This document shows, one piece after another, positions 1 through 64,000 of a stretch of DNA of 64,000 nucleotides. The notes below the pieces were generated by a model, which had not been told where the DNA came from, did not search any database, and saw only the letters and a program-made list of their open reading frames with translations. The DNA is from Taxillus chinensis (taxonomy: Eukaryota; Streptophyta; Magnoliopsida; Santalales; Loranthaceae): NCBI GenBank assembly GCA_023512835.1, contig JAKCVP010000379.1, positions 109,843-173,842 on the forward strand, read 5' to 3'. Position 1 is the first letter of the stretch, and every line of letters starts with the position of its first letter. Both the position numbers and the translations under genes were made by a program.

Positions 1-660
1 ATATTGAATTACTAAATTGTTTAATTCCTAGGAATATTGGCTCGACGGCACGCTGATTGATTCTGAAAATTGCGGTAAATCGCGCTGCTGCCATGTCGAC
101 AAAAAGACGAATATTGGGTCTTGCAAGTGCTGGTCAGAATGAGCGCGGCGCTTCGGTCTTGCGTTGGGTGTAGACTGGGTGCCTTGTGCATGTCCTGGGT
201 CGTACATGTGTTTGCTCTTGATGGTCATCTGTGCCGTGAGGGTATGCTGATACGGTGCAGGGAGGAGAGGAGTGAGGTTCGTGCTATCCCATGGCGCAAA
301 GACAAATGACTATACACCATTCTCCCAAGACGAAGAAGAAGAGACCCAGGCGCAGAGAGCGTTAAATCCTGACATTCATAGTGCTGCACGAAGACGAAGA
401 TGGCACAAGAGGGGAAATAAAACAAACAAACGACTGACCAACCAGCGCCGAGCCAGATGCAATCCGTATGCCATTTCGTTCTCATTTCTCGTCCAATAAA
501 AAAAAAAGAATATACCACAATGTCTCTGGTTCTCCCTATTGTCCCCAAAATCCTGTTCTTTGCGGCCGTGATCGCGTTTTCCTCATTTTCGCTGTACTGT
601 ACGTGGGAAGCGCTTTCGTGGGCGCATGGGGGTGTGTCTGTTCGCCCCGCTTCGCTTCGT
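1..660. other. No gene recognised; CKS1 3' flank
   Basis: Only short, unrelated open frames are present on either strand. None shows a family motif or a convincing exon chain. The stretch lies downstream of CKS1, and the gene to the left is outside the window. Confidence 0.5.
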
Positions 661-1307
661 TCACGCTGGTGCCTGGAAATTCTTAGGCCTCCTGTGGCTT
701 CCTGTCAGTTTTCTCATTGTTATGATCGTGTCTATTTGCTTGTGGCGGGGGCGGGGAAACGAGGTAGATGGAAGCGGGAAGGGTAAGAGTTCTCGGCGGA
801 TAAGAGTCGGAGGGGGGAAGAACATACTTGAAAAGCAGAATGTGTGGCTCAGGCTCGTGCACCTCGTAGTGCACCCAGCCTAGACTCTGTGTTACGCCTA
901 GTCCTCGCCATTCTTCCTCCCATAGTAGCTTGAGCGTGCCCCGCGGGTCAAAGTAGTCTTTTGGGATAGCCTTGAGCATGTTCTTGGGCAGTTGAACGTG
1001 GCGGTACTCGAATTCGTCGTCACTATAGCTGTTGGATGCGTCTTGCGCGTTAGCATGCAGGACGCGAGAGGAGAGGGTGACTGGCTGGTCCGGATGCTGC
1101 ATGGATACTCTTTGCGCGCGAGCAGGTTTGCTGCTGCTGCTCGGCGCAAAGCAGAGGCAAGCATCTTGGACTTTGGGTCGGGATTGGTGTGGCAGCGTAC
1201 CGTTGAGAGTAATGAATCATGTCCAGGAACTCGTCTAGCTTTTCCTTTTCGGCCGGCGTCACAAGACGTGGCTTCTTATTGCGACGCGTGATGTCGATGT
1301 CGGACAT
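661..1307 (-). CDS. CKS1: Cyclin-dependent kinase regulatory subunit Cks1/Suc1
   Basis: Small adaptor that binds Cdk1 and phosphorylated substrates in cell-cycle control. Model: complement of 1201..1307, 828..1028 and 661..691, 112 aa, ATG at 1305-1307. Exon 1 ends in the family motif IHYSQR. Exon 2 carries [11 protein letters not shown], then [34 protein letters not shown] and EPHILLF, which form the Cks fold and its phosphate-binding surface. Exon 3 completes HILLFKRP and ends NFQAPA. Intron 1 (1029..1200) has donor GTACGC, an internal GCTAAC and acceptor CAG. Intron 2 (692..827) starts GTATGT. Reading straight through it would put an unrelated proline-rich tail after HILLF, and splicing restores the usual end. 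Length and motifs fit fungal Cks1. It diverges from MLH3 across 1.2 kb. Confidence 0.95.
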
Positions 1308-2534
1308 GGCGAAAGGGTCTGTGGTATGCAGAGACTAAGGATGTGGGGGTATGGGAGCTCGCCGCCTTTTTTTTATTTTCTCCCCCAGACGTGCGATGGA
1401 TGGCAACCGGGTCGCAGCAGTGACGGCAGGGGAACGAGGCAAAGAGGCTGTCTGTGAAGGGCGATTGCAAGTAACGCGACTAAGCGCTCGGCAGGCAGTA
1501 ACACGGCGGCAGCTTGGAGGTAAGCTGGGGTGTGGAGGTGTAGGTGGGGTGATGATTCACTTTTGGGGCTTGTGCGTAGAAGAGCTACTGCATGCAGATT
1601 TATCGACGCTGCTAGACGGAATGCTGGGACAGGCTCGCGGTCGGAAAGGTGGAAGATGCTCGTGAAAAGTGTATGCTGCTGGCGAAGAGGAGAAGAGGGC
1701 GAGAGGAGAAGCGAAGAAGGAAAGGCTGTGGCTGCGGGACAATATGGTGATGTGGGTAGGGAGGTGCGAGGGTAAACAAGTGAGACCGGGAGTGTAAACA
1801 ATGGGCAAGGCGGGGAGCGGGACTTGATCGGCGGATGGCATCGCGAATTGATTTTTCGTCTCGACGTCTTTGATTTGGGCTGGTGGCTTGCGGGGAAGGG
1901 GAGGATACGGATGGGTCGTCTGGAGTTTCCATTGGCCTTGCACGCCATCATTCGGCGTGAATTGTCCTTCTATGGGAGTGGACCTTGGATTGGAGTGAGG
2001 AGGTCGTGTGTCACGATTGCTGCCAGCGAGGCACCGCTGTTGCTGTACAGGGCTGCGTGTTTCGGGCCTCCAGGCATCCAGCTGCCGTCAGCCTGCTCCC
2101 CCTAACCTCTCTTATCAACCAGCGTAGCACTCCGTCATCACCACCTGCACTCCAGCAGTCTCGATTGCTATGCATCGCGGCTTGATCGCCATCCGCCACG
2201 TGATGAGGCTTCGCCGCGGCCCCATTGGAGCTGTAAGAGCCGCAGAGATCACCTGCGACTTCTGAGCTGAGCTCTCACCGGCTTTAACTTTGCTTTACGC
2301 TTGGGCTTCAAAGCACTCGTTGCATTCACGCCTGCCATTGGATGCAAGTGTACCTCTGCGACCTCACTTGGAAGGTGCCATGGTTGCTCACCAAAAACCA
2401 GTAACTTCTTACCCCTGCACACGGCAATGTGTCAGTCAGATTGCAGTCGCTTCCGCATGTATGCGTCGGTCTGCTGTAGCGTTTGAAAGTAAATTCCATT
2501 GTTTCAAGGAAAAGTCGCGAATCAAGAGAGGACA
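1308..2534. other. Divergent intergenic region CKS1 / MLH3
   Basis: It contains the 5' flanks of CKS1 (-) and MLH3 (+). Pyrimidine-rich stretches on the minus strand create open frames without motifs. A CACGTGATG element sits at 2197-2205. I see no RNA gene or repeat. Confidence 0.5.
2197..2202. promoter_or_regulatory. CACGTG E-box (CACGTGAT context)
   Basis: This is a palindromic CACGTG followed by AT, 333 bp upstream of the MLH3 ATG. The same CACGTGAT octamer lies upstream of the genes at 8539 and 10458. It is a consensus for bHLH factors of the Cbf1/Pho4 type. Function is inferred only. Confidence 0.3.
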
Positions 2535-5204
2535 ATGTCGAATTCCGCTCGTCGATTCAAAGTCGAGTCGTTGGCACCCTCTGTCGCTGCCCAGATCGAT
2601 GCAGCAGCTCGGATCACTTCCATGGACGATACTGTTGTTGGCCTCCTGCGCAATGCGCTGACTGCCGGCGCTTCTAAAATAGAGCTGCTGGTGGATTTTG
2701 CTGCAGGGGACTGCTCGCTGTCTGACAATGGGGTCGGCATGCCAACCACGACACTAGTCGAACAAGACCCTCTGCTCTCGTCTGGAGAGGACTGTCACCG
2801 ACTACCGTTTCTCAGTGCACTCGCGGCAGTCTCCCATGTTCGCATAGTCTCTAGACAGCAGTCTGTGCGGTTTCTCACGGCAATCGCACTCAAGCATGAC
2901 CAATCTATCAGGCGATAGAGCCGCTGCGACGCCAATGCGCTTCTTGCGCCCAACCCGCACGGTACACACGTTGCAGTGGCGGGTCTCTTTGACAACGTGC
3001 CTGTCCGCAGGAAGGCACGGCAGGCTCTGAATACACCGTCAGAGCAAGCGGCACAATTTGAGAGTACTCTTCACACCGTTGCACATCATATATTGGCCTT
3101 CAGAAGACCAATAGATCTGGAATGTCGATTATGTCGGAGTGGCATACGCAGAGGGTTGGCTCGGGGCAAGCAAGCGGCTGATAACAAGATTGGTATCGAT
3201 GATATTCGTCGTGTGCTGAAGCATCTGTGTGGTTTTCAGGCGCCGCCAGTCGATCAATGGGATGCTGTGCGAGCATCTACTACTCGACTGAGGGTCACTG
3301 GCTTCATCTGCTTGGTTGGTCAACCAAATCAAGGTTTCCAGTTCATTGGCCTCGATGGGATGCCCTTGAATGAAAGTGCTGGTGCCTCTGCCGTGTACGG
3401 TCAGATCAACGACATCTTTGAGCGATCTTATTTTGGGATCGAGGAAGAAAATTCCGCGAGATGCTTAAGCACCGCAGGGTCAAGACGAGCTTGCTCAGGG
3501 TCACATCAAATCAAAGACCTTCCCAGGCGCCGCAATATGTGGCCTGCTCTCTGTCTCTGGATAGATACCAAGCATTCGTCGATGTCTACATATGAAGCCG
3601 CAGCGCTTATCAGAAAGATGGTCCATGAATGGCTTCATTCTCGCCACTGTCAGCCGCTGACGCTCAGGAAGGTGTACTGGAGCAAAGTGCCATCCTACAA
3701 GAATTTTCACAGAAGTGAAATTACACCTCAAATGGATACAAGCACGTCCGCTGCTAGCTGCAACGATGTCACAGCCTCCGCGACGCTCAGCAAAGTTCGC
3801 AAGGGCAACGAGGCGACGACAAAGACGCGAGGTCCCTCTGATGCCCTGCCGTCCGTGACGCACGGCAAAGACGACAAGAGCCAAGCTTTTGCTTCTTTGG
3901 GAAGGAGCACCCAGAAGTGCTCGAGTCCATGTTATGCAGAAGGCGGAAATGTCATCTGGCGAGATCCAGTCACGCACAAACTTCTTCAGCTCGATGCTTT
4001 GACGGGAAATGCGTGCGTCACGCAGGAGCAAGATGCCAAGGTCGAGGCGCAGCGCTTCTCGCGAAGTTCAGGCCGCATCAAGTCTATCCTCAGTGCACAG
4101 CAGACCCCTGGAGCTCAAGCAGCGCAGCAAAGCAAGAAGTCACGGTGGTTGCAAAGCGTGCTATCTAGATGGCGCAATCCTGTTTTTGCGTCTGCAGAAG
4201 TCGAAATACCTTGTGCGACCAACATCTCGACTAGAGACGATCGTTCACGCAGCGTTAGGGGGCCCAAGTCCATGTCCAGCCACATGACTATGGAACCGCC
4301 AGAGCTGACTGCAAAGCAGCTGGCACAGGCTAAAGCTATCGGCCAGGTCGACAGGAAATTCGTCTTGATCAAAGCTCCAGTGGGCAGTCCTGCACTTGGA
4401 TCGGTGATTTGTTTATTAGACCAGCATGCAGCCGATGAACGGGTCAAAGTGGAAGAGCTGCTAAACAGGCTCTGCCGCGCGCCAGCAGCCGACACGGCAG
4501 CGTGTCAAATTGTGTCAAATCTTGGGCATCGAGCAGGCACGGATGTGGTGGTAGCATCAGAGCCGATGCAATTTGAGGTGAGCCAATACGAGGGAAGACT
4601 ATTCCAGAAAAATGCAGCGCTCTTCGCGCGTTGGGGGCTTGTTTTCGATGTGACTCGTCTGCCGACGGAAGATACGGAAGTACACAGGCTCGTCGTGCGT
4701 ACGTTACCGACGGAGGTGTCAGCACAATGCTTAGCAAGACCACGAGTCGTCTTGGAAATTTTGCAAGCCGAATCAGTGAGTCGCAAGCGTCAAGCTTTTC
4801 CTTGGGTCAGGCGGTCGGCCCCTTCAGATGAGCAAGAGCCGGAAGACGCGAAGAAGCACGACTGGCTTCGAGACGTCGCGCATTGTCCACGCGAGATCAT
4901 CGGCCTCGTCAACTCGCGCGCCTGTCGCAGTAGTATCATGTTCAACGACTCACTCAATCAGGCTGAATGCGCGTCGCTCGTGCAAGGGTTGGCCGAGTGT
5001 GCGTTGCCCATGCAATGTGCTCATGGTCGCCCATCAGTAGCGCCGCTGATCCAGATCGCAGCTGCAACGGGCTTGGACCCCCTTTCAAGTCAGCAACAGG
5101 GCGATGCTCCTCCCTCGGCGTCGTTTGTGAGTGCGTTCAAGCAGATGCGGTGCACATACAGGAGGCCTTTTGCTGGCCGCAGCGAGAGCGTCTCGCAGTC
5201 TTGA
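2535..5204 (+). CDS. MLH3: DNA mismatch repair MutL homologue Mlh3, divergent, with an in-frame TAG
   Basis: MutL-family protein that pairs with Mlh1 as an endonuclease in meiotic crossover and mismatch repair. The N-terminal ATPase part shows ITSMDDTVVGLLRNALTAGA and the DxGxG box SDNGVGM. HGTHVAVAGLFDNVPVR follows after the interruption. The C-terminal endonuclease part is well kept: DQHAADERVKVE near the middle of the last third, then ACRSSIMFND and QCAHGRPSVAPL, the three metal-site motifs of Mlh3. The frame has a TAG at 2916-2918. A 54-nt intron, GTGCGG at 2865 to TAG at 2918, would remove it in frame and give 871 aa, but its donor is weak. Oddities: the usual catalytic Glu of the N box is Gly here, and the GFRGEAL loop is not recognisable. 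Either a diverged working gene or an early pseudogene. Confidence 0.8.
2865..2918 (+). other. Putative 54-nt MLH3 intron containing the in-frame stop
   Basis: It begins GTGCGG, contains GCATGACC as a possible branch site, and ends GATAG, where the last three bases are the in-frame stop TAG. Its length is a multiple of three, so splicing keeps the frame. The donor is not a good match to the GTAHGY donors used by the neighbours, so this is tentative. Confidence 0.4.
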
Positions 5205-5931
5205 TTTTGCGATGACGACGGTGATGCGGGTGGCTGCTGCCAAGCATAAATTGGCCGCGAATGGCGCCGGCAGAGGCGCAGACGAACCACCAGCGGCATT
5301 TGCCAGATCCTCCACTCCTCCTTCCACATGATGACATTGTTACATGCCCGCGCCTGGCACGACCAGACAATGCAACCTCCGCGCCAGTCGCCCCGTCCCC
5401 CATGGAGCGACTCCACAGCGACTAAGCATAGCAACAGCAGTCAGCTGGGCCCCCGGCTTTTCGGCCTACCCTCTGCCCTAGCTTCTAGCGGCATCAAATA
5501 GCCACTATCGAAAACCGCTTCGTTTACGGCTATCAGCCGCTCTGCTCTTAAATACGACCCCATCGCCCGACAACACAGTTGTCGTTATTTGTCCCGCTGC
5601 ACTATTGTTCGTCTCATTCCTGTGCTGCTTACTGAGCTCACCTCGGAAGCGTTTATCCTAAGCCTCGCTACCTGGCTCTTGGGCCTATCATACTTCGCGT
5701 TGCTGCGGAGCTACGCGTGCTGCGATTTAGCCCCAGTGCTCATCCTCAACGCGGCATCAACCGGTGCTGCAACAGAGTATTACCGCGTCCCCACACTTGA
5801 ACAGACGGTGAACCAAGGTCGGATCATTCGCAGCCTTGCACCCCCTCGTATAAAGCGCGCGGTGCCCCAACTTCCTTCCCAGTTTTCGGGTCTGACTTCC
5901 GACTGTGCTTTGTACACATTCTACTGTCACC
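5205..5931 (+). other. Intergenic region with hexose-transporter promoter
   Basis: It separates the MLH3 stop from the transporter ATG. I see no supported gene. It contains a TATAAA at 5849-5854 and pyrimidine-rich 5' leader sequence running to the CACCATGG start. Confidence 0.5.
5849..5854 (+). promoter_or_regulatory. TATA box of the hexose transporter gene
   Basis: TATAAA lies 78 bp before the transporter ATG at 5932, in a context of CT-rich leader sequence. Position and consensus suit a core promoter of a strongly regulated gene. Confidence 0.5.
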
Positions 5932-7702
5932 ATGGCGGGAGCTATCAGCAACCTCCTTGGCTCCAAGGAGAAGTCGGTGGAGGAGGATGCCAGTCTTGCA
6001 GAAGCTGAGAAGAAGGGCCTTGATACCCGACCAGTGACAATGTTCAGAGGCCGTATCATCGCCATGGCCATCTTGGTCTCGATGGGGGGCATTGTCTTTG
6101 GATACGATACTGGCCAGATCTCTGGATTCCTGGAGATGACCGACTTCCTGAGACGTTTCGGCACCTACAACGGCTCTGGTGACATCAACGACGGCAGAAA
6201 CTACTACTTCTCAAACGTTCGCGCTGGTCTCATTGTCGGTTAGTCTGAGCTTCTCAAACACGCTCCTAGACGCCTTCTGACGCTTTTTAGGTCTTCTCTC
6301 CATCGGCACTCTTGTTGGTGTTCTCGGAAACGGCTTTGCAGCGGATATACTCGGTCGTCGACGAGCAATCGTCCTCTGGTGTATCATTTTCTCTGTGGGC
6401 TTGATCATTCAAGTTGCATCTCAGTCTGCATGGGAACAGATCGCTGTTGGCCGTCTGATTGCCGGATTTGGCGTTGGTGGTCTGTCTGTCATGACTCCCA
6501 TGTACCAGTCAGAAGTCGCGCCGAGGCAGATTCGTGGTGCGCTCGTATGCGCCTACCAATTGTTCATCACCTTTGGGATTTTCCTCGCAGATGCAATCAA
6601 CCTGGGCACCAAGACCATCGACAGCCCCACGTCGTGGAGGACGACTATCGGTATTGGTTGGATTTTCCCCGTCATCATGGCCGTCGGCATTATGACTCTT
6701 CGCGAGTCGCCTCGCTGGGACTACCGACAGGGCAAAGTTGACGAAGCCAGAACGACCATCGCGCTCTCTTACGGCGTTCCCGAAAACCACGTTGAAGTCG
6801 TCAGAGAATTCACTGAGATCAAAGAGAAGTTTGAAGCAGAGACAGCCGGTGGTGTTAACCACCCTTGGTACGAGATTTTCACAGGGCCACGCATGGCTTA
6901 CAGGACGATTCTGGGTATCACGCTCCAGATCCTGCAACAATTGACAGGCGCCAATTTCTTCTTCTACTACGGCACGACCATCTTCAACGGTGTTGGACTG
7001 CAAGACTCGTTCGTCACAGCGCTGATTCTTGGTACTATCAACTTTGGCTCCACCTTCTTCGGTCTCTACGTTGTTGAGACGTTTGGTCGTCGCAAGGCAC
7101 TCATGGTTGGCGGCACCTTCATGACGATTTTCCTGCTCATCTTCGCATCCATTGGACAGTTCCTCTATCTCCCACACTCTGGACCAGATGAGAAGAGCCC
7201 AGACGCAATGGGTCATACGGCCGGTATTGTCATGATTGTCATGGCTGCGCTGTTCATCTTCTCGTACGCCATTACCTGGGGACCCATTGTCTGGTCTTTG
7301 GTTCCCGAACTTTACCCCAGCCGTTACCGTGCCAAGTCGATGGGTCTTGCTACCTCTGGAAACTGGACCTTCAACTTCCTCATCGCATTCTTCACTCCTT
7401 TTATTACGAATGACATCAAATTCGGGTACGGATACGTCTTTGCAGGCTCCAACTTTGTCGCCATCTTCATCATCTACTTCTTCCTCTGCGAGACGCAAGG
7501 TCGCACCCTCGAAGAGATTGACACAATGTATATCATGCATGTGCCGGCTTGGCGAAGCTCAAAGTGGCAGCCGCCGGTCGGCGAGCAGCTTGGAGAGACT
7601 GATAGAGCCTATCTTACTCCCGGAGCTCGCGACATTGTCAAGCCACAGGAGACTCGTGGAGAAGAGCGCCTCGAGACTATTGGAGACGACAAAAAGGTGT
7701 AG
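5932..7702 (+). CDS. MFS monosaccharide (hexose) transporter
   Basis: Plasma-membrane sugar/proton symporter of the Sugar_tr family. Model: 5932..6238 and 6291..7702, 572 aa. The ATG lies in CACCATGG. The 52-nt intron starts GTTAGT, ends TTTTAG and splits a Gly codon. Visible signatures: FGYDTGQISGF in TM1, LGRRRAI after TM2, GRLIAGFGVGGLSVMTPMY, a variant of PESPRW reading RESPRW, QQLTGANFFFYYGTTIF in TM7, VETFGRRKALMVGG, and PSRYRAKSMGLATSGNW near TM10. Twelve hydrophobic segments can be counted, with hydrophilic ends. It most resembles fungal high-affinity glucose transporters, but substrate cannot be set from sequence. A TATA box lies 78 bp upstream. Confidence 0.9.
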
Positions 7703-8538
7703 GAGAAGTCTAGAGCATGCATGATACCTGTAGATATTGCTTGAGCCGCTTTAGAGTCCTGGAGAAGGCCTTGTGTCTGAGAGGATGTGGATCGCACATA
7801 CCTAGCATCGAGCTCACCCTCAGCGAAACGGTGGACCTATGACTTTCTAATATCGACTCTCCTAATTTTGTCGCCTATTCTTGAGCGATACGATGCATCG
7901 CAGCATGGGGTCTGCCTGGCCTCCATCCCATCAAGAGACCCTGCATTGGGTGCACTGAAATTTGAAGTTTCAGAATTTTGAAATCTGGAACTTCAATACG
8001 GTCAAGAGTTCAGACTCAGACGTCTTCTCTTTGCTCCATACACGGTCTCACATACTCGTATACCGACTTTATACATGACAACATGCACTATGTGTACCCA
8101 GCATCGCAGCTTGAGAATCTAGACAGGATATGGCATCGTCACTGCTCGAGCCCTCGTAGGCAAGTGAGGCTCAGCGGTCGACAACGAAGCTGATACAAGG
8201 GACATCCTAACAGTAGGTGGCCGTGCAAGCTGTGATAGCGTGCGTGGCACGCGTAGGCAAGTTGAGCCGACGCTCCACCCCGCAAATTCTAGGAAGTTGG
8301 CGCCCGTTTGGCGATCGATTCGACGACGCAAGAGGCCCAGAACGGCACAATGACGGTCAGCCACGTGATGTCATGACGTCGATTGTTGTCCTTGACCAAG
8401 GATCCAGAATGCCATTCATATTCTGGCCTGTTCCTTTCTCTGCCCTGCTCTTGTTCCATCTCCTGCACAATAATCATCTAGCTCTATCTTTCAGCGAATT
8501 GCATCTTTCTCGCATCTAACCACATCAATACTCGCACA
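7703..8538. other. Intergenic region, no gene seen
   Basis: AT-richer spacer between the hexose transporter and the gene at 8539. It has only short frames. CACGTGATGTCATGACGTC at 8362-8380 combines an E-box with a CRE-like ATGACGTC, about 160 bp before the next ATG. Confidence 0.5.
8362..8380. promoter_or_regulatory. E-box plus CRE-like element
   Basis: CACGTGAT is directly followed by GTCATGACGTC, so a bHLH-type and a bZIP-type consensus abut. The site lies upstream of the gene starting at 8539. Regulatory use is inference. Confidence 0.35.
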
Positions 8539-9303
8539 ATGGCCACTCTCCACTGTAAGCTTACCTTCCATTGCTCCCATTAGCTACCTAGATGCTTGAT
8601 CGTAGATCTCGCTGTCTTCACAGAAGCCTTCAATGAGCTTCTGTAGAGTCAGCTCGATTCCTTCGAGTCGCCCGAGGCATTGCTCTCGCGATGAGGTGCT
8701 GCATTGTTGTCTTGCCCCGTCCAGCCAGCTCCCATTGCGAATCCGATCCGGAGCTCCAGTACGTCGAGACCATTCGCTGACCAGCTTCTTCTTCGCCCAG
8801 ACCTTCCCCCTGTCAAGCCCTCTGCCATTGCTCTTGGCACGGCCTTCAACCACGCTGTATCCCTCGCCGTCCTGACTCCCCTGTTCGGCGATGCTTACCA
8901 CCGCGCCCGCCGCGCTGACACCACCGAGGAGTTTGCCAAGTCCAAGGAAGCTGCTTCCGCTGTCGCCGCCTGGGGATCTTCTCTGACTGGCTCTGCTCTG
9001 CAATCGTACGGTACCGCTGCTCTGCTCAACGCTACTGGCACCGTCTCTCGTAAGGGTGCTGCCTACCTTGGTCTCCTCGTCTTCTTTGCCTCCAACGCTC
9101 CCTCTGTAAGTGCTCGCTCCTCTGGATCACATGCAGAATCTGTTTCCGATGCTAATAGTAAGCAGTTGGTCAGCCAGATTGTCACTGAGAGCCGTCCCTG
9201 GGAGGTCGTAGCCATCACTGCCGTCTCCCGCATTACCGAGACCGTTGGCCTGTCGCTCTTCCTTAACTGGTGGGGCACCGGCACCACTCCCTTCTCCCGC
9301 TAA
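8539..9303 (+). CDS. Small conserved membrane-like protein, function unknown
   Basis: I do not recognise this protein with confidence; it may belong to a DUF1761-like group. Preferred model: 8539..8554, 8606..8642, 8760..9105 and 9166..9303, 178 aa. The core reads ALGTAFNHAVSLAVLTPLFG, followed by a polar stretch with DAYHRARRAD, then hydrophobic segments AAYLGLLVFFASNAPS and VVAITAVSRITETVGLSLFL. Three or four membrane segments are plausible. The last intron, 9106..9165, has donor GTAAGT, branch GCTAAT and acceptor AAGCAG. It is 60 nt long without a stop, so retention would keep the frame. The first introns are less certain: 8555..8728 as a single intron also gives an open model. The gene runs toward NAA10 on the other strand. 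Confidence 0.6.
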
Positions 9304-9663
9304 ACTGCGTTTCTACATGACGCCATGAGTCTATGAGTCTAGGCCTGCAAAAGGCCTACTAGAGCTCCAGGTAACAGACTGATGCTCTGTACTACCCTTG
9401 TGTTCAAGGTTCAGAGATGGAGGAGCTAGGGCATGTATAATATTGAAAGCCTGAAATGTCAAATGCAATGAATAAGCGCTCACAACTGACTTGTTCAATG
9501 TGTCGAGAGGGTAGATGCGTCTATTGTGTAACGTGTGCCTTTTCGTCACTGCACATGGATATTCACTGCTCGTCTTCGCCGTGACACTCTCCCTAGCTCG
9601 GAGGAAACAGGAGGCAGAACTATGCACTCCCTCATGCCCTTGCATTTTACCGCCGTCGCCTCA
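9304..9663. other. Convergent 3' flanks
   Basis: This spacer lies between the stop of the small membrane-like protein (+) and the stop of NAA10 (-). It holds both 3' regions and no further gene that I can support. Confidence 0.5.
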
Positions 9664-10458
9664 TCACGCAACAACCTCCCCAGCCTCCTTCCGCTCATTA
9701 ACCTCCACCAAATCCCCCACACCAAGCTGTCTCCCAACCTTGACCTTCCTTAGCCCTTCCCCCTCCTGTCCATCATCCCCCTTACCCGCACTCCCCACCG
9801 CACCCCCCTCATCAGCACCAACACTAACCCCTTGCTCCCCCGCATCCCCTTCCTCCTCCTCGGGAATCACCAACCGCATACACCACGCATCCTCCCCATC
9901 AGCATAGTACTTACTCTCAACTCGCTCGCGCTTGAACCCCAGCCGCCCCGTGTACAAGCCTATTGCAGCCTCATTCGAGCAGCGCACGTGCAGAGATACA
10001 TCCTTTGCATTGTGGTATTCCTTCATTGCGCGCGTGGCCTGGCGCATGAGCTTCTCCGCTAGTCCGAGGCGTCGGTGTGTGCGCATCACACTCAGAGATG
10101 TGATGTGCCCTGTTGCGGGGTTATCTTCGTCGATTTTCGCGAGGACGTAGCCGATTATTTTCAGGTGCGAGGGGGAGGAGGAGGCGGAGGTGTCGATTGC
10201 TACGTAGGAGAGTTGGGGCCAGGAGAGGGCGTGGTAGAGGTAGTATTTTAGGGAATCTGTTTTGTCGACGCAGGGGGTTGTTAGCTTTGTGTTTGCTTTG
10301 TAGTGGTGGGAGTGTTTCTAGTTTCTTGTTTCTCTTTTTCGGGGGGGACAGAGGGTGGGTGTGGGGGATTGGAGTGACGTACAGTTTTCGGGGAGGTTTG
10401 TTAGATTCGCTAGTTGTACTGCGGGGATGTCGCTTGTGCGGAGCGGACGGACGTCCAT
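9664..10458 (-). CDS. NAA10: N-alpha-acetyltransferase catalytic subunit Naa10/Ard1
   Basis: Catalytic subunit of NatA, which acetylates protein N-termini at the ribosome with its partner Naa15. Model: complement of 10383..10458 and 9664..10256, 222 aa. It starts [20 protein letters not shown], and the intron (donor GTACGT, acceptor CAG) splits the Tyr codon of [20 protein letters not shown]. The GNAT core follows: [19 protein letters not shown], then the acetyl-CoA loop [10 protein letters not shown], and [16 protein letters not shown] with [12 protein letters not shown]. The C-terminal tail is acidic and Gly-rich, then ends [13 protein letters not shown], a segment common in filamentous fungi. 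A CACGTGATC lies 113 bp upstream of the ATG. Confidence 0.93.
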
Positions 10459-10570
10459 ATTGGCGGCGTGTGTGTGAGAGTGTGAGGTCTAGGTAGGTGG
10501 TGGAGTTTGAGATGCGGAAAGTTCCAAGCTCAGTTTGGGGTTGTGGCAGAGATGTGGAGTGATGGTCATG

Positions 10571-10576
10571 CACGTG
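10571..10576. promoter_or_regulatory. CACGTG E-box upstream of NAA10
   Basis: CACGTGAT occurs 113 bp upstream of the NAA10 ATG, in the same octamer context as the sites at 2197 and 8362. Function is inferred from the consensus alone. Confidence 0.3.
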
Positions 10577-10753
10577 ATCGGCCCTTCTAACTACTCGACA
10601 CTTGACAGCATGCCTGCAATGCACTGTACCCCATGTTCGATAGATCGCCCTACAGATTTCTCAGAAGTATTGCTATTTTCTTTGCGGAGAAGCTGTCCTG
10701 CGCGTATGCTAGGCCGTCATTTGTACAGATGGAGCCCATGGAGACAACTTCAA

Positions 10754-11881
10754 TCAAGGCTCATGCCCCTCCAGCGTGTACTTCCTGATCATCTTGAAGA
10801 AGAACTTGAGCTTCTCAGGGTCCACAAAAGGGGTAACACCATGCCCTAGATTGCAGATCCAGCCCTTCTTCCCCTTGTCAAATCCTTTCACAATTTCACG
10901 TACAGCATGCTCAAGAGCCTCTTCGTTGCCATATAGTACACCGGGATCCATGTTACCTTGCACAACTTTGCCCTTCTTTTGCGCCTTTGCGTAAGCCTCT
11001 GAAGGATCGTGCAGCCAGTCCAGACTGATGACATCGTAGGGAGTATCAAGAAGGTAATCGAAGGCGTAGGGCGCGCCCTTGGCAAATGCCTGCATGGGAA
11101 TGCTCGGCAGTCCAAGCTCCTTCAGTCGAGCAGGCAAATGGAAAGCAATGTGCGTCAGGTACGGCAGCGAGAACTCGCGGAAAGCCGAAGGCGATAGCTC
11201 GCCTGCCCAAGAATCAAAGACTTGAATGAGCTGTGCGCCTGCCTTGACCTGCAGCGCCAGGTACTCGACGCAGACCTCTGCGATCTTCTGCAACAACTTC
11301 TTTGCTTCTTCTGGGTATGTGTAGATGAAGCGCTTGATGTTGAAGAAGATCTTACTGCCGCCGCCTTCGACCATGTAGCATAACAGCGTCCAAGGCGCAC
11401 CGCAGAAGCCGTAGAGTGGCACGCGACCATTTAGCTTCTTGCGTGTGAGTGTGATGGCCTTGTAGACGTAGTCGAGCTCAGCCTTGACGTCTACTTGCTT
11501 GTCTAGAATTTGCTTGTATTGCGGGTCTTCGGGCGATCTCAATGGGTTGGGAAAGTCTGGGCCCTTGCCCTCAGTCATCTTCACCTCCATGCCCAGCGCT
11601 TGCGGTACGACGAGAATGTCTGAGAAGATGATTGAGCCATCGAGATACTCCGGGTAGCGATCAATTGGTTGTAACGTAAGGTTCGATGCGATTTCGGGAC
11701 TTCTACAGCATTCAAAGAAGTCGTGGGTGCCCTTCTCTTTGTGATACTCGGGCAGGTATCGTCCCGCCTGGCGCATGACCCATATCGGTGGATGTGTTAC
11801 TTCTTCATTGCGTGCGGTTCTCAGAAGAAGATCATTGGTCATGGGAGGAAACTCGGCATCAAGGTTGTCCTTGAAAGCCAT
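10754..11881 (-). CDS. HEM12: Uroporphyrinogen decarboxylase
   Basis: Cytosolic haem-pathway enzyme that removes four carboxyl groups from uroporphyrinogen III to give coproporphyrinogen III. It is a single exon of 375 aa. The ATG at 11881 sits in CACCATGG. The frame is open further upstream but has only a GTG there, so the ATG is chosen. Residues about 31-46 carry PPIWVMRQAGRYLPEY, the first family signature with the substrate-binding Arg residues. IIFSDILVVPQALGM contains the catalytic-site Asp region, and YGFCGAPWTLLCYMVEGGGS is the second signature. The end, NLGHGVTPFVDPEKLKFF, is typical. It shares a 361-bp divergent promoter region with the complex I 24-kDa subunit gene. Confidence 0.97.
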   Translation of the reverse strand: MAFKDNLDAEFPPMTNDLLLRTARNEEVTHPPIWVMRQAGRYLPEYHKEKGTHDFFECCRSPEIASNLTLQPIDRYPEYLDGSIIFSDILVVPQALGMEVKMTEGKGPDFPNPLRSPEDPQYKQILDKQVDVKAELDYVYKAITLTRKKLNGRVPLYGFCGAPWTLLCYMVEGGGSKIFFNIKRFIYTYPEEAKKLLQKIAEVCVEYLALQVKAGAQLIQVFDSWAGELSPSAFREFSLPYLTHIAFHLPARLKELGLPSIPMQAFAKGAPYAFDYLLDTPYDVISLDWLHDPSEAYAKAQKKGKVVQGNMDPGVLYGNEEALEHAVREIVKGFDKGKKGWICNLGHGVTPFVDPEKLKFFFKMIRKYTLEGHEP

Positions 11882-12242
11882 GGTGAAGGGTGTGGGGACC
11901 TTTGAGGTCGTTTGGAATGGCGTGGACGTTGCGAAATCAGATGATATCTTTGCAGGCACCAGTACTTAAGGCGACCCAGACAGAGTAGGCAGCGCGGAGA
12001 AAGCAAGCACAGTCGACAGATAAGCAAAGAGACAGAGCGTGGAATTGCACTACAAGATCTAGTCACTACTGAGGGGCAACAAGTGGCACCAGGCGAAACG
12101 GGACTTGACGCAGGTGCAGATCATCACGTCCAATGAACGACACGCTTACTAAGAACTTATTGTCGACGTCTTCCGTTTTCCTTGCCTGCTGCATTGACAT
12201 TGACGGGCAGCCAACACATACCATCCTACACACACCCGCACT
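11882..12242. promoter_or_regulatory. Bidirectional promoter region HEM12 / complex I 24-kDa
   Basis: 361 bp separate the two divergent ATGs. No other gene fits. Both products serve respiration, one through haem synthesis and the other as an iron-sulphur subunit, so shared control is plausible but not shown. No clear TATA was found. Confidence 0.5.
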
Positions 12243-13318
12243 ATGGCATTCAAGCTCGCACCGATGCTCTACCGCGCAGGTAGCAGCGCTCTGCGCTCGT
12301 CTGCCCGCGTCGTCGTCGTGCGCCAGCCCCAGCAGATCCAGAGGTCCTTTGCCGTGAGCTCGAGGGTGGCCAGCGATGCCCTCCAAGTTGTACGATACAA
12401 GCAAGTCCAGATACTGCAGGAGCGACAATGCTAACCGTCTTCCCAAGCACCGCGATTCCCCCGACAACAACCCCAACATCCCTTTCAAATTCAACGCAAC
12501 GAACGAGACTCTCATTGAAGAAATCATCGCCCGTTACCCATCACAGTACAAGAAGGCCGCCGTCATGCCTCTGCTAGATCTCGGTCAGCGTCAGCACGGC
12601 TGGACAAGCATTTCCGTCATGAATGAAGTCGCGCGGATCCTCGAGATGCCCCCGATGCGCGTCTACGAAGTCGCTACCTTTTACACCATGTACAACCGCA
12701 CCCCTGTCGGTCGCTACCACATTCAAGCTTGCACAACCGTACGTTCTCCAATCTTAATGCAATACCGCAGCTAGGCATCGGCATGAGCTTTGCAACTGAC
12801 GATTAAAATAGACACCCTGCCAACTTGGCGGCGTCGGCTCCGACGTGATCATGGAAGCGATAGAAAAGCACCTAGGCATAACCCCAGGCCACACAACAGC
12901 CGACGGCCTCTTCACCTTCACAGAAGTAGAATGCCTAGGCGCGTGTGTCAACGCGCCCATGGTGCAAATCAACGACGACTACTACGAGGACCTGACTCCC
13001 GAATCCACCACCGAGCTGCTCAAGGCGCTTCAAGCAGCTGCACAGCAAACGGGTGCGAGTGGTGGCGCAGCTGGCTTGGCCGGCGACGCAGGCAAGGACG
13101 TCAAGGCTGCCGAGGAGCGTGGGCAGCGCGAAGCACGAGATGCGCTGGAGGCTCAGGGACGAAAGTACGCTGCACAGGGCATTGCTATGCCCAGTCCTGG
13201 TCCGCTGAGCGGCCGCAAGACGTGCGAGCCCAGGGCTGGTCTGACGTGTTTGACCAGCGAGCCTTGGACTGCTGAGCAGGTATTTAGGAGCGACGGGGCT
13301 CTGGACAAGAGTGCATAG
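12243..13318 (+). CDS. NADH:ubiquinone oxidoreductase 24-kDa (NDUFV2/NuoE-type) subunit
   Basis: Mitochondrial complex I subunit of the NADH-oxidising arm, carrying a [2Fe-2S] cluster. Model: 12243..12389, 12448..12738 and 12812..13318, 314 aa. The N-terminus is Arg/Ser/Ala-rich without acidic residues up to about residue 40, as in a mitochondrial presequence. The core starts [19 protein letters not shown] and includes [17 protein letters not shown] and [14 protein letters not shown]. The cluster ligands are C-x4-C in CTTTPCQLGG, assembled across intron 2, and C-x3-C in [11 protein letters not shown]. The C-terminal extension is Ala/Gly-rich and longer than the bacterial NuoE end. Intron 1 has donor GTACGA and branch GCTAAC; intron 2 has GTACGT. 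Confidence 0.95.
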
Positions 13319-14554
13319 ACGGAGAAGGGGGAAAAGTGGGAGTGTATCATAGGCGCTAGCAGCGATGGCATCCGACATGTTTGAATTCACTTACCTATCT
13401 TGAGCGTTCTCCATCTTCAACTTTCATAACACAACTAGCAATGCCGCAGGTGAAGCCTCACTCTGCTCTGCTGTATACCACAATGGACTGCAGTCCATCA
13501 TGCGGCACATGATACGGAGCGTCCTTTGTGTGACAAGATCGCTAATGCAGGGGACCGCTTGACCACGTGTTTGACCACAGTCCACTTGCCCACTATGTTC
13601 TCAACAAAAGCGAGAAGGCGAGAGAAGCAAGACAGCAGGGCCCCGATCTTCGAGTCCCATGCAATCAGCCGCCATCCATTCTGGTTTCCTGTATATCTCT
13701 TCTGCTTTTACATAGTAACCAAGCTGTAGATATAGTCCTAGACCAACATACATTCCTCAATTTGAAATCGAGAGCATACGCCCTCCCTCCAATCTTGTCC
13801 CACATCGGTATTTAGATTTTCTTCCTCCCCCCTTCCCTTCCGACCCTTTATCCTCGCTTCCGACCTTTTCCCCTAGGTACCTTATCCTTTTTCCGGTCCT
13901 GGCAATAACCTCCAGCCAGGATCTCACATTCACTGCAGCATAGATAAGGAACGCGCCTGACTCAGAACAAAAGAGGTGCATACAGTAAATCAAAATCCAA
14001 AAGGCGAGACACATCATCCATGGATGTGCAGCACTCTGATCTTCTCCCATGCGCCGGTCTGCGCTTCTTTTCTTCGTTTTTTTTTATTTTCCTTCCTGTC
14101 TTCTTGCTTACGCCTTGCTTCCTTCCCTTTCTCTATTTTTTTTTTCCATTCTGCTCTCTGGATTGAAATTGGGATGGAGGATTGTGTTGTTCGACATCTT
14201 CCTAGTGCAAGTGTACGATTGCACAGTGCGCATATCTAGTAGGAAAGGATACGCAGGACTTGATCTTATTCGGCGTGCAAGTGATCATGTGCACGCGCAC
14301 ATGTGATAGCGCTGCCGTGCCCAGCGAAGAGGGTCCAGCTGAATTGTGCAAGCCGGCGCGTGCAGACTGTGCCCAGTTATGCAGCGAGCCACTTGTGACA
14401 AAGGGCCAGCCGTGTGCCAGAACACGTGCCTAGGGCAAGGGATAGCCGTTGCAGATGAAGGTGTATATACCAAAATATTTCATACCTATACCAATCAGAA
14501 GAAACATGTGATTCTTCGCACAAAATTGGTCACATGGCGCACTTGGTTAATCGT
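13319..14554. other. Gene-free region before the hairpin array
   Basis: It holds long pyrimidine tracts (about 13810-13890 and 14065-14155) and a CCTAGGTACC at 13872-13881. It has no supported coding exon and no tRNA-like arrangement that I can find. Confidence 0.5.
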
Positions 14555-15775
14555 CGAGCTTGAAACTCGGTCGAGGGGGATCTTGGTGCTGCTGTTGAGG
14601 ACTTGAAATCCTTCGCAGGGCACGCAACCTGGGGACTCGAAATCCCCTATGGGCTTGAAAGTCAAGGACTCCGAAATCCTTCACAGGCTCGAAACCTGCG
14701 GTAGGCTCAAAACCTGCGGTGGGCTCGAAACCCTCCACAGGCTCGAAACCTAGGGGACTTGAATCCTACTACGGGCTTGAACCCGCCTTGGGCTTGAGAC
14801 TCAAGGACTTAAAATCCTTCACAGGCTTAAAACCTGCGGTAGACTTAAAACCTACGGTGGGCTCGAAACCCTTCACAGGCTCGAAACCTGGGGACTTGAA
14901 ATCCTCTGTGGGCTTGAAACTCGCAGACTCGAAATTCGCCACAGGCTCAAAACCTGACGTGGGCTCTAAATTCACGGACTTAAAATCCAGCGTGGGCTTA
15001 AAACCCATCCCTTCACGGGCTCAAAACCTGACGTAGGTTCGAAACCTACTACTATAGTCCTTGAAAGACTTGAAATCCTACGGTGGGCTTAAAACCCACG
15101 GACTCGAAATCCGACGCAGGCTCGAAACCTGCTATGGGCTTGAAACCCACCTTCGCAGACTCAAAACCTGCTACGGGCTTGAAACCCACCTCCGCAGGCT
15201 TGAAACTTGCCGTGGGCTTGAAACCCAGGGACTTGAAATCCCACTGTGGGCTGAAATGTACAACGAGCTCGAAACTCGTTAGGGGCTTGAAACCCTCGAC
15301 ATAAACTGAAAATATCCACCCAGTGCTTGAAACACCATGGAACTTGAAATTCCTCCTTCGACGCTGTGGCAAACTTGAAATTCACCACGGGTTTCAAACC
15401 CGCCATGAGCCTGAAAACTCTACGAGACTCAAAATTTCGTCCTGGGGACTTTGAAATCCCTAGAGAACTTGAAATTCTCAACGGGCATGAAATTTGCTAG
15501 GGACTTGAAATTCTCTGTGGGCTTGAAACCTACCAAGGACTCGAAATCCTTGGGGTTTGAGATCCCGCGGATTTGTGCGGGTTTCAAACCTGCAGTGAGC
15601 TTCAAACTCACCCACACGCTTCAAACTCGTCATGAGTATGAAATACACAAAGACTTGAAATCTCCCAAGTGAACTCTGAAGCCTAGCAGAAATGTACAAA
15701 CTCACAGCAGGCTCTAAACCTGTACAGATTTCGGACATCTCTCAAGGCTTCAAACCCTTCAGGACTTGAAATCCT
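14555..15775. repeat. Tandem array of about 60 short hairpins with variable stems and a conserved 7-nt loop
   Basis: Each unit is a small inverted repeat around a loop of the form CTYGAAA, roughly every 16-24 nt. Stems differ from unit to unit but stay complementary within a unit. Examples: GGGGACTCGAAATCCCC (14631-14647), AAGGACTTAAAATCCTT (14803-14819), GTAGGTTCGAAACCTAC (15033-15049), GTGGGCTTAAAACCCAC (15083-15099), GCAGGCTCGAAACCTGC (15116-15132), AACGAGCTCGAAACTCGTT (15262-15280), GAGAACTTGAAATTCTC (15463-15479) and GTGAGCTTCAAACTCAC (15595-15611). Some stems use G-T pairs, as in TGTGGG/CTCGCA at 14907-14925. By hand I count about 60 units. The array is stop-poor in several frames on both strands, but the frames shift and overlap, so it does not look coding. 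I know no named family that matches. Confidence 0.9.
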
Positions 15776-16577
15776 TTCGATCCGCCCTCTTTTTTTTTGT
15801 GAGGCCAGAGGCCAGAGAAACTTACGGATTCAATTCGTAGCAGCTTCAGAAAGCACTTGCGGTTTTTTTTTCTGCTTCTTTTCTTTTCTTTTTCTCAGGC
15901 TTTTGCTCCGGTCAGACGGGAGAAGAAACAGAAATACGACGAGGCCAAGCGCTTTTCGTATCGATCGATGTACGGGTGTGATGTAAAGTGCGTGATGTGA
16001 AGTCCGATGTGCCTTATGTTCGTGTCAGGGATCATCCTAGGACTATGCCATCACAAAGGCGGGCCCTGGGTGTTTCGCGTACATTTGTTTTTGATAGGTA
16101 CAGTGCCTTTGCAGGAGTACTTGTGGTCTGGTCCTGGAGGATGCTGACATGAATAGTACTGTATACAGCATATCTGATCCCGGAGGGTCTGGTTTCGGTC
16201 AACAGTCAGTTCCAGCGGCAAAGAGCGTGATTGGAAGGATCACAGAGGGAAATGGTCTGTATGCGTTTGGACCAGGGCGCGCAAATGTACAGTACATACC
16301 TTGCAAGCGAGCGCAACGACTTACATTCTCGGTCAGGGCGCAGGAGCTCCTATTGGGTCGTTTGCGCTAGGTACACGAGAAGCTCGCGATGCTGTTGGTC
16401 CGATGCTTTCGTGCCCGCTTGCTCAGTCATCTACCCGTGCGCTAGTCAGTGTTGCAGACCGAGAAGATAAAACAAAGACAAGACGGTCAAGCTCATCCAC
16501 AGGGCCTAGATTCAAAGAGCCGCGCCCAATCTATCACAGGTATATAGGTAGGTAGGTAAGTATCCAATGATGCTCCT
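15776..16577. other. Gene-free region after the hairpin array
   Basis: It contains T-rich tracts (about 15790-15800 and 15862-15897) and TAGGTAGGTAGGTAAG at 16545-16560. It includes the 3' flank of GUT2. No gene can be supported. Confidence 0.5.
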
Positions 16578-18826
16578 CTAAGCATTAGCGGGTGAGTCGT
16601 AGTGCTCGACGGGGTTCTGTCCAGGTCGGAGCTTGGAGTCACTTTCCAGCAGATCGTCAGGTTTATCTACACTGGATGTCAGCAAGTGATCAAAGAAGAT
16701 TGAGAGGAGAAAGAGGCGAAGAAACGTACCATGCCTGGCGTACATGCCATATTCCTCATCGGCGTACTTTCCGACTTTACCTTGCTCAACCTCCTTCCTC
16801 GTCAACTTAAGCTTGTTCTTAGGCAGGCCCATGCTGCCGAGGAATTGTACGGCTTCACGCCATTCAAAGTCCTTCCTGGTCTGGTTCCACCCCAGCTCGG
16901 ATGCCATCAGGTCGATGATGTTGGGCAGAGCCTCAAGGGCTGCTTGTGCATTGAGAAAGGCGAGACGTGTACGGCGTGAGATGACGTCTGTTGCGTTTTG
17001 TGCATACTCGTGACGGCAAGCATAACGAACTTCACCGTCGACGAATGGGTATAGTTCCGAGATTTTCTTGCCCCGTACGGGAAATCGTTGGTCGGTTGGC
17101 TCGCAGAGTGCTGCAACAGTCCAGGCACGGTCGCCGTACGCGGTAGTCAAGTGCTTAGCTACTTCCGTGTCAATGCCGAAATGTTGGATGATATTGATAA
17201 AGAGCGTTTTGGAGAAGCCATGTGCGCCCACGAGCTTGACCTCGTGCGTCTTGCAAGTGCCATCGAGCGCGGTCTCAATGAAGTCGTTGCCCGAGACATG
17301 AACAGGTTTGGGAATATTGCGAGGCTTCAGTCCAAATTCCTTGATGGCTTCGTCGACAGTTTCCTCCGCCATCTGTCGGTAAGTTGTCCATTTGCCGCCA
17401 GAGATGGTAAGGAGACCGGAGTCGGAGGTCGTGATCAAGTGGTTGCGAACAAGGCCCTGCGTGTCCTTCGCCTTGGGGTCTCGCACAAGCGGACGAATTC
17501 CTGACCAGGCAGCAAGCACGTCACCGCGGCGGACGTTGATCTCAGGCGCGAGATAGCCCTTGATCTCGTTCAGGATCCAGCTAATCTCTTCCTCGCCTGC
17601 AACAGGGTTTTGAGCAATCTTAGTAGGCGCATCCGTCGTGCCGGCGATGGTGTTTCCGTGCCAGGGCAAGAAGAAAATGACTCGGCCATCAGAGGTGGAA
17701 GGGTCGATTAGACCCATGTTGGACGGAGCGAAGTAGCCAGGAAGGATAATGTGGACACCAGATGACGGGGCAACAATCTCAGGCACCTTCTGATCATCCA
17801 TCTTGCGGATGGAATCAGTGAAAGGACCAGTAGCATTGATGATGCCCTTTGCGCGGATTGTGATTTCTTGGGCAGTGCTGCCATCCATCTCAGGAACGCG
17901 GTCCTTGAGGACAGCTCCGTTTAAGCGACCGTTGGCATCCTTGGTGAGACTGGTGACTTCCATTTTGTTTACTACCGTGGCGCCATAAAGCGCGGCAGTC
18001 ATGGCAAGAGAGATGTTCATGCGCGAGTCGTTGTGTGCGCCATCGTAGTAGACCAAAGCACCAAACAAGTTGTCCTTTTTCAGCATTGGGAAAGCATCGA
18101 GGGCCTTGCTCCTAGTCAAGAAGTAGGAGCTCTCAATGTTTTCTGATCCAGCGAGCAAATCGTAGGCTTTGGTGCCGGCCCAGAAGTAAGGTACCTTCCA
18201 CCAGGTATCGACCGGGATCATGATGGGAAGCCAGGAAGACAGATGCGGAGCAGTGTCGAGAAAGTAGCGACGCTCGCGCAGAGCTTCCACAACGAGCTTG
18301 TACTGATTATAGTCCAGATTCCACACAGCCTTCTCGAGATAGCGCACACCGCCGTGGACGAGCTTGGTGCTCTTGCTACTGGTGCCACTGGCAAAATCAT
18401 CGCGCTCTACGACGGCTACGCGCAACCCTCTGGTAGCAGCGTCCAGGGCAACACCAGCACCAGTAGCGCCACCACCAATGATCAGCAAGTCGTATGGCTC
18501 GTCAGCCTCGGAAGCTGTGGAGTTTTGGGAATTGTTGCCGGCACTGCGTCGCAAGTCGGTAATCTGCTCGGCACGGGTCTTTACACGAGGGAAGAGCGGA
18601 GGGTTGAAGACGCCACCAGCGCCATAGGTGGGTGGAGGAACGGTGGCCTGATCGGTACCCTGCGACTCAGGATCAGAATTGGAGCTTCTGGAGCATCGGA
18701 CCAGAGCACGGAGCTTACAGGGATGTTTCTGGGTCGGTAGACCGTGTAGAGGACACCGGCTCCTGCAGCGGAGGCACCAGTCAAGTACAGTAGAGACTTG
18801 CCGATGCGTCTGCTGGCTGGGCCCAT
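16578..18826 (-). CDS. GUT2: Mitochondrial FAD-dependent glycerol-3-phosphate dehydrogenase
   Basis: Inner-membrane enzyme that oxidises glycerol-3-phosphate to dihydroxyacetone phosphate and passes electrons to ubiquinone. Model: complement of 18719..18826, 16730..18659 and 16578..16666, 708 aa. The ATG at 18826 opens MGPASRRIGKSLLYL, a short basic presequence with a membrane-like stretch ending YRPRNIP. Intron 1 (59 nt, donor GTAAGC, acceptor CAG) joins this to GTDQATVPPPTY. The FAD-binding motif is LLIIGGGATGAGVALDAATR. Other signatures are SSKSTKLVHGGVRYLEKAV, GPFTDSIRK and TISGGKWTTYRQMAEETVDE. Intron 2 (16667..16729, 63 nt) splits the Asp codon in ARHDKPDDLLESD. It is in frame and has no stop, so retention would insert 21 residues. 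Confidence 0.96.
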
Positions 18827-19362
18827 AGTAGGCAAAGAGGGTGCGCGGCTCGTCTGCCGGCGGAGAGACGGGCAGCGAGAATGTCAGAGAGTTGTTGATA
18901 GAGTAGAAGTGGAATAGGTGCAGCAGGCTTTCACATGCTCTGACGTCGTCGTTAGCGAGGAGCTTAAGCCAATGAGCGCCCAACCAAGCTGGGCCGCAGA
19001 TAATATGCCGGCGGGCGTACCTTAGGGATGCATATGCAATGCACGAAAGAGCGCGCAACCAGGTGTTAGCGATGGATGGCAAAAGAGCAGAGAGTGAACA
19101 GAGGAGGGTAGGTGGTGAGGCATGAATCATGGATGGCATGGAGAACTGGCCCACGGAGCATTGGCGGCTCGTACTGGCATTCGCCGCTCAGACCACGATT
19201 GATTTTGCTATTGCACCGAAGAAAGACCATCCATCGCCCTCCGCTTCGTCCGCATCGCTTTCTGATGTCCTCCCTGGCTAGCTGCATTGCCTCTCATCCC
19301 TTCGGCCGAGCTTTTTAGCCTTACCTAATCATGTCCCTCACAACCAAGGCATACCTCATCCC
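18827..19362. other. GUT2 upstream region
   Basis: It includes the GUT2 promoter and the 3' flank of the next minus-strand gene. The frame upstream of the GUT2 ATG is open for about 100 codons but shows no conserved feature. Confidence 0.45.
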
Positions 19363-21529
19363 CTACTTCTCCAGATTGCCGTCGCGCATCATCTTGAAGA
19401 AGTTGTAATTCCCGCTTCCACTTCTACTGGGAGCGCTCGCCGTTGGCGTTCGGTCCAAATCGGCGTATGCTCCAAAGAGATCTTTTCCTCGAGCAGCCTG
19501 GAATCGCGACGCCCTCGCCTTCTCATCCACTGCTTCACCTTCACCGTCCCCGTCCGAGTCTAAGCCGGCTTCCTGCTTTGCCTGCTGTTCACGCAAGATA
19601 CGCGTCTTCTCGACTCCGTACGGTCCCCGCTTCGACTCGTGGCTCGCCAGCTTGTCGTCGTAGTGCTTCATGATGCGTTTGATCGTGTACATCTCCATGC
19701 CTTCCTTTGCCAACATCTCGGGAATCTGCGTGTATGCCCGCTCGTTACCGCTCTCAATCTCGCACCCTGGCCCAATGTAGACGTAAGCCCACGCATCGAG
19801 CTGCATCTTCTTGATTCTGCGCGCTCGAGCTTGTCCTTGCTGTTTTTTGCCGAGGGGAAAGAAGAAGTCTTCATCGCGGCGCCCAAGATCGGTTGCACCC
19901 AAGGCTGAAAGTTCGTCGGGAAAGGCAGGGAATGGGGAGATGCTGGCGGTGTCACTACCATCTTCGCCTGAAGTGCTGGCTGCGCCAGACTTTTCCTTGT
20001 CTGTGATCGATACCTCTCGCGACCTGCGTCCTCCTGTTGACAACGAAGCACTCGACAAGGACCGAGCCCTTGAAGTTGAGCGCGCTCGCGCTCGTTTGAA
20101 CCAGTCGCCCTGTGCATCTGTGATTGCGGGTGTCCAATCAACATGTGCGTACCCACCTTTGGCCTTAAATTCGTTCCACCCGGGGCTGGGCTGGTATTTG
20201 AGGCCAAGTCTCGCGTCGAGTTCTCTCAGGCGCTTCAGCTCGTCTGCGTGCTCCGCTTCCTTGAGCCCAGCAGCATGAAGTTTCATGCGCCGCACGATTT
20301 GCTGCGTCACAGGCGTGTGCCTAACTTCATCATTCAAGTGTGCTTGCCTAGCCTCTGTGTAGGGTCTTTCATCCACCATCATACCATCATCCCACTGATA
20401 GTTCGACGAGGGGTCCGGCAAAGGGATTGGTTTCGGGGCGACCAAGGCAGCACTGGCAGGTGCAGTCTCCTCGCGCAGACGAAACTCGACTTCGATAGTG
20501 ACTATCTCCCTGCGAAACAGCTGGCCAGCATGGGAGTTCTTGTCGCAGCCCATGTGGCGATCGAGACAATCTAGCTCATTCTCATCGAGGCCAATCGCGA
20601 CCTGGCCGCGCATGTGCGTCTCTATGCGCAACTCTTCACTGTCTTTGGGAAGCAATTCTGTGACCTCGGCATCCTCCGGGACTTCCCAACACGTATAATT
20701 CGTGCCGTCGGCTCTCTTCCCCAATATCTTGCGGGTGACACGAGCGCACTCTCGCCTGCCAGGAAATATGTGCGAATCGCGCGTGTTCAGCGTCAAGGCG
20801 AGGCGCGAACGAGCATCGCCAGACCAGACAGCAGCAGGGAACGGAGCATCCTTAACCATGACCTGAGTATGATCGGGCAGCACGGCGGGAAATATTGCTC
20901 GAGCGAGCCCGTAGGTATCTTCGCGGCCAATGACCTGCGCGAGAATATCCGGTACACACAAGGTGTTGTACACAAAAACCGGAAGAGTCTTCTTCTTGTC
21001 TTTCTGTGGCTCGACAAGTCCCGTAAGTTGCTGCGAATCCAAGAGTCCCTCGTCGTTCTGCCGGTCTTGGGGGATCACTGGATTACCAGGTGCTTCAGGA
21101 TCATCTCCTTCTTTGGCAGAAGACTTGAAGAAAGTGAAAAGATTAGCTCTCATGCTATCAGAACGAGAGGGTAGGCGGCCAGGTACCCATTGCGTGTCTG
21201 CCAGCTCAGTGTGCAGCGCACGTATTTCAGCGACCTGGCTCTTGGGAAGCTGTCTTCTCAAATCATCGGCCGTGAGTATGTTTGTGCACGCCAGCTGATA
21301 GAGCTCACGTCGGGATAAGCGCTGAGAGACTTTTCCGGGCTTGGACCACGACCGACGAATGTTTGAAATCAGGCCATTCTCTTGGAGCAATCTCTCGGTT
21401 CTGGCCTCCAGGGCATCGATGTTACAACTAATGAGCAATCTGTTAGCACGCTAAAATCCAATTCTCAGTTCACATGACATTCAATAAAGGAACCTACTCT
21501 GCATCAGGAGCTTTGTCGAGACGATCCAT
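19363..21529 (-). CDS. Large protein with a gamma-glutamylcyclotransferase (AIG2-like) domain
   Basis: Model: complement of 21498..21529 and 19363..21427, 698 aa, starting MDRLDKAPDAD. The 70-nt intron has donor GTAGGT, branch GCTAAC and acceptor TTAG. Residues about 160-330 resemble the GGCT/AIG2 fold: LPVFVYNTLCVPDILAQVIG (compare the family's YGTL motif), then VMVKDAPFPAAVW, and THMRGQVAIGLDENELDCLD, with the acidic position expected in the catalytic loop, and FRREIVTIEVEF. An N-terminal helical part and a long C-terminal part flank it. The C-terminal part has a Ser/Arg-rich segment and a conserved-looking block from QLDAWAYVYIGPGCEIESGN to YTIKRIMKHYDDK. The family acts on gamma-glutamyl compounds, but activity of this large form is unknown. 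The domain call is moderate; the gene itself is firm. Confidence 0.75.
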
Positions 21530-21747
21530 GTTAGGCGAGCTGATTTAGACGTTGAATATTGTCGTGCTAGGTGGAATGAATCTTGCAGAAGAAAGCCTCT
21601 GCGAGAGAGACAGATGGGTGGGACTTTACAATAACTTCACCAAGCACGAAGTGGTGAAAGGGGTTGATTCTCACATGGCTGCACCTTCCTCAGAATCGAC
21701 CACAGGTTTGTTGATATTTGTCCTCGTGAATTCAAAGCATGGGTAGC

Positions 21748-23520
21748 CTATAATCTGGCGTTGATGCCTTTGGACTCCTGCTTTATCCTCAAACTTATCA
21801 GTCGCTCCATCTGTGCAAGCCACCGCTCCTCAAAGGCAGCTTCGTTGAATCGTTTGGCACTGATTCTCGCCCGTTGCCTCATGGCATACGCTTCGTCCTT
21901 GGTCAAGGATAGCGCCTTTGCAAATCCTTCTGCAAACTGTTCTGCAGTGCTGGCGTGATATCCAGTCGGCCCATCGCCCTGGTCTATTACAATGTCCCAC
22001 TTAGGGCCGCCGCTGTCGTTAACCACACTGATCAGGCCCGCGGCCTGGTATTCCACAACACCGATGCCAAAATGCTCGTTCCACATTCCATTTATGCCAA
22101 TCGATGCTGTCTGCAGATGCTTCAAGATCTCGGCCCATGAAGCATTGAGCACGAATTGAACAGACTCTGTAATGTGCAACTCGTGCGCGAGAAGCCGTAG
22201 AGAGTAGACATATGTTTCATCCTGCGAGTCGCGCACGGATCCAACTAGCAGCATCTTAGGCTCCGATACCGGCTTCGGCAAAGTCGATTTCTTCTTAAGC
22301 AACTCGGCGAAGGCTTTGAGTACCAGCGTGTGGTTCTTCTCAGGACGAAACTGAGCAATGTAGATGAGCGTAGGCTCGCGTTGTGCCTCTGATTGCAGGC
22401 TCACGTCGATCTTGGCTTCGAGCTCTTCGACGGCGGTAGGTGGAAAGACGACATCGATGGGAAAGGGGCGACCTTGCTTCTGACGAGACTTTCCCCAAAG
22501 CTGCCGAATGTGGTTCTGCGTCCAAGACGAGTTGGTCATGACAACGTCGACGCTGCCTCCGACCCAGCTGTAGACTGATGCGAATGTCTTCCAATAGCCG
22601 CGCTTTAGCTTTCCGCGATATCCCTTGCCAAGTCCAGCGTGAAGACCTTTCCCGTCTCGTGTCTCTGCGTCTAACGAGCCAAGCATATCGGTCGAGATGG
22701 TTGGATAGTGGACATAGGCGCCTGTGGGAACATCGGGAAACAGCCACTTTGAAAGAGCCAAAGCGAATGCATATCCCATGGTGTCAATGAAGATATCCGG
22801 AACAAGCAGAGTAAAGGCATCGTACGCCAGAGCAAGGGACCCAAGGGATTGGCCAGCCAATGTAAAGTGAGGCCACGTCGAAGCAAGGACGTAGTGTCGG
22901 GATGAGAGGTACAGAAAGACTATGGAGGGCGCGTGAAGTGCAATGCCAAAGCGCTCCTGTAGGAAATGGCGTTAGCTTCTTAAGAGTGCAACACTTGCAT
23001 AGTACAGCTCACTTCTGCTCTTTTCAAGATTTCGAGCTTGGACGCATCATGGTCACCTGTGTAGACAACACAGAGTGCACGAGGCCAGCGCTGCTGAGTA
23101 TCTCGAATGGCAGCCCATAATACTCGTTCGCCCCCACCACCCGCGTTACTGCGACTCGATCAGTATGTGAAACCAAGCTAAGCTTTCGTACACATACCAG
23201 AATGGGTGAAAAAAGCCTACTATACCGTCCCAGTCTCTGGATATGCGATTCGCGGTCTTGGATTGATCTTTATCCGGTGTTCGGGTCTTGTCCACTTTCT
23301 CCCACTCATCATCTAGAGATCGTTGCCCTTTTCCTTGCTCTTCCAATTTTGCGCGCTCAGTCTGGGCTCGACTAACTAGGAGCTCGCGCCTCGACGATGT
23401 ACGTTTCTTGATAGTCCAGCCTATAATTCGACCGAGTACAAGTGCTATCGAGGGGACGAAAAGGAACAGTGTGGAGACCAGCAAGGCCAGGCTGGCTACT
23501 AGAACCCAGAGGCTGGCCAT
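21748..23520 (-). CDS. ALG11: GDP-Man:Man3GlcNAc2-PP-dolichol alpha-1,2-mannosyltransferase
   Basis: ER enzyme that adds the fourth and fifth mannose to the lipid-linked oligosaccharide on the cytosolic face. Model: complement of 23198..23520, 23013..23148 and 21748..22956, 555 aa. The N-terminus is a membrane anchor, MASLWVLVASLALLVSTLFL, followed by a basic helix. Intron 1 (donor GTATGT) splits the Cys codon of [20 protein letters not shown], the Alg11 signature. Exon 2 ends KRAE, and intron 2 (donor GTGAGC, branch GCTAAC) precedes ERFGIAL. Further motifs are GYAFALALSKW, YVHYPTISTDML, IYIAQFRPEKNHTLVLKAF and the GT4 EX7E block EHFGIGVVEYQAAG. Length is normal for fungi. Confidence 0.96.
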
Positions 23521-23877
23521 GGTAGACTGCGGATTGATTGGAAAAAGATATACTACGGCAGCATTGTTGGAAAGCGATTGAGCCTGACAATGAATCAGAA
23601 AGTATGTAGAAAGAAGCACAAATTCATACCTGAGACGATAACTGGAAGGCCCAAAGATGATGTAGCTTGCAGGTAAGGTTGCGAGCGCGGACACAAGAGG
23701 TTAGCTTGGCCGACGCGGAGCAAGTCTGGCTCCGGCCCCTGAACACTGTCACATGCTATAGACTATCATTGACCACTGACTCAACACCTACCCGCGAATA
23801 CATGCAGGTAACAACACGACAGGAGGACGTTGAATGCTATTTATGGTACAGCTCTAAAAGTTCCATTGCCTCACTAC
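23521..23877. other. ALG11 upstream region
   Basis: The 357 bp between the ALG11 start and the PQ-loop gene stop hold the ALG11 promoter. No other gene is seen. Confidence 0.45.
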
Positions 23878-24915
23878 CTATTCGAGAGCCTCATCCCTGC
23901 GCTTGTCAGCCTTGGAATAGACGCGGAATTGAGCGAAGATCGTGCTGTCCTCAAACATCGTCCCAAGAGAGCCTATTAGCCAAGGGAGGTTCTTCAATAC
24001 GTAATCCTTCTGCAACGAGTGAGAGAGAATCTAACAATGTTAGTAAGACGCCAATTCCGAAGTGGGCCCTGCGGTACATACCCCTGCACCGTATGTTAAA
24101 TTGCCCATGAGACTGAGAATGAAAAAGAGCAAGCTCAACCCTTCGCAGCTCTTTTCTTGCCAGTTTTTGTAGATCTGAGGCAATCTTGCACCCAGGTAGC
24201 AGACAGCACTGAAGTATCCCAACAGCTCGGCGCCGAGCGGTATAGGGTCCTCCTCATGTACAGTCTCGGGTGGCGGCACAGGCTTCCACCAGCCAGCTTG
24301 CCAAAGGATGCTCCAAACGGTGGTACCCACAGCAAGTACGAACAAGATCGAGAGAGCGTTCTTCAACGTCTCCTTGCTCGGTCCACTGACGTACTGCGAG
24401 TACTCTTCCGGGATCTTAGCCAAAGAGCTCCTGCGTCTCGGCATACTGTTCGAGCTCAGTCTTCGTGCCGAGCCCGGTAAGCCCAGCGAGTTGTATGAAG
24501 CGTTGCTATCACGGCGCGACAGAAGCGGTGTTTCATGATCTTCCTGTGGCTCTGCCTCTTCATCTTCCTCTGCAGGGTTGTCGACACGAGTCGCCCCCTT
24601 ATGGTTCACGGCTTTGTAGTAGAAGCATTGCAAGATCAGGACCGCGTCCATGAAGCAGAACCATACGCCGGTCGCGATAACGGTGGGAACGAGGCCAGCC
24701 CAGATTGCTCCTGCGAGGTTGGTAATATCTCCAATTAGCCATACAAATACGAAAGCGAGTGAAATCGAGTCTGCAGATCCAGATTTGTAGTTTTCGTAGA
24801 GCTGAGGGAGGAGAAGAAAGACCCAACAAGCCACAGAGATTGTGCCAAAGATACCAGAGAAAGCCTCATGAGTCGACAAGGGGGCCAACCCGGATAAGGG
24901 CTGGAAACCAGCCAT
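23878..24915 (-). CDS. PQ-loop family vacuolar amino-acid transporter (Ypq/PQLC2-like)
   Basis: Seven-helix transporter of the MtN3/PQ-loop group; yeast Ypq proteins and human PQLC2 export cationic amino acids from the vacuole or lysosome. Model: complement of 24082..24915 and 23878..24030, 328 aa. The first PQ loop is FLLLPQLYENYKSGSADSIS and the second is GARLPQIYKNWQEKSCEGLS. Between them lies a polar linker rich in Glu, Ser and Arg. The 51-nt intron has donor GTATGT, branch ACTAAC and acceptor TTAG. It joins YGAG to ILSHSLQKDYVLKNLPWLIG, and the protein ends after DSTIFAQFRVYSK. Reading through the intron would lose this last helix. Substrate is inferred from the family. Confidence 0.9.
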
Positions 24916-26031
24916 AGTTGAACCGACTGACTGTAGAGGATGAAGTCATTCGCGAAGAAGTGAAGACGACGAAACAGCAGTGTGGAGAAGGAATATGAGA
25001 GGAGGAGAAAAAAAAAGTCGAGTGAGTTAGCGGCGCGTCATGCGGCTGAGGCCGTTCAGCGCGTGCCCAAGTACCTGTTAAGGAAGGGCCCGTGATTGGT
25101 GGCGTTTGGGGCCTGTGCGCTTCCAGACAGCGGGGACTCCGCAGTCACTCAACGAATTGCCTTCAAGATGATTTGACCGGGCAGGTACAGCTGCGGGACA
25201 GCGTTCAGTATTACTGTGTTCTTGTACTTTTCTCTTCGATATACCTGCCTCAATTTGTCCATTAAATGTCGCATAGTCGTCTGCAAACTATGCCTGCGTT
25301 GCCGCTCCTTGTCTAGAGAAGTGCCGATCGGGTCTCACCTATGTTTTGAGATTAGATACTTCAGTCGCTTACTGTCTCAACATTGACTGTTGAGGTTGCA
25401 AGGCTCCGTAGCATAATGTATGTATTTCAAGAGTATGGAGTGCGTATCGAATCACAGTAGTGCTTCAAGCAGTTCGAGTCTTGCATTCCGTGTCTCCTAC
25501 CCTCATGTAGAGTATTATGTGTCACTGCCTGACCACCGAGATCTTGTAAAATTGGTAGTCCGGAATTGCGAGGTCATCTAGGTAGACATGTCAAGACTGT
25601 GAGACGAGTGCCATCGCAAGTTGAGAGCTGACAGATGACAATGTTTCCCGAGTCGAGACCGTTATTGCTCACAGAAGTTATTTTACGGATGGACATGAAC
25701 TCGTGTCATTGCACTGCATAAGGCGGTGATGACAGGAGCCTTCATGCCTGAGATGAATAGGTACCAACCCATCAGAAACATAATATCCTGATATAATACA
25801 TGCACCTGACCCATGTCATCGCTGCGAGGAAATTCGTCTGTCCGAAGCCAGAGGTAGTGAGCAAGAGTCGCACGAGTCGAGACGGAAAAATCGTTCACCC
25901 GAGATCGCCGGACCTGGAGCTGATACCGAGATTTTTTCTCTCTAGCTAAGTCGATGGTCATTCGTGTTGAGACGACCACACCCCAAACTTCGATTCGATT
26001 GCTCGATATTTTCTCCTGATTAGAAGCAGCA
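24916..26031. other. Divergent intergenic region, PQ-loop gene / NOP15
   Basis: 1.1 kb without a supported gene. Frames are short and lack motifs. A CTAGGTAG occurs near 25578. It holds the promoters of the two flanking genes. Confidence 0.5.
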
Positions 26032-27288
26032 ATGGCGGCGGAAAAAGCAGTCAAGAAGCGCAAAGGTAAGCCATAGTCTACTTGTTTCAAGTAACAACGT
26101 GCTCACAACTGCATAGCTCCCGTCCCAGACACAGACGACCCGCAGCCAAAGAAAACAAAGACCACCAAGGTTACCGGCAAGAAAGTCTCTGCCACTGCTG
26201 CAAATGGCAAAAAGGTTGTCGCCGAGACGAAGAGAGTGGTGAAGAAACCCGCAAAGGCCTCCGCAGAGCCAGCGACAACGACCACGACAATCACAATCAA
26301 TGAGAAGCCAAAGACAAAGAAGGCTGCAAAGTCTAGCAAGTCCGCTCCCGAACCAGAGCCCACATCCATTGAAGATGATGCTGCCCTGGAAGGCTTCGAC
26401 TCTGACTCGGATGTTTCGCAAGACGGCGGAAATGATCAGACAGCAGACCTTGTAGGCTTTGAGCCTGAGCCCGAGTCTGAGATCGACTTGGCTGCTCTAC
26501 CAGACATACCCGATGCCGCCGCTGCCGCGCTTTCTACACGCAAGCTGCCCGCTCAAGCAGAGCCAGGAGTGCTGTACATCTCGCGTGTCCCACATGGCTT
26601 CCACGAGACGCAGATGCGAGCATATTTCTCGCAATTCGGCGACGTCACTCGGTTGCGCTTGGCACGCAATCGACGTACTGGCAAGAGCAAGCATCATGGA
26701 TGGCTGGAATTTGCGCACAAGGAGGTCGCAGCTATTGCGGCGGAGACCATGAACAACTACCTCCTGTTCGGCCATTTGCTCAAAGTCAAAGTGGCTCCAG
26801 AGGACCGACTACCAGAGAATCTGTGGAAAGGGAGCGAGAAGCGGTTCAAAAAACTACCTTGGAATGCAATTGATCGTAGCCGGGTCGCAAAGTCTGATAG
26901 AGAGGGTTGGGCAAGGAGAGTTTCAAAGGAGCAACGCCGACGAAAGTCAAAAGCAGACAAGCTAAAGGAGATTGGTTACGAGTACACTGCGCCAAAGTTA
27001 CGGGCGGTCGGTGATGTCGAGATCCAGAAGCCTGCTGGCGCAGATCAAAGCACGCAGGATGCCGAAGCGGTTGCGAAGGCTATCGAGGCGCCAAAAGAGG
27101 AAGAGAGGCTAACTGTCGAAAAGCTCATTGGGAAGACAAAGAAAAGTGACGAGAAGCTTGAACAGGAAAAAATCGCCGTCAAGGGGAAGAAGGCCGATGG
27201 GAAAAAGATTGAGAAAGCCGTGAAGACATCCGTCAAGGGCGGTGAAAAGGTTCTGAAGAAGAGCAAGGCAAAGTCTACAAAGGCCTGA
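26032..27288 (+). CDS. NOP15: RRM ribosome-biogenesis protein Nop15/NIFK
   Basis: Nucleolar RNA-binding protein needed for 60S ribosomal subunit maturation. Model: 26032..26065 and 26117..27288, 401 aa. The intron has donor GTAAGC and acceptor ATAG and splits an Ala codon. The N-terminal 160 residues are Lys/Thr-rich, then acidic (EGFDSDSDVSQDGG). The single RRM follows: VLYISRVPHGFHETQMRAYF, then the RNP1-like GKSKHHGWLEFA, then MNNYLLFGHLLKVKV. The family-specific tail is ENLWKGSEKRFKKLPWN. The C-terminal third is a Lys/Glu-rich low-complexity tail. It converges on the UBX gene, with stops 275 bp apart. Confidence 0.94.
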
Positions 27289-27563
27289 AAGCTCCTTGCA
27301 GAAGGCCTTCATTTTCGTTTCTCTGATGAGCAGATCCGTAATCTCTGGAGCTACGACAATCCATTCTCTGTGGTAATGGTCTTTGATAGGTGAATGCTGG
27401 GCTATCAGCCATATAATTACCAGTGCCGCCAAACCCAAGGAAGCCAGGTCCCACCACCACAGCTTGCAATGCATATGCAGTGTCGTCGTCGTCATGATCA
27501 TGAACATCATCGTCTCTCATCTCGCGTCTCTTCGTCATCTCTACGGCCGACATCTACCCAGGA

Positions 27564-28528
27564 TTAGCTCACTTGCAGAGCGGCACTGGGCACGAAACCA
27601 CACTCCTTTAGCGTCATGCCAAAGTCTTCTATAGTAAAAGCCTTTTTAGGAAAGTTGATCTGGAAGCGTTGTGGTTGAAAGCCATTGGCTTGTTGAACAT
27701 GATGTGCAACTTCAAAGAGGGTCGTCTCGACAGGGAAAGAATGCTGCACCGTACCAGATGGCGTCTGCAAGCGAAGGCGTGTCTCTTTGTAATCGCTGGT
27801 AGCCTTTGGCTTACTTGGAGCCGGAGCTGTCGTCTCAGGTACAGGCTGTACAGGACGTCCCTCCCGGGCAGCCTTCTCTCGTTCCGCCTTCTCCTTGCGT
27901 GCAAGTTTGTCCGCCTCGATCTTGGCTTTGATACGTCGCTTGGCCTCGATCTCGTCTTGCTGTTCGCGTTTCTTTTGTGCGGCTTCTTTCAGCTGCTGCT
28001 TCTTTGCCAGGTCTTCTTTGGCATCTTGGCTTTCTTTTGTAGATTTGCGACGGATCTCTTCATTGCGTTTCTTGTCGATCTTGTCCTGCTCGGACTGACC
28101 AGACCGCTTCTCTGCGAGTCTAGCACGTAGCTCCTCTAGCTTCTGCTTCTTCTCTTCCTCAGTCAAAGGGGCTATCTCTTCTGTAGACTCGGAGAAATCG
28201 GTATGCTCGCTAGTAGACAACGTTAGCACATTGTGGCAGTCAATTAGCAAATTGAAGAAGCGTACGACTTAGACGCATGGAACTCGGCTTGTGCCTGTGA
28301 ACGAAATTTCTTGCCACATTCGTTGCATACAAGGCTTCGAGCTTCCTCTCCAGGCTGGAGTGCGGGACCTTCTGCTTCGACTTCTTCTTTAAGTTCATCG
28401 AGGGGCCTGTCTTGATTCTTCTCGAGCCAGTCCATCGCACCCTGCAGTCCTCCGGATTGCTTCACTGCGAGCTCGGCGCGCTCCTTCTCGAAGCCCATCT
28501 CTGAGAGCGTCTCCAGATCTCCAGCCAT
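27564..28528 (-). CDS. UBA-C2H2-UBX domain protein (UBXN1/SAKS1-like)
   Basis: Probable Cdc48/p97 cofactor that binds ubiquitin through its UBA domain. Model: complement of 28266..28528 and 27564..28209, 302 aa, ATG at 28528. Residues 1-40 form a UBA (LSEMGFEKERAELAVKQSGG). A C2H2-type finger follows, C-x2-C-x12-H-x5-H, starting CNECGKKF. Its last His is completed across the intron (donor GTACGC, branch GCTAAC) as HASKSEHTDF. Then comes a long charged coiled coil. The C-terminal UBX reads TRLRLQTPSGTVQHSFP, FEVAHHV and FQINFPKKAFTIEDFGMTLK. The usual FPR turn of p97-binding UBX domains is NFPKK here, which may weaken or change Cdc48 binding. The gene diverges from VAP/SCS2. Confidence 0.92.
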
Positions 28529-29202
28529 GATCGCAGGATCTGAGGAAGATTCGGACAAGGTGTATAAAGCACTGATGCTTGGCCCTTGGATGAAAGCTAT
28601 GGAAGTTGCTCGTCGAGATTGACGCAGGTACGCGAGTTGTGCGGGGATGAGTATCGAGGTGGGGAGATGCGCGAGCCGGTGCTGCGACGGATGTTCACGC
28701 TGTGTAAATGAGACGAGACGGAAAAATGACAGGGCTTTAACACCGCGAACTCCTCAAGCAGGGCTGCAGAGCTCTCGAACATATACCGAAGTTAAGCTTT
28801 GTTAGAAGATGGGTGCGTTCGTTGCTGAACTAAGCAAGGTGAAACCACCTGCTTCACATGATGCTGGGAAAGTTGCAATGACGTGTCCTTGGTGGTAGCA
28901 ACTTAGCCAGGCCCCGGCCTCTTCCCTAAGTGCCCTCTTGTCTCTTACACTAGCAGCTATCCCAACTTCCAGCCACGCTTTACACTCCTCACCTCCGCCC
29001 TCATCTATAGAGCTCCTTTTTCACAGCGTCGCGCCTGGCTCATTGACTGATTGCGAACTGCCGCAGTACGAAAAGCCTCGATACCACCGACGTTACGCCA
29101 TTGCGACCTAGGCTGCAGACCACTTCATCCCTTACACATCACCTAAGCAAGATCACAACTTCAGACCCATTCTCATAGACCCGTACTCCACAAAATCACA
29201 CA
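28529..29202. other. Divergent promoter region UBX gene / VAP
   Basis: 674 bp between the divergent ATGs. No coding exon was recognised. The right half is pyrimidine-rich, as expected for the VAP leader. Confidence 0.45.
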
Positions 29203-30446
29203 ATGTCTGTCGAATTGGAACCGGCGGAGCTCGGCTTCAGAAGTACGCTTTGCGCGCAATGTACATCTTGCACGTCACATCGTGTGCTAACATCCTCGGC
29301 AGGGCCGTTTACACAGGAAGTTTCCGAGACACTGCGTCTTCACAACTCGACCAGTGAATCTGTTGCTTTTAAGGCATGTCACGCCAGCTCTTTCTGTACG
29401 AGACATGATCGCTGACGATGTGTAATGACAGGTCAAGACAACTGCACCCAAGCAGTATGTATCTTGCAGCTTCGTCGCTCGTATGCGAGCTGTTGTTGTC
29501 TCGTTTGCTAATCTACTTCCCTTCCAGATACTGCGTTCGCCCCAACTCTGGCTTGATCACGCCTGGAGGCAGCGTTGAAGTTCAAGGTAAGCCGTGAGCT
29601 GCAAATCAGCCCAGGGCAGCATGGCCAGCTAACGAATCGCACAGTCCTTCTTCAGGCTATGAAAGAAGATCCTCCTTTGGAAGCAAAATGCCGTGACAAG
29701 TTCCTTGTCCAATCCGTTGCCGTCGCCGCTGGTGCAGGCACCGACGCTACTCAGATCGTAGGAGCTCCGTGCTTAAAGTATTGCAACGTGGCCTGCAGCT
29801 GACTATTGAGCAGTGGGCTGACTTGACCAATGTCGCCAAATCTACTGTTTCCGAGAAGAAGATTCGAGTCAACTTCCTCCCAGCCGACGGATCTGCCGTG
29901 ACTCCGGCTCGCAAATCCCTGGGCGCGATCCAAGACGAGGACTCCCTCCCTAGCTATGCTTCACCTGCCTCTGTACTCAGCACACCAGCCGCCGCTGCCG
30001 GTGTCTCTGCAGCAGCATCGACCGGCTCTTCCAACAACGCAGCGCCCGTCGGAGCGGTTTCCAAAGCTGAGAGCAAGCCTGCAGGTGCAGTAAGCAGCCG
30101 AGAGGCAGCACAGACTGCCTCGAACCCTGCGACGAAACCGACCGTATCCGAGCAAATCAGCAACGCTGCGTCAAACGCTACTGCGAGCGCCGCTGCAGTT
30201 GCAGGCACATCTTCAGACGAGCTCAAGGCGCAACTGGAGGCAGCGCGCGCACAGATCGCAAAGCTCACCTCACAGGCGGCCGACCAGACTGGACTACGAC
30301 AGCGCAAGCCAGGCGAGAGCGAAAAGGTCACGGCCCGCGATCCTGCGACTGCGCAGATTGTTCAAGCAGCACCTTCTGGTGTACCCGTGCCAGTGGTTGC
30401 GGCGCTCTGCCTGCTTGCCTTCCTCCTGGCCTACCTGCTCTTCTAG
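29203..30446 (+). CDS. SCS2: VAMP-associated protein (VAP/Scs2), MSP domain
   Basis: ER tail-anchored protein whose MSP domain binds FFAT motifs and organises membrane contact sites. Model: 29203..29242, 29303..29373, 29432..29454, 29528..29586, 29645..29757 and 29814..30446, 312 aa. The MSP domain is assembled from five small exons: LGFRRPFTQEVSETLRLHN, VAFKVKTTAPKQYCVRPNSG, then VLLQAMKEDPPLEAKCRDKF and FLVQSVAV. Exon 3 is only 23 nt. The intron after VAFK begins GC (AAG then GCATGT), so it is a GC-AG intron. The Ala/Ser-rich linker carries a coiled coil (SSDELKAQLEAARAQIAKL). The last residues, VVAALCLLAFLLAYLLF, are the tail anchor. All phases fit. Confidence 0.94.
29374..29431 (+). other. 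GC-AG intron in VAP/SCS2
   Basis: The exon ends AAG and the intron starts GCATGT and ends GACAG. This places VAFK next to VKTTAPK, the continuous family sequence. The nearest GT, in GTCACG four bases later, would break the frame. The AAG before the donor is the strong exon end usual for GC donors. Confidence 0.8.
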
Positions 30447-31009
30447 ACGGCGGAATTGCATGAGGGACAAAAGCACACTCTTACTACATTGACTTTACAT
30501 GGGAAGGAAGGGCCGGCAGCAGGGAAGGGATGTCGACGACCAATAATCCCCACACGAGTATTTCTGGGACTGTATGTGACGTGACTACGTGTACGTGAGG
30601 AGCGGGAGCGCGCAGGATGATAGCGTTGGGGGAGATTGCACGTCTGCTTTTGCTTTGTTTCCTCGGTCGCAGATCAGCCAATGGATCATGTTTCAAGACG
30701 CTGCTTTCCAGGCGCACGCTCATTCGTAGACGTGGCCACGATCCCTCGGTCGGGGATGGGCACGCGACAGCTGTGCAGGTGTGCCGCACAGCCCAGGGCG
30801 AGGCATGACAGGCACGACAGGGCCGAGAGGCCAATGGCCCCACTCACGCGTAAATCTTACTTCGCGAAATCGGCCGAAGTCAGCGTGGGAGCACCCATGG
30901 TACAGACTGACCAACTATTACTCACAGAACACTGCGCTGATCTTGTCCCCTGCTCCTCTGCCTCGACTGCCTTCCTTGATCGCGACAAGTCCTCCTCGTT
31001 GACGCCATC
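30447..31009. other. Intergenic region and asparagine synthetase promoter
   Basis: It includes TGACGTGACTACGTG-like sequence at about 30577-30591, with bZIP/E-box half sites. I find no perfect TGACTCA Gcn4-type site in this stretch. No gene is seen. Confidence 0.4.
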
Positions 31010-33222
31010 ATGTGTGGCATATTCGCTTGTCACAAGTGAGTCTGCACATGCGCAACAAAATTCCCCACCACCCGCAGCGGGGATGCTGATAACTTCCACC
31101 CCAGGCATCCCGACGTCGCCGCCTTCAAACCCCAAGCTCTGAAGCTCGGCAAGGCGTGAGTCGCACACATCTGCCCTGTACCGCTGCCACCTGTTCTAAT
31201 CCCACCCCAGCATCCGACACCGCGGCCCGGATTGGAGTGAGTACACCACCGTCCAGCGAGAGTCTCTGCGGCCATTGCGCTAACAGATCTGCCCACAGGC
31301 GGCAACCATGTTGCCAACAACACAAGTACGCTTATGTTTAAACAAGTCGTCGAGGACGCTGTCTAATCTTGCCTGCAGTCCTGATCCATGAGCGTCTTGC
31401 CATCGTTGGCGTCGGTTCGTACCCATTCTGTAAACTCCGCTCTCCAGCGCCCCACTCATACTCTCTTGCAGACACCGGCGCACAGCCGATAGTCAGCGAT
31501 GACGGTCAAATCGCCCTCGCCGTCAACGGCGAGATCTACAACCACAAGATCCTGCGTAACACAGCGTTGAAGCAGCCTTACAATTTTACCACACACTCGG
31601 ACTGCGAGGTCATCATCCCACTTGTAGGCCGTGACTCCCGCTTACCTTCTGTGCAAAATTGACTGATGCCCCACAGTACCGCGAGTTCGACATCGAGGCT
31701 CCCTCGTACCTCGATGGCATGTTCTCATGGGTCCTCCACGACAAGTCCCAAGACCGCATTCTCGCCGCCCGCGACCCCATCGGCATCACCACGCTCTACA
31801 TGGGCAAGCAGTCCAAGACTCCCGGCACCGTCTACTTTGCCTCTGAGCTGAAGTGTTTGCACGAGGCATGCGATGAAATCATCGCCTTCCCTCCCGGCCA
31901 TGTATACGACTCAAAGACCGACTCCGTCACAAGATACTACAAGCCCAAATGGCTCATTGAGCCCACCAACATCCCCCAGACGCCCGTAGACTACAAGATC
32001 CTTCGCGAATCTCTCGAGCGCTCAGTGCGGAAACGCCTGATGGCCGAAGTCCCCTATGGAGTCCTCTTGTCTGGCGGCCTAGACTCGTCGCTCGTCGCCT
32101 CCATCGCTCAGCGGGAAACTCTCCGCCTGCAAGCCAACTACCGCGACAAAGTCGCCAAAGCAAACGGCAGTCTCAACCCGGAAGACGAGCTCGCTGGCGT
32201 AGACGAGCAGTACCGTCTCACCGGAACGCCCGTGCTCGCGCAGCTCAACTCCTTCTCCATTGGTCTCCCTGGCGCACCGGACAGCGCTGCCGCCCTCGAA
32301 GTAGCCAAATTCCTCGGCACGCGCCACCACGCCTTCACATTTACCATTGAGGATGGGCTCAACGCGCTCTCGGACGTCATCTTGCACCTTGAAACCTACG
32401 ACGTGACGACCATCCGCGCCTCGACGCCCATGTTCCTCCTCTCGCGCAAGATCAAGGCCATGGGCGTCAAGATGGTGCTCTCGGGCGAAGGCTCGGACGA
32501 GATTTTCGGCGGATACCTGTACTTTGGCGCAGCGCCGGACAAGGAGTCCTTCCACGAAGAATGCGTGCGTCGCGTGAACAATTTACATCTGGCCGATTGT
32601 CTGCGCGCCAACAAGTCGACCATGGCCTGGGGCGTCGAGGCGCGCGTGCCCTTCCTGGACAAGCAGTTCCTCGACGTGAGTATGAACATTGACCCCGCGG
32701 ATAAAATGATCACCAAGGATCGGATTGAAAAGTACATTCTGCGCAAAGCCTTTGACACGTCGGATGATGCGAGCGCGCAGCCGTACTTGCCTGATAAGAT
32801 TCTGTGGCGGCAGAAGGAGCAGTTTAGCGACGGTGTAGGGTATGGCTGGATTGACGCGCTCAAGGACACTGCGGAGGCGCAGGTGAGTGATGAGATGCTC
32901 GCGCATCCCAAGGCTGAGTGGGGGAGTGATGTGCCGGATACCAAGGAGGCGTATTGGTATCGCTGCATGTACGATGAGCATTTCCCGCCGCATACGGCCA
33001 AGACGGTTATGCGCTGGGTGCCGAAGTGGAGTAAGGCTACGGATCCTTCTGGACGGTGAGTTTTTCTTTTTCTTCTTCTGTTCTTTCTGGTTCGTTTCTG
33101 TCTTTCCACTGGACAGCATCATACAGCACCCACGCCAGAAACCAAAGACTAACGAAACAAAACACAGTGCCATTGCAAGCCACGACGCCGCGTACAACCG
33201 CAACAAAGCCGCCGCTGCATGA
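31010..33222 (+). CDS. ASN1: Asparagine synthetase (glutamine-hydrolysing)
   Basis: Cytosolic enzyme making asparagine from aspartate, glutamine and ATP. Model of eight exons: 31010..31035, 31105..31155, 31211..31236, 31299..31325, 31379..31414, 31472..31623, 31677..33055 and 33168..33222, 583 aa. The catalytic Cys2 is in [35 protein letters not shown] and [11 protein letters not shown] complete the class II glutaminase site. The synthetase domain shows the ATP loop [18 protein letters not shown], then [35 protein letters not shown] and ILRKAF. Five of the first exons are only 26-51 nt. Reading on past 33055 would stop at once, and the last exon ends [12 protein letters not shown]. Confidence 0.96.
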
Positions 33223-33758
33223 CCTGCTTCGTTCCCTCTCAGTCCGAGTCTGTCAGCAAATGCCGAGAACCTGCCTGCCTCTACCAACCTGCTAGGGCAT
33301 CAACCTTTTGACAAAGTAGTGGAAATGCAGAATCACGCACGCTGACGGTGTAAGGCTACGCACGGTGATCCATCGAGGTCCTTGGTCTAGATGGATAGAA
33401 GCTCAGCAGATTCAAAGAGTGGTCGCGGATTTGGACATGTTGGAATTCGAATTTGGCAAAGCATATAGATGGCAAGGCATAGAAGCGTGAAATTGTTGAA
33501 TTCCTTTTTCTTTCCTAATTACCTTGTGTACTTTCTTTTGAGGCTCTTGTCAATGCTGGAGCTAGAGATGGGGGAAAAAAGTCTGGTATAGGACTCTTCC
33601 ACTCGTTGTGAAAAGAGTTTTTGATCGTATTTCCATCGACGTCTGGTTGTTCGATCACATTCACGTTCCACTAAATTCACGGAGCCGCATCTGAGATCTC
33701 ACTGCAACCGTTTGAGGCTCGAGCAGTGACATTTCCGATACGAGTCATGGCTCCGTCC
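33223..33758. other. Convergent 3' flanks
   Basis: 536 bp between the asparagine synthetase stop and the F-box gene stop. No gene or repeat was recognised. Confidence 0.5.
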
Positions 33759-35045
33759 TCACAACACAGGCATGATAGTATAGTCCCCACTCGAATTAAA
33801 CTGCAGCAAAACGAGCGTTAGCATGACTCTCTGAATCTGGTTTGCAGGCGCAGCAACTTTACTTACCAGCATAACCTTGACTTCTCCCATTGTATCCTCC
33901 TCCTCCTCCTCCTCTTCTGCCTCCTTCGTGCCTGTTCCGGCAGCATCTCCAGCGATCCCATTGCCCATGTACTCTCCCCTTCCCCTCCCCGCCCAAGCCT
34001 CACCAATAGCACCATTCACACCCCCAGCACCATTAACCCAGCCCATCCTCTCGCCCATCCTCCTCTGACTAGCCCCCACATCACGCGGAGCATACACGCG
34101 TCCCCTCACACCCAACCTCTTCCCTTCGACGCCAAAGAAATCACCGTATCCGCCCGCATAAGGCATGCCCAGTACTACACTCTGCAATTTCCCGAGCCCT
34201 GCTGCGCCAACACCGTCTGCCAGTGCGACTAGACATTGCGCGAGAAAATTAGTCGATCGGTAGTCCCAGCCGACGTACGTGTTTCCTCTTAGACCGGGGA
34301 TGCCTGTGCTCCCGTTTGTATCGTCGTCATTGGCCGTGTGCGGCAGGGCAGTGAGATGCAGAGTGTGCAGATTCGTGAGCGGAGAGAGAACGTGCGGGAG
34401 GATAAAGGATAGATAGCTAAAGTAGCTTGCTGGTGTTGCGGGGAGATTGTGGGGTTGTGTATTTGGCGCGGGGGGGAGGAATAGTTTGAGCGTTTGGATG
34501 TGAGGGAGGAGATGGGGTGCTGAGGCTTGGAAAGCGGCGAGGCGGAGGGCTGGATTGTTCGAGCGTTGGCTGCCGGTTGACGAGGATATATTCGGTTTGG
34601 TCTGGTTTGTGGACCTAAAGTGCATGCGTCTGAAGAGATGGGGGACGAGTGTGTCGTTCACGCGGTGGCACGTCAGACGAAGGGAGAGGAGAAAAGGAAG
34701 TTCGGAGGGCAGGTGATCTTGCAGAGGGAAGTTATAAAGTATCTATACGTTGTTAGTGACGGGACGAATGGCGAGCAGGCTGGGTTGACGCGCCTTCCTT
34801 CGATGGTAGACTTTGGGCGGGGCATGTTTGGTACGTGCAGATGGACATGCGCTGGTGGCAGACGGATCCGGCATCATTAGATACATTAGCCACAGGCTTG
34901 TACAAGCGGCGGAGAGTGCATCACGTCTACCATCGAAGGTCAGGCTTGGTTGAGCTCATGTATGATGTACATATTGAAAGTAAGGACGTACGAGGTCGAT
35001 AAGCTCAGGTGGGAGATAGGGTGCTGTAGGATCGCTGGGCAGCAT
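33759..35045 (-). CDS. F-box protein with weak leucine-rich part
   Basis: Probable SCF ubiquitin-ligase substrate receptor; target unknown. Model: complement of 34992..35045, 33867..34742 and 33759..33800, 323 aa. Exon 1 is short and gives MLPSDPTAPYLPPELIDL. A 249-nt intron (donor GTACGT, acceptor TATAG) joins it to ILYNFPLQDHLPSELPFLLS, then LRLTCHRVNDTLVPHLF. Together these make a full F-box, which neither exon shows alone. Leu-rich pieces follow (PHIQTLKLF, LTNLHTLHLTALP), then a Gly-rich and acidic region. The last intron (33801..33866, donor GTAAGT, acceptor CAG) is 66 nt, in frame and stop-free; splicing gives VKVMLFNSSGDYTIMPVL. It diverges from the deacetylase gene. Confidence 0.75.
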
Positions 35046-35403
35046 GGTCACTGGGACACTGCAAAGTGTCACTGTCCAAGAAACCAGGATAGGCCCAATA
35101 GAGCCCAGGTGACAGCTGCAGGTACGCGGGTGGAGCAGCTCGAGGCCAAGCGTGTCAAGACGAGACGAGGTCGAGATCAAAGGACGATGACGCATGCTCG
35201 AGCAGCGCAGCGGAAGTCCGTAATTGATGACCTTCCCCGCTTGACTTATCAGCTAAGGTGTCTCCAGGGCGTCGTCACAGCGGAAGTGAGCACATGTAGG
35301 TATATAAGGCTTGGGTGCTCTTTGGAGCCTTTCTCTTCATCTTCTCCTCCTCGCCTTCCTGCAAATAGGCTAGCACGATATACACACGCGATACAGGCTG
35401 ACT
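35046..35403. promoter_or_regulatory. Divergent promoter F-box / deacetylase
   Basis: 358 bp between the two ATGs. On the deacetylase side, TATATAA at 35301-35307 lies 97 bp before its ATG, followed by a CT-rich leader. Confidence 0.5.
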
Positions 35404-36554
35404 ATGCCCGCCAAACGTAAGGTCCATCCATCCATGTCCAGTCTAGCCTGATTGGGGTTATGCTCTGGCAGCCTTGACCAGGTGGCTGACGCTCTACTGT
35501 GTACAGGTGTCCAAGCATGCATCTCCGTGGATGTTGTATGTCTCTCAGAGCTCGTATGAGTCCCCTGGCTAAAGGGTACAGGATGCCGTAGCAGGATGGC
35601 TCGGTAGCTATGGCGGCGAGGACTCGACCTCGGACATGTCTGTGAACCACGACACAACCACCCACTCCACAGTATTCAGCCTGGCTAACTCCCCTTAGCT
35701 CTCGCGGCGTCTTCGCTGGCACCATTGGTGTGCGCCGTCTTCTGAAGCTCTTCAATGACAACAGCATCAAAACGACCTGGTTCATACCCGGCCACTCCCT
35801 GGAGTCCTTTCCCGAAGAGTGCGCATTAGTCCGTGACTCGGGCCACGAGATTGGTCTGCACGGCTACTCCCACGAGAATCCCGCCGCCATGACCCTGGCG
35901 CAGCAGGATGCAATCATGGACAAGTGCGTTCGTCTGCTCACCGACTTCTGCGGCAGACCTCCCCGCGGCATCGTCGCGCCCTGGTGGGAAAGCAGCAAAG
36001 AGGGCGCAGAGCTCATGCTCAAGTACGGCGTCGAGTATGACCACAGCTACAGCCATCACGACTGTCAGGCATATTGGCTGCGCACGGGCGACAGCTGGGT
36101 GCCGATAGACTATGAAAAGCATCCCGACCACTGGATGTCACCGCTCCAAGCAGGGCAGATGACTGGCATGGTCGAGATCCCTGCAAGCTGGTATCTCGAT
36201 GACTTACCGCCTATGATGTTCATCAAGAAGTCGCCAAACAGTCACGGCTGGGTCGACCCAAAAGTCGTTGAGCAGCTGTGGAAAGATCAATTCGACTACT
36301 TTTATGAGAATGAGGAAGAGTTCGTCTTCCCCGTCACCATCCATCCCGACGTGAGTGGGCATCCCCATGCACTGAAGATGGTAGAGCGGGTCATCAAATA
36401 CATCAATAGACATGAAGGTGTCGAATGGGTGACCATGGAGCAAATCTCCGATGACTTCAAGAGCAAGAACAAGCCTGTCAAAGGGGCGTGGTTACCAGCA
36501 AAGCCAGGAGAGTTTCAAAAGAACCGCGATCTGAAGCTCGATGTAGCGCCTTGA
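35404..36554 (+). CDS. Polysaccharide deacetylase family protein (NodB/PuuE-like)
   Basis: Metal-dependent hydrolase of the carbohydrate esterase 4 fold, close to the PuuE/HpPgdA type without a signal peptide, so probably cytosolic. Model: 35404..35416, 35507..35535, 35582..35637 and 35699..36554, 317 aa. The first exons build MPAKRVQACISVDVDAVAGW, holding the catalytic and metal Asp residues, then SDISRGVFAGTIGVRRLLKLF. The metal-site His pair is in HEIGLHGYSHEN. KTTWFIPGHSLESFPEE and GIVAPWWES are further family blocks. Intron 3 starts GTCTGT; this donor is chosen because it alone restores the DISRG motif in phase. A chitin-type, peptidoglycan-type or allantoinase-type substrate cannot be told apart here. 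Confidence 0.88.
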
Positions 36555-36651
36555 ACGGATTAGACATGCATACTTCTGCCAGACTCTGTCTGTGGCTATT
36601 TGCTCTACCCATATATGCAAATGCTACGACCTCACAACTATCCACGTGGCT

Positions 36652-38947
36652 TCAGCCAGCCCCAAAGAGCTCTTCCGCGAACTCGTCTAGCTCAATAATT
36701 TTGAATCGACCAGCAAACTCTTTCTGCTTCTCCATCTTCCGCCATTCGAAGCTCACTGAAGCTCCCCAGGCCATAACCTCGACATTCCAACCGTGCTTCA
36801 GGGCGCGTTCAACCATTTTCCTAAAACCACTCGAGTACTCAGCCTCGGCAGCGTCTCCAGTGGCCAGCACCATCGTTGGACCACCCGGCACCACAGCACC
36901 AGCGGCTTTGCCGCCAGGTCCAGCCTCCACTTTCGCTTTGTCTAGAGCATGCTGCTGCGCCGGCGTGTCAATGATGGACTCGAGAATTTTAAGGTGTAGG
37001 ATTTCGTCTACGCCTTGCTCGACCCACTTGGGCTGCTGAGCGTGGGGTACGCTGTCGGAAAACTCTTCGTTGGAGTCAGATTGACTGCCACCCGACATGC
37101 CAGCAGCTCTCGCTGCAAAGCGTCTTTGGCGCTGCGTCAATTCGCGAGCCTTCCAGACCTTGTCCAGAATGCTGCAATCATAGCCAACTTGTTTCGCCTC
37201 ATCGAAGGCATCGACCCAGGGCGTGCTTCCTGCCAATACTCGTTTGGCAATCGGACGGCGGCGCTCTAGAAGCAGAGCCAGTGCATGGAATTGGGGAAGC
37301 ACTCGAGTTACTCGGGTATTTTTGGGAATGTTGCGAGCTCGCTTCAAATGATCCATGAATCCGATAAGGATGTTTGATGCATCAACAAAGACATGTATGC
37401 CATGTGAGACAGGGCGGTTGTAGGATAGCTGTAGGGGTGAGGTCAGCGATTCGCGATCCTCAGGAAATCTGTGCATTAGCTTCTGGAGCAGATCCCAATT
37501 CCGGTCGGCTTTCGACCGTGTCGTCAGAGGAACGATGTATTGACGTGATGGATCTCCGCTCACTCCAGGCGAGGGGAGAGATGATGATTGGGGGTAGTAG
37601 TTCGTGTGTGCCGGCTTGTTCTTGGTCGGCGGTATCGGCCTTGCACCACCTATAACGGGATGCGGAAGATTTGGCTTGATGCCGGAAATGCCGCTCTGAG
37701 CATACGCTGATTTTGTCTGATGGTTAGCTGTGGAGGAGATGCTGAAAGGATCGCCTAAGCGAGGGTCAGAAGTGGTCAGAATAGTGGCCATAGTGGAGGG
37801 TTCTACCATTGTATTGAGATGTGACTGGCTCCGATTTCTGTCTCGACACAGGTGGCTTTTGGGACGGCTTCACAAGCGAGCCATGAATGGTAACCGCATG
37901 ACCTGCTGCGCTTGATTTCACTGGCGTTGAAAACTTGTTCGCCGCAGCAGCAACCCTCTCGACAGCGTCGGAGATACGATCATGATCTGAGAAGCTCTCT
38001 CGGGTTTCCCGCGCAGTGGGCTTCTTTTTGTCGGGTTCCTTGGCTGTTAGTGCGGTGCCTACCTGCGTTGCAGGATCGTATAGCGAGAAGCTTGGCGGTC
38101 TATCATCCTTTGGACCTTTTGCAGCAGGTTTGATAGGCGTGGAGAAGTGACTGCTCGACTCCTTTGCAGGCAGTTTCGATGGGCTCCTTGGTACGTCTTT
38201 GCCAGCATTGGTCGTAGCAGGCATTCCAGTATTCGAGGAAGCCGGCGAACCGTGGCCAGGTCTTGGTGCAATGTTGTGAGGCAGCAAAGATCGATGTGTC
38301 AGTGCGGAATTTGCCTTTTGGCCGGTTTGCGCAGCAGCGCGGGCTTGTGACCGAGTCGTGACATTAGTCTTGGGAGAGCATTGAACAAATTCCAAAGCCC
38401 CCTTCTTGGGTGTATGTGGAGCATCCTCGGAATCGTCTGCAGAGTCTGCACCGCCTCTCTCAGCGGGAACTTTGTCCGCGTCAGAGGGCAAGTCCTTCTC
38501 AGCAGCCTTCCGAAGCTTTCGATTCCTCTTCTTGCGTTGATTTTTGGTGAGACCTGACTCATCTGGTAGTTCCTGGACCTCAGTGAGCTCGCCCCCATCA
38601 GTCTCGTCTTTCCATTTTACATTCTTCGAAGAGGCTGCACAGTACAGGGCACTGTCAGAGGCGTAATCATCCTCTCTTCTGCCCTTAGACAGCGATGACT
38701 CAAAGGTCGGGATTGAAGGCTTTGGAGGCTCTCGATCGACTCCGAGGTAGTCCCAAAGCTTGTTGAAGTTGCCAAGGCCTACACCACCCTCGTTCGCAGC
38801 TGGGTCGAGATCACTGGGTTGCGGCTTCGGGCGGAAGTGGGTGGTCGAGGCGTCGTGTCGGAGGGCTCGATCCTTGTCTTTGAGCGACTCAAGAAGCTCG
38901 TAGACTGGGGAGAAATCCCAGGTAGCGGTATTCTGGTAAGACGGCAT
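36652..38947 (-). CDS. NYN (PIN-like) domain protein with long disordered N-terminus
   Basis: Model: complement of 37807..38947 and 36652..37754, 747 aa, ATG at 38947. The intron, 37755..37806, has donor GTAGAA and acceptor CTTAG and splits the Gly codon of YNGDPF. The first 400 residues are polar and low-complexity, with basic pieces (KNQRKKRNRKLRKAAEK) and many Ser/Pro. The second half has an NYN nuclease-like core: HGIHVFVDASNILIGFMDHL with an acidic residue after the first strand, and TMVLATGDAAEAEYSSGF with the second acidic site. VMAWGASVSFEWRKM and a C-terminal Glu-rich helix follow. NYN domains are RNA-processing nucleases, and the fungal target is unknown. Its stop lies 97 bp from that of the convergent deacetylase gene. 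Confidence 0.82.
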
Positions 38948-39678
38948 ATGCAAGTCGTATTAACGTTTAAGTGAGTGGGTGTTTGTAGAGGGAGCGTGTG
39001 CAGGCCAGCGCAATCGCCACGAAAGGTAGAAGAAAACTGATAGATGGCCTGTCAATATGCAAGCGGGGTAGTGGATCCACCAGGTCCAAACCAACATGTA
39101 TTTTGCAGCTGGTGCATATTCCGAACATCTACAAGAAGGCTCAAGTTGGTGGAGGAGAATTTATAGTATGTGCGAGTGGTGACGCTCTGACAGGATTACA
39201 GCGATGGAGGGACGCATGACGACTAGAGAGGGTCAAGGTGAGGTCAGTCGTCCAGCTTGAGCTCTGACCCTGGCAGATCCCCCATCGGCGTAGATCTACC
39301 CCGATGTTCGAGAAGCCCATTGTGCCCATGGCATCTGCAGTCGACAGCCACAAGCTTGATTGAAGAGCGCATCCATTGCTTATCTCGCTCATGAAGACTA
39401 GAGTCGGCCTCGGGTGGACAGCCGGCAAGTCCTATCCAAGGACACAGCAGGAGCGCCAATCTGCTCGGAAGGCCTTCCGAGGCCACGCAGGGTAGCCACA
39501 ACGCTCTACATGGGCCGAGTCGGCCGACGACATGTAGGTGGACAGGCTGGTTGACTTGTGTTCCTTGATTCAATTCAAGTGACTTGGACGCGCTGTCAAG
39601 ATCCAGATACCGGCAGACATCGCTACTGCAGTCTGAGAGCCGACACGCGCTCGGTTTGTGCTGTCTTTACTCCTCAAG
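38948..39678. other. Divergent intergenic region NYN / FAH-domain gene
   Basis: 730 bp with no supported gene. Short frames on both strands lack motifs. Confidence 0.45.
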
Positions 39679-40478
39679 ATGCGTCAGACGCTCCGCCTAG
39701 CCTCCATCTTCTCCTCCACTCCCTCCGCCAGCTTTGTCAAGGACAATTGCCGGAAGGTGATGTGCATTGGTCGCAATTATGCGTACGTCCTGCTCTCAGA
39801 TCATCAGTCGGTCTTGGCTATACTAACATTGCTCCAAGCGATCATATCACCGAGTTGAACAACCAGCGACCCAAGCAACCTTTCTTCTTCTTGAAGCCGC
39901 CCTCCGCCCTCCTTCTACCTAATGATGGTCCTGTCCTGGCACCGAAGGGTGTCATTCTTCACTATGAAGTCGAGCTAGGTCTGATCATGGGCAAGCGGCT
40001 ACGCGACCATGACCCTGAGGACGAAGCAGGCGCCATGTCTGCCATCGCAAACTACCTGTTGGCCATTGATATGACCGCACGCAACGTGCAAGACGAAGCA
40101 AAGAAAAAGGGGCTACCTTGGAGTATAGGCAAGGGATTCGATACCTTCTGCCCAATTTCAGAGGTCATTCCCAAGGAGAAACTTCGGAACCCCTATGATG
40201 CGCAACTGAGCTTGTCGATAGATGGGCAGGTCAAGCAGAGCGACAAAGCCGAGCTGATGCTGTTTAGGATTCCCAGGATCCTGGCAGATATTAGTGCTGT
40301 CATGACGTTGGAAGAAGGCGACATTGTCCTCACTGGAACGCCAAAGGGCGTTGGTCCTGTGAAAGCTGGCCAGACAATGCGTGCGGGAATCAGTGTTGAC
40401 GGTAAGACTATCGAAGAAGGTAGCATAGAGGTCCCTGTTGAGGATAGAGGCGGGCGCTATGAGTTCAAGGAGACATGA
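39679..40478 (+). CDS. Fumarylacetoacetate-hydrolase-domain protein (FAHD1/acylpyruvase-like)
   Basis: Likely mitochondrial acylpyruvate hydrolase or oxaloacetate decarboxylase of the FAHD1 type. Model: 39679..39782 and 39839..40478, 247 aa. The first residues, MRQTLRLASIFSSTPSASF, are basic and Ser-rich, as in a mitochondrial presequence. The 56-nt intron (donor GTACGT) splits the Ala codon in IGRNYADHITELN. The metal and active-site pattern is HYEVELGLIMG (the E-x-E pair), with LLAIDMTARNVQ for the third acidic ligand. KGFDTFCPISEVIP and LEEGDIVLTGTPKGVGPV are strong family blocks. Length fits FAHD1 and yeast Fmp41. Confidence 0.93.
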
Positions 40479-40666
40479 ACTTCTAAGATGATTTGTAAGT
40501 ATGTACAAAGAGCCAAGCACTAGCATCTAAGCCATTTCGTCCATCAGTCCTTGCAAATTCATGGCAAGCCCACAAAATCACGATAAAAGGCAGTTGCGTC
40601 CCGCAATCCTGCTGCTCGTTCTTAAAGAGGACCAATTGCTGAGTATTGACAACTACGTGGACCATC

Positions 40667-42310
40667 TCAAGATTCATCTCGCGTCTGAGACGTGACTTGG
40701 CTCTTTTCCAGATCGTCTCTATCAGCAACGCCGCCTTGCTCAAGAGTCCGCGTATGATCTTTGATGAACGCGCCGTCCGCGGAGAGCTTGTCTGTCCCAT
40801 TGATCTTGCGCGCTGATCTCCGCGTTGGTCTGCATGAGGTTGAAGATTTGGCCAACCTCGGAGTGCGTTTGGCATTCTTAATCCCCCTCTTATTACCACG
40901 CTGCGCGATTGAGACATTAGCAGGAGTCGCTTGCTGCCCTACACACGACCCTCGATCAACATGGAGCACTGCAATTAGTGACTCTGAGGGTCCACCGCCA
41001 GAGACTGATCGGCGCTTCATTTTCATAGATTTGTCTTTACGGTCTTTTCGGAGTAGGGCCTCTGGATTATCTAGAACAATTGGGTGACTTGAAAGGTCGC
41101 CCAATCCTAGAGAACGGGTCACTCTGGGCTCGTAAAGAGACTGCGTGGGTAAAGGCTCCGTTTTGATCTGCGGTCCTGGCTGTTTTGACTGGGGGATTTC
41201 ATCGACTGCCACGTGTGGTCGATCAGACTCAGTTGAGCAGGTCCGACTTGAGCGGCCAACAAGCGTTTCCAGATCATGGCGTTGACAGGCAGTAGCCTGC
41301 TGATTGCCCGGTGGAAGCAGTTGCGAATCATGGGAAGTCGTAACATCTCGCATCCCGCTTTGGGACACGGGTAAGGACGTCAACTGCGCATATTGTAAGT
41401 CGTGGAACAATTTTTGCTAATTCAACTCATTAGGTCTCACCGATTGCTTTCCTAGAGCTATGCGCCGCTCGCAACTCTCGGTTCCGGGAACAGTGTTCAA
41501 ATCCATGTACTGCTGGCTTTGAAATCCCATATCGTTCGAGACTGTCTCCAAAGAGAATCGCGGAGACTGTGCGGACTCGGAAGGAGCCTTTGGCCAAGAG
41601 TGCTTAATATCTTGAGACTGAGTGGGTTCCTGTACCGACCTAGCAGCAATATTGCGGCTGCTATACTTTGCAGCAGACTCTTCGAGCTCCTCAAGCATAG
41701 CAGTGTCTGTATCTTCCATCGTATGGCTCAAGGTCGCGAGGGTGCTCACCTGCACTGGCAGTAGATGCGACACAGCGTTTGGGTCAGTCAATCCCACCGT
41801 CTGGTGTCGACCAGACTCCTGTCCCTCATGGCTGAACCTCTGTTCCAGCAGCTTCAATTTCTCTTCGGTATCATGTAAAGTGCTCAAAGCGGTTTGAAGG
41901 TGCTGCTCGAGCTGCGTAGTACGTGCGATCAGACCGTCTTGAATCTGCTTCGCACTGCCCAAGGCAGTGTTCAGGCTTGACTCCAAGTCCTTCGTCTTTT
42001 GCTCCAGGCATTCGGTGGCCGAATGGGCAGCGCGAGCTTGCTCCTGAGCGGCAGTCAGCGAACAATTGGCGGCGGTTGCAATATCGCTGGCTTTCCTTGC
42101 CAAGTTCTCCGTCTCTGTAAGTCGGGCATTGTCTCGTTCAATCGATGATTCGGATTGTATGAGTCGTTCGTCTAATGACTTGGACTTTTCGAGAAGGTAC
42201 GCATCTTGTCTCTTCAATTGGTAGATCCATAAGAGCGCGGATGGATAGTCACGGTGCCGGTCACCGGGAGACGCTTCTCCATGCTGCGCAGCACTTGTCG
42301 AAGGAGGCAT
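40667..42310 (-). CDS. Coiled-coil protein of unknown function
   Basis: I do not recognise the family. Model: complement of 41441..42310 and 40667..41383, 528 aa. The first in-frame ATG is at 42310; the frame is open a little further up but with no ATG. Residues about 20-160 are a long coiled coil (LLEKSKSLDERLIQSESSIE, then TTQLEQHLQTALSTLHDTEE). The rest is polar and disordered, ending in a basic part (KNAKRTPRLAKSSTSCRPTR). The intron, 41384..41440, has donor GTGAGA and acceptor GCGCAG. It is 57 nt and holds an in-frame TAG, so without splicing two separate reading frames appear. It lies downstream of RPA190 on the same strand and converges on the FAH-domain gene. A chromosome or septum role is possible but unsupported. 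Confidence 0.65.
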
Positions 42311-42647
42311 ATGGTTTTGGGAATGATGCGAGTTGATGTTCTCGTCTCGCACACAAGCAGTAGATCAAGCCATGCAGAGCGATCTGGGAGGGCAAGGTTA
42401 GGAACAGATGAGGTTGAGCTTCCAACTTGGACGTCAGTTACTTCTTTGACTTCACCTCAACACCTCAGTGACTACGAGTTCCTACGTTTATGCACACGGG
42501 CTTCCGTAGTTCATTGTTCCTGATGGAAGAAGATTTTTTTCTCAACAAGACTAGACATTGTTTGTGGACTCATACATCGTGAAATCTACCGACTGTGTCC
42601 CCTATGCACCTAGGTAACTCCAAATTTCCAAGAATTCAAACATCGCT
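42311..42647. other. Spacer between coiled-coil gene and RPA190
   Basis: It contains the promoter of the coiled-coil gene and the RPA190 3' flank. ACCTAGGTA occurs at 42608-42616. No gene is present. Confidence 0.45.
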
Positions 42648-45600
42648 CTAAGCAACTGGCATCAACACATCACACATGCCTGTGCCCATCCTGCCTATCT
42701 TGCCCACGGTAATGCGGCCGCTGGGCGTGTCAAGACGGTCCCGGTCACCATCGAACACGGCGTCTCTTAAAACACCAAATGTAGTCTCGAAACTCATCTT
42801 CATGAACGGGCTTGTCTTATCTTGCATACCCAGACGATTGAATGGGGAGTATCCTCCTTTCCTCGTCATGTAGTCTGCAACGAGCGTCATGTGTCGCTGA
42901 TCGACCGCGATTCCGTGGACGCCGAAAACAGCCCTCAGCTCCCGAATGATTGTCTCTCGGGCTGCTTCCACTCCGTAGGTGGTCAGCATGGCGCCGACGT
43001 CATTGGTGAAAATGCGATTAGGATCTATGCAATTTTGATAGTCGCGCACAGCGAGAAGGTTCGCGCCCTGGACGAAAATGTGCGCCGGCTTCTCATCCGT
43101 GAGAAGTTCTGCACTGATGATCCCTTCAACGTGATGGACGAGAGCTGAATTTGCTGCCTTGTTGACCAGTTGCAGAAGCAGAAGCTTCGCAGCCTCGGCG
43201 GGGAACTCTAGAGTGATCTCGCACTTGCCTCCATCCTTGGCGAACTTGAACTTCGTGATGCTCTTGTGGTGACTGAGCACACGGTTTTCTCTCTCTTGAG
43301 CTTCGGCAGTAGTGTCAGTCTTCCTCTTTCTCTGCGCATCAGGTTCGTCATCATCAGACGGAGGTGGACTGCCGCCGTAGCCTTCGTCCTCGGGGTCTGA
43401 GTTGCCATCGTCTTCCTCTTCCTCGGGTTCTCGTGCAAGCTCCTCCTCTTCCGCCTCTGGATCCTCATACGTTTGATCCTCATCCTGTTGCTTGCGTTTT
43501 TTCGCGTCTGTGGCATCGTCATCGCCTGCGTCATCATCGTCACTGTCGCCGCCTTCATTCTCGGCGTCCGGCACCTGTTCTTCCTCCTGGATTCGGCGAG
43601 AGGCTTTACCAATTTCTGGCTGAGCATCGGAGGCTCTCAAAAGCTTCTCGTCGCCCCGCTTCTTGAGGTCAGCCTTGTATGCCTTCTCAAGGATTGGGAC
43701 GAATTTCTTCTCCAGGGCGTTGGCGACGTCCTGGACAGTGATGGCATAGTCCCTAGTGTACTCTTTTGAAGGCCAGAAGTTCAGCTCAATATCATAGAAC
43801 CTGGTGCTGCCGTATCTGCCTGAACCCACACGCTCTCTGACAAGTGTCGAGTCCAAAACATCTGCGAGTTTGAGTCGCGAGATCGACTTCGCAAAAATAT
43901 TTGCATCGGTGTCACTCAGTTCGGGGTGATGATACAGCGTCATTGTGGGCGTCTTCATCTTCATACTCGCCGTCATGAGAACTTCTCGAAGACGAGGCAC
44001 ACCCAACGTCACGTTCTTAGCGGCGTGTCCAGCCAAGTGGAAGGTGTTCAACGTCAATTGTGTCGAGGGTTCTCCCAATGATTGACCAGCGACAACACCG
44101 ACAGCCTCGCCGGCTTCAACGGTGGACTTGAGATATTTCATGGCCATGACCTTTTCGAAGAGCTTTTTACTGATGGGAGGACTCATGGCCTTGAGACGCT
44201 CCTTGTTCTTATCATAGTACTCTCGCACCGCTGACCAAAATCGCTCTGATGTGCTGAAGGGGCTGGTCGTGGGTGGGTATTGCGACGTTAGAGGGTCTTG
44301 TGCTCTAAGTCCATTGCGCTTGACATCCTTCAGAATGGATTTCTGTTTCTCCACCAAGTCATGGTCCGCCACCACAGCATGCTCATCCTGTAGATTCAGT
44401 CCGTTGAAGGTAGAGACGAAGTTGTTCGTTAGGTGGTCGAAGCTCATCAACGAGGCCTGCTTTGTAATGTCAAGACCGTCTTCACCATACAGAGTCTGAA
44501 CCATGGTCCCATCTGAATCACGGACAGAACCGTCATAGTCTGCACGAAGGCCTTCCAGGCCCTTGATCAAACATCTTTGCAGGTACCCGGATCGAGATGT
44601 CTTGACAGCGGTATCAATGAGACCTTCTCTGCCGGCCATGGCGTGGAAGTAATATTCTTGCGGTCGCACACCTGTCAAGAATCGGTCGGTGATGTAGCCT
44701 CCCGCTCGAACACTGGAATCGAAAGGTTTGAAGGTCGGCAGAGACTTTCCGGAGATCATCAGAGGCACGCGTCGACCTTCCAGAGACTGCTGACCAAGGT
44801 TGCAAGAAATGAGGTTCGCATTGACCATAGAACCCTTTGCACCAGAGCCGACCATGGTCTGCATCTGATTCTTTGGGAATGTCTTGATGAGTTTGTTGGG
44901 AAGACATCCTCTTGTTATGGACGAAGTAAGTTCTCCTGCTCCACCACTCATTCGTTCGTCGAGCTGGGCTTGTTTACTATCATCTCGCATCGCTTCCTCC
45001 AGACGCATCAGAAGTTCTGGGTTGCTGGCTCTGAGCTTTTGATCGGAAAGAGAGACAAACTTGGTTGCAATCTCAAGACCAATGGTGTCGGCCTTTTTGA
45101 TTTCTGCCTTGCGGAAGGCTTCGCCCTCAGATGTGAGCACAAGATCTTCCATACCACAGGAGAAGGCCTTGACATTCAATAGCCGGGTCAAAAGACGTCC
45201 AAGAATACTAAGGAATTTTCCTGCGGTGGTATGGCCATACGTCTCGTAGATAGTGTGGATCAGACCACCAGTGCTAGGCCCGATATGCTTTTTGTCGACT
45301 ATGCCTGTGAGCAAAAGACCATCGCGAATGCGAACTTGGCCTTCCTCCGTGTCTTTGCCCCACTGGTCAGGTTGTACCGAGCATCCTTTGGTAAGGTCTA
45401 AAGGTGCACGCCCTTCAGGCTGAATGTTGGCAAGTAGTGTAGAGATGACTTGCTTGCCGGTCCACAGGGGCCGTGGTTTAATGATTGTGGGTGGAAGTAG
45501 CTGAATAAGGTCCGAAGTCGTGTGGCCTGCTTCCGGTCGAAGCGATGAGTAAAGGATCTCGTGGTACTCGTCTCGAGTAAAGAAACAATCCAGACTGGTC

Positions 45601-47768
45601 AAAGAAACACAAATCGAGATGTGATCTTGGATAAGACCGCGCAGAGGTTCACCAGCAGTTGCAGAAAGGTACTGATGATCGTTGTCAGCGATTTGTAAAG
45701 CCTCCGCTCGAGCGATCTCGTTTTGTGGGAAATGCATGTTCATTTCATCGCCGTCGAAGTCGGCGTTGTAAGTTTTACAGTTGGCGTAGTGCATGCGAAT
45801 CGTCTTTTCTCCAGGCAGAACACGTGCTCTGTGACACATCATGGACGGCTTGTGAAGCGTGGGCTGTCGATTCATGATCACAATGTCGCCGTTGTTCAAA
45901 TGTCGATGGACTTTCTTATTACGATTGCCGGTCATGGCGGTGCTCGAAGGCGCCACGAGAAGATTTGCGATTGCTTGACGCTCTTCAACATTCTTGTGGC
46001 GCAGGTTGATGACCTGTCCGTTTTCATACTCCACCGCAGCTGCTCCAGGCCAGACAGTAGGTCCGTTGAGCACGGCTTGCTTCAGCTCTTCGAAGCTGTG
46101 GGCGGTGACGGGCTCTGGATATGTCAGCTTCTTAGCAAACACCGGAGGAATACCAATCTCATTAGACTCGATATTGGGATCCGGCGAGATGACACTGCGA
46201 GCGGCAAAGTTGACACGCTTGCCCATGATGTTCATGCGGAAAAGTCCTTCCTTCTTCTCTAGCTTCTGCTTGATACCGTCTGGAACCCGCAGTGCTGCAA
46301 GGCCAGTGGCAGCATTCTTCTCCTTGTCAATCAGCGAGTTGACAGCGTCTTGTAACCGTACCCACGCACTTTGTAGATCATCATAGCTTCGTACACGGCC
46401 TGCGTACGTGGCTTTCTGGGTGCTGATCTCGCGCTGGATTTCGGCCAATTCATTGCAGCCCGCGAGGATTGTTTTGTAGTTCGCGTTGTCGGGACTCTCA
46501 GAAATCTCGTCGGCCCCCGACTTTTGCTCCTTGCGGTACTTGTTGGGTGGGACCACTAAGCTTTTGATGAAAAAGATGTCGGCTGAGGGAGGCTGCGGTG
46601 TCGATGTGACGCTTGCGCCACCGTATATTTGAGCGAATATTTCGCTCTCGCGCTCAAAGAGATGAGTGAGCAGCGCGTAAACCTCACTAGCGTTCACGAA
46701 AACCTGCTTCGCCTCTTCTTCTGCAGCCTTCGCCTTTTTCTTAGTTCGAGACGAGGCTTCGCCAGCCACGAGAGAGCCTGATGCCTCTTGTGAGATGTCC
46801 TCACCCTCTTCAGAGCTGATGTCTTCCGGCTCATCGAGATCCATAGCAGAGTCAAGGACACGAATTTCGTCCTCTTCGGGGCTGTCCATGTCCGCTACGC
46901 CTTCATCAATATCCATGGCACCTTCTCGTACCCGTCTCTGTCGCTCTGCCTGCTTGGCACGCATGCGGTTTAGAAGTTGTACAGCGCTTTCTCCAGATTT
47001 GATGCCCTTTTGAGCGTTGTGTGCTGCTTCCTTGGTGCTGAGGGGCTTCCTGAAGACACCGGACGCTTTGTTCTTCCGGTACCTCGGAGAGCTTGCCTGA
47101 CAGTTCCTACATCTTGGGACGGCAGTGATTTCGCGATGAAAAGTCTTGAGGATTTCTTTGCGCACCTCCGCGATTGACTCGGAAAGATCGCCGAGGTATA
47201 CCGGTCTTTTGGGGTCGATTCCCGCATTCTGTAGGCATTCTTGGACGAATGCTCGCCGCCGCCTCATGAGGCTTGACTGATCGGAGCTTTCCTCGTCTTC
47301 CTCGGAGTCCTCGTCTGCCGCGACGGCGGTAGATTTCGCTGATTCGACCTGTATGTCCACAACCTTGTGCGACTCTTCTAGTAGTCCGTGTCGAAGCAAT
47401 TGGAGTCTTGCCCAGTACTCGTTGACTTGTACTCTTGACATCTTGAGCTTGTGACAAAAGCTGCACTGTGACCGTAGGTACTTGAACATTTGGTCAATGT
47501 ATGTGCAGTGGTAGACTGGTACAGGCAGGTCGATATGACCGCAATGGCCCGGACATGAAGGGCCAGTGAGACCGCATGTCTTGCAAGGGTTGTCGAGGAA
47601 GGCTCCGAGGGCCAGGTCGTGAAGACCTCCAGGTGTTGGATGTAGGAGCGCATCGAGGGCGGTAGCATTGGTGATACGCTTTACAGACAGTCGTCGTACA
47701 TCGTCCTGTGTATAGTACGAAAAGTCTACAGCGTCAATGGCCGAAGCCACTGGGCGTGAAATGTTCAT
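42648..47768 (-). CDS. RPA190: DNA-directed RNA polymerase I largest subunit
   Basis: Catalytic subunit of Pol I, which makes the large rRNA precursor in the nucleolus. It is a single exon of 1706 aa starting MNISRPVASAIDAVDFSYYT. The zinc site near residues 62-75 reads CKTCGLTGPSCPGHCGHI, and a second Cys pair lies in CSFCHKLKM. The catalytic Mg site NADFDGDEMN is at about residues 668-677, preceded by NRQPTLHKPSMM. The bridge-helix region and the trigger loop (GEPSTQLTLNTFHLAGHAAK) are present. A long acidic insertion before the last 250 residues (GGDSDDDDAGDDDATD, EEEEDDGNSDPEDE) marks Pol I rather than Pol II or III. The C-terminus lacks the Pol II heptads. It diverges from PRP3. Confidence 0.98.
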   Translation of the reverse strand: MNISRPVASAIDAVDFSYYTQDDVRRLSVKRITNATALDALLHPTPGGLHDLALGAFLDNPCKTCGLTGPSCPGHCGHIDLPVPVYHCTYIDQMFKYLRSQCSFCHKLKMSRVQVNEYWARLQLLRHGLLEESHKVVDIQVESAKSTAVAADEDSEEDEESSDQSSLMRRRRAFVQECLQNAGIDPKRPVYLGDLSESIAEVRKEILKTFHREITAVPRCRNCQASSPRYRKNKASGVFRKPLSTKEAAHNAQKGIKSGESAVQLLNRMRAKQAERQRRVREGAMDIDEGVADMDSPEEDEIRVLDSAMDLDEPEDISSEEGEDISQEASGSLVAGEASSRTKKKAKAAEEEAKQVFVNASEVYALLTHLFERESEIFAQIYGGASVTSTPQPPSADIFFIKSLVVPPNKYRKEQKSGADEISESPDNANYKTILAGCNELAEIQREISTQKATYAGRVRSYDDLQSAWVRLQDAVNSLIDKEKNAATGLAALRVPDGIKQKLEKKEGLFRMNIMGKRVNFAARSVISPDPNIESNEIGIPPVFAKKLTYPEPVTAHSFEELKQAVLNGPTVWPGAAAVEYENGQVINLRHKNVEERQAIANLLVAPSSTAMTGNRNKKVHRHLNNGDIVIMNRQPTLHKPSMMCHRARVLPGEKTIRMHYANCKTYNADFDGDEMNMHFPQNEIARAEALQIADNDHQYLSATAGEPLRGLIQDHISICVSLTSLDCFFTRDEYHEILYSSLRPEAGHTTSDLIQLLPPTIIKPRPLWTGKQVISTLLANIQPEGRAPLDLTKGCSVQPDQWGKDTEEGQVRIRDGLLLTGIVDKKHIGPSTGGLIHTIYETYGHTTAGKFLSILGRLLTRLLNVKAFSCGMEDLVLTSEGEAFRKAEIKKADTIGLEIATKFVSLSDQKLRASNPELLMRLEEAMRDDSKQAQLDERMSGGAGELTSSITRGCLPNKLIKTFPKNQMQTMVGSGAKGSMVNANLISCNLGQQSLEGRRVPLMISGKSLPTFKPFDSSVRAGGYITDRFLTGVRPQEYYFHAMAGREGLIDTAVKTSRSGYLQRCLIKGLEGLRADYDGSVRDSDGTMVQTLYGEDGLDITKQASLMSFDHLTNNFVSTFNGLNLQDEHAVVADHDLVEKQKSILKDVKRNGLRAQDPLTSQYPPTTSPFSTSERFWSAVREYYDKNKERLKAMSPPISKKLFEKVMAMKYLKSTVEAGEAVGVVAGQSLGEPSTQLTLNTFHLAGHAAKNVTLGVPRLREVLMTASMKMKTPTMTLYHHPELSDTDANIFAKSISRLKLADVLDSTLVRERVGSGRYGSTRFYDIELNFWPSKEYTRDYAITVQDVANALEKKFVPILEKAYKADLKKRGDEKLLRASDAQPEIGKASRRIQEEEQVPDAENEGGDSDDDDAGDDDATDAKKRKQQDEDQTYEDPEAEEEELAREPEEEEDDGNSDPEDEGYGGSPPPSDDDEPDAQRKRKTDTTAEAQERENRVLSHHKSITKFKFAKDGGKCEITLEFPAEAAKLLLLQLVNKAANSALVHHVEGIISAELLTDEKPAHIFVQGANLLAVRDYQNCIDPNRIFTNDVGAMLTTYGVEAARETIIRELRAVFGVHGIAVDQRHMTLVADYMTRKGGYSPFNRLGMQDKTSPFMKMSFETTFGVLRDAVFDGDRDRLDTPSGRITVGKIGRMGTGMCDVLMPVA

Positions 47769-48529
47769 GGCTGTTTCACCAGCAATTGGCTGCGAGTATC
47801 ATATGATATATGTGAAAGTAGTGAGTGTGCAGCGCTTGAAGCTGTTCGCAGCGCAGACGACAGAGGCGCCGGGGCCAAAGAGACGAGCACGAAGCTTCTC
47901 AACGATAACACAGCTTCGCCGCTCAGAATGCAGCAAGACGAATGCGCGGCAACAATGCAGAGTCTCTTCAAGATCATCCTGCCGGACTACGAACTTTTTT
48001 CGAATGCGGCTCTGCGGTTCGGCAAAATCTTCGGCCGACGCGCGCGATGACCTACTGCGTCTCAGACAATGTCCGCGAAGCAGTTCGTTCCACTCACCAC
48101 AATTACTTGCCGACATACTCCCCACCACAACCACGCAAATCCCAGACCTCTGCCGCAATCTAGATTCAGCGTAGAAACAAGGCTCACCTCGGTCTGTACC
48201 CGCTATGGCATTGACGCTGGCAATCGACGGATCTAACAATGAAGCAGAGCAGTCCCCACCCGCACGTGAGCAGCAGCCTTCCAACGTCAGATTCATACGT
48301 ACATCCAGAACCGCCACGAACGTCCCTCACTTCGGTCCATTGGGTAGAAACCCTGCGCTTCAACAAAGCCAATAGAAATCTCGAATCTCGATCAATCACT
48401 CCTCAACAACTGGGCAAAACTCGATCGATGATTTGCTCCTCAAGATAGGAAGGCGCAAGCAGGAGGCTCGCGTAGCAGCATCCCTTCCTTTCATAGACGA
48501 GAACAATCCTTTGCAGAAACACAGTCATA
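47769..48529. promoter_or_regulatory. Divergent promoter region RPA190 / PRP3
   Basis: 761 bp between divergent ATGs of a Pol I and a spliceosome gene. CACGTG at 48263-48268 is one candidate element. No coding exon is supported inside. Confidence 0.45.
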
Positions 48530-50185
48530 ATGTCAAACACAAGCAATAAGCGTCCCAACCCGTTCGCGGACGACCGCGCTCCAAAGTCAAAGACAAGCCT
48601 ACAAGACCAAATCGCAGCCGTAAAAGCCAGACTAGCCGCAGCAAATGGAGGCAAGGCGTCCGCAGCTGCGTCGCCAGCACCCCCTCCACCCGCACCTACT
48701 GCACGCGAGGAAGCCATTGCAAAAGCCAGGGCAAAGATTGCAGAATTGAACAGTCGCGCCGGCATGGGCTCGGGGGTTGGAGGCGGAACAGGAAGCGCAA
48801 CGCGACCTTCACGGAACCTAGCACCAGCGCCAGTGCGACATGAAGATACGGGCTCGTTTGCGCGCGGAGGACTGGGCATGGCGCTCCACCCGTCTTTGAT
48901 GGGCGACACCATCAAACCAAAGGAGGAGGAAACACCAAAACCCGATCCAAAGGCGAAGCAAAAGGCATGGCTTGATCTGTCTGAACCAGTCATTGATTTT
49001 AAGAACGACCCAAACTACGACCCAAACCTGCATCAGGGCTCTGGCATCCGCAAGGAAAGACGGCTAGAGTTCAATGAGTCGGGCAAGTACCTCGCGCAAG
49101 CGGCTGCGCTACGCAAACAGGCTCAGCTGGAGGATATGAAGAAGCGCATTGCAGAACAAGCCCGCCGCGCCGCTCTCCAGGAAGACCGCTCCGAGCAGGC
49201 GTTTCTCATCCCCGAGCAACCAGACATCGAATGGTGGGACTCTGGCTTAGTCGATGGCGGCGAGCAGTACCCAGATTTCGACTACTCCGTGGAAGTGGGC
49301 ATGGCCCGCATCAAAGTCTCTGGCGACGACTCAATCATCACACCCTACGTTCAGCATCCCTCACTTCTCGTGGCGCCCCAGGACAAGCTCCTGCACGTCG
49401 AGAAACCACTTTACCTGACCAAGAAGGAGCAGAAGAAGAAGCGTCGCCAAGATCGCATGGAAGTCCTCAAGGAGCACCAAGCCAAAGTCCGTCTGGGCAT
49501 GATCGCACCCGATCCACCCAAGATCAAAAAATCAAACCTGATGCGCGTGCTAGGCGAGCAAGCGGTCAAAGATCCCACAGCAATGGAAGCCCGCGTGAAC
49601 CGCGAGGTCGCCGAGCGCAAAGAAAAGCACGAAGAAACAAATCAAGAGCGCAAGCTCACCGACGAGCAGCGCAGAGAGAAACTAGCTGAGAATCAGAAGA
49701 AGGATGCGGCGAAAGGTCTGTACTGCGACGTCTACCGCATCGACCATCTCGTGTACGGCAAACACCGGTACAAGATCGACGTCTTTGCCAAACAGCACTC
49801 ACTTACGGGCTGCGTGATCATGAATCCAAAGTGCTGCCTGGTCATTGTCGAAGGCGGCGAGCATTCTATCCGCGGCTTTCGCAAGGTCATGCAGAATCGC
49901 ACAGACTGGACGGAGAATGCACCGAGTACGGCCAGTGACGAGCAGCGCGAAAAAGACCCCACCACTAAATATACATGGTTACAGCCTGTCGACGCAGAGG
50001 GCAAAGTCAAGGATATGCGCGGAAATCGGTGCGTCTTGCTCTGGGAGGGCCAGGTGCGCGAGAGGAGCTTTGCGCGTTGGACGGTGGTGATTGCGGAGTT
50101 GGACGGAGAGGTCCGGAATGTGCTTGAGAAGCGGGGCTACGAGAATATGTGGCAGCTGGCGAAGAATTACAGTAGCCCGGCATAG
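48530..50185 (+). CDS. PRP3: U4/U6 snRNP protein Prp3
   Basis: Spliceosome component that binds the U4/U6 duplex and helps hold the U4/U6.U5 tri-snRNP together. It is a single exon of 551 aa. The first 130 residues are Ala/Pro-rich and disordered. The PRP3 domain begins near residue 155 with IDFKNDPNYDPNLHQGSGIR and includes LEFNESGKYLAQAAALRKQA, DIEWWDSGLVDG, ITPYVQHPSLL and LTKKEQKKKRRQDRMEVLKE. The C-terminal domain (about 400-551), a ferredoxin-like fold in known Prp3, shows VYRIDHLVYGKHRYKIDVFA, CVIMNPKCCLVIVEGGEHSI and MRGNRCVLLWEGQVRERSF. Length is similar to other fungal Prp3. Confidence 0.96.
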   Translation: MSNTSNKRPNPFADDRAPKSKTSLQDQIAAVKARLAAANGGKASAAASPAPPPPAPTAREEAIAKARAKIAELNSRAGMGSGVGGGTGSATRPSRNLAPAPVRHEDTGSFARGGLGMALHPSLMGDTIKPKEEETPKPDPKAKQKAWLDLSEPVIDFKNDPNYDPNLHQGSGIRKERRLEFNESGKYLAQAAALRKQAQLEDMKKRIAEQARRAALQEDRSEQAFLIPEQPDIEWWDSGLVDGGEQYPDFDYSVEVGMARIKVSGDDSIITPYVQHPSLLVAPQDKLLHVEKPLYLTKKEQKKKRRQDRMEVLKEHQAKVRLGMIAPDPPKIKKSNLMRVLGEQAVKDPTAMEARVNREVAERKEKHEETNQERKLTDEQRREKLAENQKKDAAKGLYCDVYRIDHLVYGKHRYKIDVFAKQHSLTGCVIMNPKCCLVIVEGGEHSIRGFRKVMQNRTDWTENAPSTASDEQREKDPTTKYTWLQPVDAEGKVKDMRGNRCVLLWEGQVRERSFARWTVVIAELDGEVRNVLEKRGYENMWQLAKNYSSPA

Positions 50186-51166
50186 GCTGAATGGGCAGAT
50201 GGGCATTGACGATGGCGATGGATGACTGTTTCTTGTATCAATTAGTAGGGTTGCCGAGCCGGGAAGGCTTCGATGAGATGCGCGAAAGGCTGCACGTAGC
50301 ATCAGCATGAGAATGAAACGTGTGTGCCGCACTGTTCAATTGCCGCGAAGTTGTACAGTGCATCTATGCGCACTTTGAAATGCGGCGAAGCACCGTCTGC
50401 CATACTCAATTGAAATCTGGCACCGCCTTGCCGTTAGGTTTAGCGTGAGGATTGAGCATGGCAAATCCAAGTGTACTCGTGCGTGATTGTCTGCCTTTTG
50501 CTCTCTTGTCTTGTCTTTTCGTTTCTTGTCTTGTTTTGTTTTTATTTTGTTTCTATTCTACTGTCTTGTCTTTTCTTGTCTTGCCCTGATCTATAAAATT
50601 CCGTTCGGCTTCTCACTCTACGTGTCCCCTCCACTTTGCCGCTCTGTCTTCTCATGCAAACTAAAAATGTCAGCAGCACACGTACCTCCTCTACCCATCT
50701 CGACGACATGCACCCAATATCAAACAACGAGCATGTAATTCCTCGCAATGTACCAGTTTCCACAACTTTGACTAATGAGTGAGAATGCAGCACTTGATAG
50801 AACCATTTTCTGGCACAACTAGAAAAGAAACAATGTGAAAAAAAACATCAAACCAGCAGGAAGGAGCAAGAAAAAAGTAGATAGCGGCCTCTGTAAATCA
50901 TCGTCCATTCTTTTTGTACAAAGGAGTGTGCCTATATTCATTTCTCCCTCCCAGAATTAAAAACACCGTCCCATGCTCACAGGCTACGGGAAAATACAAG
51001 CACACACACATCCATATTCCATAAACAGCCTGAAAATGCTTCACAATCTACCGTGACCTCGAGAGAAGATCGAAAAGCTCGATCCCACAGTCGGCGAACA
51101 CTACTTTCCAATGCAAGAACGTTGCATCATCACCTCGAGGCCATCGGCGCGCAAGAGAGGAATCTA
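50186..51166. other. Gene-free region with a TCTTG-rich pyrimidine tract
   Basis: Between 50500 and 50586 the plus strand is almost pure pyrimidine plus G, with repeated TCTTG and TTTTG words. The rest holds the 3' flanks of PRP3 and of the secreted protein gene. No gene is supported. Confidence 0.5.
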
Positions 51167-52459
51167 TCAGCAAGGGCATTCCTGGTTCTATTTTTCACAT
51201 TCGGTTAGTTTCTCGCGTTTGCTAAAGGTTTGGGAGGGGGGCAAAAAGAAGCTTACCTTCTCGTCGTAGCACTTGCCGTTGGAGTGGCGTACAGGCTTCT
51301 TCTGGTGCTTAGCGGCCTCCTTCGCAGCCTTCTCGCGCTCCTTACGCTCCTTCTCCTCGCGAAGCTTCTTCTCGAGCTCGGCCTTCTTGGCAGCCTTCTC
51401 GCGCTCCTTGCGCTCCTTCCCTCGCGCAACGCCTTCTCCTTCGCGGCCTTCTCGAGCTCCTTGCGTTCCTTCTCCTCGCGAAGCTTCTTCTCGAGCTCAG
51501 CCTTCTTGGCGGCCTTCTCACGCTCCTTGCGCTCCTCTCCTCGCGCAGCGCCTTTTCCTTCGCGGCCTTCTCGCGCTCCTTGCGTTCCTTCTCCTCGCGT
51601 AGCTTCTTTTCCTTCTCAGCCTTCTCAGCAGCCTTCTTGGCCTCCTTCTCGGCCTTCTCGCGCTCCTTGCGTTCCTTCTCCTCGCGTAGCTTCTTCTCGA
51701 GCTCGGCCTTCTTGGCGGCCTTCTCGCCTCCATCTCCTGCTTCTTGCGCTCAAGCTCGGCCTTCTTGTCGGCCTTCTTGTCCTCATACGAGGGCGCAGGA
51801 GGATGGACGGGTTGCATCACGCCGCCACCAGGGTGGGAAGGAACAGGGTTGGTGTTACCGCCAGAATAAACGGGGGGCTTGGTGCCGCCGGTGACCGGGC
51901 TCTTGACGCCAGGAGTGCTCTCAGGACCGCTGGACTGGTGGTACACAGGAGGCTGAGGAACAGGGTTGGCATTGCCACCATGGTATGTGGGAGGCTGAGG
52001 AACAGGGTTTGCAGCGCCACCAGCGTAGGTGGGAGGTTGAGGAACGTATTGAGGAATAGTACGCTTGTAGTGGGGAGCCTCTGGCTCGTAGACAGGTGCA
52101 GTCTCGTGGACGGGTGCAGTCTCGTAGACAGGTGCAGTATCGTAGACAGGTGCAGTCTCGTAGACGGGAGCTTGGTAGACAGGAGCAGGGTACGCGGGAG
52201 CAACCTTACCACCAGCGCCGTAGCGGCCACCAGCAGAGCCATCAACGAAACCCTTCCAACCTGCGCCGCCACCAATGTGAGCCTTCCACCTCTCGTCGAA
52301 GATCCCATTCGAGCCCAGGAAACCGAATGTGGCCTCGGCCTCAGCCTCGGGCGCTGCATCGCGGGCTACGACGTCCGCAGAGGCTCCATCAGGGGATGGA
52401 ATGGCAGCGGTGTATGCCAAGCTGGCCATGGCCGCTGTGAAAACGATTGAATAACGCAT
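51167..52459 (-). pseudogene. Secreted repeat protein with three single-base gaps in its Lys/Glu-rich part
   Basis: ATG at 52459 opens MRYSIVFTAAMASLAYTAA, a signal peptide. Tyr/Pro repeats follow: four to five VYETAP-type units, then PQPPTYAGG..NPV units. Next comes a Lys/Glu-rich coiled coil (DKKADKKAELERKKQEMEA). At about 51727 one base seems missing. The KE-repeat frame then continues one frame off until similar one-base gaps at about 51535 and 51420. After all three, the frame equals that of the start again and ends RHSNGKCYDEK. An intron (51188..51256, donor GTAAGC, internal CTAAC) leads to a last exon, NQECPC and stop. Read as it stands, the frame turns Arg-rich and stops at 51518. The cause may be real mutation or base-calling error in repeats. 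TATAAG lies at 52565-52570. Confidence 0.7.
51290..51790 (-). repeat. Degenerate repeats coding Lys/Glu-rich coiled coil
   Basis: Units around AAGAAGCTTCGCGAGGAG and AAGGAGCGCGAGAAGGCC recur through this stretch on the minus strand, coding KKLREEKERKEREKA-type heptad-like sequence. All three minus-strand frames are long because the unit is stop-poor. Copy boundaries are irregular. The three one-base gaps lie inside near-identical units. Confidence 0.8.
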
Positions 52460-55400
52460 GATGAGAGATTGACGAGATTGACTGGTGGCTGGGAGAGAAG
52501 GTACAGTGTATGAACGAGGACTGAGAGTGAGGTTAAGAGTGAATGCTGGATGAGTCTGATCAGTCTTATACCAACGAAGCAGGATCCACCCGTATATGTA
52601 GCAGAATGAGGCGATTGCATGCATTTCTCCTGATCATCTCCCGACGTCAGATCTCTTCCAAGAGCCGATCCTCTTGACGCCAATACCAAGCAGAATGGTT
52701 TCGCTCAGACACGCAAGCGGCGGGCCTGGTGGGGCCTAGGGTCTGACTGGAATTCAATCTGTGTACCGTAAACGCCGGCTGGCGGCAGGGGGCCTGGAGA
52801 CAGCAGACCTGTCCCAAGCAGAGCCACTTGACGATGAGGTCTCGGCTTCTTCATCTCGTTTAGGTCGGAACTCAGTCTCGATATCAGGTTGTGGGTACAA
52901 GTCGACTTTTCGATCGTCTGATGCCCAACGAAGATGCATGCCATTGCAGCGCCATGGTAACCGTACAGTGGTGCGTTGCTTGGACTGAGCTGTCATCGTC
53001 CGACTAACGGATCACTCTCTGTCTCTGGTGGATGGCCATGACTGCATCATGTCACCAGGACCAAGCGCAGGACCGCGGACACGGCTAGCCTTGGGCATGC
53101 ACAAAGTCCAAAATCGATCACCCTCAACATAGAGTAGAGTTGTTGTTCTCCATTAATCGAGCAGTTCATGTGTCGTTTGACATTTTGTCAGGCAATGCTT
53201 GAAATCATGCATCGCTCAAGCTGGTCTGGACTTTCATGAAAGAGATCTAAACTGGACTGTTCAAGTGCTGCGGCACGAATTTCCAGTGGCACACTCGAAG
53301 CACAGGAGCGAAGTGCCAAGCTGATGGAGATTAGCCAGGCATTAGGATTGGGTATATGGGGTTGAGGTCCCGGCCCGAACTAGGTCTGGTGGATACATAG
53401 AGAGGAGGGGACGGGACGGGCGTACTTGGCCTAACTGCTTCAGTCCAAGAAGTCCAGCGAAGATGTTGTCTGCTCAGAAGGCACATCTGCCACAGCATGT
53501 AATGCCGCAGATGATCGCTATCGCTAGCATGGCGGACCATGGCGGACCATCGCTAGCGGGGGTTACAATTCTCCTCCTGCTAACGAGAGACGTTGGGAGT
53601 CGCCCCAGTCCATCGTCCTGACACGCGTTAGCAGGCTTGGCATGCACAGTCAGCTAGTTTCCCTGGGTTGCGCGACGTGCTGGTGCAGGTGATCGACTTG
53701 AAGCCTTGCGTGCCTTATTAGGCTCCCTGAGCCTCATCGCACCTCACCTCAGCCCCTGAGTTTGAGATCACCCACACCATGTATTGTCGCTTACGGGCTG
53801 ACTCTTTTGGCTTGCATACAGCTCTTTTGCTGCAGACATGGAGCGCACCATCGCTTTAGAACGTCTCTTGGCATTCGACCCCTGTCCCGCATCAAGGTCG
53901 GCCGGGTTGTCCCACCTAATGACCTTTTCGTCATCAGTCGCTGCGGTGCGCGCTGAGCCCAGGGAATGCCTATTAGCTGGTTGAAATGTGTTCGTCTAGC
54001 TCGGCTGACGCTCTGACGGCCGATGTGGAAATTTGGAGCCGATGAGCCATAGAGGAGCACAGGCTATTTTTGGCATGATGGGCATTTCGGGTTCCTATGG
54101 CGCTGGTCTTGGCAATGGACGTGGCTGCAGAGGTGGGTCCTAGAGTATCGAAGTTTTACGAACGTGGCTGAAACGCTTTTGAAACGTCGCAATCTGGGTC
54201 TGTGACTGGAGTCCTCTTTGCGCCGGTGATTGCTTCCATGGCCACCTAGCGGTAGAGACATAGGTAGCTTGTGCAGCTTTCGCGTTACTGAATGTTCGCT
54301 TCTTCCCTTCTGTCTCGTGCACATTGCCTGAGTAGGCGAGAAAACGTCTTGAGACAAATGCAGAGACTCGATTGCATTATTACGGGTATCAGGTTGGAGT
54401 CCAGTCCTGTCCCGTTCGTGCTCTCTCTGCTGGTGCCTACGTTGCTCTCCTTCTCGCCCGGCTGCTAATTGAACCTCTTCAAGGGCAAAGTCTTTGGGGA
54501 GTATGAACAGACGGAAATGTCCCTAATACAGACGCCGAGTCAGTACAGTGAGTAAGATCGGAGATAGGAGTTCTTGTCTTATTTTGTTTTGTCTTCTCGA
54601 CTCTCATCTTGTCCACCATCAACTTGGCTTCCCGAACTATGCCTCGGACTCTGCACACGCGTGTCACGGCTGTGCATGGCGGCGACGCAGGAAGCCAAGG
54701 CTCGATGAGGATTGGAGCTTTCAGTCTTCAGGTCCATGATCCAAGGATGCAAGCAAACGGCGTCGGACTTGGGGATGTGGAGCCGGCGTGCAGTATGCAT
54801 CGAGTCCGGGGATGCATCGAATTCGTGACATGGTTCAGGAGAGACGAGAACGTAAGCAGGGTAGAATGATCCGGACTTATGCAAAGTACATATCTCGATC
54901 GAATGCTGGATAATGTTAAGAGGTGGAGATGTCATCTTGGCTTGGACTGGGCGTGGACGTCCTTGGTACTGGCTGAGTATAATTCTCTCATGCGCAATGT
55001 CAGATATACCGCATGCTGAGGAAGAGGAGGACTGCGTGCATCCGCGGTACAAACCACACGTCCTGTCACAATTTAGGGCAGGTGCGGCCCGGGTGAGGTG
55101 GGCTACCTGCCCTACCTAGGTAATGTAAGTACCCAACCGTATGTACCGCTACCTAAATCTAAGGTATCTTGCACCCGACCTCACTCTTCAAGTCCCAGGT
55201 CCACCGGCCCCTAGATTTTTCGGAGAAAAGTTGACCGGATCTGCGTCCAAGCGGTAGCATGTGAAATGTCCAGTCAGGCTACGTGAGCCCTTGACTGTCA
55301 AAGTATGATGAGTCGGTAGTCTTGACCTTTGATTGATAACGAGTCTGCAATGGAAGTAAATCGGCTGGCCGCGTGGCTTGCGTCCCGTCGAGTGAATTAG

Positions 55401-55534
55401 CTTGACTCTTGACTTTGCACCGTTTCTGACTCTGAGAAGTCAACACTGTAGATCATCGTTGGCCTATCGTCACAGCTAGTTAGTCCGGTGTTCGTCTACC
55501 GCCAGCTATCAACGGCATCACCAGTCAAGCCCCC
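52460..55534. other. 3-kb gene-free region
   Basis: Frames are short, with no motif, signal peptide plus exon chain, or tRNA pattern that I can support. It has a 10-bp tandem duplication (ATGGCGGACC at 53529-53548) flanked by CGCTAGC. It also has a cluster of TACCTA/TAGGTA words at 55104-55168, including the palindrome TACCTAGGTA at 55113-55122. Confidence 0.5.
52565..52570 (-). promoter_or_regulatory. TATA box of the secreted repeat protein
   Basis: TATAAG on the minus strand, 106 bp before the ATG at 52459. It is a reasonable core-promoter match, and the function is inferred. Confidence 0.4.
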
Positions 55535-57151
55535 TTACTTTCTCCCCTTCCATATTTGTAAGCTTGCACGAACCCCCCAACCCTCACTCAAGAGTCCAGT
55601 GACTTCTTCAAGCCCCATTCCAGCTGTCTCAGGGTATACCCTGTATATGACGGTCCAAGCCAGAACACAGACAGCAGCATAGATCAAAAACGCACCAGCT
55701 GGGCTCACAGTCTGCATCAAAGGCAGAAACGTGAGTCCGACAACGGTATTGGCGCCCCAGTTGGTCGCGGTCGCTAGACCGGATCCTACTGCGCGCACAC
55801 TCAAGGGAAATAATTCCGATTGTTGCCACGGCACCACACCTAGCCCTATGGCATAGGCTGATACGTAGAAAATGATCGACATCAGGAGAATGGTAGACCA
55901 CGGTGATGATTGAGAGGGGCCATTTGCGTCAGGCTCGAGACCAGAGGACAGGTGGAGATGTTGAAATGCAACCGAGGACAGTACGAGACCCATAACCATG
56001 GCGGGAATACTCCAAAGCAGCATCTTTCGTCTTCCGAGGCGATCTATTATTGCGAATGCGACGACCGTGACTGCGAAGTTTGTTCCGGCGATGCTAAGCG
56101 ATGGCAATGTGGGCTGCTTGAATCCGACCAGAGCGAAAATGGTAGCTGCAAAGTACATGAGCGAGTTGAAGCCTACCAGCTGCTGAGCGCCCTGGAGGGC
56201 ACAAGCTATTGTTAGTGCACGCCGATTACTAGGAACGTGGACCAGCTCTGACCAGGCAGAGCTTGTGTTCGTAGATGCTTCTTCCGCGATCGACGACTGG
56301 ATCCGGTAAAGGATTGCGCCCGTGAGAGCTTGTAATTCATGGTCAGAGGAGCCATATACCTTGGACAAAACGGCACGAGCGCGATCACTTCGATCTACCT
56401 TGACCAGCCAACGTGGTGTTTCCGGCATAAGACCCATGAGGGCTAGTTGAAGAAAGGCCGGAGCAGCGCCTAGGCCTACCATCCATCTCCAGCCTCCACT
56501 CGTCTCACTGAAAAGCCAGCCGATGATGTATGCAATGACCTGGCCACCTGTGATCAGTAGCTCGTTGATGGTCACCAGACGACCGCGAAAGGGAGCGGGG
56601 GCGAGCTCTGAGATGTAAAGCGGCACCACGAACGATGCGGACCCGACTGCTATGCCTACTACGGAGCGGCCGGCTATCATGAGCGCGACTGTTGTGGACA
56701 GAGCCTGTAGTGCAGCCCCAACTACGAAGAGAATTGACGCAAGGAGGATGACGCTTTTGCGGCCTAGTCGGTCACTCAAAGTGCCAGATATGGGCGATGC
56801 GAGGAGAGCGAAGAAGGACGTTGCGGACGTGATCAAGGACTTGTCGAGAGTGGTCAGATCGCGATTAGACAGGTCGGTCCCAATGGACACTAGAGTGGAT
56901 GAAATAACGCCAGTGCTGGAGTGCAGTCAGTGAAGGGTCTGGAGCATAAGGACCCGATGCTTTCTCACGTACTCGTAGCCGAAGAGCAGACCACTTACGC
57001 CTGCCGTAAAGGTGAGCAGCCATAGAAAAATGGTAGGACGCGTCAGGGATGCCTCTTGATTCTCCCAATCATCATCCTGGAAGGCTGGGTCTTCAACCCC
57101 TGCCTGAGCAGCAATGAGAGGTCTTGAATCGAGTTCCTCTGAGGTTGTCAT
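55535..57151 (-). CDS. MFS sugar/myo-inositol-type transporter
   Basis: Proton-coupled transporter of the Sugar_tr family, most like fungal myo-inositol transporters. Model: complement of 56973..57151 and 55535..56915, 519 aa. The 57-nt intron (donor GTACGT, acceptor CCAG) restores the TM1 motif FGYDTGVISSTLVSIG. Other signatures are SGTLSDRLGRKSVIL, GRSVVGIAVGSASFVVPLYI, ELAPAPFRGRLVTINELLIT, MPETPRWLVK, QGAQQLVGFNSLMYFAATIF, DRLGRRKMLLW and YPETAGMGLEEV. NWGANTVVGLTFLPLMQTVS before the last helix fits the inositol subgroup. It lies 560 bp downstream of the maltase on the same strand, so a role in sugar uptake with it is possible. Confidence 0.88.
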
Positions 57152-57711
57152 GTTGAAGAGCCTGCGAGTGAGTCATGGCCGACCTGTCGAGGATAGGGAC
57201 AAGGAACAGGTCGCGTGAGGTAGCTACGGCGACGACTGCCGGAGAATGCCGTTCATATCCAGCCCTACCAGAGTTGATCACGGCTGTCTTTGGAGTAGCT
57301 ATCAGACGCACGGCCACCGCAGGCACACGTCATCATTGTCACAGCTCGCGAGATATGGATGCAATCCATTGCACCGGCCGTGAACTTCGTGAAGCGTTAT
57401 GTATGTGTCTGTGAGAATTGGACGCGTAGCTGTGCCCACAAGCTCTTGCCAGCACCAGCCGGGCCATGTGCGACAGGGTAAGTCAATGTAGATGACCTTC
57501 AAAACTTGAAACGCTCGACGACCTCGGACGCTCAGACCCAAATTCGGTGAGGAGTCGATTGCTTCTCCATGTACCTACCTATAAAAAATGTCCACATTTG
57601 GAATCCAGCAGCGGCAACATATTGCTAATTCGATGATTGAATTGCCAGGAGATGCTGTACGGCTGACCTTCTTTTACTTCTTGTTAACCCTCCAGAGTAT
57701 AGCCTAGCATC
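57152..57711. other. Spacer between transporter and maltase
   Basis: It contains the transporter promoter and the maltase 3' flank. TACCTACCTATAAAA occurs at 57572-57586. No gene is supported. Confidence 0.45.
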
Positions 57712-59618
<1,907 letters not shown>

Positions 59619-61459
59619 TTCAGATAATGTCTCTCGGTGCCTCAATCACCTCAACACTGGCTCGTCGCGTGTTGCAGCAGTTACAACTATTGGCCTTGGG
59701 ACTCTTGAGGACGAAATGGGTCAAGATGGCAAAGAGGGTGCAAAGACGAGGGCGAGGAGGGAAGAAGTAGAAATGGTATCTACCCAGGACAGCATTAGAC
59801 CAAAGCGGCAGTCGACCCCAGCTGGCCGCACAGCTCGTGCAACGTCAAAGTCAATGCAAAAGCCCCACCAGGGGACGTCGGGCAGACCTGGTATGGCCGA
59901 GCAAAGCTTTAGGCCAGTAGGAGCAAAGTGCACTGGCTTTGACCTTGGCGTATTGCGGAGAGAGCTCCCACGGCTCTTACTACAGTATGGGGTCCCCAGA
60001 GACAACGAGCGGCGTCCCCCGCATCGGCAATTGCGGGCAGCAGTAAGCGCGTTGCGGGTTGCCGCTCTGTTTCATCACTGCTGTGCAGCCTCTTGCTTGC
60101 TCGTGAATGTACAGAGAGAGAGAAGGCCCGAAAGGAAAAAAAGGGCCGATGGCAGGTATAGTGTGCTTGGACCGAGGGCGTAGGTATAGAAGGACTCTGG
60201 AAGGCGCGTAGAACAAAGTCAGAGGGCACTAAGTGACCGTGTGGATGTAGATGAGCGGCTGTGGCTGGCATGCCGCAATCGGACCGACTCCATGGACGGG
60301 GCTGGCTCCGGATATGAAGGCAATTGGAGGCGTTTGGAGCCACGAAGAGGCCATTACTGACCCTACTTCGAGGCATATGCGGCACACTTTGTCCCTCTCG
60401 ACGCCGGTGGATCTCGCATACGATCAGTAGTTCGCCCGCCTACCTGGCTCCTCTACGCCAAAATCCTCGATCCGCTGAGCTCTCAGCAAGGGACGGGGCG
60501 CGCCTCGTCTGATGCCAACCACGTAGGGCAAGCTTTTCCTTCGCCGTTTGAACAGTCGCGGTCGTCTTGCAAGCCCGTGCAACATGTTTGCCTTCATCGT
60601 CCGGCGTCCTGTTCAGCAGAAGGTGACTGCATGCGAGCGCTGCTTCATTGCCGGCTGCACTGGTCGAGTGCCCAGGACACTGGCCTTGCTCTACCGTCCC
60701 TGGACGCACAGCAATTGCTTCAATTGAGCCTAGACGCGTGCAACCCAAGCAAAGAGCCAAGTCCATGCTCTCCGATCCAGATTTGAAGCAGACATGCGTG
60801 GCTTGTGCATCAAGCCCGCTAGTGACCCCCCAACGTCGCTTGCTCTCGCGTGCCTCTCCCCAGACTGTACCCCACTGATCGAAGCGACATGCAACTCGCC
60901 GGCCCGCCCTGTCAATCTGGGGACAGAATCCGGGGAAAGACGCGGCCTGCATCATCTCCCCCAGACCCTCCGCCCCTACCATCCTGGAGTCTGCCTCTCT
61001 GCCCTCACCCAGTCGGCCCGATAGCCTTCGAGATGCATTCGAGACGCGTCTGGCTCCAGACGCCACAACCGCAATCAAGCCTAATCTTAACCTTTTCGCA
61101 TCTTTCCAAGCGGCACTGATGCCCTTCTGATCTTCTATGCCTCCAAAGGAGCTTGCCCACCTTCGCTTACCGTACCCGTCCGCGACACATACGTCGCCAT
61201 GTATCTGCTGGCCAGACGAGTGCCACAGCGCCCGTGTCGCCTGTCTTGATCTTCTCCTCATTTCATCTTCGCTCATATAAGATGACTGGTCCGCCTCACT
61301 AACACAATCCTCCATCATTCCATCCCCACACTTCCGAGAAAGGGCTCCACTCACACGCTCACCTCTGCTGGACAGGTGGCACTACCATACACATCCGAAG
61401 GCTTCCATCAACTGCCTTAGATAGCCGTTGCCGTCGACAAGCGGTTCGCCAACCTCGCA
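59619..61459. promoter_or_regulatory. Shared upstream region of maltase and alpha-glucoside permease
   Basis: 1841 bp between the divergent ATGs. Four SYGGRG (CreA-type) hexamers lie within 57 bp at 60917-60973. CATATAAGA near 61274 is a weak TATA for the permease. A roughly 300-codon open frame on the minus strand (60440-61354) has no recognisable feature and would overlap the permease leader, so I do not call it. Confidence 0.5.
60917..60973. promoter_or_regulatory. Cluster of four CreA-type SYGGRG sites
   Basis: CTGGGG at 60917-60922, CCGGGG at 60930-60935, and on the minus strand CTGGGG (60964-60959) and GCGGAG (60973-60968). CreA represses alternative carbon use through paired sites of this type. 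A match by chance is expected about once per 250 bp, so four in 57 bp is dense, but binding is inferred. Confidence 0.4.
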
Positions 61460-63449
61460 ATGTCTTACAATATCAATAATGCCTCTCGTCGAGGCTCGAA
61501 AATCGAGACTGTTCCCATCGACGATAATGTTCTCCATCCTACCGACACCAACATCGTGAATGCCGCAAAGGCCAACCCGGCTTTTGCTGGCCTCAGCGCC
61601 GACTCCAAGGATGCCACCGCCAACGAGACCAGCATGTCCGTTATGCAGTCCATCAAGCTATACAAAAAGGCCATCGCATGGTCCGTGCTGCTCTCCACAG
61701 CAATCATCATGGAAGGCTACGATGTTGTCCTTTTGGCCAACTTTTATGCCCTCCCCCAGTTCCTGGCCAAGTTTGGTGATCAAACCCTTCCCGATGGAAC
61801 AAAGACAATTTCTGCGCCCTGGCGTGCGGGTCTCTCCAATGGTGCTCTCATTGGTGAAATTCTCGGTCTCTTCGCCACTGGTATCTTCCAGGACAAATAT
61901 GGCTACAAGAAGACTATTGGAGGTGCTCTGATTGGCATGATCTCCTTCATCTTCATCACTTTCTTTGCCGTCAACCTCCCCATGCTCCTCGTTGGAGAAG
62001 TCCTGTGCGGTAAGTGCCAAATTTGCCATGGCTTCGATTCAGCTCTCCGTGCCGCGCCGGCCCCGATGATTGGTGCTGATTTGTATGATCTAGGTCTCTG
62101 CTGGGGTGTTTTCCAGACCATCACCACCGCCTATGCCTCTGAAGTCACTCCTGTCAATCTCCGTGCTTACCTGACCACATACGTCAATCTCTGCTGGGTT
62201 CTCGGTACGTACAATTCACTGTTTGATTTGTACTATGATGAACCCTGACTGATAATTTGCACCTAGGCCAATTCGTTGCATCCGGTGTCCTTCGCGCTAT
62301 GCTCGAGCGCCCCGATGACTTTGCCTACAAGATCCCATTTGCGCTCCAATGGATGTGGCCCGTTCCCATTCTCATCGGTTGCATCCTCTGCCCCGAATCT
62401 CCCTGGTGGCTAGTCAGAAAAGGCCGCTTTGACGACGCAAAGCGTGCCCTTCAGCGCCTGACGGCAACAAACCAGGATGTAGGCTTCGACGTAGATAAGA
62501 CCATTAGCATGATGACCCACACCAACGAAATCGAGATTGAAATGACAAAGGGCACTTCATACCTCGACTGCTTCCGTGGCATCAACCTCCGCCGCACAGA
62601 AATCGCTTCCGTTGCCTGGCTCATTCAGAATGTCTGCGGAGGTAAGTTTTTCCCCCGACTTGGCATATCCATTGGGTTTGAAAGAAACCAAAACGGAACA
62701 GGAAAGCTGATGGGAAATTCTTTCTTCTAGCGACTTTCATGGGTTACTCGACCGTCTTCTACCTCGCCGCCGGACTCCCCAAGACTTCCGCCTTTGATCT
62801 CTCCATGGGCCAATATGCTCTCGGCGCCTGCGGTACAATCGCCTCCTGGTTCCTCATGAGCTACATGGGTCGCCGCTCAATCTATCTCTACGGATCCTGC
62901 GCGCTCTTCGTCACCCTGATTATCATCGGCTTCTGCGGTATCGCCCAGCACAACACGGGTGCACAATGGGCCATTGGCAGTATGCTCCTCATCTTCACTG
63001 CAATCTACGACTTGACCGTTGGACCCGCCTGCTACTCGCTCGTGGCTGAAATCCCCTCCACACGCCTCAAGGCAAAGACCATTGTCATTGCACGCAACGT
63101 GTACAACATCGCCGGTATCGTCGTCAACGTCATCACAAACTACCAGCTCACCGAGACGGCATGGAACTGGGGCGCATACAGCGGTTTCTTCTGGGCGGGT
63201 TCGTGCTTCTTGTGCATTATCTGGATTTACTTTAGGCTGCCAGAGCCGAGTGGCCGATCATATGGTGAGCTGGACATTTTGTTCGCACGCAAGGTTTCGG
63301 CGCGCAAATTCGCCAGCACCAATGTGGATATTTTCCGAGGTGAGACTGTGGCTGCTGTGCAGGGTGATGCGGCTAGTCCCGCAAGCAGTCTGTATGAGAA
63401 GAAGGGTGGGGTCACTGCTGTTGAGCGGGTTGCGTCGAATCACTCTTGA
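61460..63449 (+). CDS. Alpha-glucoside (maltose) permease, MFS
   Basis: Plasma-membrane alpha-glucoside/proton symporter of the Mal11/MalP type. Model: 61460..62009, 62094..62204, 62267..62641 and 62731..63449, 584 aa. After a polar N-terminus comes SIKLYKKAIAWSVLLSTAII, then MEGYDVVLLANFYALPQF, the typical TM1 block of this subgroup. Further signatures are GLFATGIFQDKYGYKKT, AYASEVTPVNLRAYLTTYVN, CPESPWWLVRKGRFDDAKRA, MGYSTVFYLAAGL and YSLVAEIPSTRLKAKTIVIA. All introns split a Gly codon after its first base. Intron 1 (62010..62093, 84 nt, donor GTAAGT) has no stop in frame, so retention would insert 28 residues. The partner maltase lies on the other side of the spacer. Confidence 0.94.
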
Positions 63450-64000
63450 TTGTAGACAGTGTGGGGTTCCTTTGCGGGAGTTGTTAGAGGTGAACTCGGC
63501 TGCTTGAACACCTTGGAGTTGGCGATAAAGGGGAGGAGGCAAAGCCAGGATCAATACCCCGCTTCGAAATTCCCACTGGATACGGCCTGAAACGAAACAT
63601 GGCGTCTGACCAATCATTCTTCCCGATTCCCAGCAAGGTACGCGTTTCGACTGATTACAAGGGGCTGGGGCAGGGTCCACGCCGGGTGCAGGTCCAGGTC
63701 GGCATGCAGTCTCGAGTCAGGATGCAGGCAGGGCAAGACCTTTTTTCTTGCTTTTCTGACGACGCTTCATGGCCATGATTGATGTTATACTACATACGAA
63801 TTACCTTATACCCAGCTAGGTGTTATTTTGGTTACGGCCAATGACCCTTGTACAGAAATGCAAAAATTTCGTAATATGTGCTGTCTGAAACACTCAAACT
63901 GCTTCAGTGTGCTTGTGTTTGTTTCTTTGTTCTTTGCTGTTGTGTTATTTTTTTCTTTTGGGAAAGGGGGATCATGGATGTGCATGGTCATTTGATAGAC
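63450..64000. other. 3' flank of the permease gene
   Basis: No gene is supported. T-rich and AT-rich sequence toward the window end may belong to 3' UTR or spacer. Confidence 0.4.

What the first reader, a model, noticed from the sequence alone, without database searches (positions are those of the whole stretch)
14555..15775. Array of about 60 tandem hairpins with covarying stems and one conserved loop
Seen directly: for 1.2 kb, units of about 16-24 nt each form a small palindrome around a 7-nt loop, mostly CTYGAAA. Stems change from unit to unit (GGGGA/TCCCC, AAGGA/TCCTT, GTAGG/CCTAC, AACGAG/CTCGTT, GAGAA/TTCTC, GTGAG/CTCAC) yet the two arms match within the unit, sometimes through G-T pairs. 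Ordinary minisatellites share one sequence, whereas here pairing is shared and sequence is not. That is the signature of selected hairpin structure, or of repeated template-switch correction of quasi-palindromes. I know no named fungal element like this. Possible roles: a structured noncoding RNA, a protein-binding array, or a replication or recombination feature.
Basis: partly seen in the sequence, partly recalled or inferred. Interest (0 to 1): 0.92.

Follow-up and report, generated by a model that had tools for sequence, protein, structure and literature searches.

The report
Anticodon-arm-like tandem hairpin array
Between two ordinary genes of what is likely a fungal genome lie about 60 tandem mini-hairpins whose two arms differ from unit to unit yet mostly match each other, around a seven-letter loop shaped like a tRNA anticodon loop; the folded shape was likely kept by selection, and the array is predicted, without any test yet, to make an RNA that would act as a many-site decoy for tRNA-binding enzymes.

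Summary
Sixty-two units at 14554-15776 mostly form 4-5 bp stems around a 7-nt loop. With units chosen on the loop alone, arms pair at 160 of 210 positions against 94 +- 7 when arms are dealt to other units. The four inner partner columns are among the top five column pairs in mutual information; 120 neutral duplication-mutation simulations stay far below the excess. Loop core letters change six to seven times less than arms in duplicated segments. I propose an RNA array of anticodon-arm mimics (confidence 0.27). Against it: G-T and A-C mismatches do not differ clearly (26 vs 17; 17 vs 18 in the strictest unit set), so RNA-level selection is at most moderate; recently duplicated units show no excess of compensating changes; no transcript or second species could be examined. 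DNA-level maintenance is nearly as likely. The window's own genome could not be searched (tool unreachable).

The parts
14554..15776 (+). tandem array of 62 small hairpins (4-5 bp stem, 7-nt loop mostly CTYGAAA), modal period 18 nt
   Evidence: no comparable hairpin cluster elsewhere in the window
15083..15297 (+). well-preserved part of the array, including the 39-nt higher-order repeat 15115-15227
   Evidence: ten-unit bins 14928-15103 and 15121-15305 average 0.6 and 0.5 non-Watson-Crick of 4 inner pairs, other full bins 1.0-1.5; tandem repeat score 170; four of the five best model scores
15116..15132 (+). example unit GCAGG-CTCGAAA-CCTGC
14803..14819 (+). example unit AAGGA-CTTAAAA-TCCTT, 15 of 17 letters equal to the anticodon arm of a bacterial tRNA-Leu(UAA) found in a fetched locus
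   Evidence: letters compared by eye
15262..15280 (+). example unit with a six-pair stem, AACGAG-CTCGAAA-CTCGTT
15387..15403 (+). unit with loop TTTCAAA (anticodon-like UCA), also at 15577-15593; near-palindromic, so the model matches it on both strands
14081..14140 (+). pyrimidine-rich tract (88%) upstream of the array, of a kind found in fungal promoters (recalled); others at 13781-13900; possible + strand promoter, not tested
15790..15798 (+). T9 run shortly after the last unit; similar runs occur elsewhere in the interval, so no weight is put on it
12376..13318 (+). flanking gene, 24-kDa complex I subunit type (2Fe-2S thioredoxin-like), in two ORF pieces
   Evidence: PF01257
16578..19154 (-). 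flanking convergent gene, FAD-dependent glycerol-3-phosphate dehydrogenase type
   Evidence: PF01266 and PF16901 in 16578-18500

Best explanation
The stretch is a tandem array of 62 small hairpins with covarying arms and a conserved 7-nt loop of tRNA-anticodon-loop form (C32-U33-N34-N35-A36-A37-A38 on the + strand), and it is predicted to be transcribed from that strand into an RNA that would act as a many-site decoy or landing platform for proteins that bind tRNA anticodon arms, most likely the A37 isopentenyltransferase. Shown: the pairing, the covariation, the constant loop core, the shared orientation of the exact-loop units. Inferred: that selection on the folded strand, not a mutational process, keeps the arms matched, since arms differ between units at 0.57 of sites while pairing and loop core persist. 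Inferred: that the + strand RNA is the relevant molecule, because that strand reads A-A-A at loop positions 5-7 with C-U at 1-2 and free choice at the two anticodon positions 34 and 35. Untested: transcription, binding, modification and effect.
For: Arm pairing and covariation far beyond arm shuffles, slid pairs and neutral simulations. Pair 4 occurs as CG 17, TA 12, AT 8, GC 6 of 62. Among similar unit pairs with up to three differences, 30 of 116 pairs of arm differences fall on partner positions against 12.9 expected. Loop letters of 62 units: position 1 C/T 61, position 2 T 56, position 3 C/T 62, position 4 any letter, positions 5, 6, 7 A 60 each. In 29 homologous unit pairs defined by spacing and arms alone, loop positions 1, 2, 5, 6, 7 changed at 5 of 145 sites, arms at 70 of 290, positions 3 and 4 (34 and 35 in tRNA numbering) at 32 of 58: constant and free letters fall where those of an anticodon loop do. 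Isopentenyltransferases select tRNAs mainly by A36-A37-A38, Tit1 modifies synthetic anticodon stem-loops, weak stem pairs lower MiaA activity, and i6A37 is needed for m3C32 on UCN-reading tRNASer (PMC7200024, passages seen). Probe sequences printed there, reverse-complemented by me by hand, give arms AAAGA-TTAGAAA-TCTTT (Ser), CAAGA-CTGTAAA-TCTTG (Tyr) and loop TTTCAAA (mitochondrial Trp), the last identical to two units. A bacterial tRNA-Leu(UAA) found by ARAGORN in a fetched locus has arm GGGGA-CTTAAAA-TCCTT (the one of 13 tRNAs found whose anticodon was on my list of five). That CUUGAAA and CUCGAAA are the loops of tRNASer(UGA) and (CGA) is recalled.
Against: Mismatches in pairs 1-4 of 62 units are G-T 26, A-C 17 (p 0.22); over five pairs of the loop-chosen sets 17 vs 18 and 27 vs 26; a true G-T share of 0.8 or more is rejected (p 0.0026), so strong RNA-level selection is unlikely. 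In 26 homologous unit pairs two-sided changes (5) equal the number expected if arms change independently (4.2), and 32 changes break a pair: no sign of recent compensation. In the strictest homologous set (9 pairs) loop core against arms is 2 of 45 vs 14 of 90, p 0.09. The minus strand folds better than the plus strand (z -7.3 vs -4.8 as RNA over 14540-15480; -7.7 vs -6.9 in local folds of the array), and its loop TTTNRAG also meets the looser anticodon rule (pyrimidine 32, U33, purine 37). Units were admitted by loop similarity, which builds in some loop constancy. A loop of type Y-T-N-N-N-A-A has about a 1 in 128 chance per strand (hand estimate), not negligible for a reading found after the fact. 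No Rfam family at gathering score and no tRNA, no transcript data, no second genome.
Confidence: 0.27

Rival explanations
1. The array is a minisatellite whose palindromes are kept matched at DNA level by hairpin-primed template switching (one arm copied from the other), while the 7-bp core is kept for another reason, for example as a protein site.
For: G-T and A-C mismatches do not differ clearly, as expected if the double strand and not an RNA is what is kept. Template switching between short inverted repeats homogenises arms in wild-type yeast, in one case starting from 4-bp arms and a 7-bp spacer (PMC8604942, passages).
Against: Alone it does not explain a loop core that changes at 0.034 per site beside arms at 0.24. 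In that paper 8 of 42 genes with 7-bp arms and 11 of 16 with 8-bp arms were significant, and spacer inversions were seen only with arms over 9 bp; here arms are 4-5 bp and no exact CTYRAAA loop with a stem lies on the opposite strand of the array. Homologous duplicates show no excess of two-sided changes (5 vs 4.2 expected).
Confidence: 0.25
2. The array works as DNA: hairpins or small cruciforms extruded on one strand are bound through their constant loop by a protein, for instance in replication, recombination or chromatin organisation.
For: DNA folds of both strands are well below arm-permuted controls (z -6.0 and -8.0); no clear mismatch strand bias; constant loop with variable stem.
Against: Stems of 4-5 bp are marginal for extrusion from duplex DNA (general knowledge); no partner protein or analogous eukaryotic element is known to me.
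Confidence: 0.17
3. A relic: a once-selected hairpin array (RNA or DNA) that is now drifting, amplified by slippage and without present function.
For: 32 of 37 changed inner pairs in homologous units break pairing on one side and two-sided changes are not enriched; 16 of 62 units have two or more broken inner pairs.
Against: The loop core is still constant in duplicated units (5 of 145 sites).
Confidence: 0.15
4. A double-strand array of binding sites for a dimeric transcription factor or for TFIIIC, the symmetry being that of the sites.
For: The consensus RRRCTYGAAAYYY is near-symmetric, and GGTTCGAAACC at 15036 is a perfect B-box match.
Against: Factor sites keep half-site letters; here letters change and pairing stays. 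One unit matches the strict B-box, the looser form adds one minus-strand site inside the array (14774), and the position of the B-box C56 (recalled) is T in 40 of 62 units.
Confidence: 0.04

Closest known systems
tRNA anticodon arm of UNN-reading tRNAs (tRNASer UGA/CGA, tRNALeu UAA/CAA), substrate type of MiaA/Mod5/TRIT1/Tit1 isopentenyltransferase
   Same: 7-nt loop with pyrimidine 32, U33, free 34-35, A36-A37-A38; short stem of variable sequence
   Different: stand-alone, about 60 in tandem, no acceptor, D or T arm; stem 4 (weakly 5) bp; no tRNA found by ARAGORN or Rfam
Minisatellite / variable-number tandem repeat
   Same: head-to-tail short units, higher-order duplications of 39 and 138 nt
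   Different: units share pairing and loop, not arm sequence; simulated neutral evolution does not give this
Quasi-palindromes corrected by template switching (yeast, E. coli)
   Same: short imperfect inverted repeats whose arms tend to match
   Different: arms shorter than those scored in the yeast screen, constant loop, one orientation, tandem
Integron attC arrays and bacterial REP/BIME elements (recalled)
   Same: repeated elements in which single-strand fold matters more than sequence
   Different: those are bacterial, longer, with partner recombinase or TnpA-REP; loop and spacing differ
CRISPR arrays (recalled)
   Same: regularly spaced short palindromic units
   Different: no constant repeat, no long spacers, a likely fungal locus

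Membership tests
Functional structured RNA | base pairing conserved by compensating changes | tested here: met
   over the whole array; not visible in the 26 recent homologous unit pairs
Functional structured RNA | G-U tolerated clearly more than A-C on the transcribed strand | tested here: inconclusive
   26 vs 17, p 0.22; 17 vs 18 and 27 vs 26 in loop-chosen sets; share of 0.8 or more rejected
Functional structured RNA | transcribed | not testable with these tools
   no RNA data held
Anticodon stem-loop recognised by A37 isopentenyltransferase | A36-A37-A38 in a 7-nt loop | tested here: met
   A at each of these loop positions in 60 of 62 units, units being chosen partly on the loop; rule from PMC7200024
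Anticodon stem-loop recognised by A37 isopentenyltransferase | 5-bp stem | tested here: inconclusive
   pairs 1-4 clear, pair 5 borderline, pair 6 absent
Anticodon stem-loop recognised by A37 isopentenyltransferase | bound or modified by the enzyme | not testable with these tools
   needs an assay
tRNA gene or tRNA-derived repeat | D arm, T arm, acceptor stem or Rfam/ARAGORN match | tested here: not met
   four sub-threshold tRNA-Sec matches, best E 0.89
Minisatellite | tandem units sharing one consensus | tested here: not met
   loop shared, arms not: mean arm difference 0.57 per site over all unit pairs, loop core 0.12; TRF reports pieces only
Template-switch-maintained inverted repeats | arm homogenisation visible in recent copies | tested here: inconclusive
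   5 two-sided changes vs 4.2 expected in 26 homologous unit pairs; small sample
Template-switch-maintained inverted repeats | spacer inversions | tested here: not met
   no exact CTYRAAA loop with stem of 3 or more on the minus strand of the array; but inversions were reported only with arms over 9 bp
Protein-coding repeat | open frame through the array | tested here: not met
   13-25 stops per frame, longest open stretch 125 of about 417 codons
TFIIIC B-box array | GGTTCGANNCC in the units | tested here: not met
   1 match in the array
CRISPR array | near-identical repeats with unique spacers | tested here: not met
   62 distinct 17-mers among 62 units, spacer usually 1 nt; cas genes not searched

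The most novel reading that the evidence does not exclude
The first array of anticodon-arm mimics: a fungal long RNA carrying some sixty stand-alone, A36-A37-A38 anticodon stem-loops that titrates or concentrates the tRNA isopentenyltransferase and tRNASer m3C32 machinery, or shields tRNASer/tRNALeu from an anticodon nuclease by offering it decoys.
Probability: 0.17. Interest if true: 0.92.

Novelty: categorically new. Interest (0 to 1): 0.72.

Why it matters
Covariation between the copies of one array inside one genome is unusual evidence that a folded structure is kept. If RNA-based, this would be a non-tRNA RNA that copies the anticodon arm dozens of times and would open a new way of regulating tRNA modification or of resisting tRNA-cutting toxins. 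If DNA-based, it would be a natural record of palindrome maintenance at arm lengths below those scored in the yeast screen. Either reading can be tested directly with stranded RNA-seq and relatives' genomes.

Tried and rejected
Coding repeat: the 18-nt period and several 15- and 21-nt gaps suggested hexapeptides, but all six frames carry stops and gaps other than 18 show no frame preference (12, 11, 8 for remainder 0, 1, 2). TFIIIC B-boxes and T arms: rejected on loop position 3 and pair 1. Known RNA families: none at gathering score; the 12 matches at E up to 5 in 14400-15900, four of them tRNA-Sec, are far below gathering scores. A D-arm-like TGGTTAA just before the first unit: no tRNA match there, dropped. 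Transposon ends: longest shared stretch between flanks 10 nt direct, none of 9 or more inverted. RIP: the array's indices (TA/AT 0.86, substrate 1.09) are shifted in the RIP direction against the rest of the window (0.62, 1.33) but do not reach the usual cut-offs (recalled: above 1.1, below 0.9) and reflect the loop motif. The bacterial-type promoter and terminator scan was not informative. Papers: the rows listed by 10 searches (several lists show only part of the hits, e.g. 20 of 39 and 12 of 45) show nothing like this in fungal nuclear DNA; beyond listings I saw passages of PMC7200024 and PMC8604942 only.

Full report
WHERE IT IS. The array fills 14554-15776 in a 3.2-kb interval between two convergent genes: a 24-kDa complex I subunit type gene on + (ORF pieces 12376-12774 and 12845-13318, both PF01257) and a FAD glycerol-3-phosphate dehydrogenase type gene on - (16578-19154, PF01266 and PF16901). 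Further left lies a uroporphyrinogen decarboxylase (PF01208) whose best named relative is Neodothiora populina (71% identity; best unnamed 83%), so the genome is taken to be that of a fungus near the Dothideomycetes, on one protein.

WHAT IS THERE. Parsing on loop similarity and arm pairing gave 62 units. The spacing is 18 nt in 30 of 61 gaps and 15 nt in 7; seven gaps of 26-43 nt hold no accepted unit. Because that parse used arm pairing, the main test was done on units picked by loop letters alone: 42 with a perfect CTYRAAA loop and 55 with up to one mismatch. W-C pairs in five positions: 160 of 210 and 197 of 275, against 93.9 +- 6.8 and 120.3 +- 7.6 when whole 3' arms are dealt among units (5000 shuffles, maxima 121 and 150); with the arm of a neighbour one to three units away pairing is 0.40-0.50 per position against 0.76 and 0.72 within the unit. 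Pairs 1 to 4 carry the signal, pair 5 barely, pair 6 not at all. On the 62 units, mutual information over all column pairs from -7 to +13 is highest at partner pairs 4 (0.79 bits), 1 (0.44) and 3 (0.37), with pair 2 (0.32) fifth after a non-partner pair at 0.36. The column counter agrees: 80.6% standard pairs vs 62.0 +- 1.7 shuffled and 18.4-54.3% slid, covariation score 0.653 vs 0.323 +- 0.026. Folding limited to 22-nt spans is 6 to 8 standard deviations below 40 arm-permuted copies on either strand, as RNA or DNA, and forms 30-36 of 62 stems.

COULD RELATEDNESS FAKE IT? A palindromic unit that is duplicated and mutated neutrally to the observed arm diversity gives equal pairing within and between units: in 120 simulations (two duplication rates, 60 each) the excess averaged below 0.01 with a maximum of 0.121; the observed excess over four pairs in 55 units is 0.323. 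So something keeps, or kept, the arms matched.

LOOP. Of 62 units, loop positions 1-7 read C/T 61, T 56, C/T 62, any (G 43, A 11, C 5, T 3), A 60, A 60, A 60. In homologous units of duplicated segments, paired by spacing and arm similarity only (29 pairs), arms changed at 70 of 290 sites, loop positions 1, 2, 5, 6, 7 at 5 of 145, positions 3 and 4 at 32 of 58 (Fisher p 5e-9 for arms against core); a whole-unit definition (26 pairs) gives 63 of 260, 5 of 130 and 22 of 52; the strictest set (9 pairs) gives 14 of 90 against 2 of 45, p 0.09. Caveat: units enter the list by loop similarity, so units with a lost loop, perhaps in the seven long gaps, are not counted. Exact-loop hairpins all point one way: none with a stem of 3 or more lies on the minus strand of the array; with one loop mismatch and a stem of 4, one does (15392, the near-palindromic TTTCAAA unit).

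WHAT THE LOOP LOOKS LIKE. A 7-nt loop on a 4-5 bp stem with pyrimidine-U-N-N-A-A-A is the anticodon loop form of tRNAs that read codons beginning with U. CUUGAAA and CUCGAAA are, from memory, the loops of tRNASer(UGA) and tRNASer(CGA), and CUUAAAA, CUCAAAA those of tRNALeu(UAA) and (CAA). From calls: a bacterial tRNALeu(UAA) in a fetched locus has arm GGGGA-CTTAAAA-TCCTT (array unit 14803-14819 is AAGGA-CTTAAAA-TCCTT), and yeast probes printed in PMC7200024, reverse-complemented by hand, give TTAGAAA, CTGTAAA and TTTCAAA loops, the last identical to two units. That paper states that isopentenyltransferases select principally by A36-A37-A38, that Tit1 modifies synthetic anticodon stem-loops, that weak stem pairs lower MiaA activity on one tRNASer, and that i6A37 is a condition for m3C32 on UCN-reading tRNASer; [quoted passage not shown] The constant letters of the array are 32, 33, 36, 37, 38 and the free ones 34 and 35. 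Part of the 34-35 freedom may be CpG decay (CG to TG, CA, TA), but 8 of 62 units have C or T at 35, which that does not give. The minus-strand loop TTTNRAG meets a looser anticodon rule too, so the form alone does not fix the strand.

STRAND AND LEVEL. If RNA were selected, G-T should outnumber A-C mismatches on the transcribed strand. Counts over pairs 1-4 of 62 units are 26 and 17 (p 0.22); the 95% interval for the G-T share is 0.44-0.75, and a share of 0.8 is rejected (p 0.0026). Over five pairs of the loop-chosen sets the counts are 17 vs 18 (42 units) and 27 vs 26 (55 units). This leaves room for moderate + strand RNA selection and for none. In 26 homologous unit pairs, 37 of 104 inner pairs differ: 32 on one side only, each breaking a W-C pair (17 to G-T, 10 to A-C, 5 other), and 5 on both sides, against 4.2 if independent. 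A looser comparison of similar units, homologous or not, does show partner coincidences above uniform expectation (4 of 11 vs 1.2, 30 of 116 vs 12.9, 116 of 482 vs 53.6 for up to 2, 3, 4 differences), but those pairs are not independent. So the matching of arms is the outcome of a slow process; neither strong selection nor frequent template-switch copying is visible in the youngest duplicates. The minus strand folds somewhat better, probably because its loop letters can add a T-G and a T-A pair (over 14540-15480).

ELSEWHERE. By the tests none holds a comparable diversified array: besides the window (21 of 43 loops with full 4-bp stems) the best are the repetitive L181 (2 of 14), L159 (1 of 11), L188 and L129. 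Rfam gives nothing at gathering score. The window's own genome could not be searched in 18 unanswered tries, and no eukaryote collection was available, so occurrence in relatives is unknown.

JUDGEMENT. Shown: a real array with conserved pairing, unconserved arms, constant loop core, one orientation, anticodon-loop form. Inferred: selection on a folded strand. Predicted and untested: transcription, an anticodon-arm-binding partner, decoy or platform function. I rate the RNA anticodon-arm-mimic reading 0.27, DNA-level palindrome maintenance plus a constrained core 0.25, DNA hairpin site 0.17, relic 0.15, duplex factor sites 0.04, remainder unknown.

Noticed in passing
L181:4305-4525: Shimazuella soli intergenic array of about 13 near-identical units GGACTCAAAATCC at 17-18 nt, same loop family and same stem as one class of the window array, followed by an inverted repeat and T run that look like a terminator. 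Homogeneous, so possibly a chance palindrome, but anticodon-arm-like too.
   Followed up: partly
L188 near 5253 and L129 near 3970: Short homogeneous prokaryote repeats GAGCTCGAAACTC and TCCCTTGAAAGGA, four hairpins each within 200 nt.
   Followed up: no
window 14544-14550: TGGTTAA, a D-loop-like heptamer (2 on +, 3 on - in 64 kb), ends 8 nt before the first loop; no tRNA match there.
   Followed up: partly
window 15392 and 15582: Loop TTTCAAA makes these units almost perfect palindromes, matching the unit model on both strands.
   Followed up: no
window 51317-51781 and 51948-52202: Several tandem repeats with periods 119, 87, 53, 42, 21, 18, 15 and 12 nt, many of them multiples of three, perhaps repeats in a coding sequence.
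   Followed up: no
window 19363-21438 (-): 691-aa open frame without a Pfam match.
   Followed up: no
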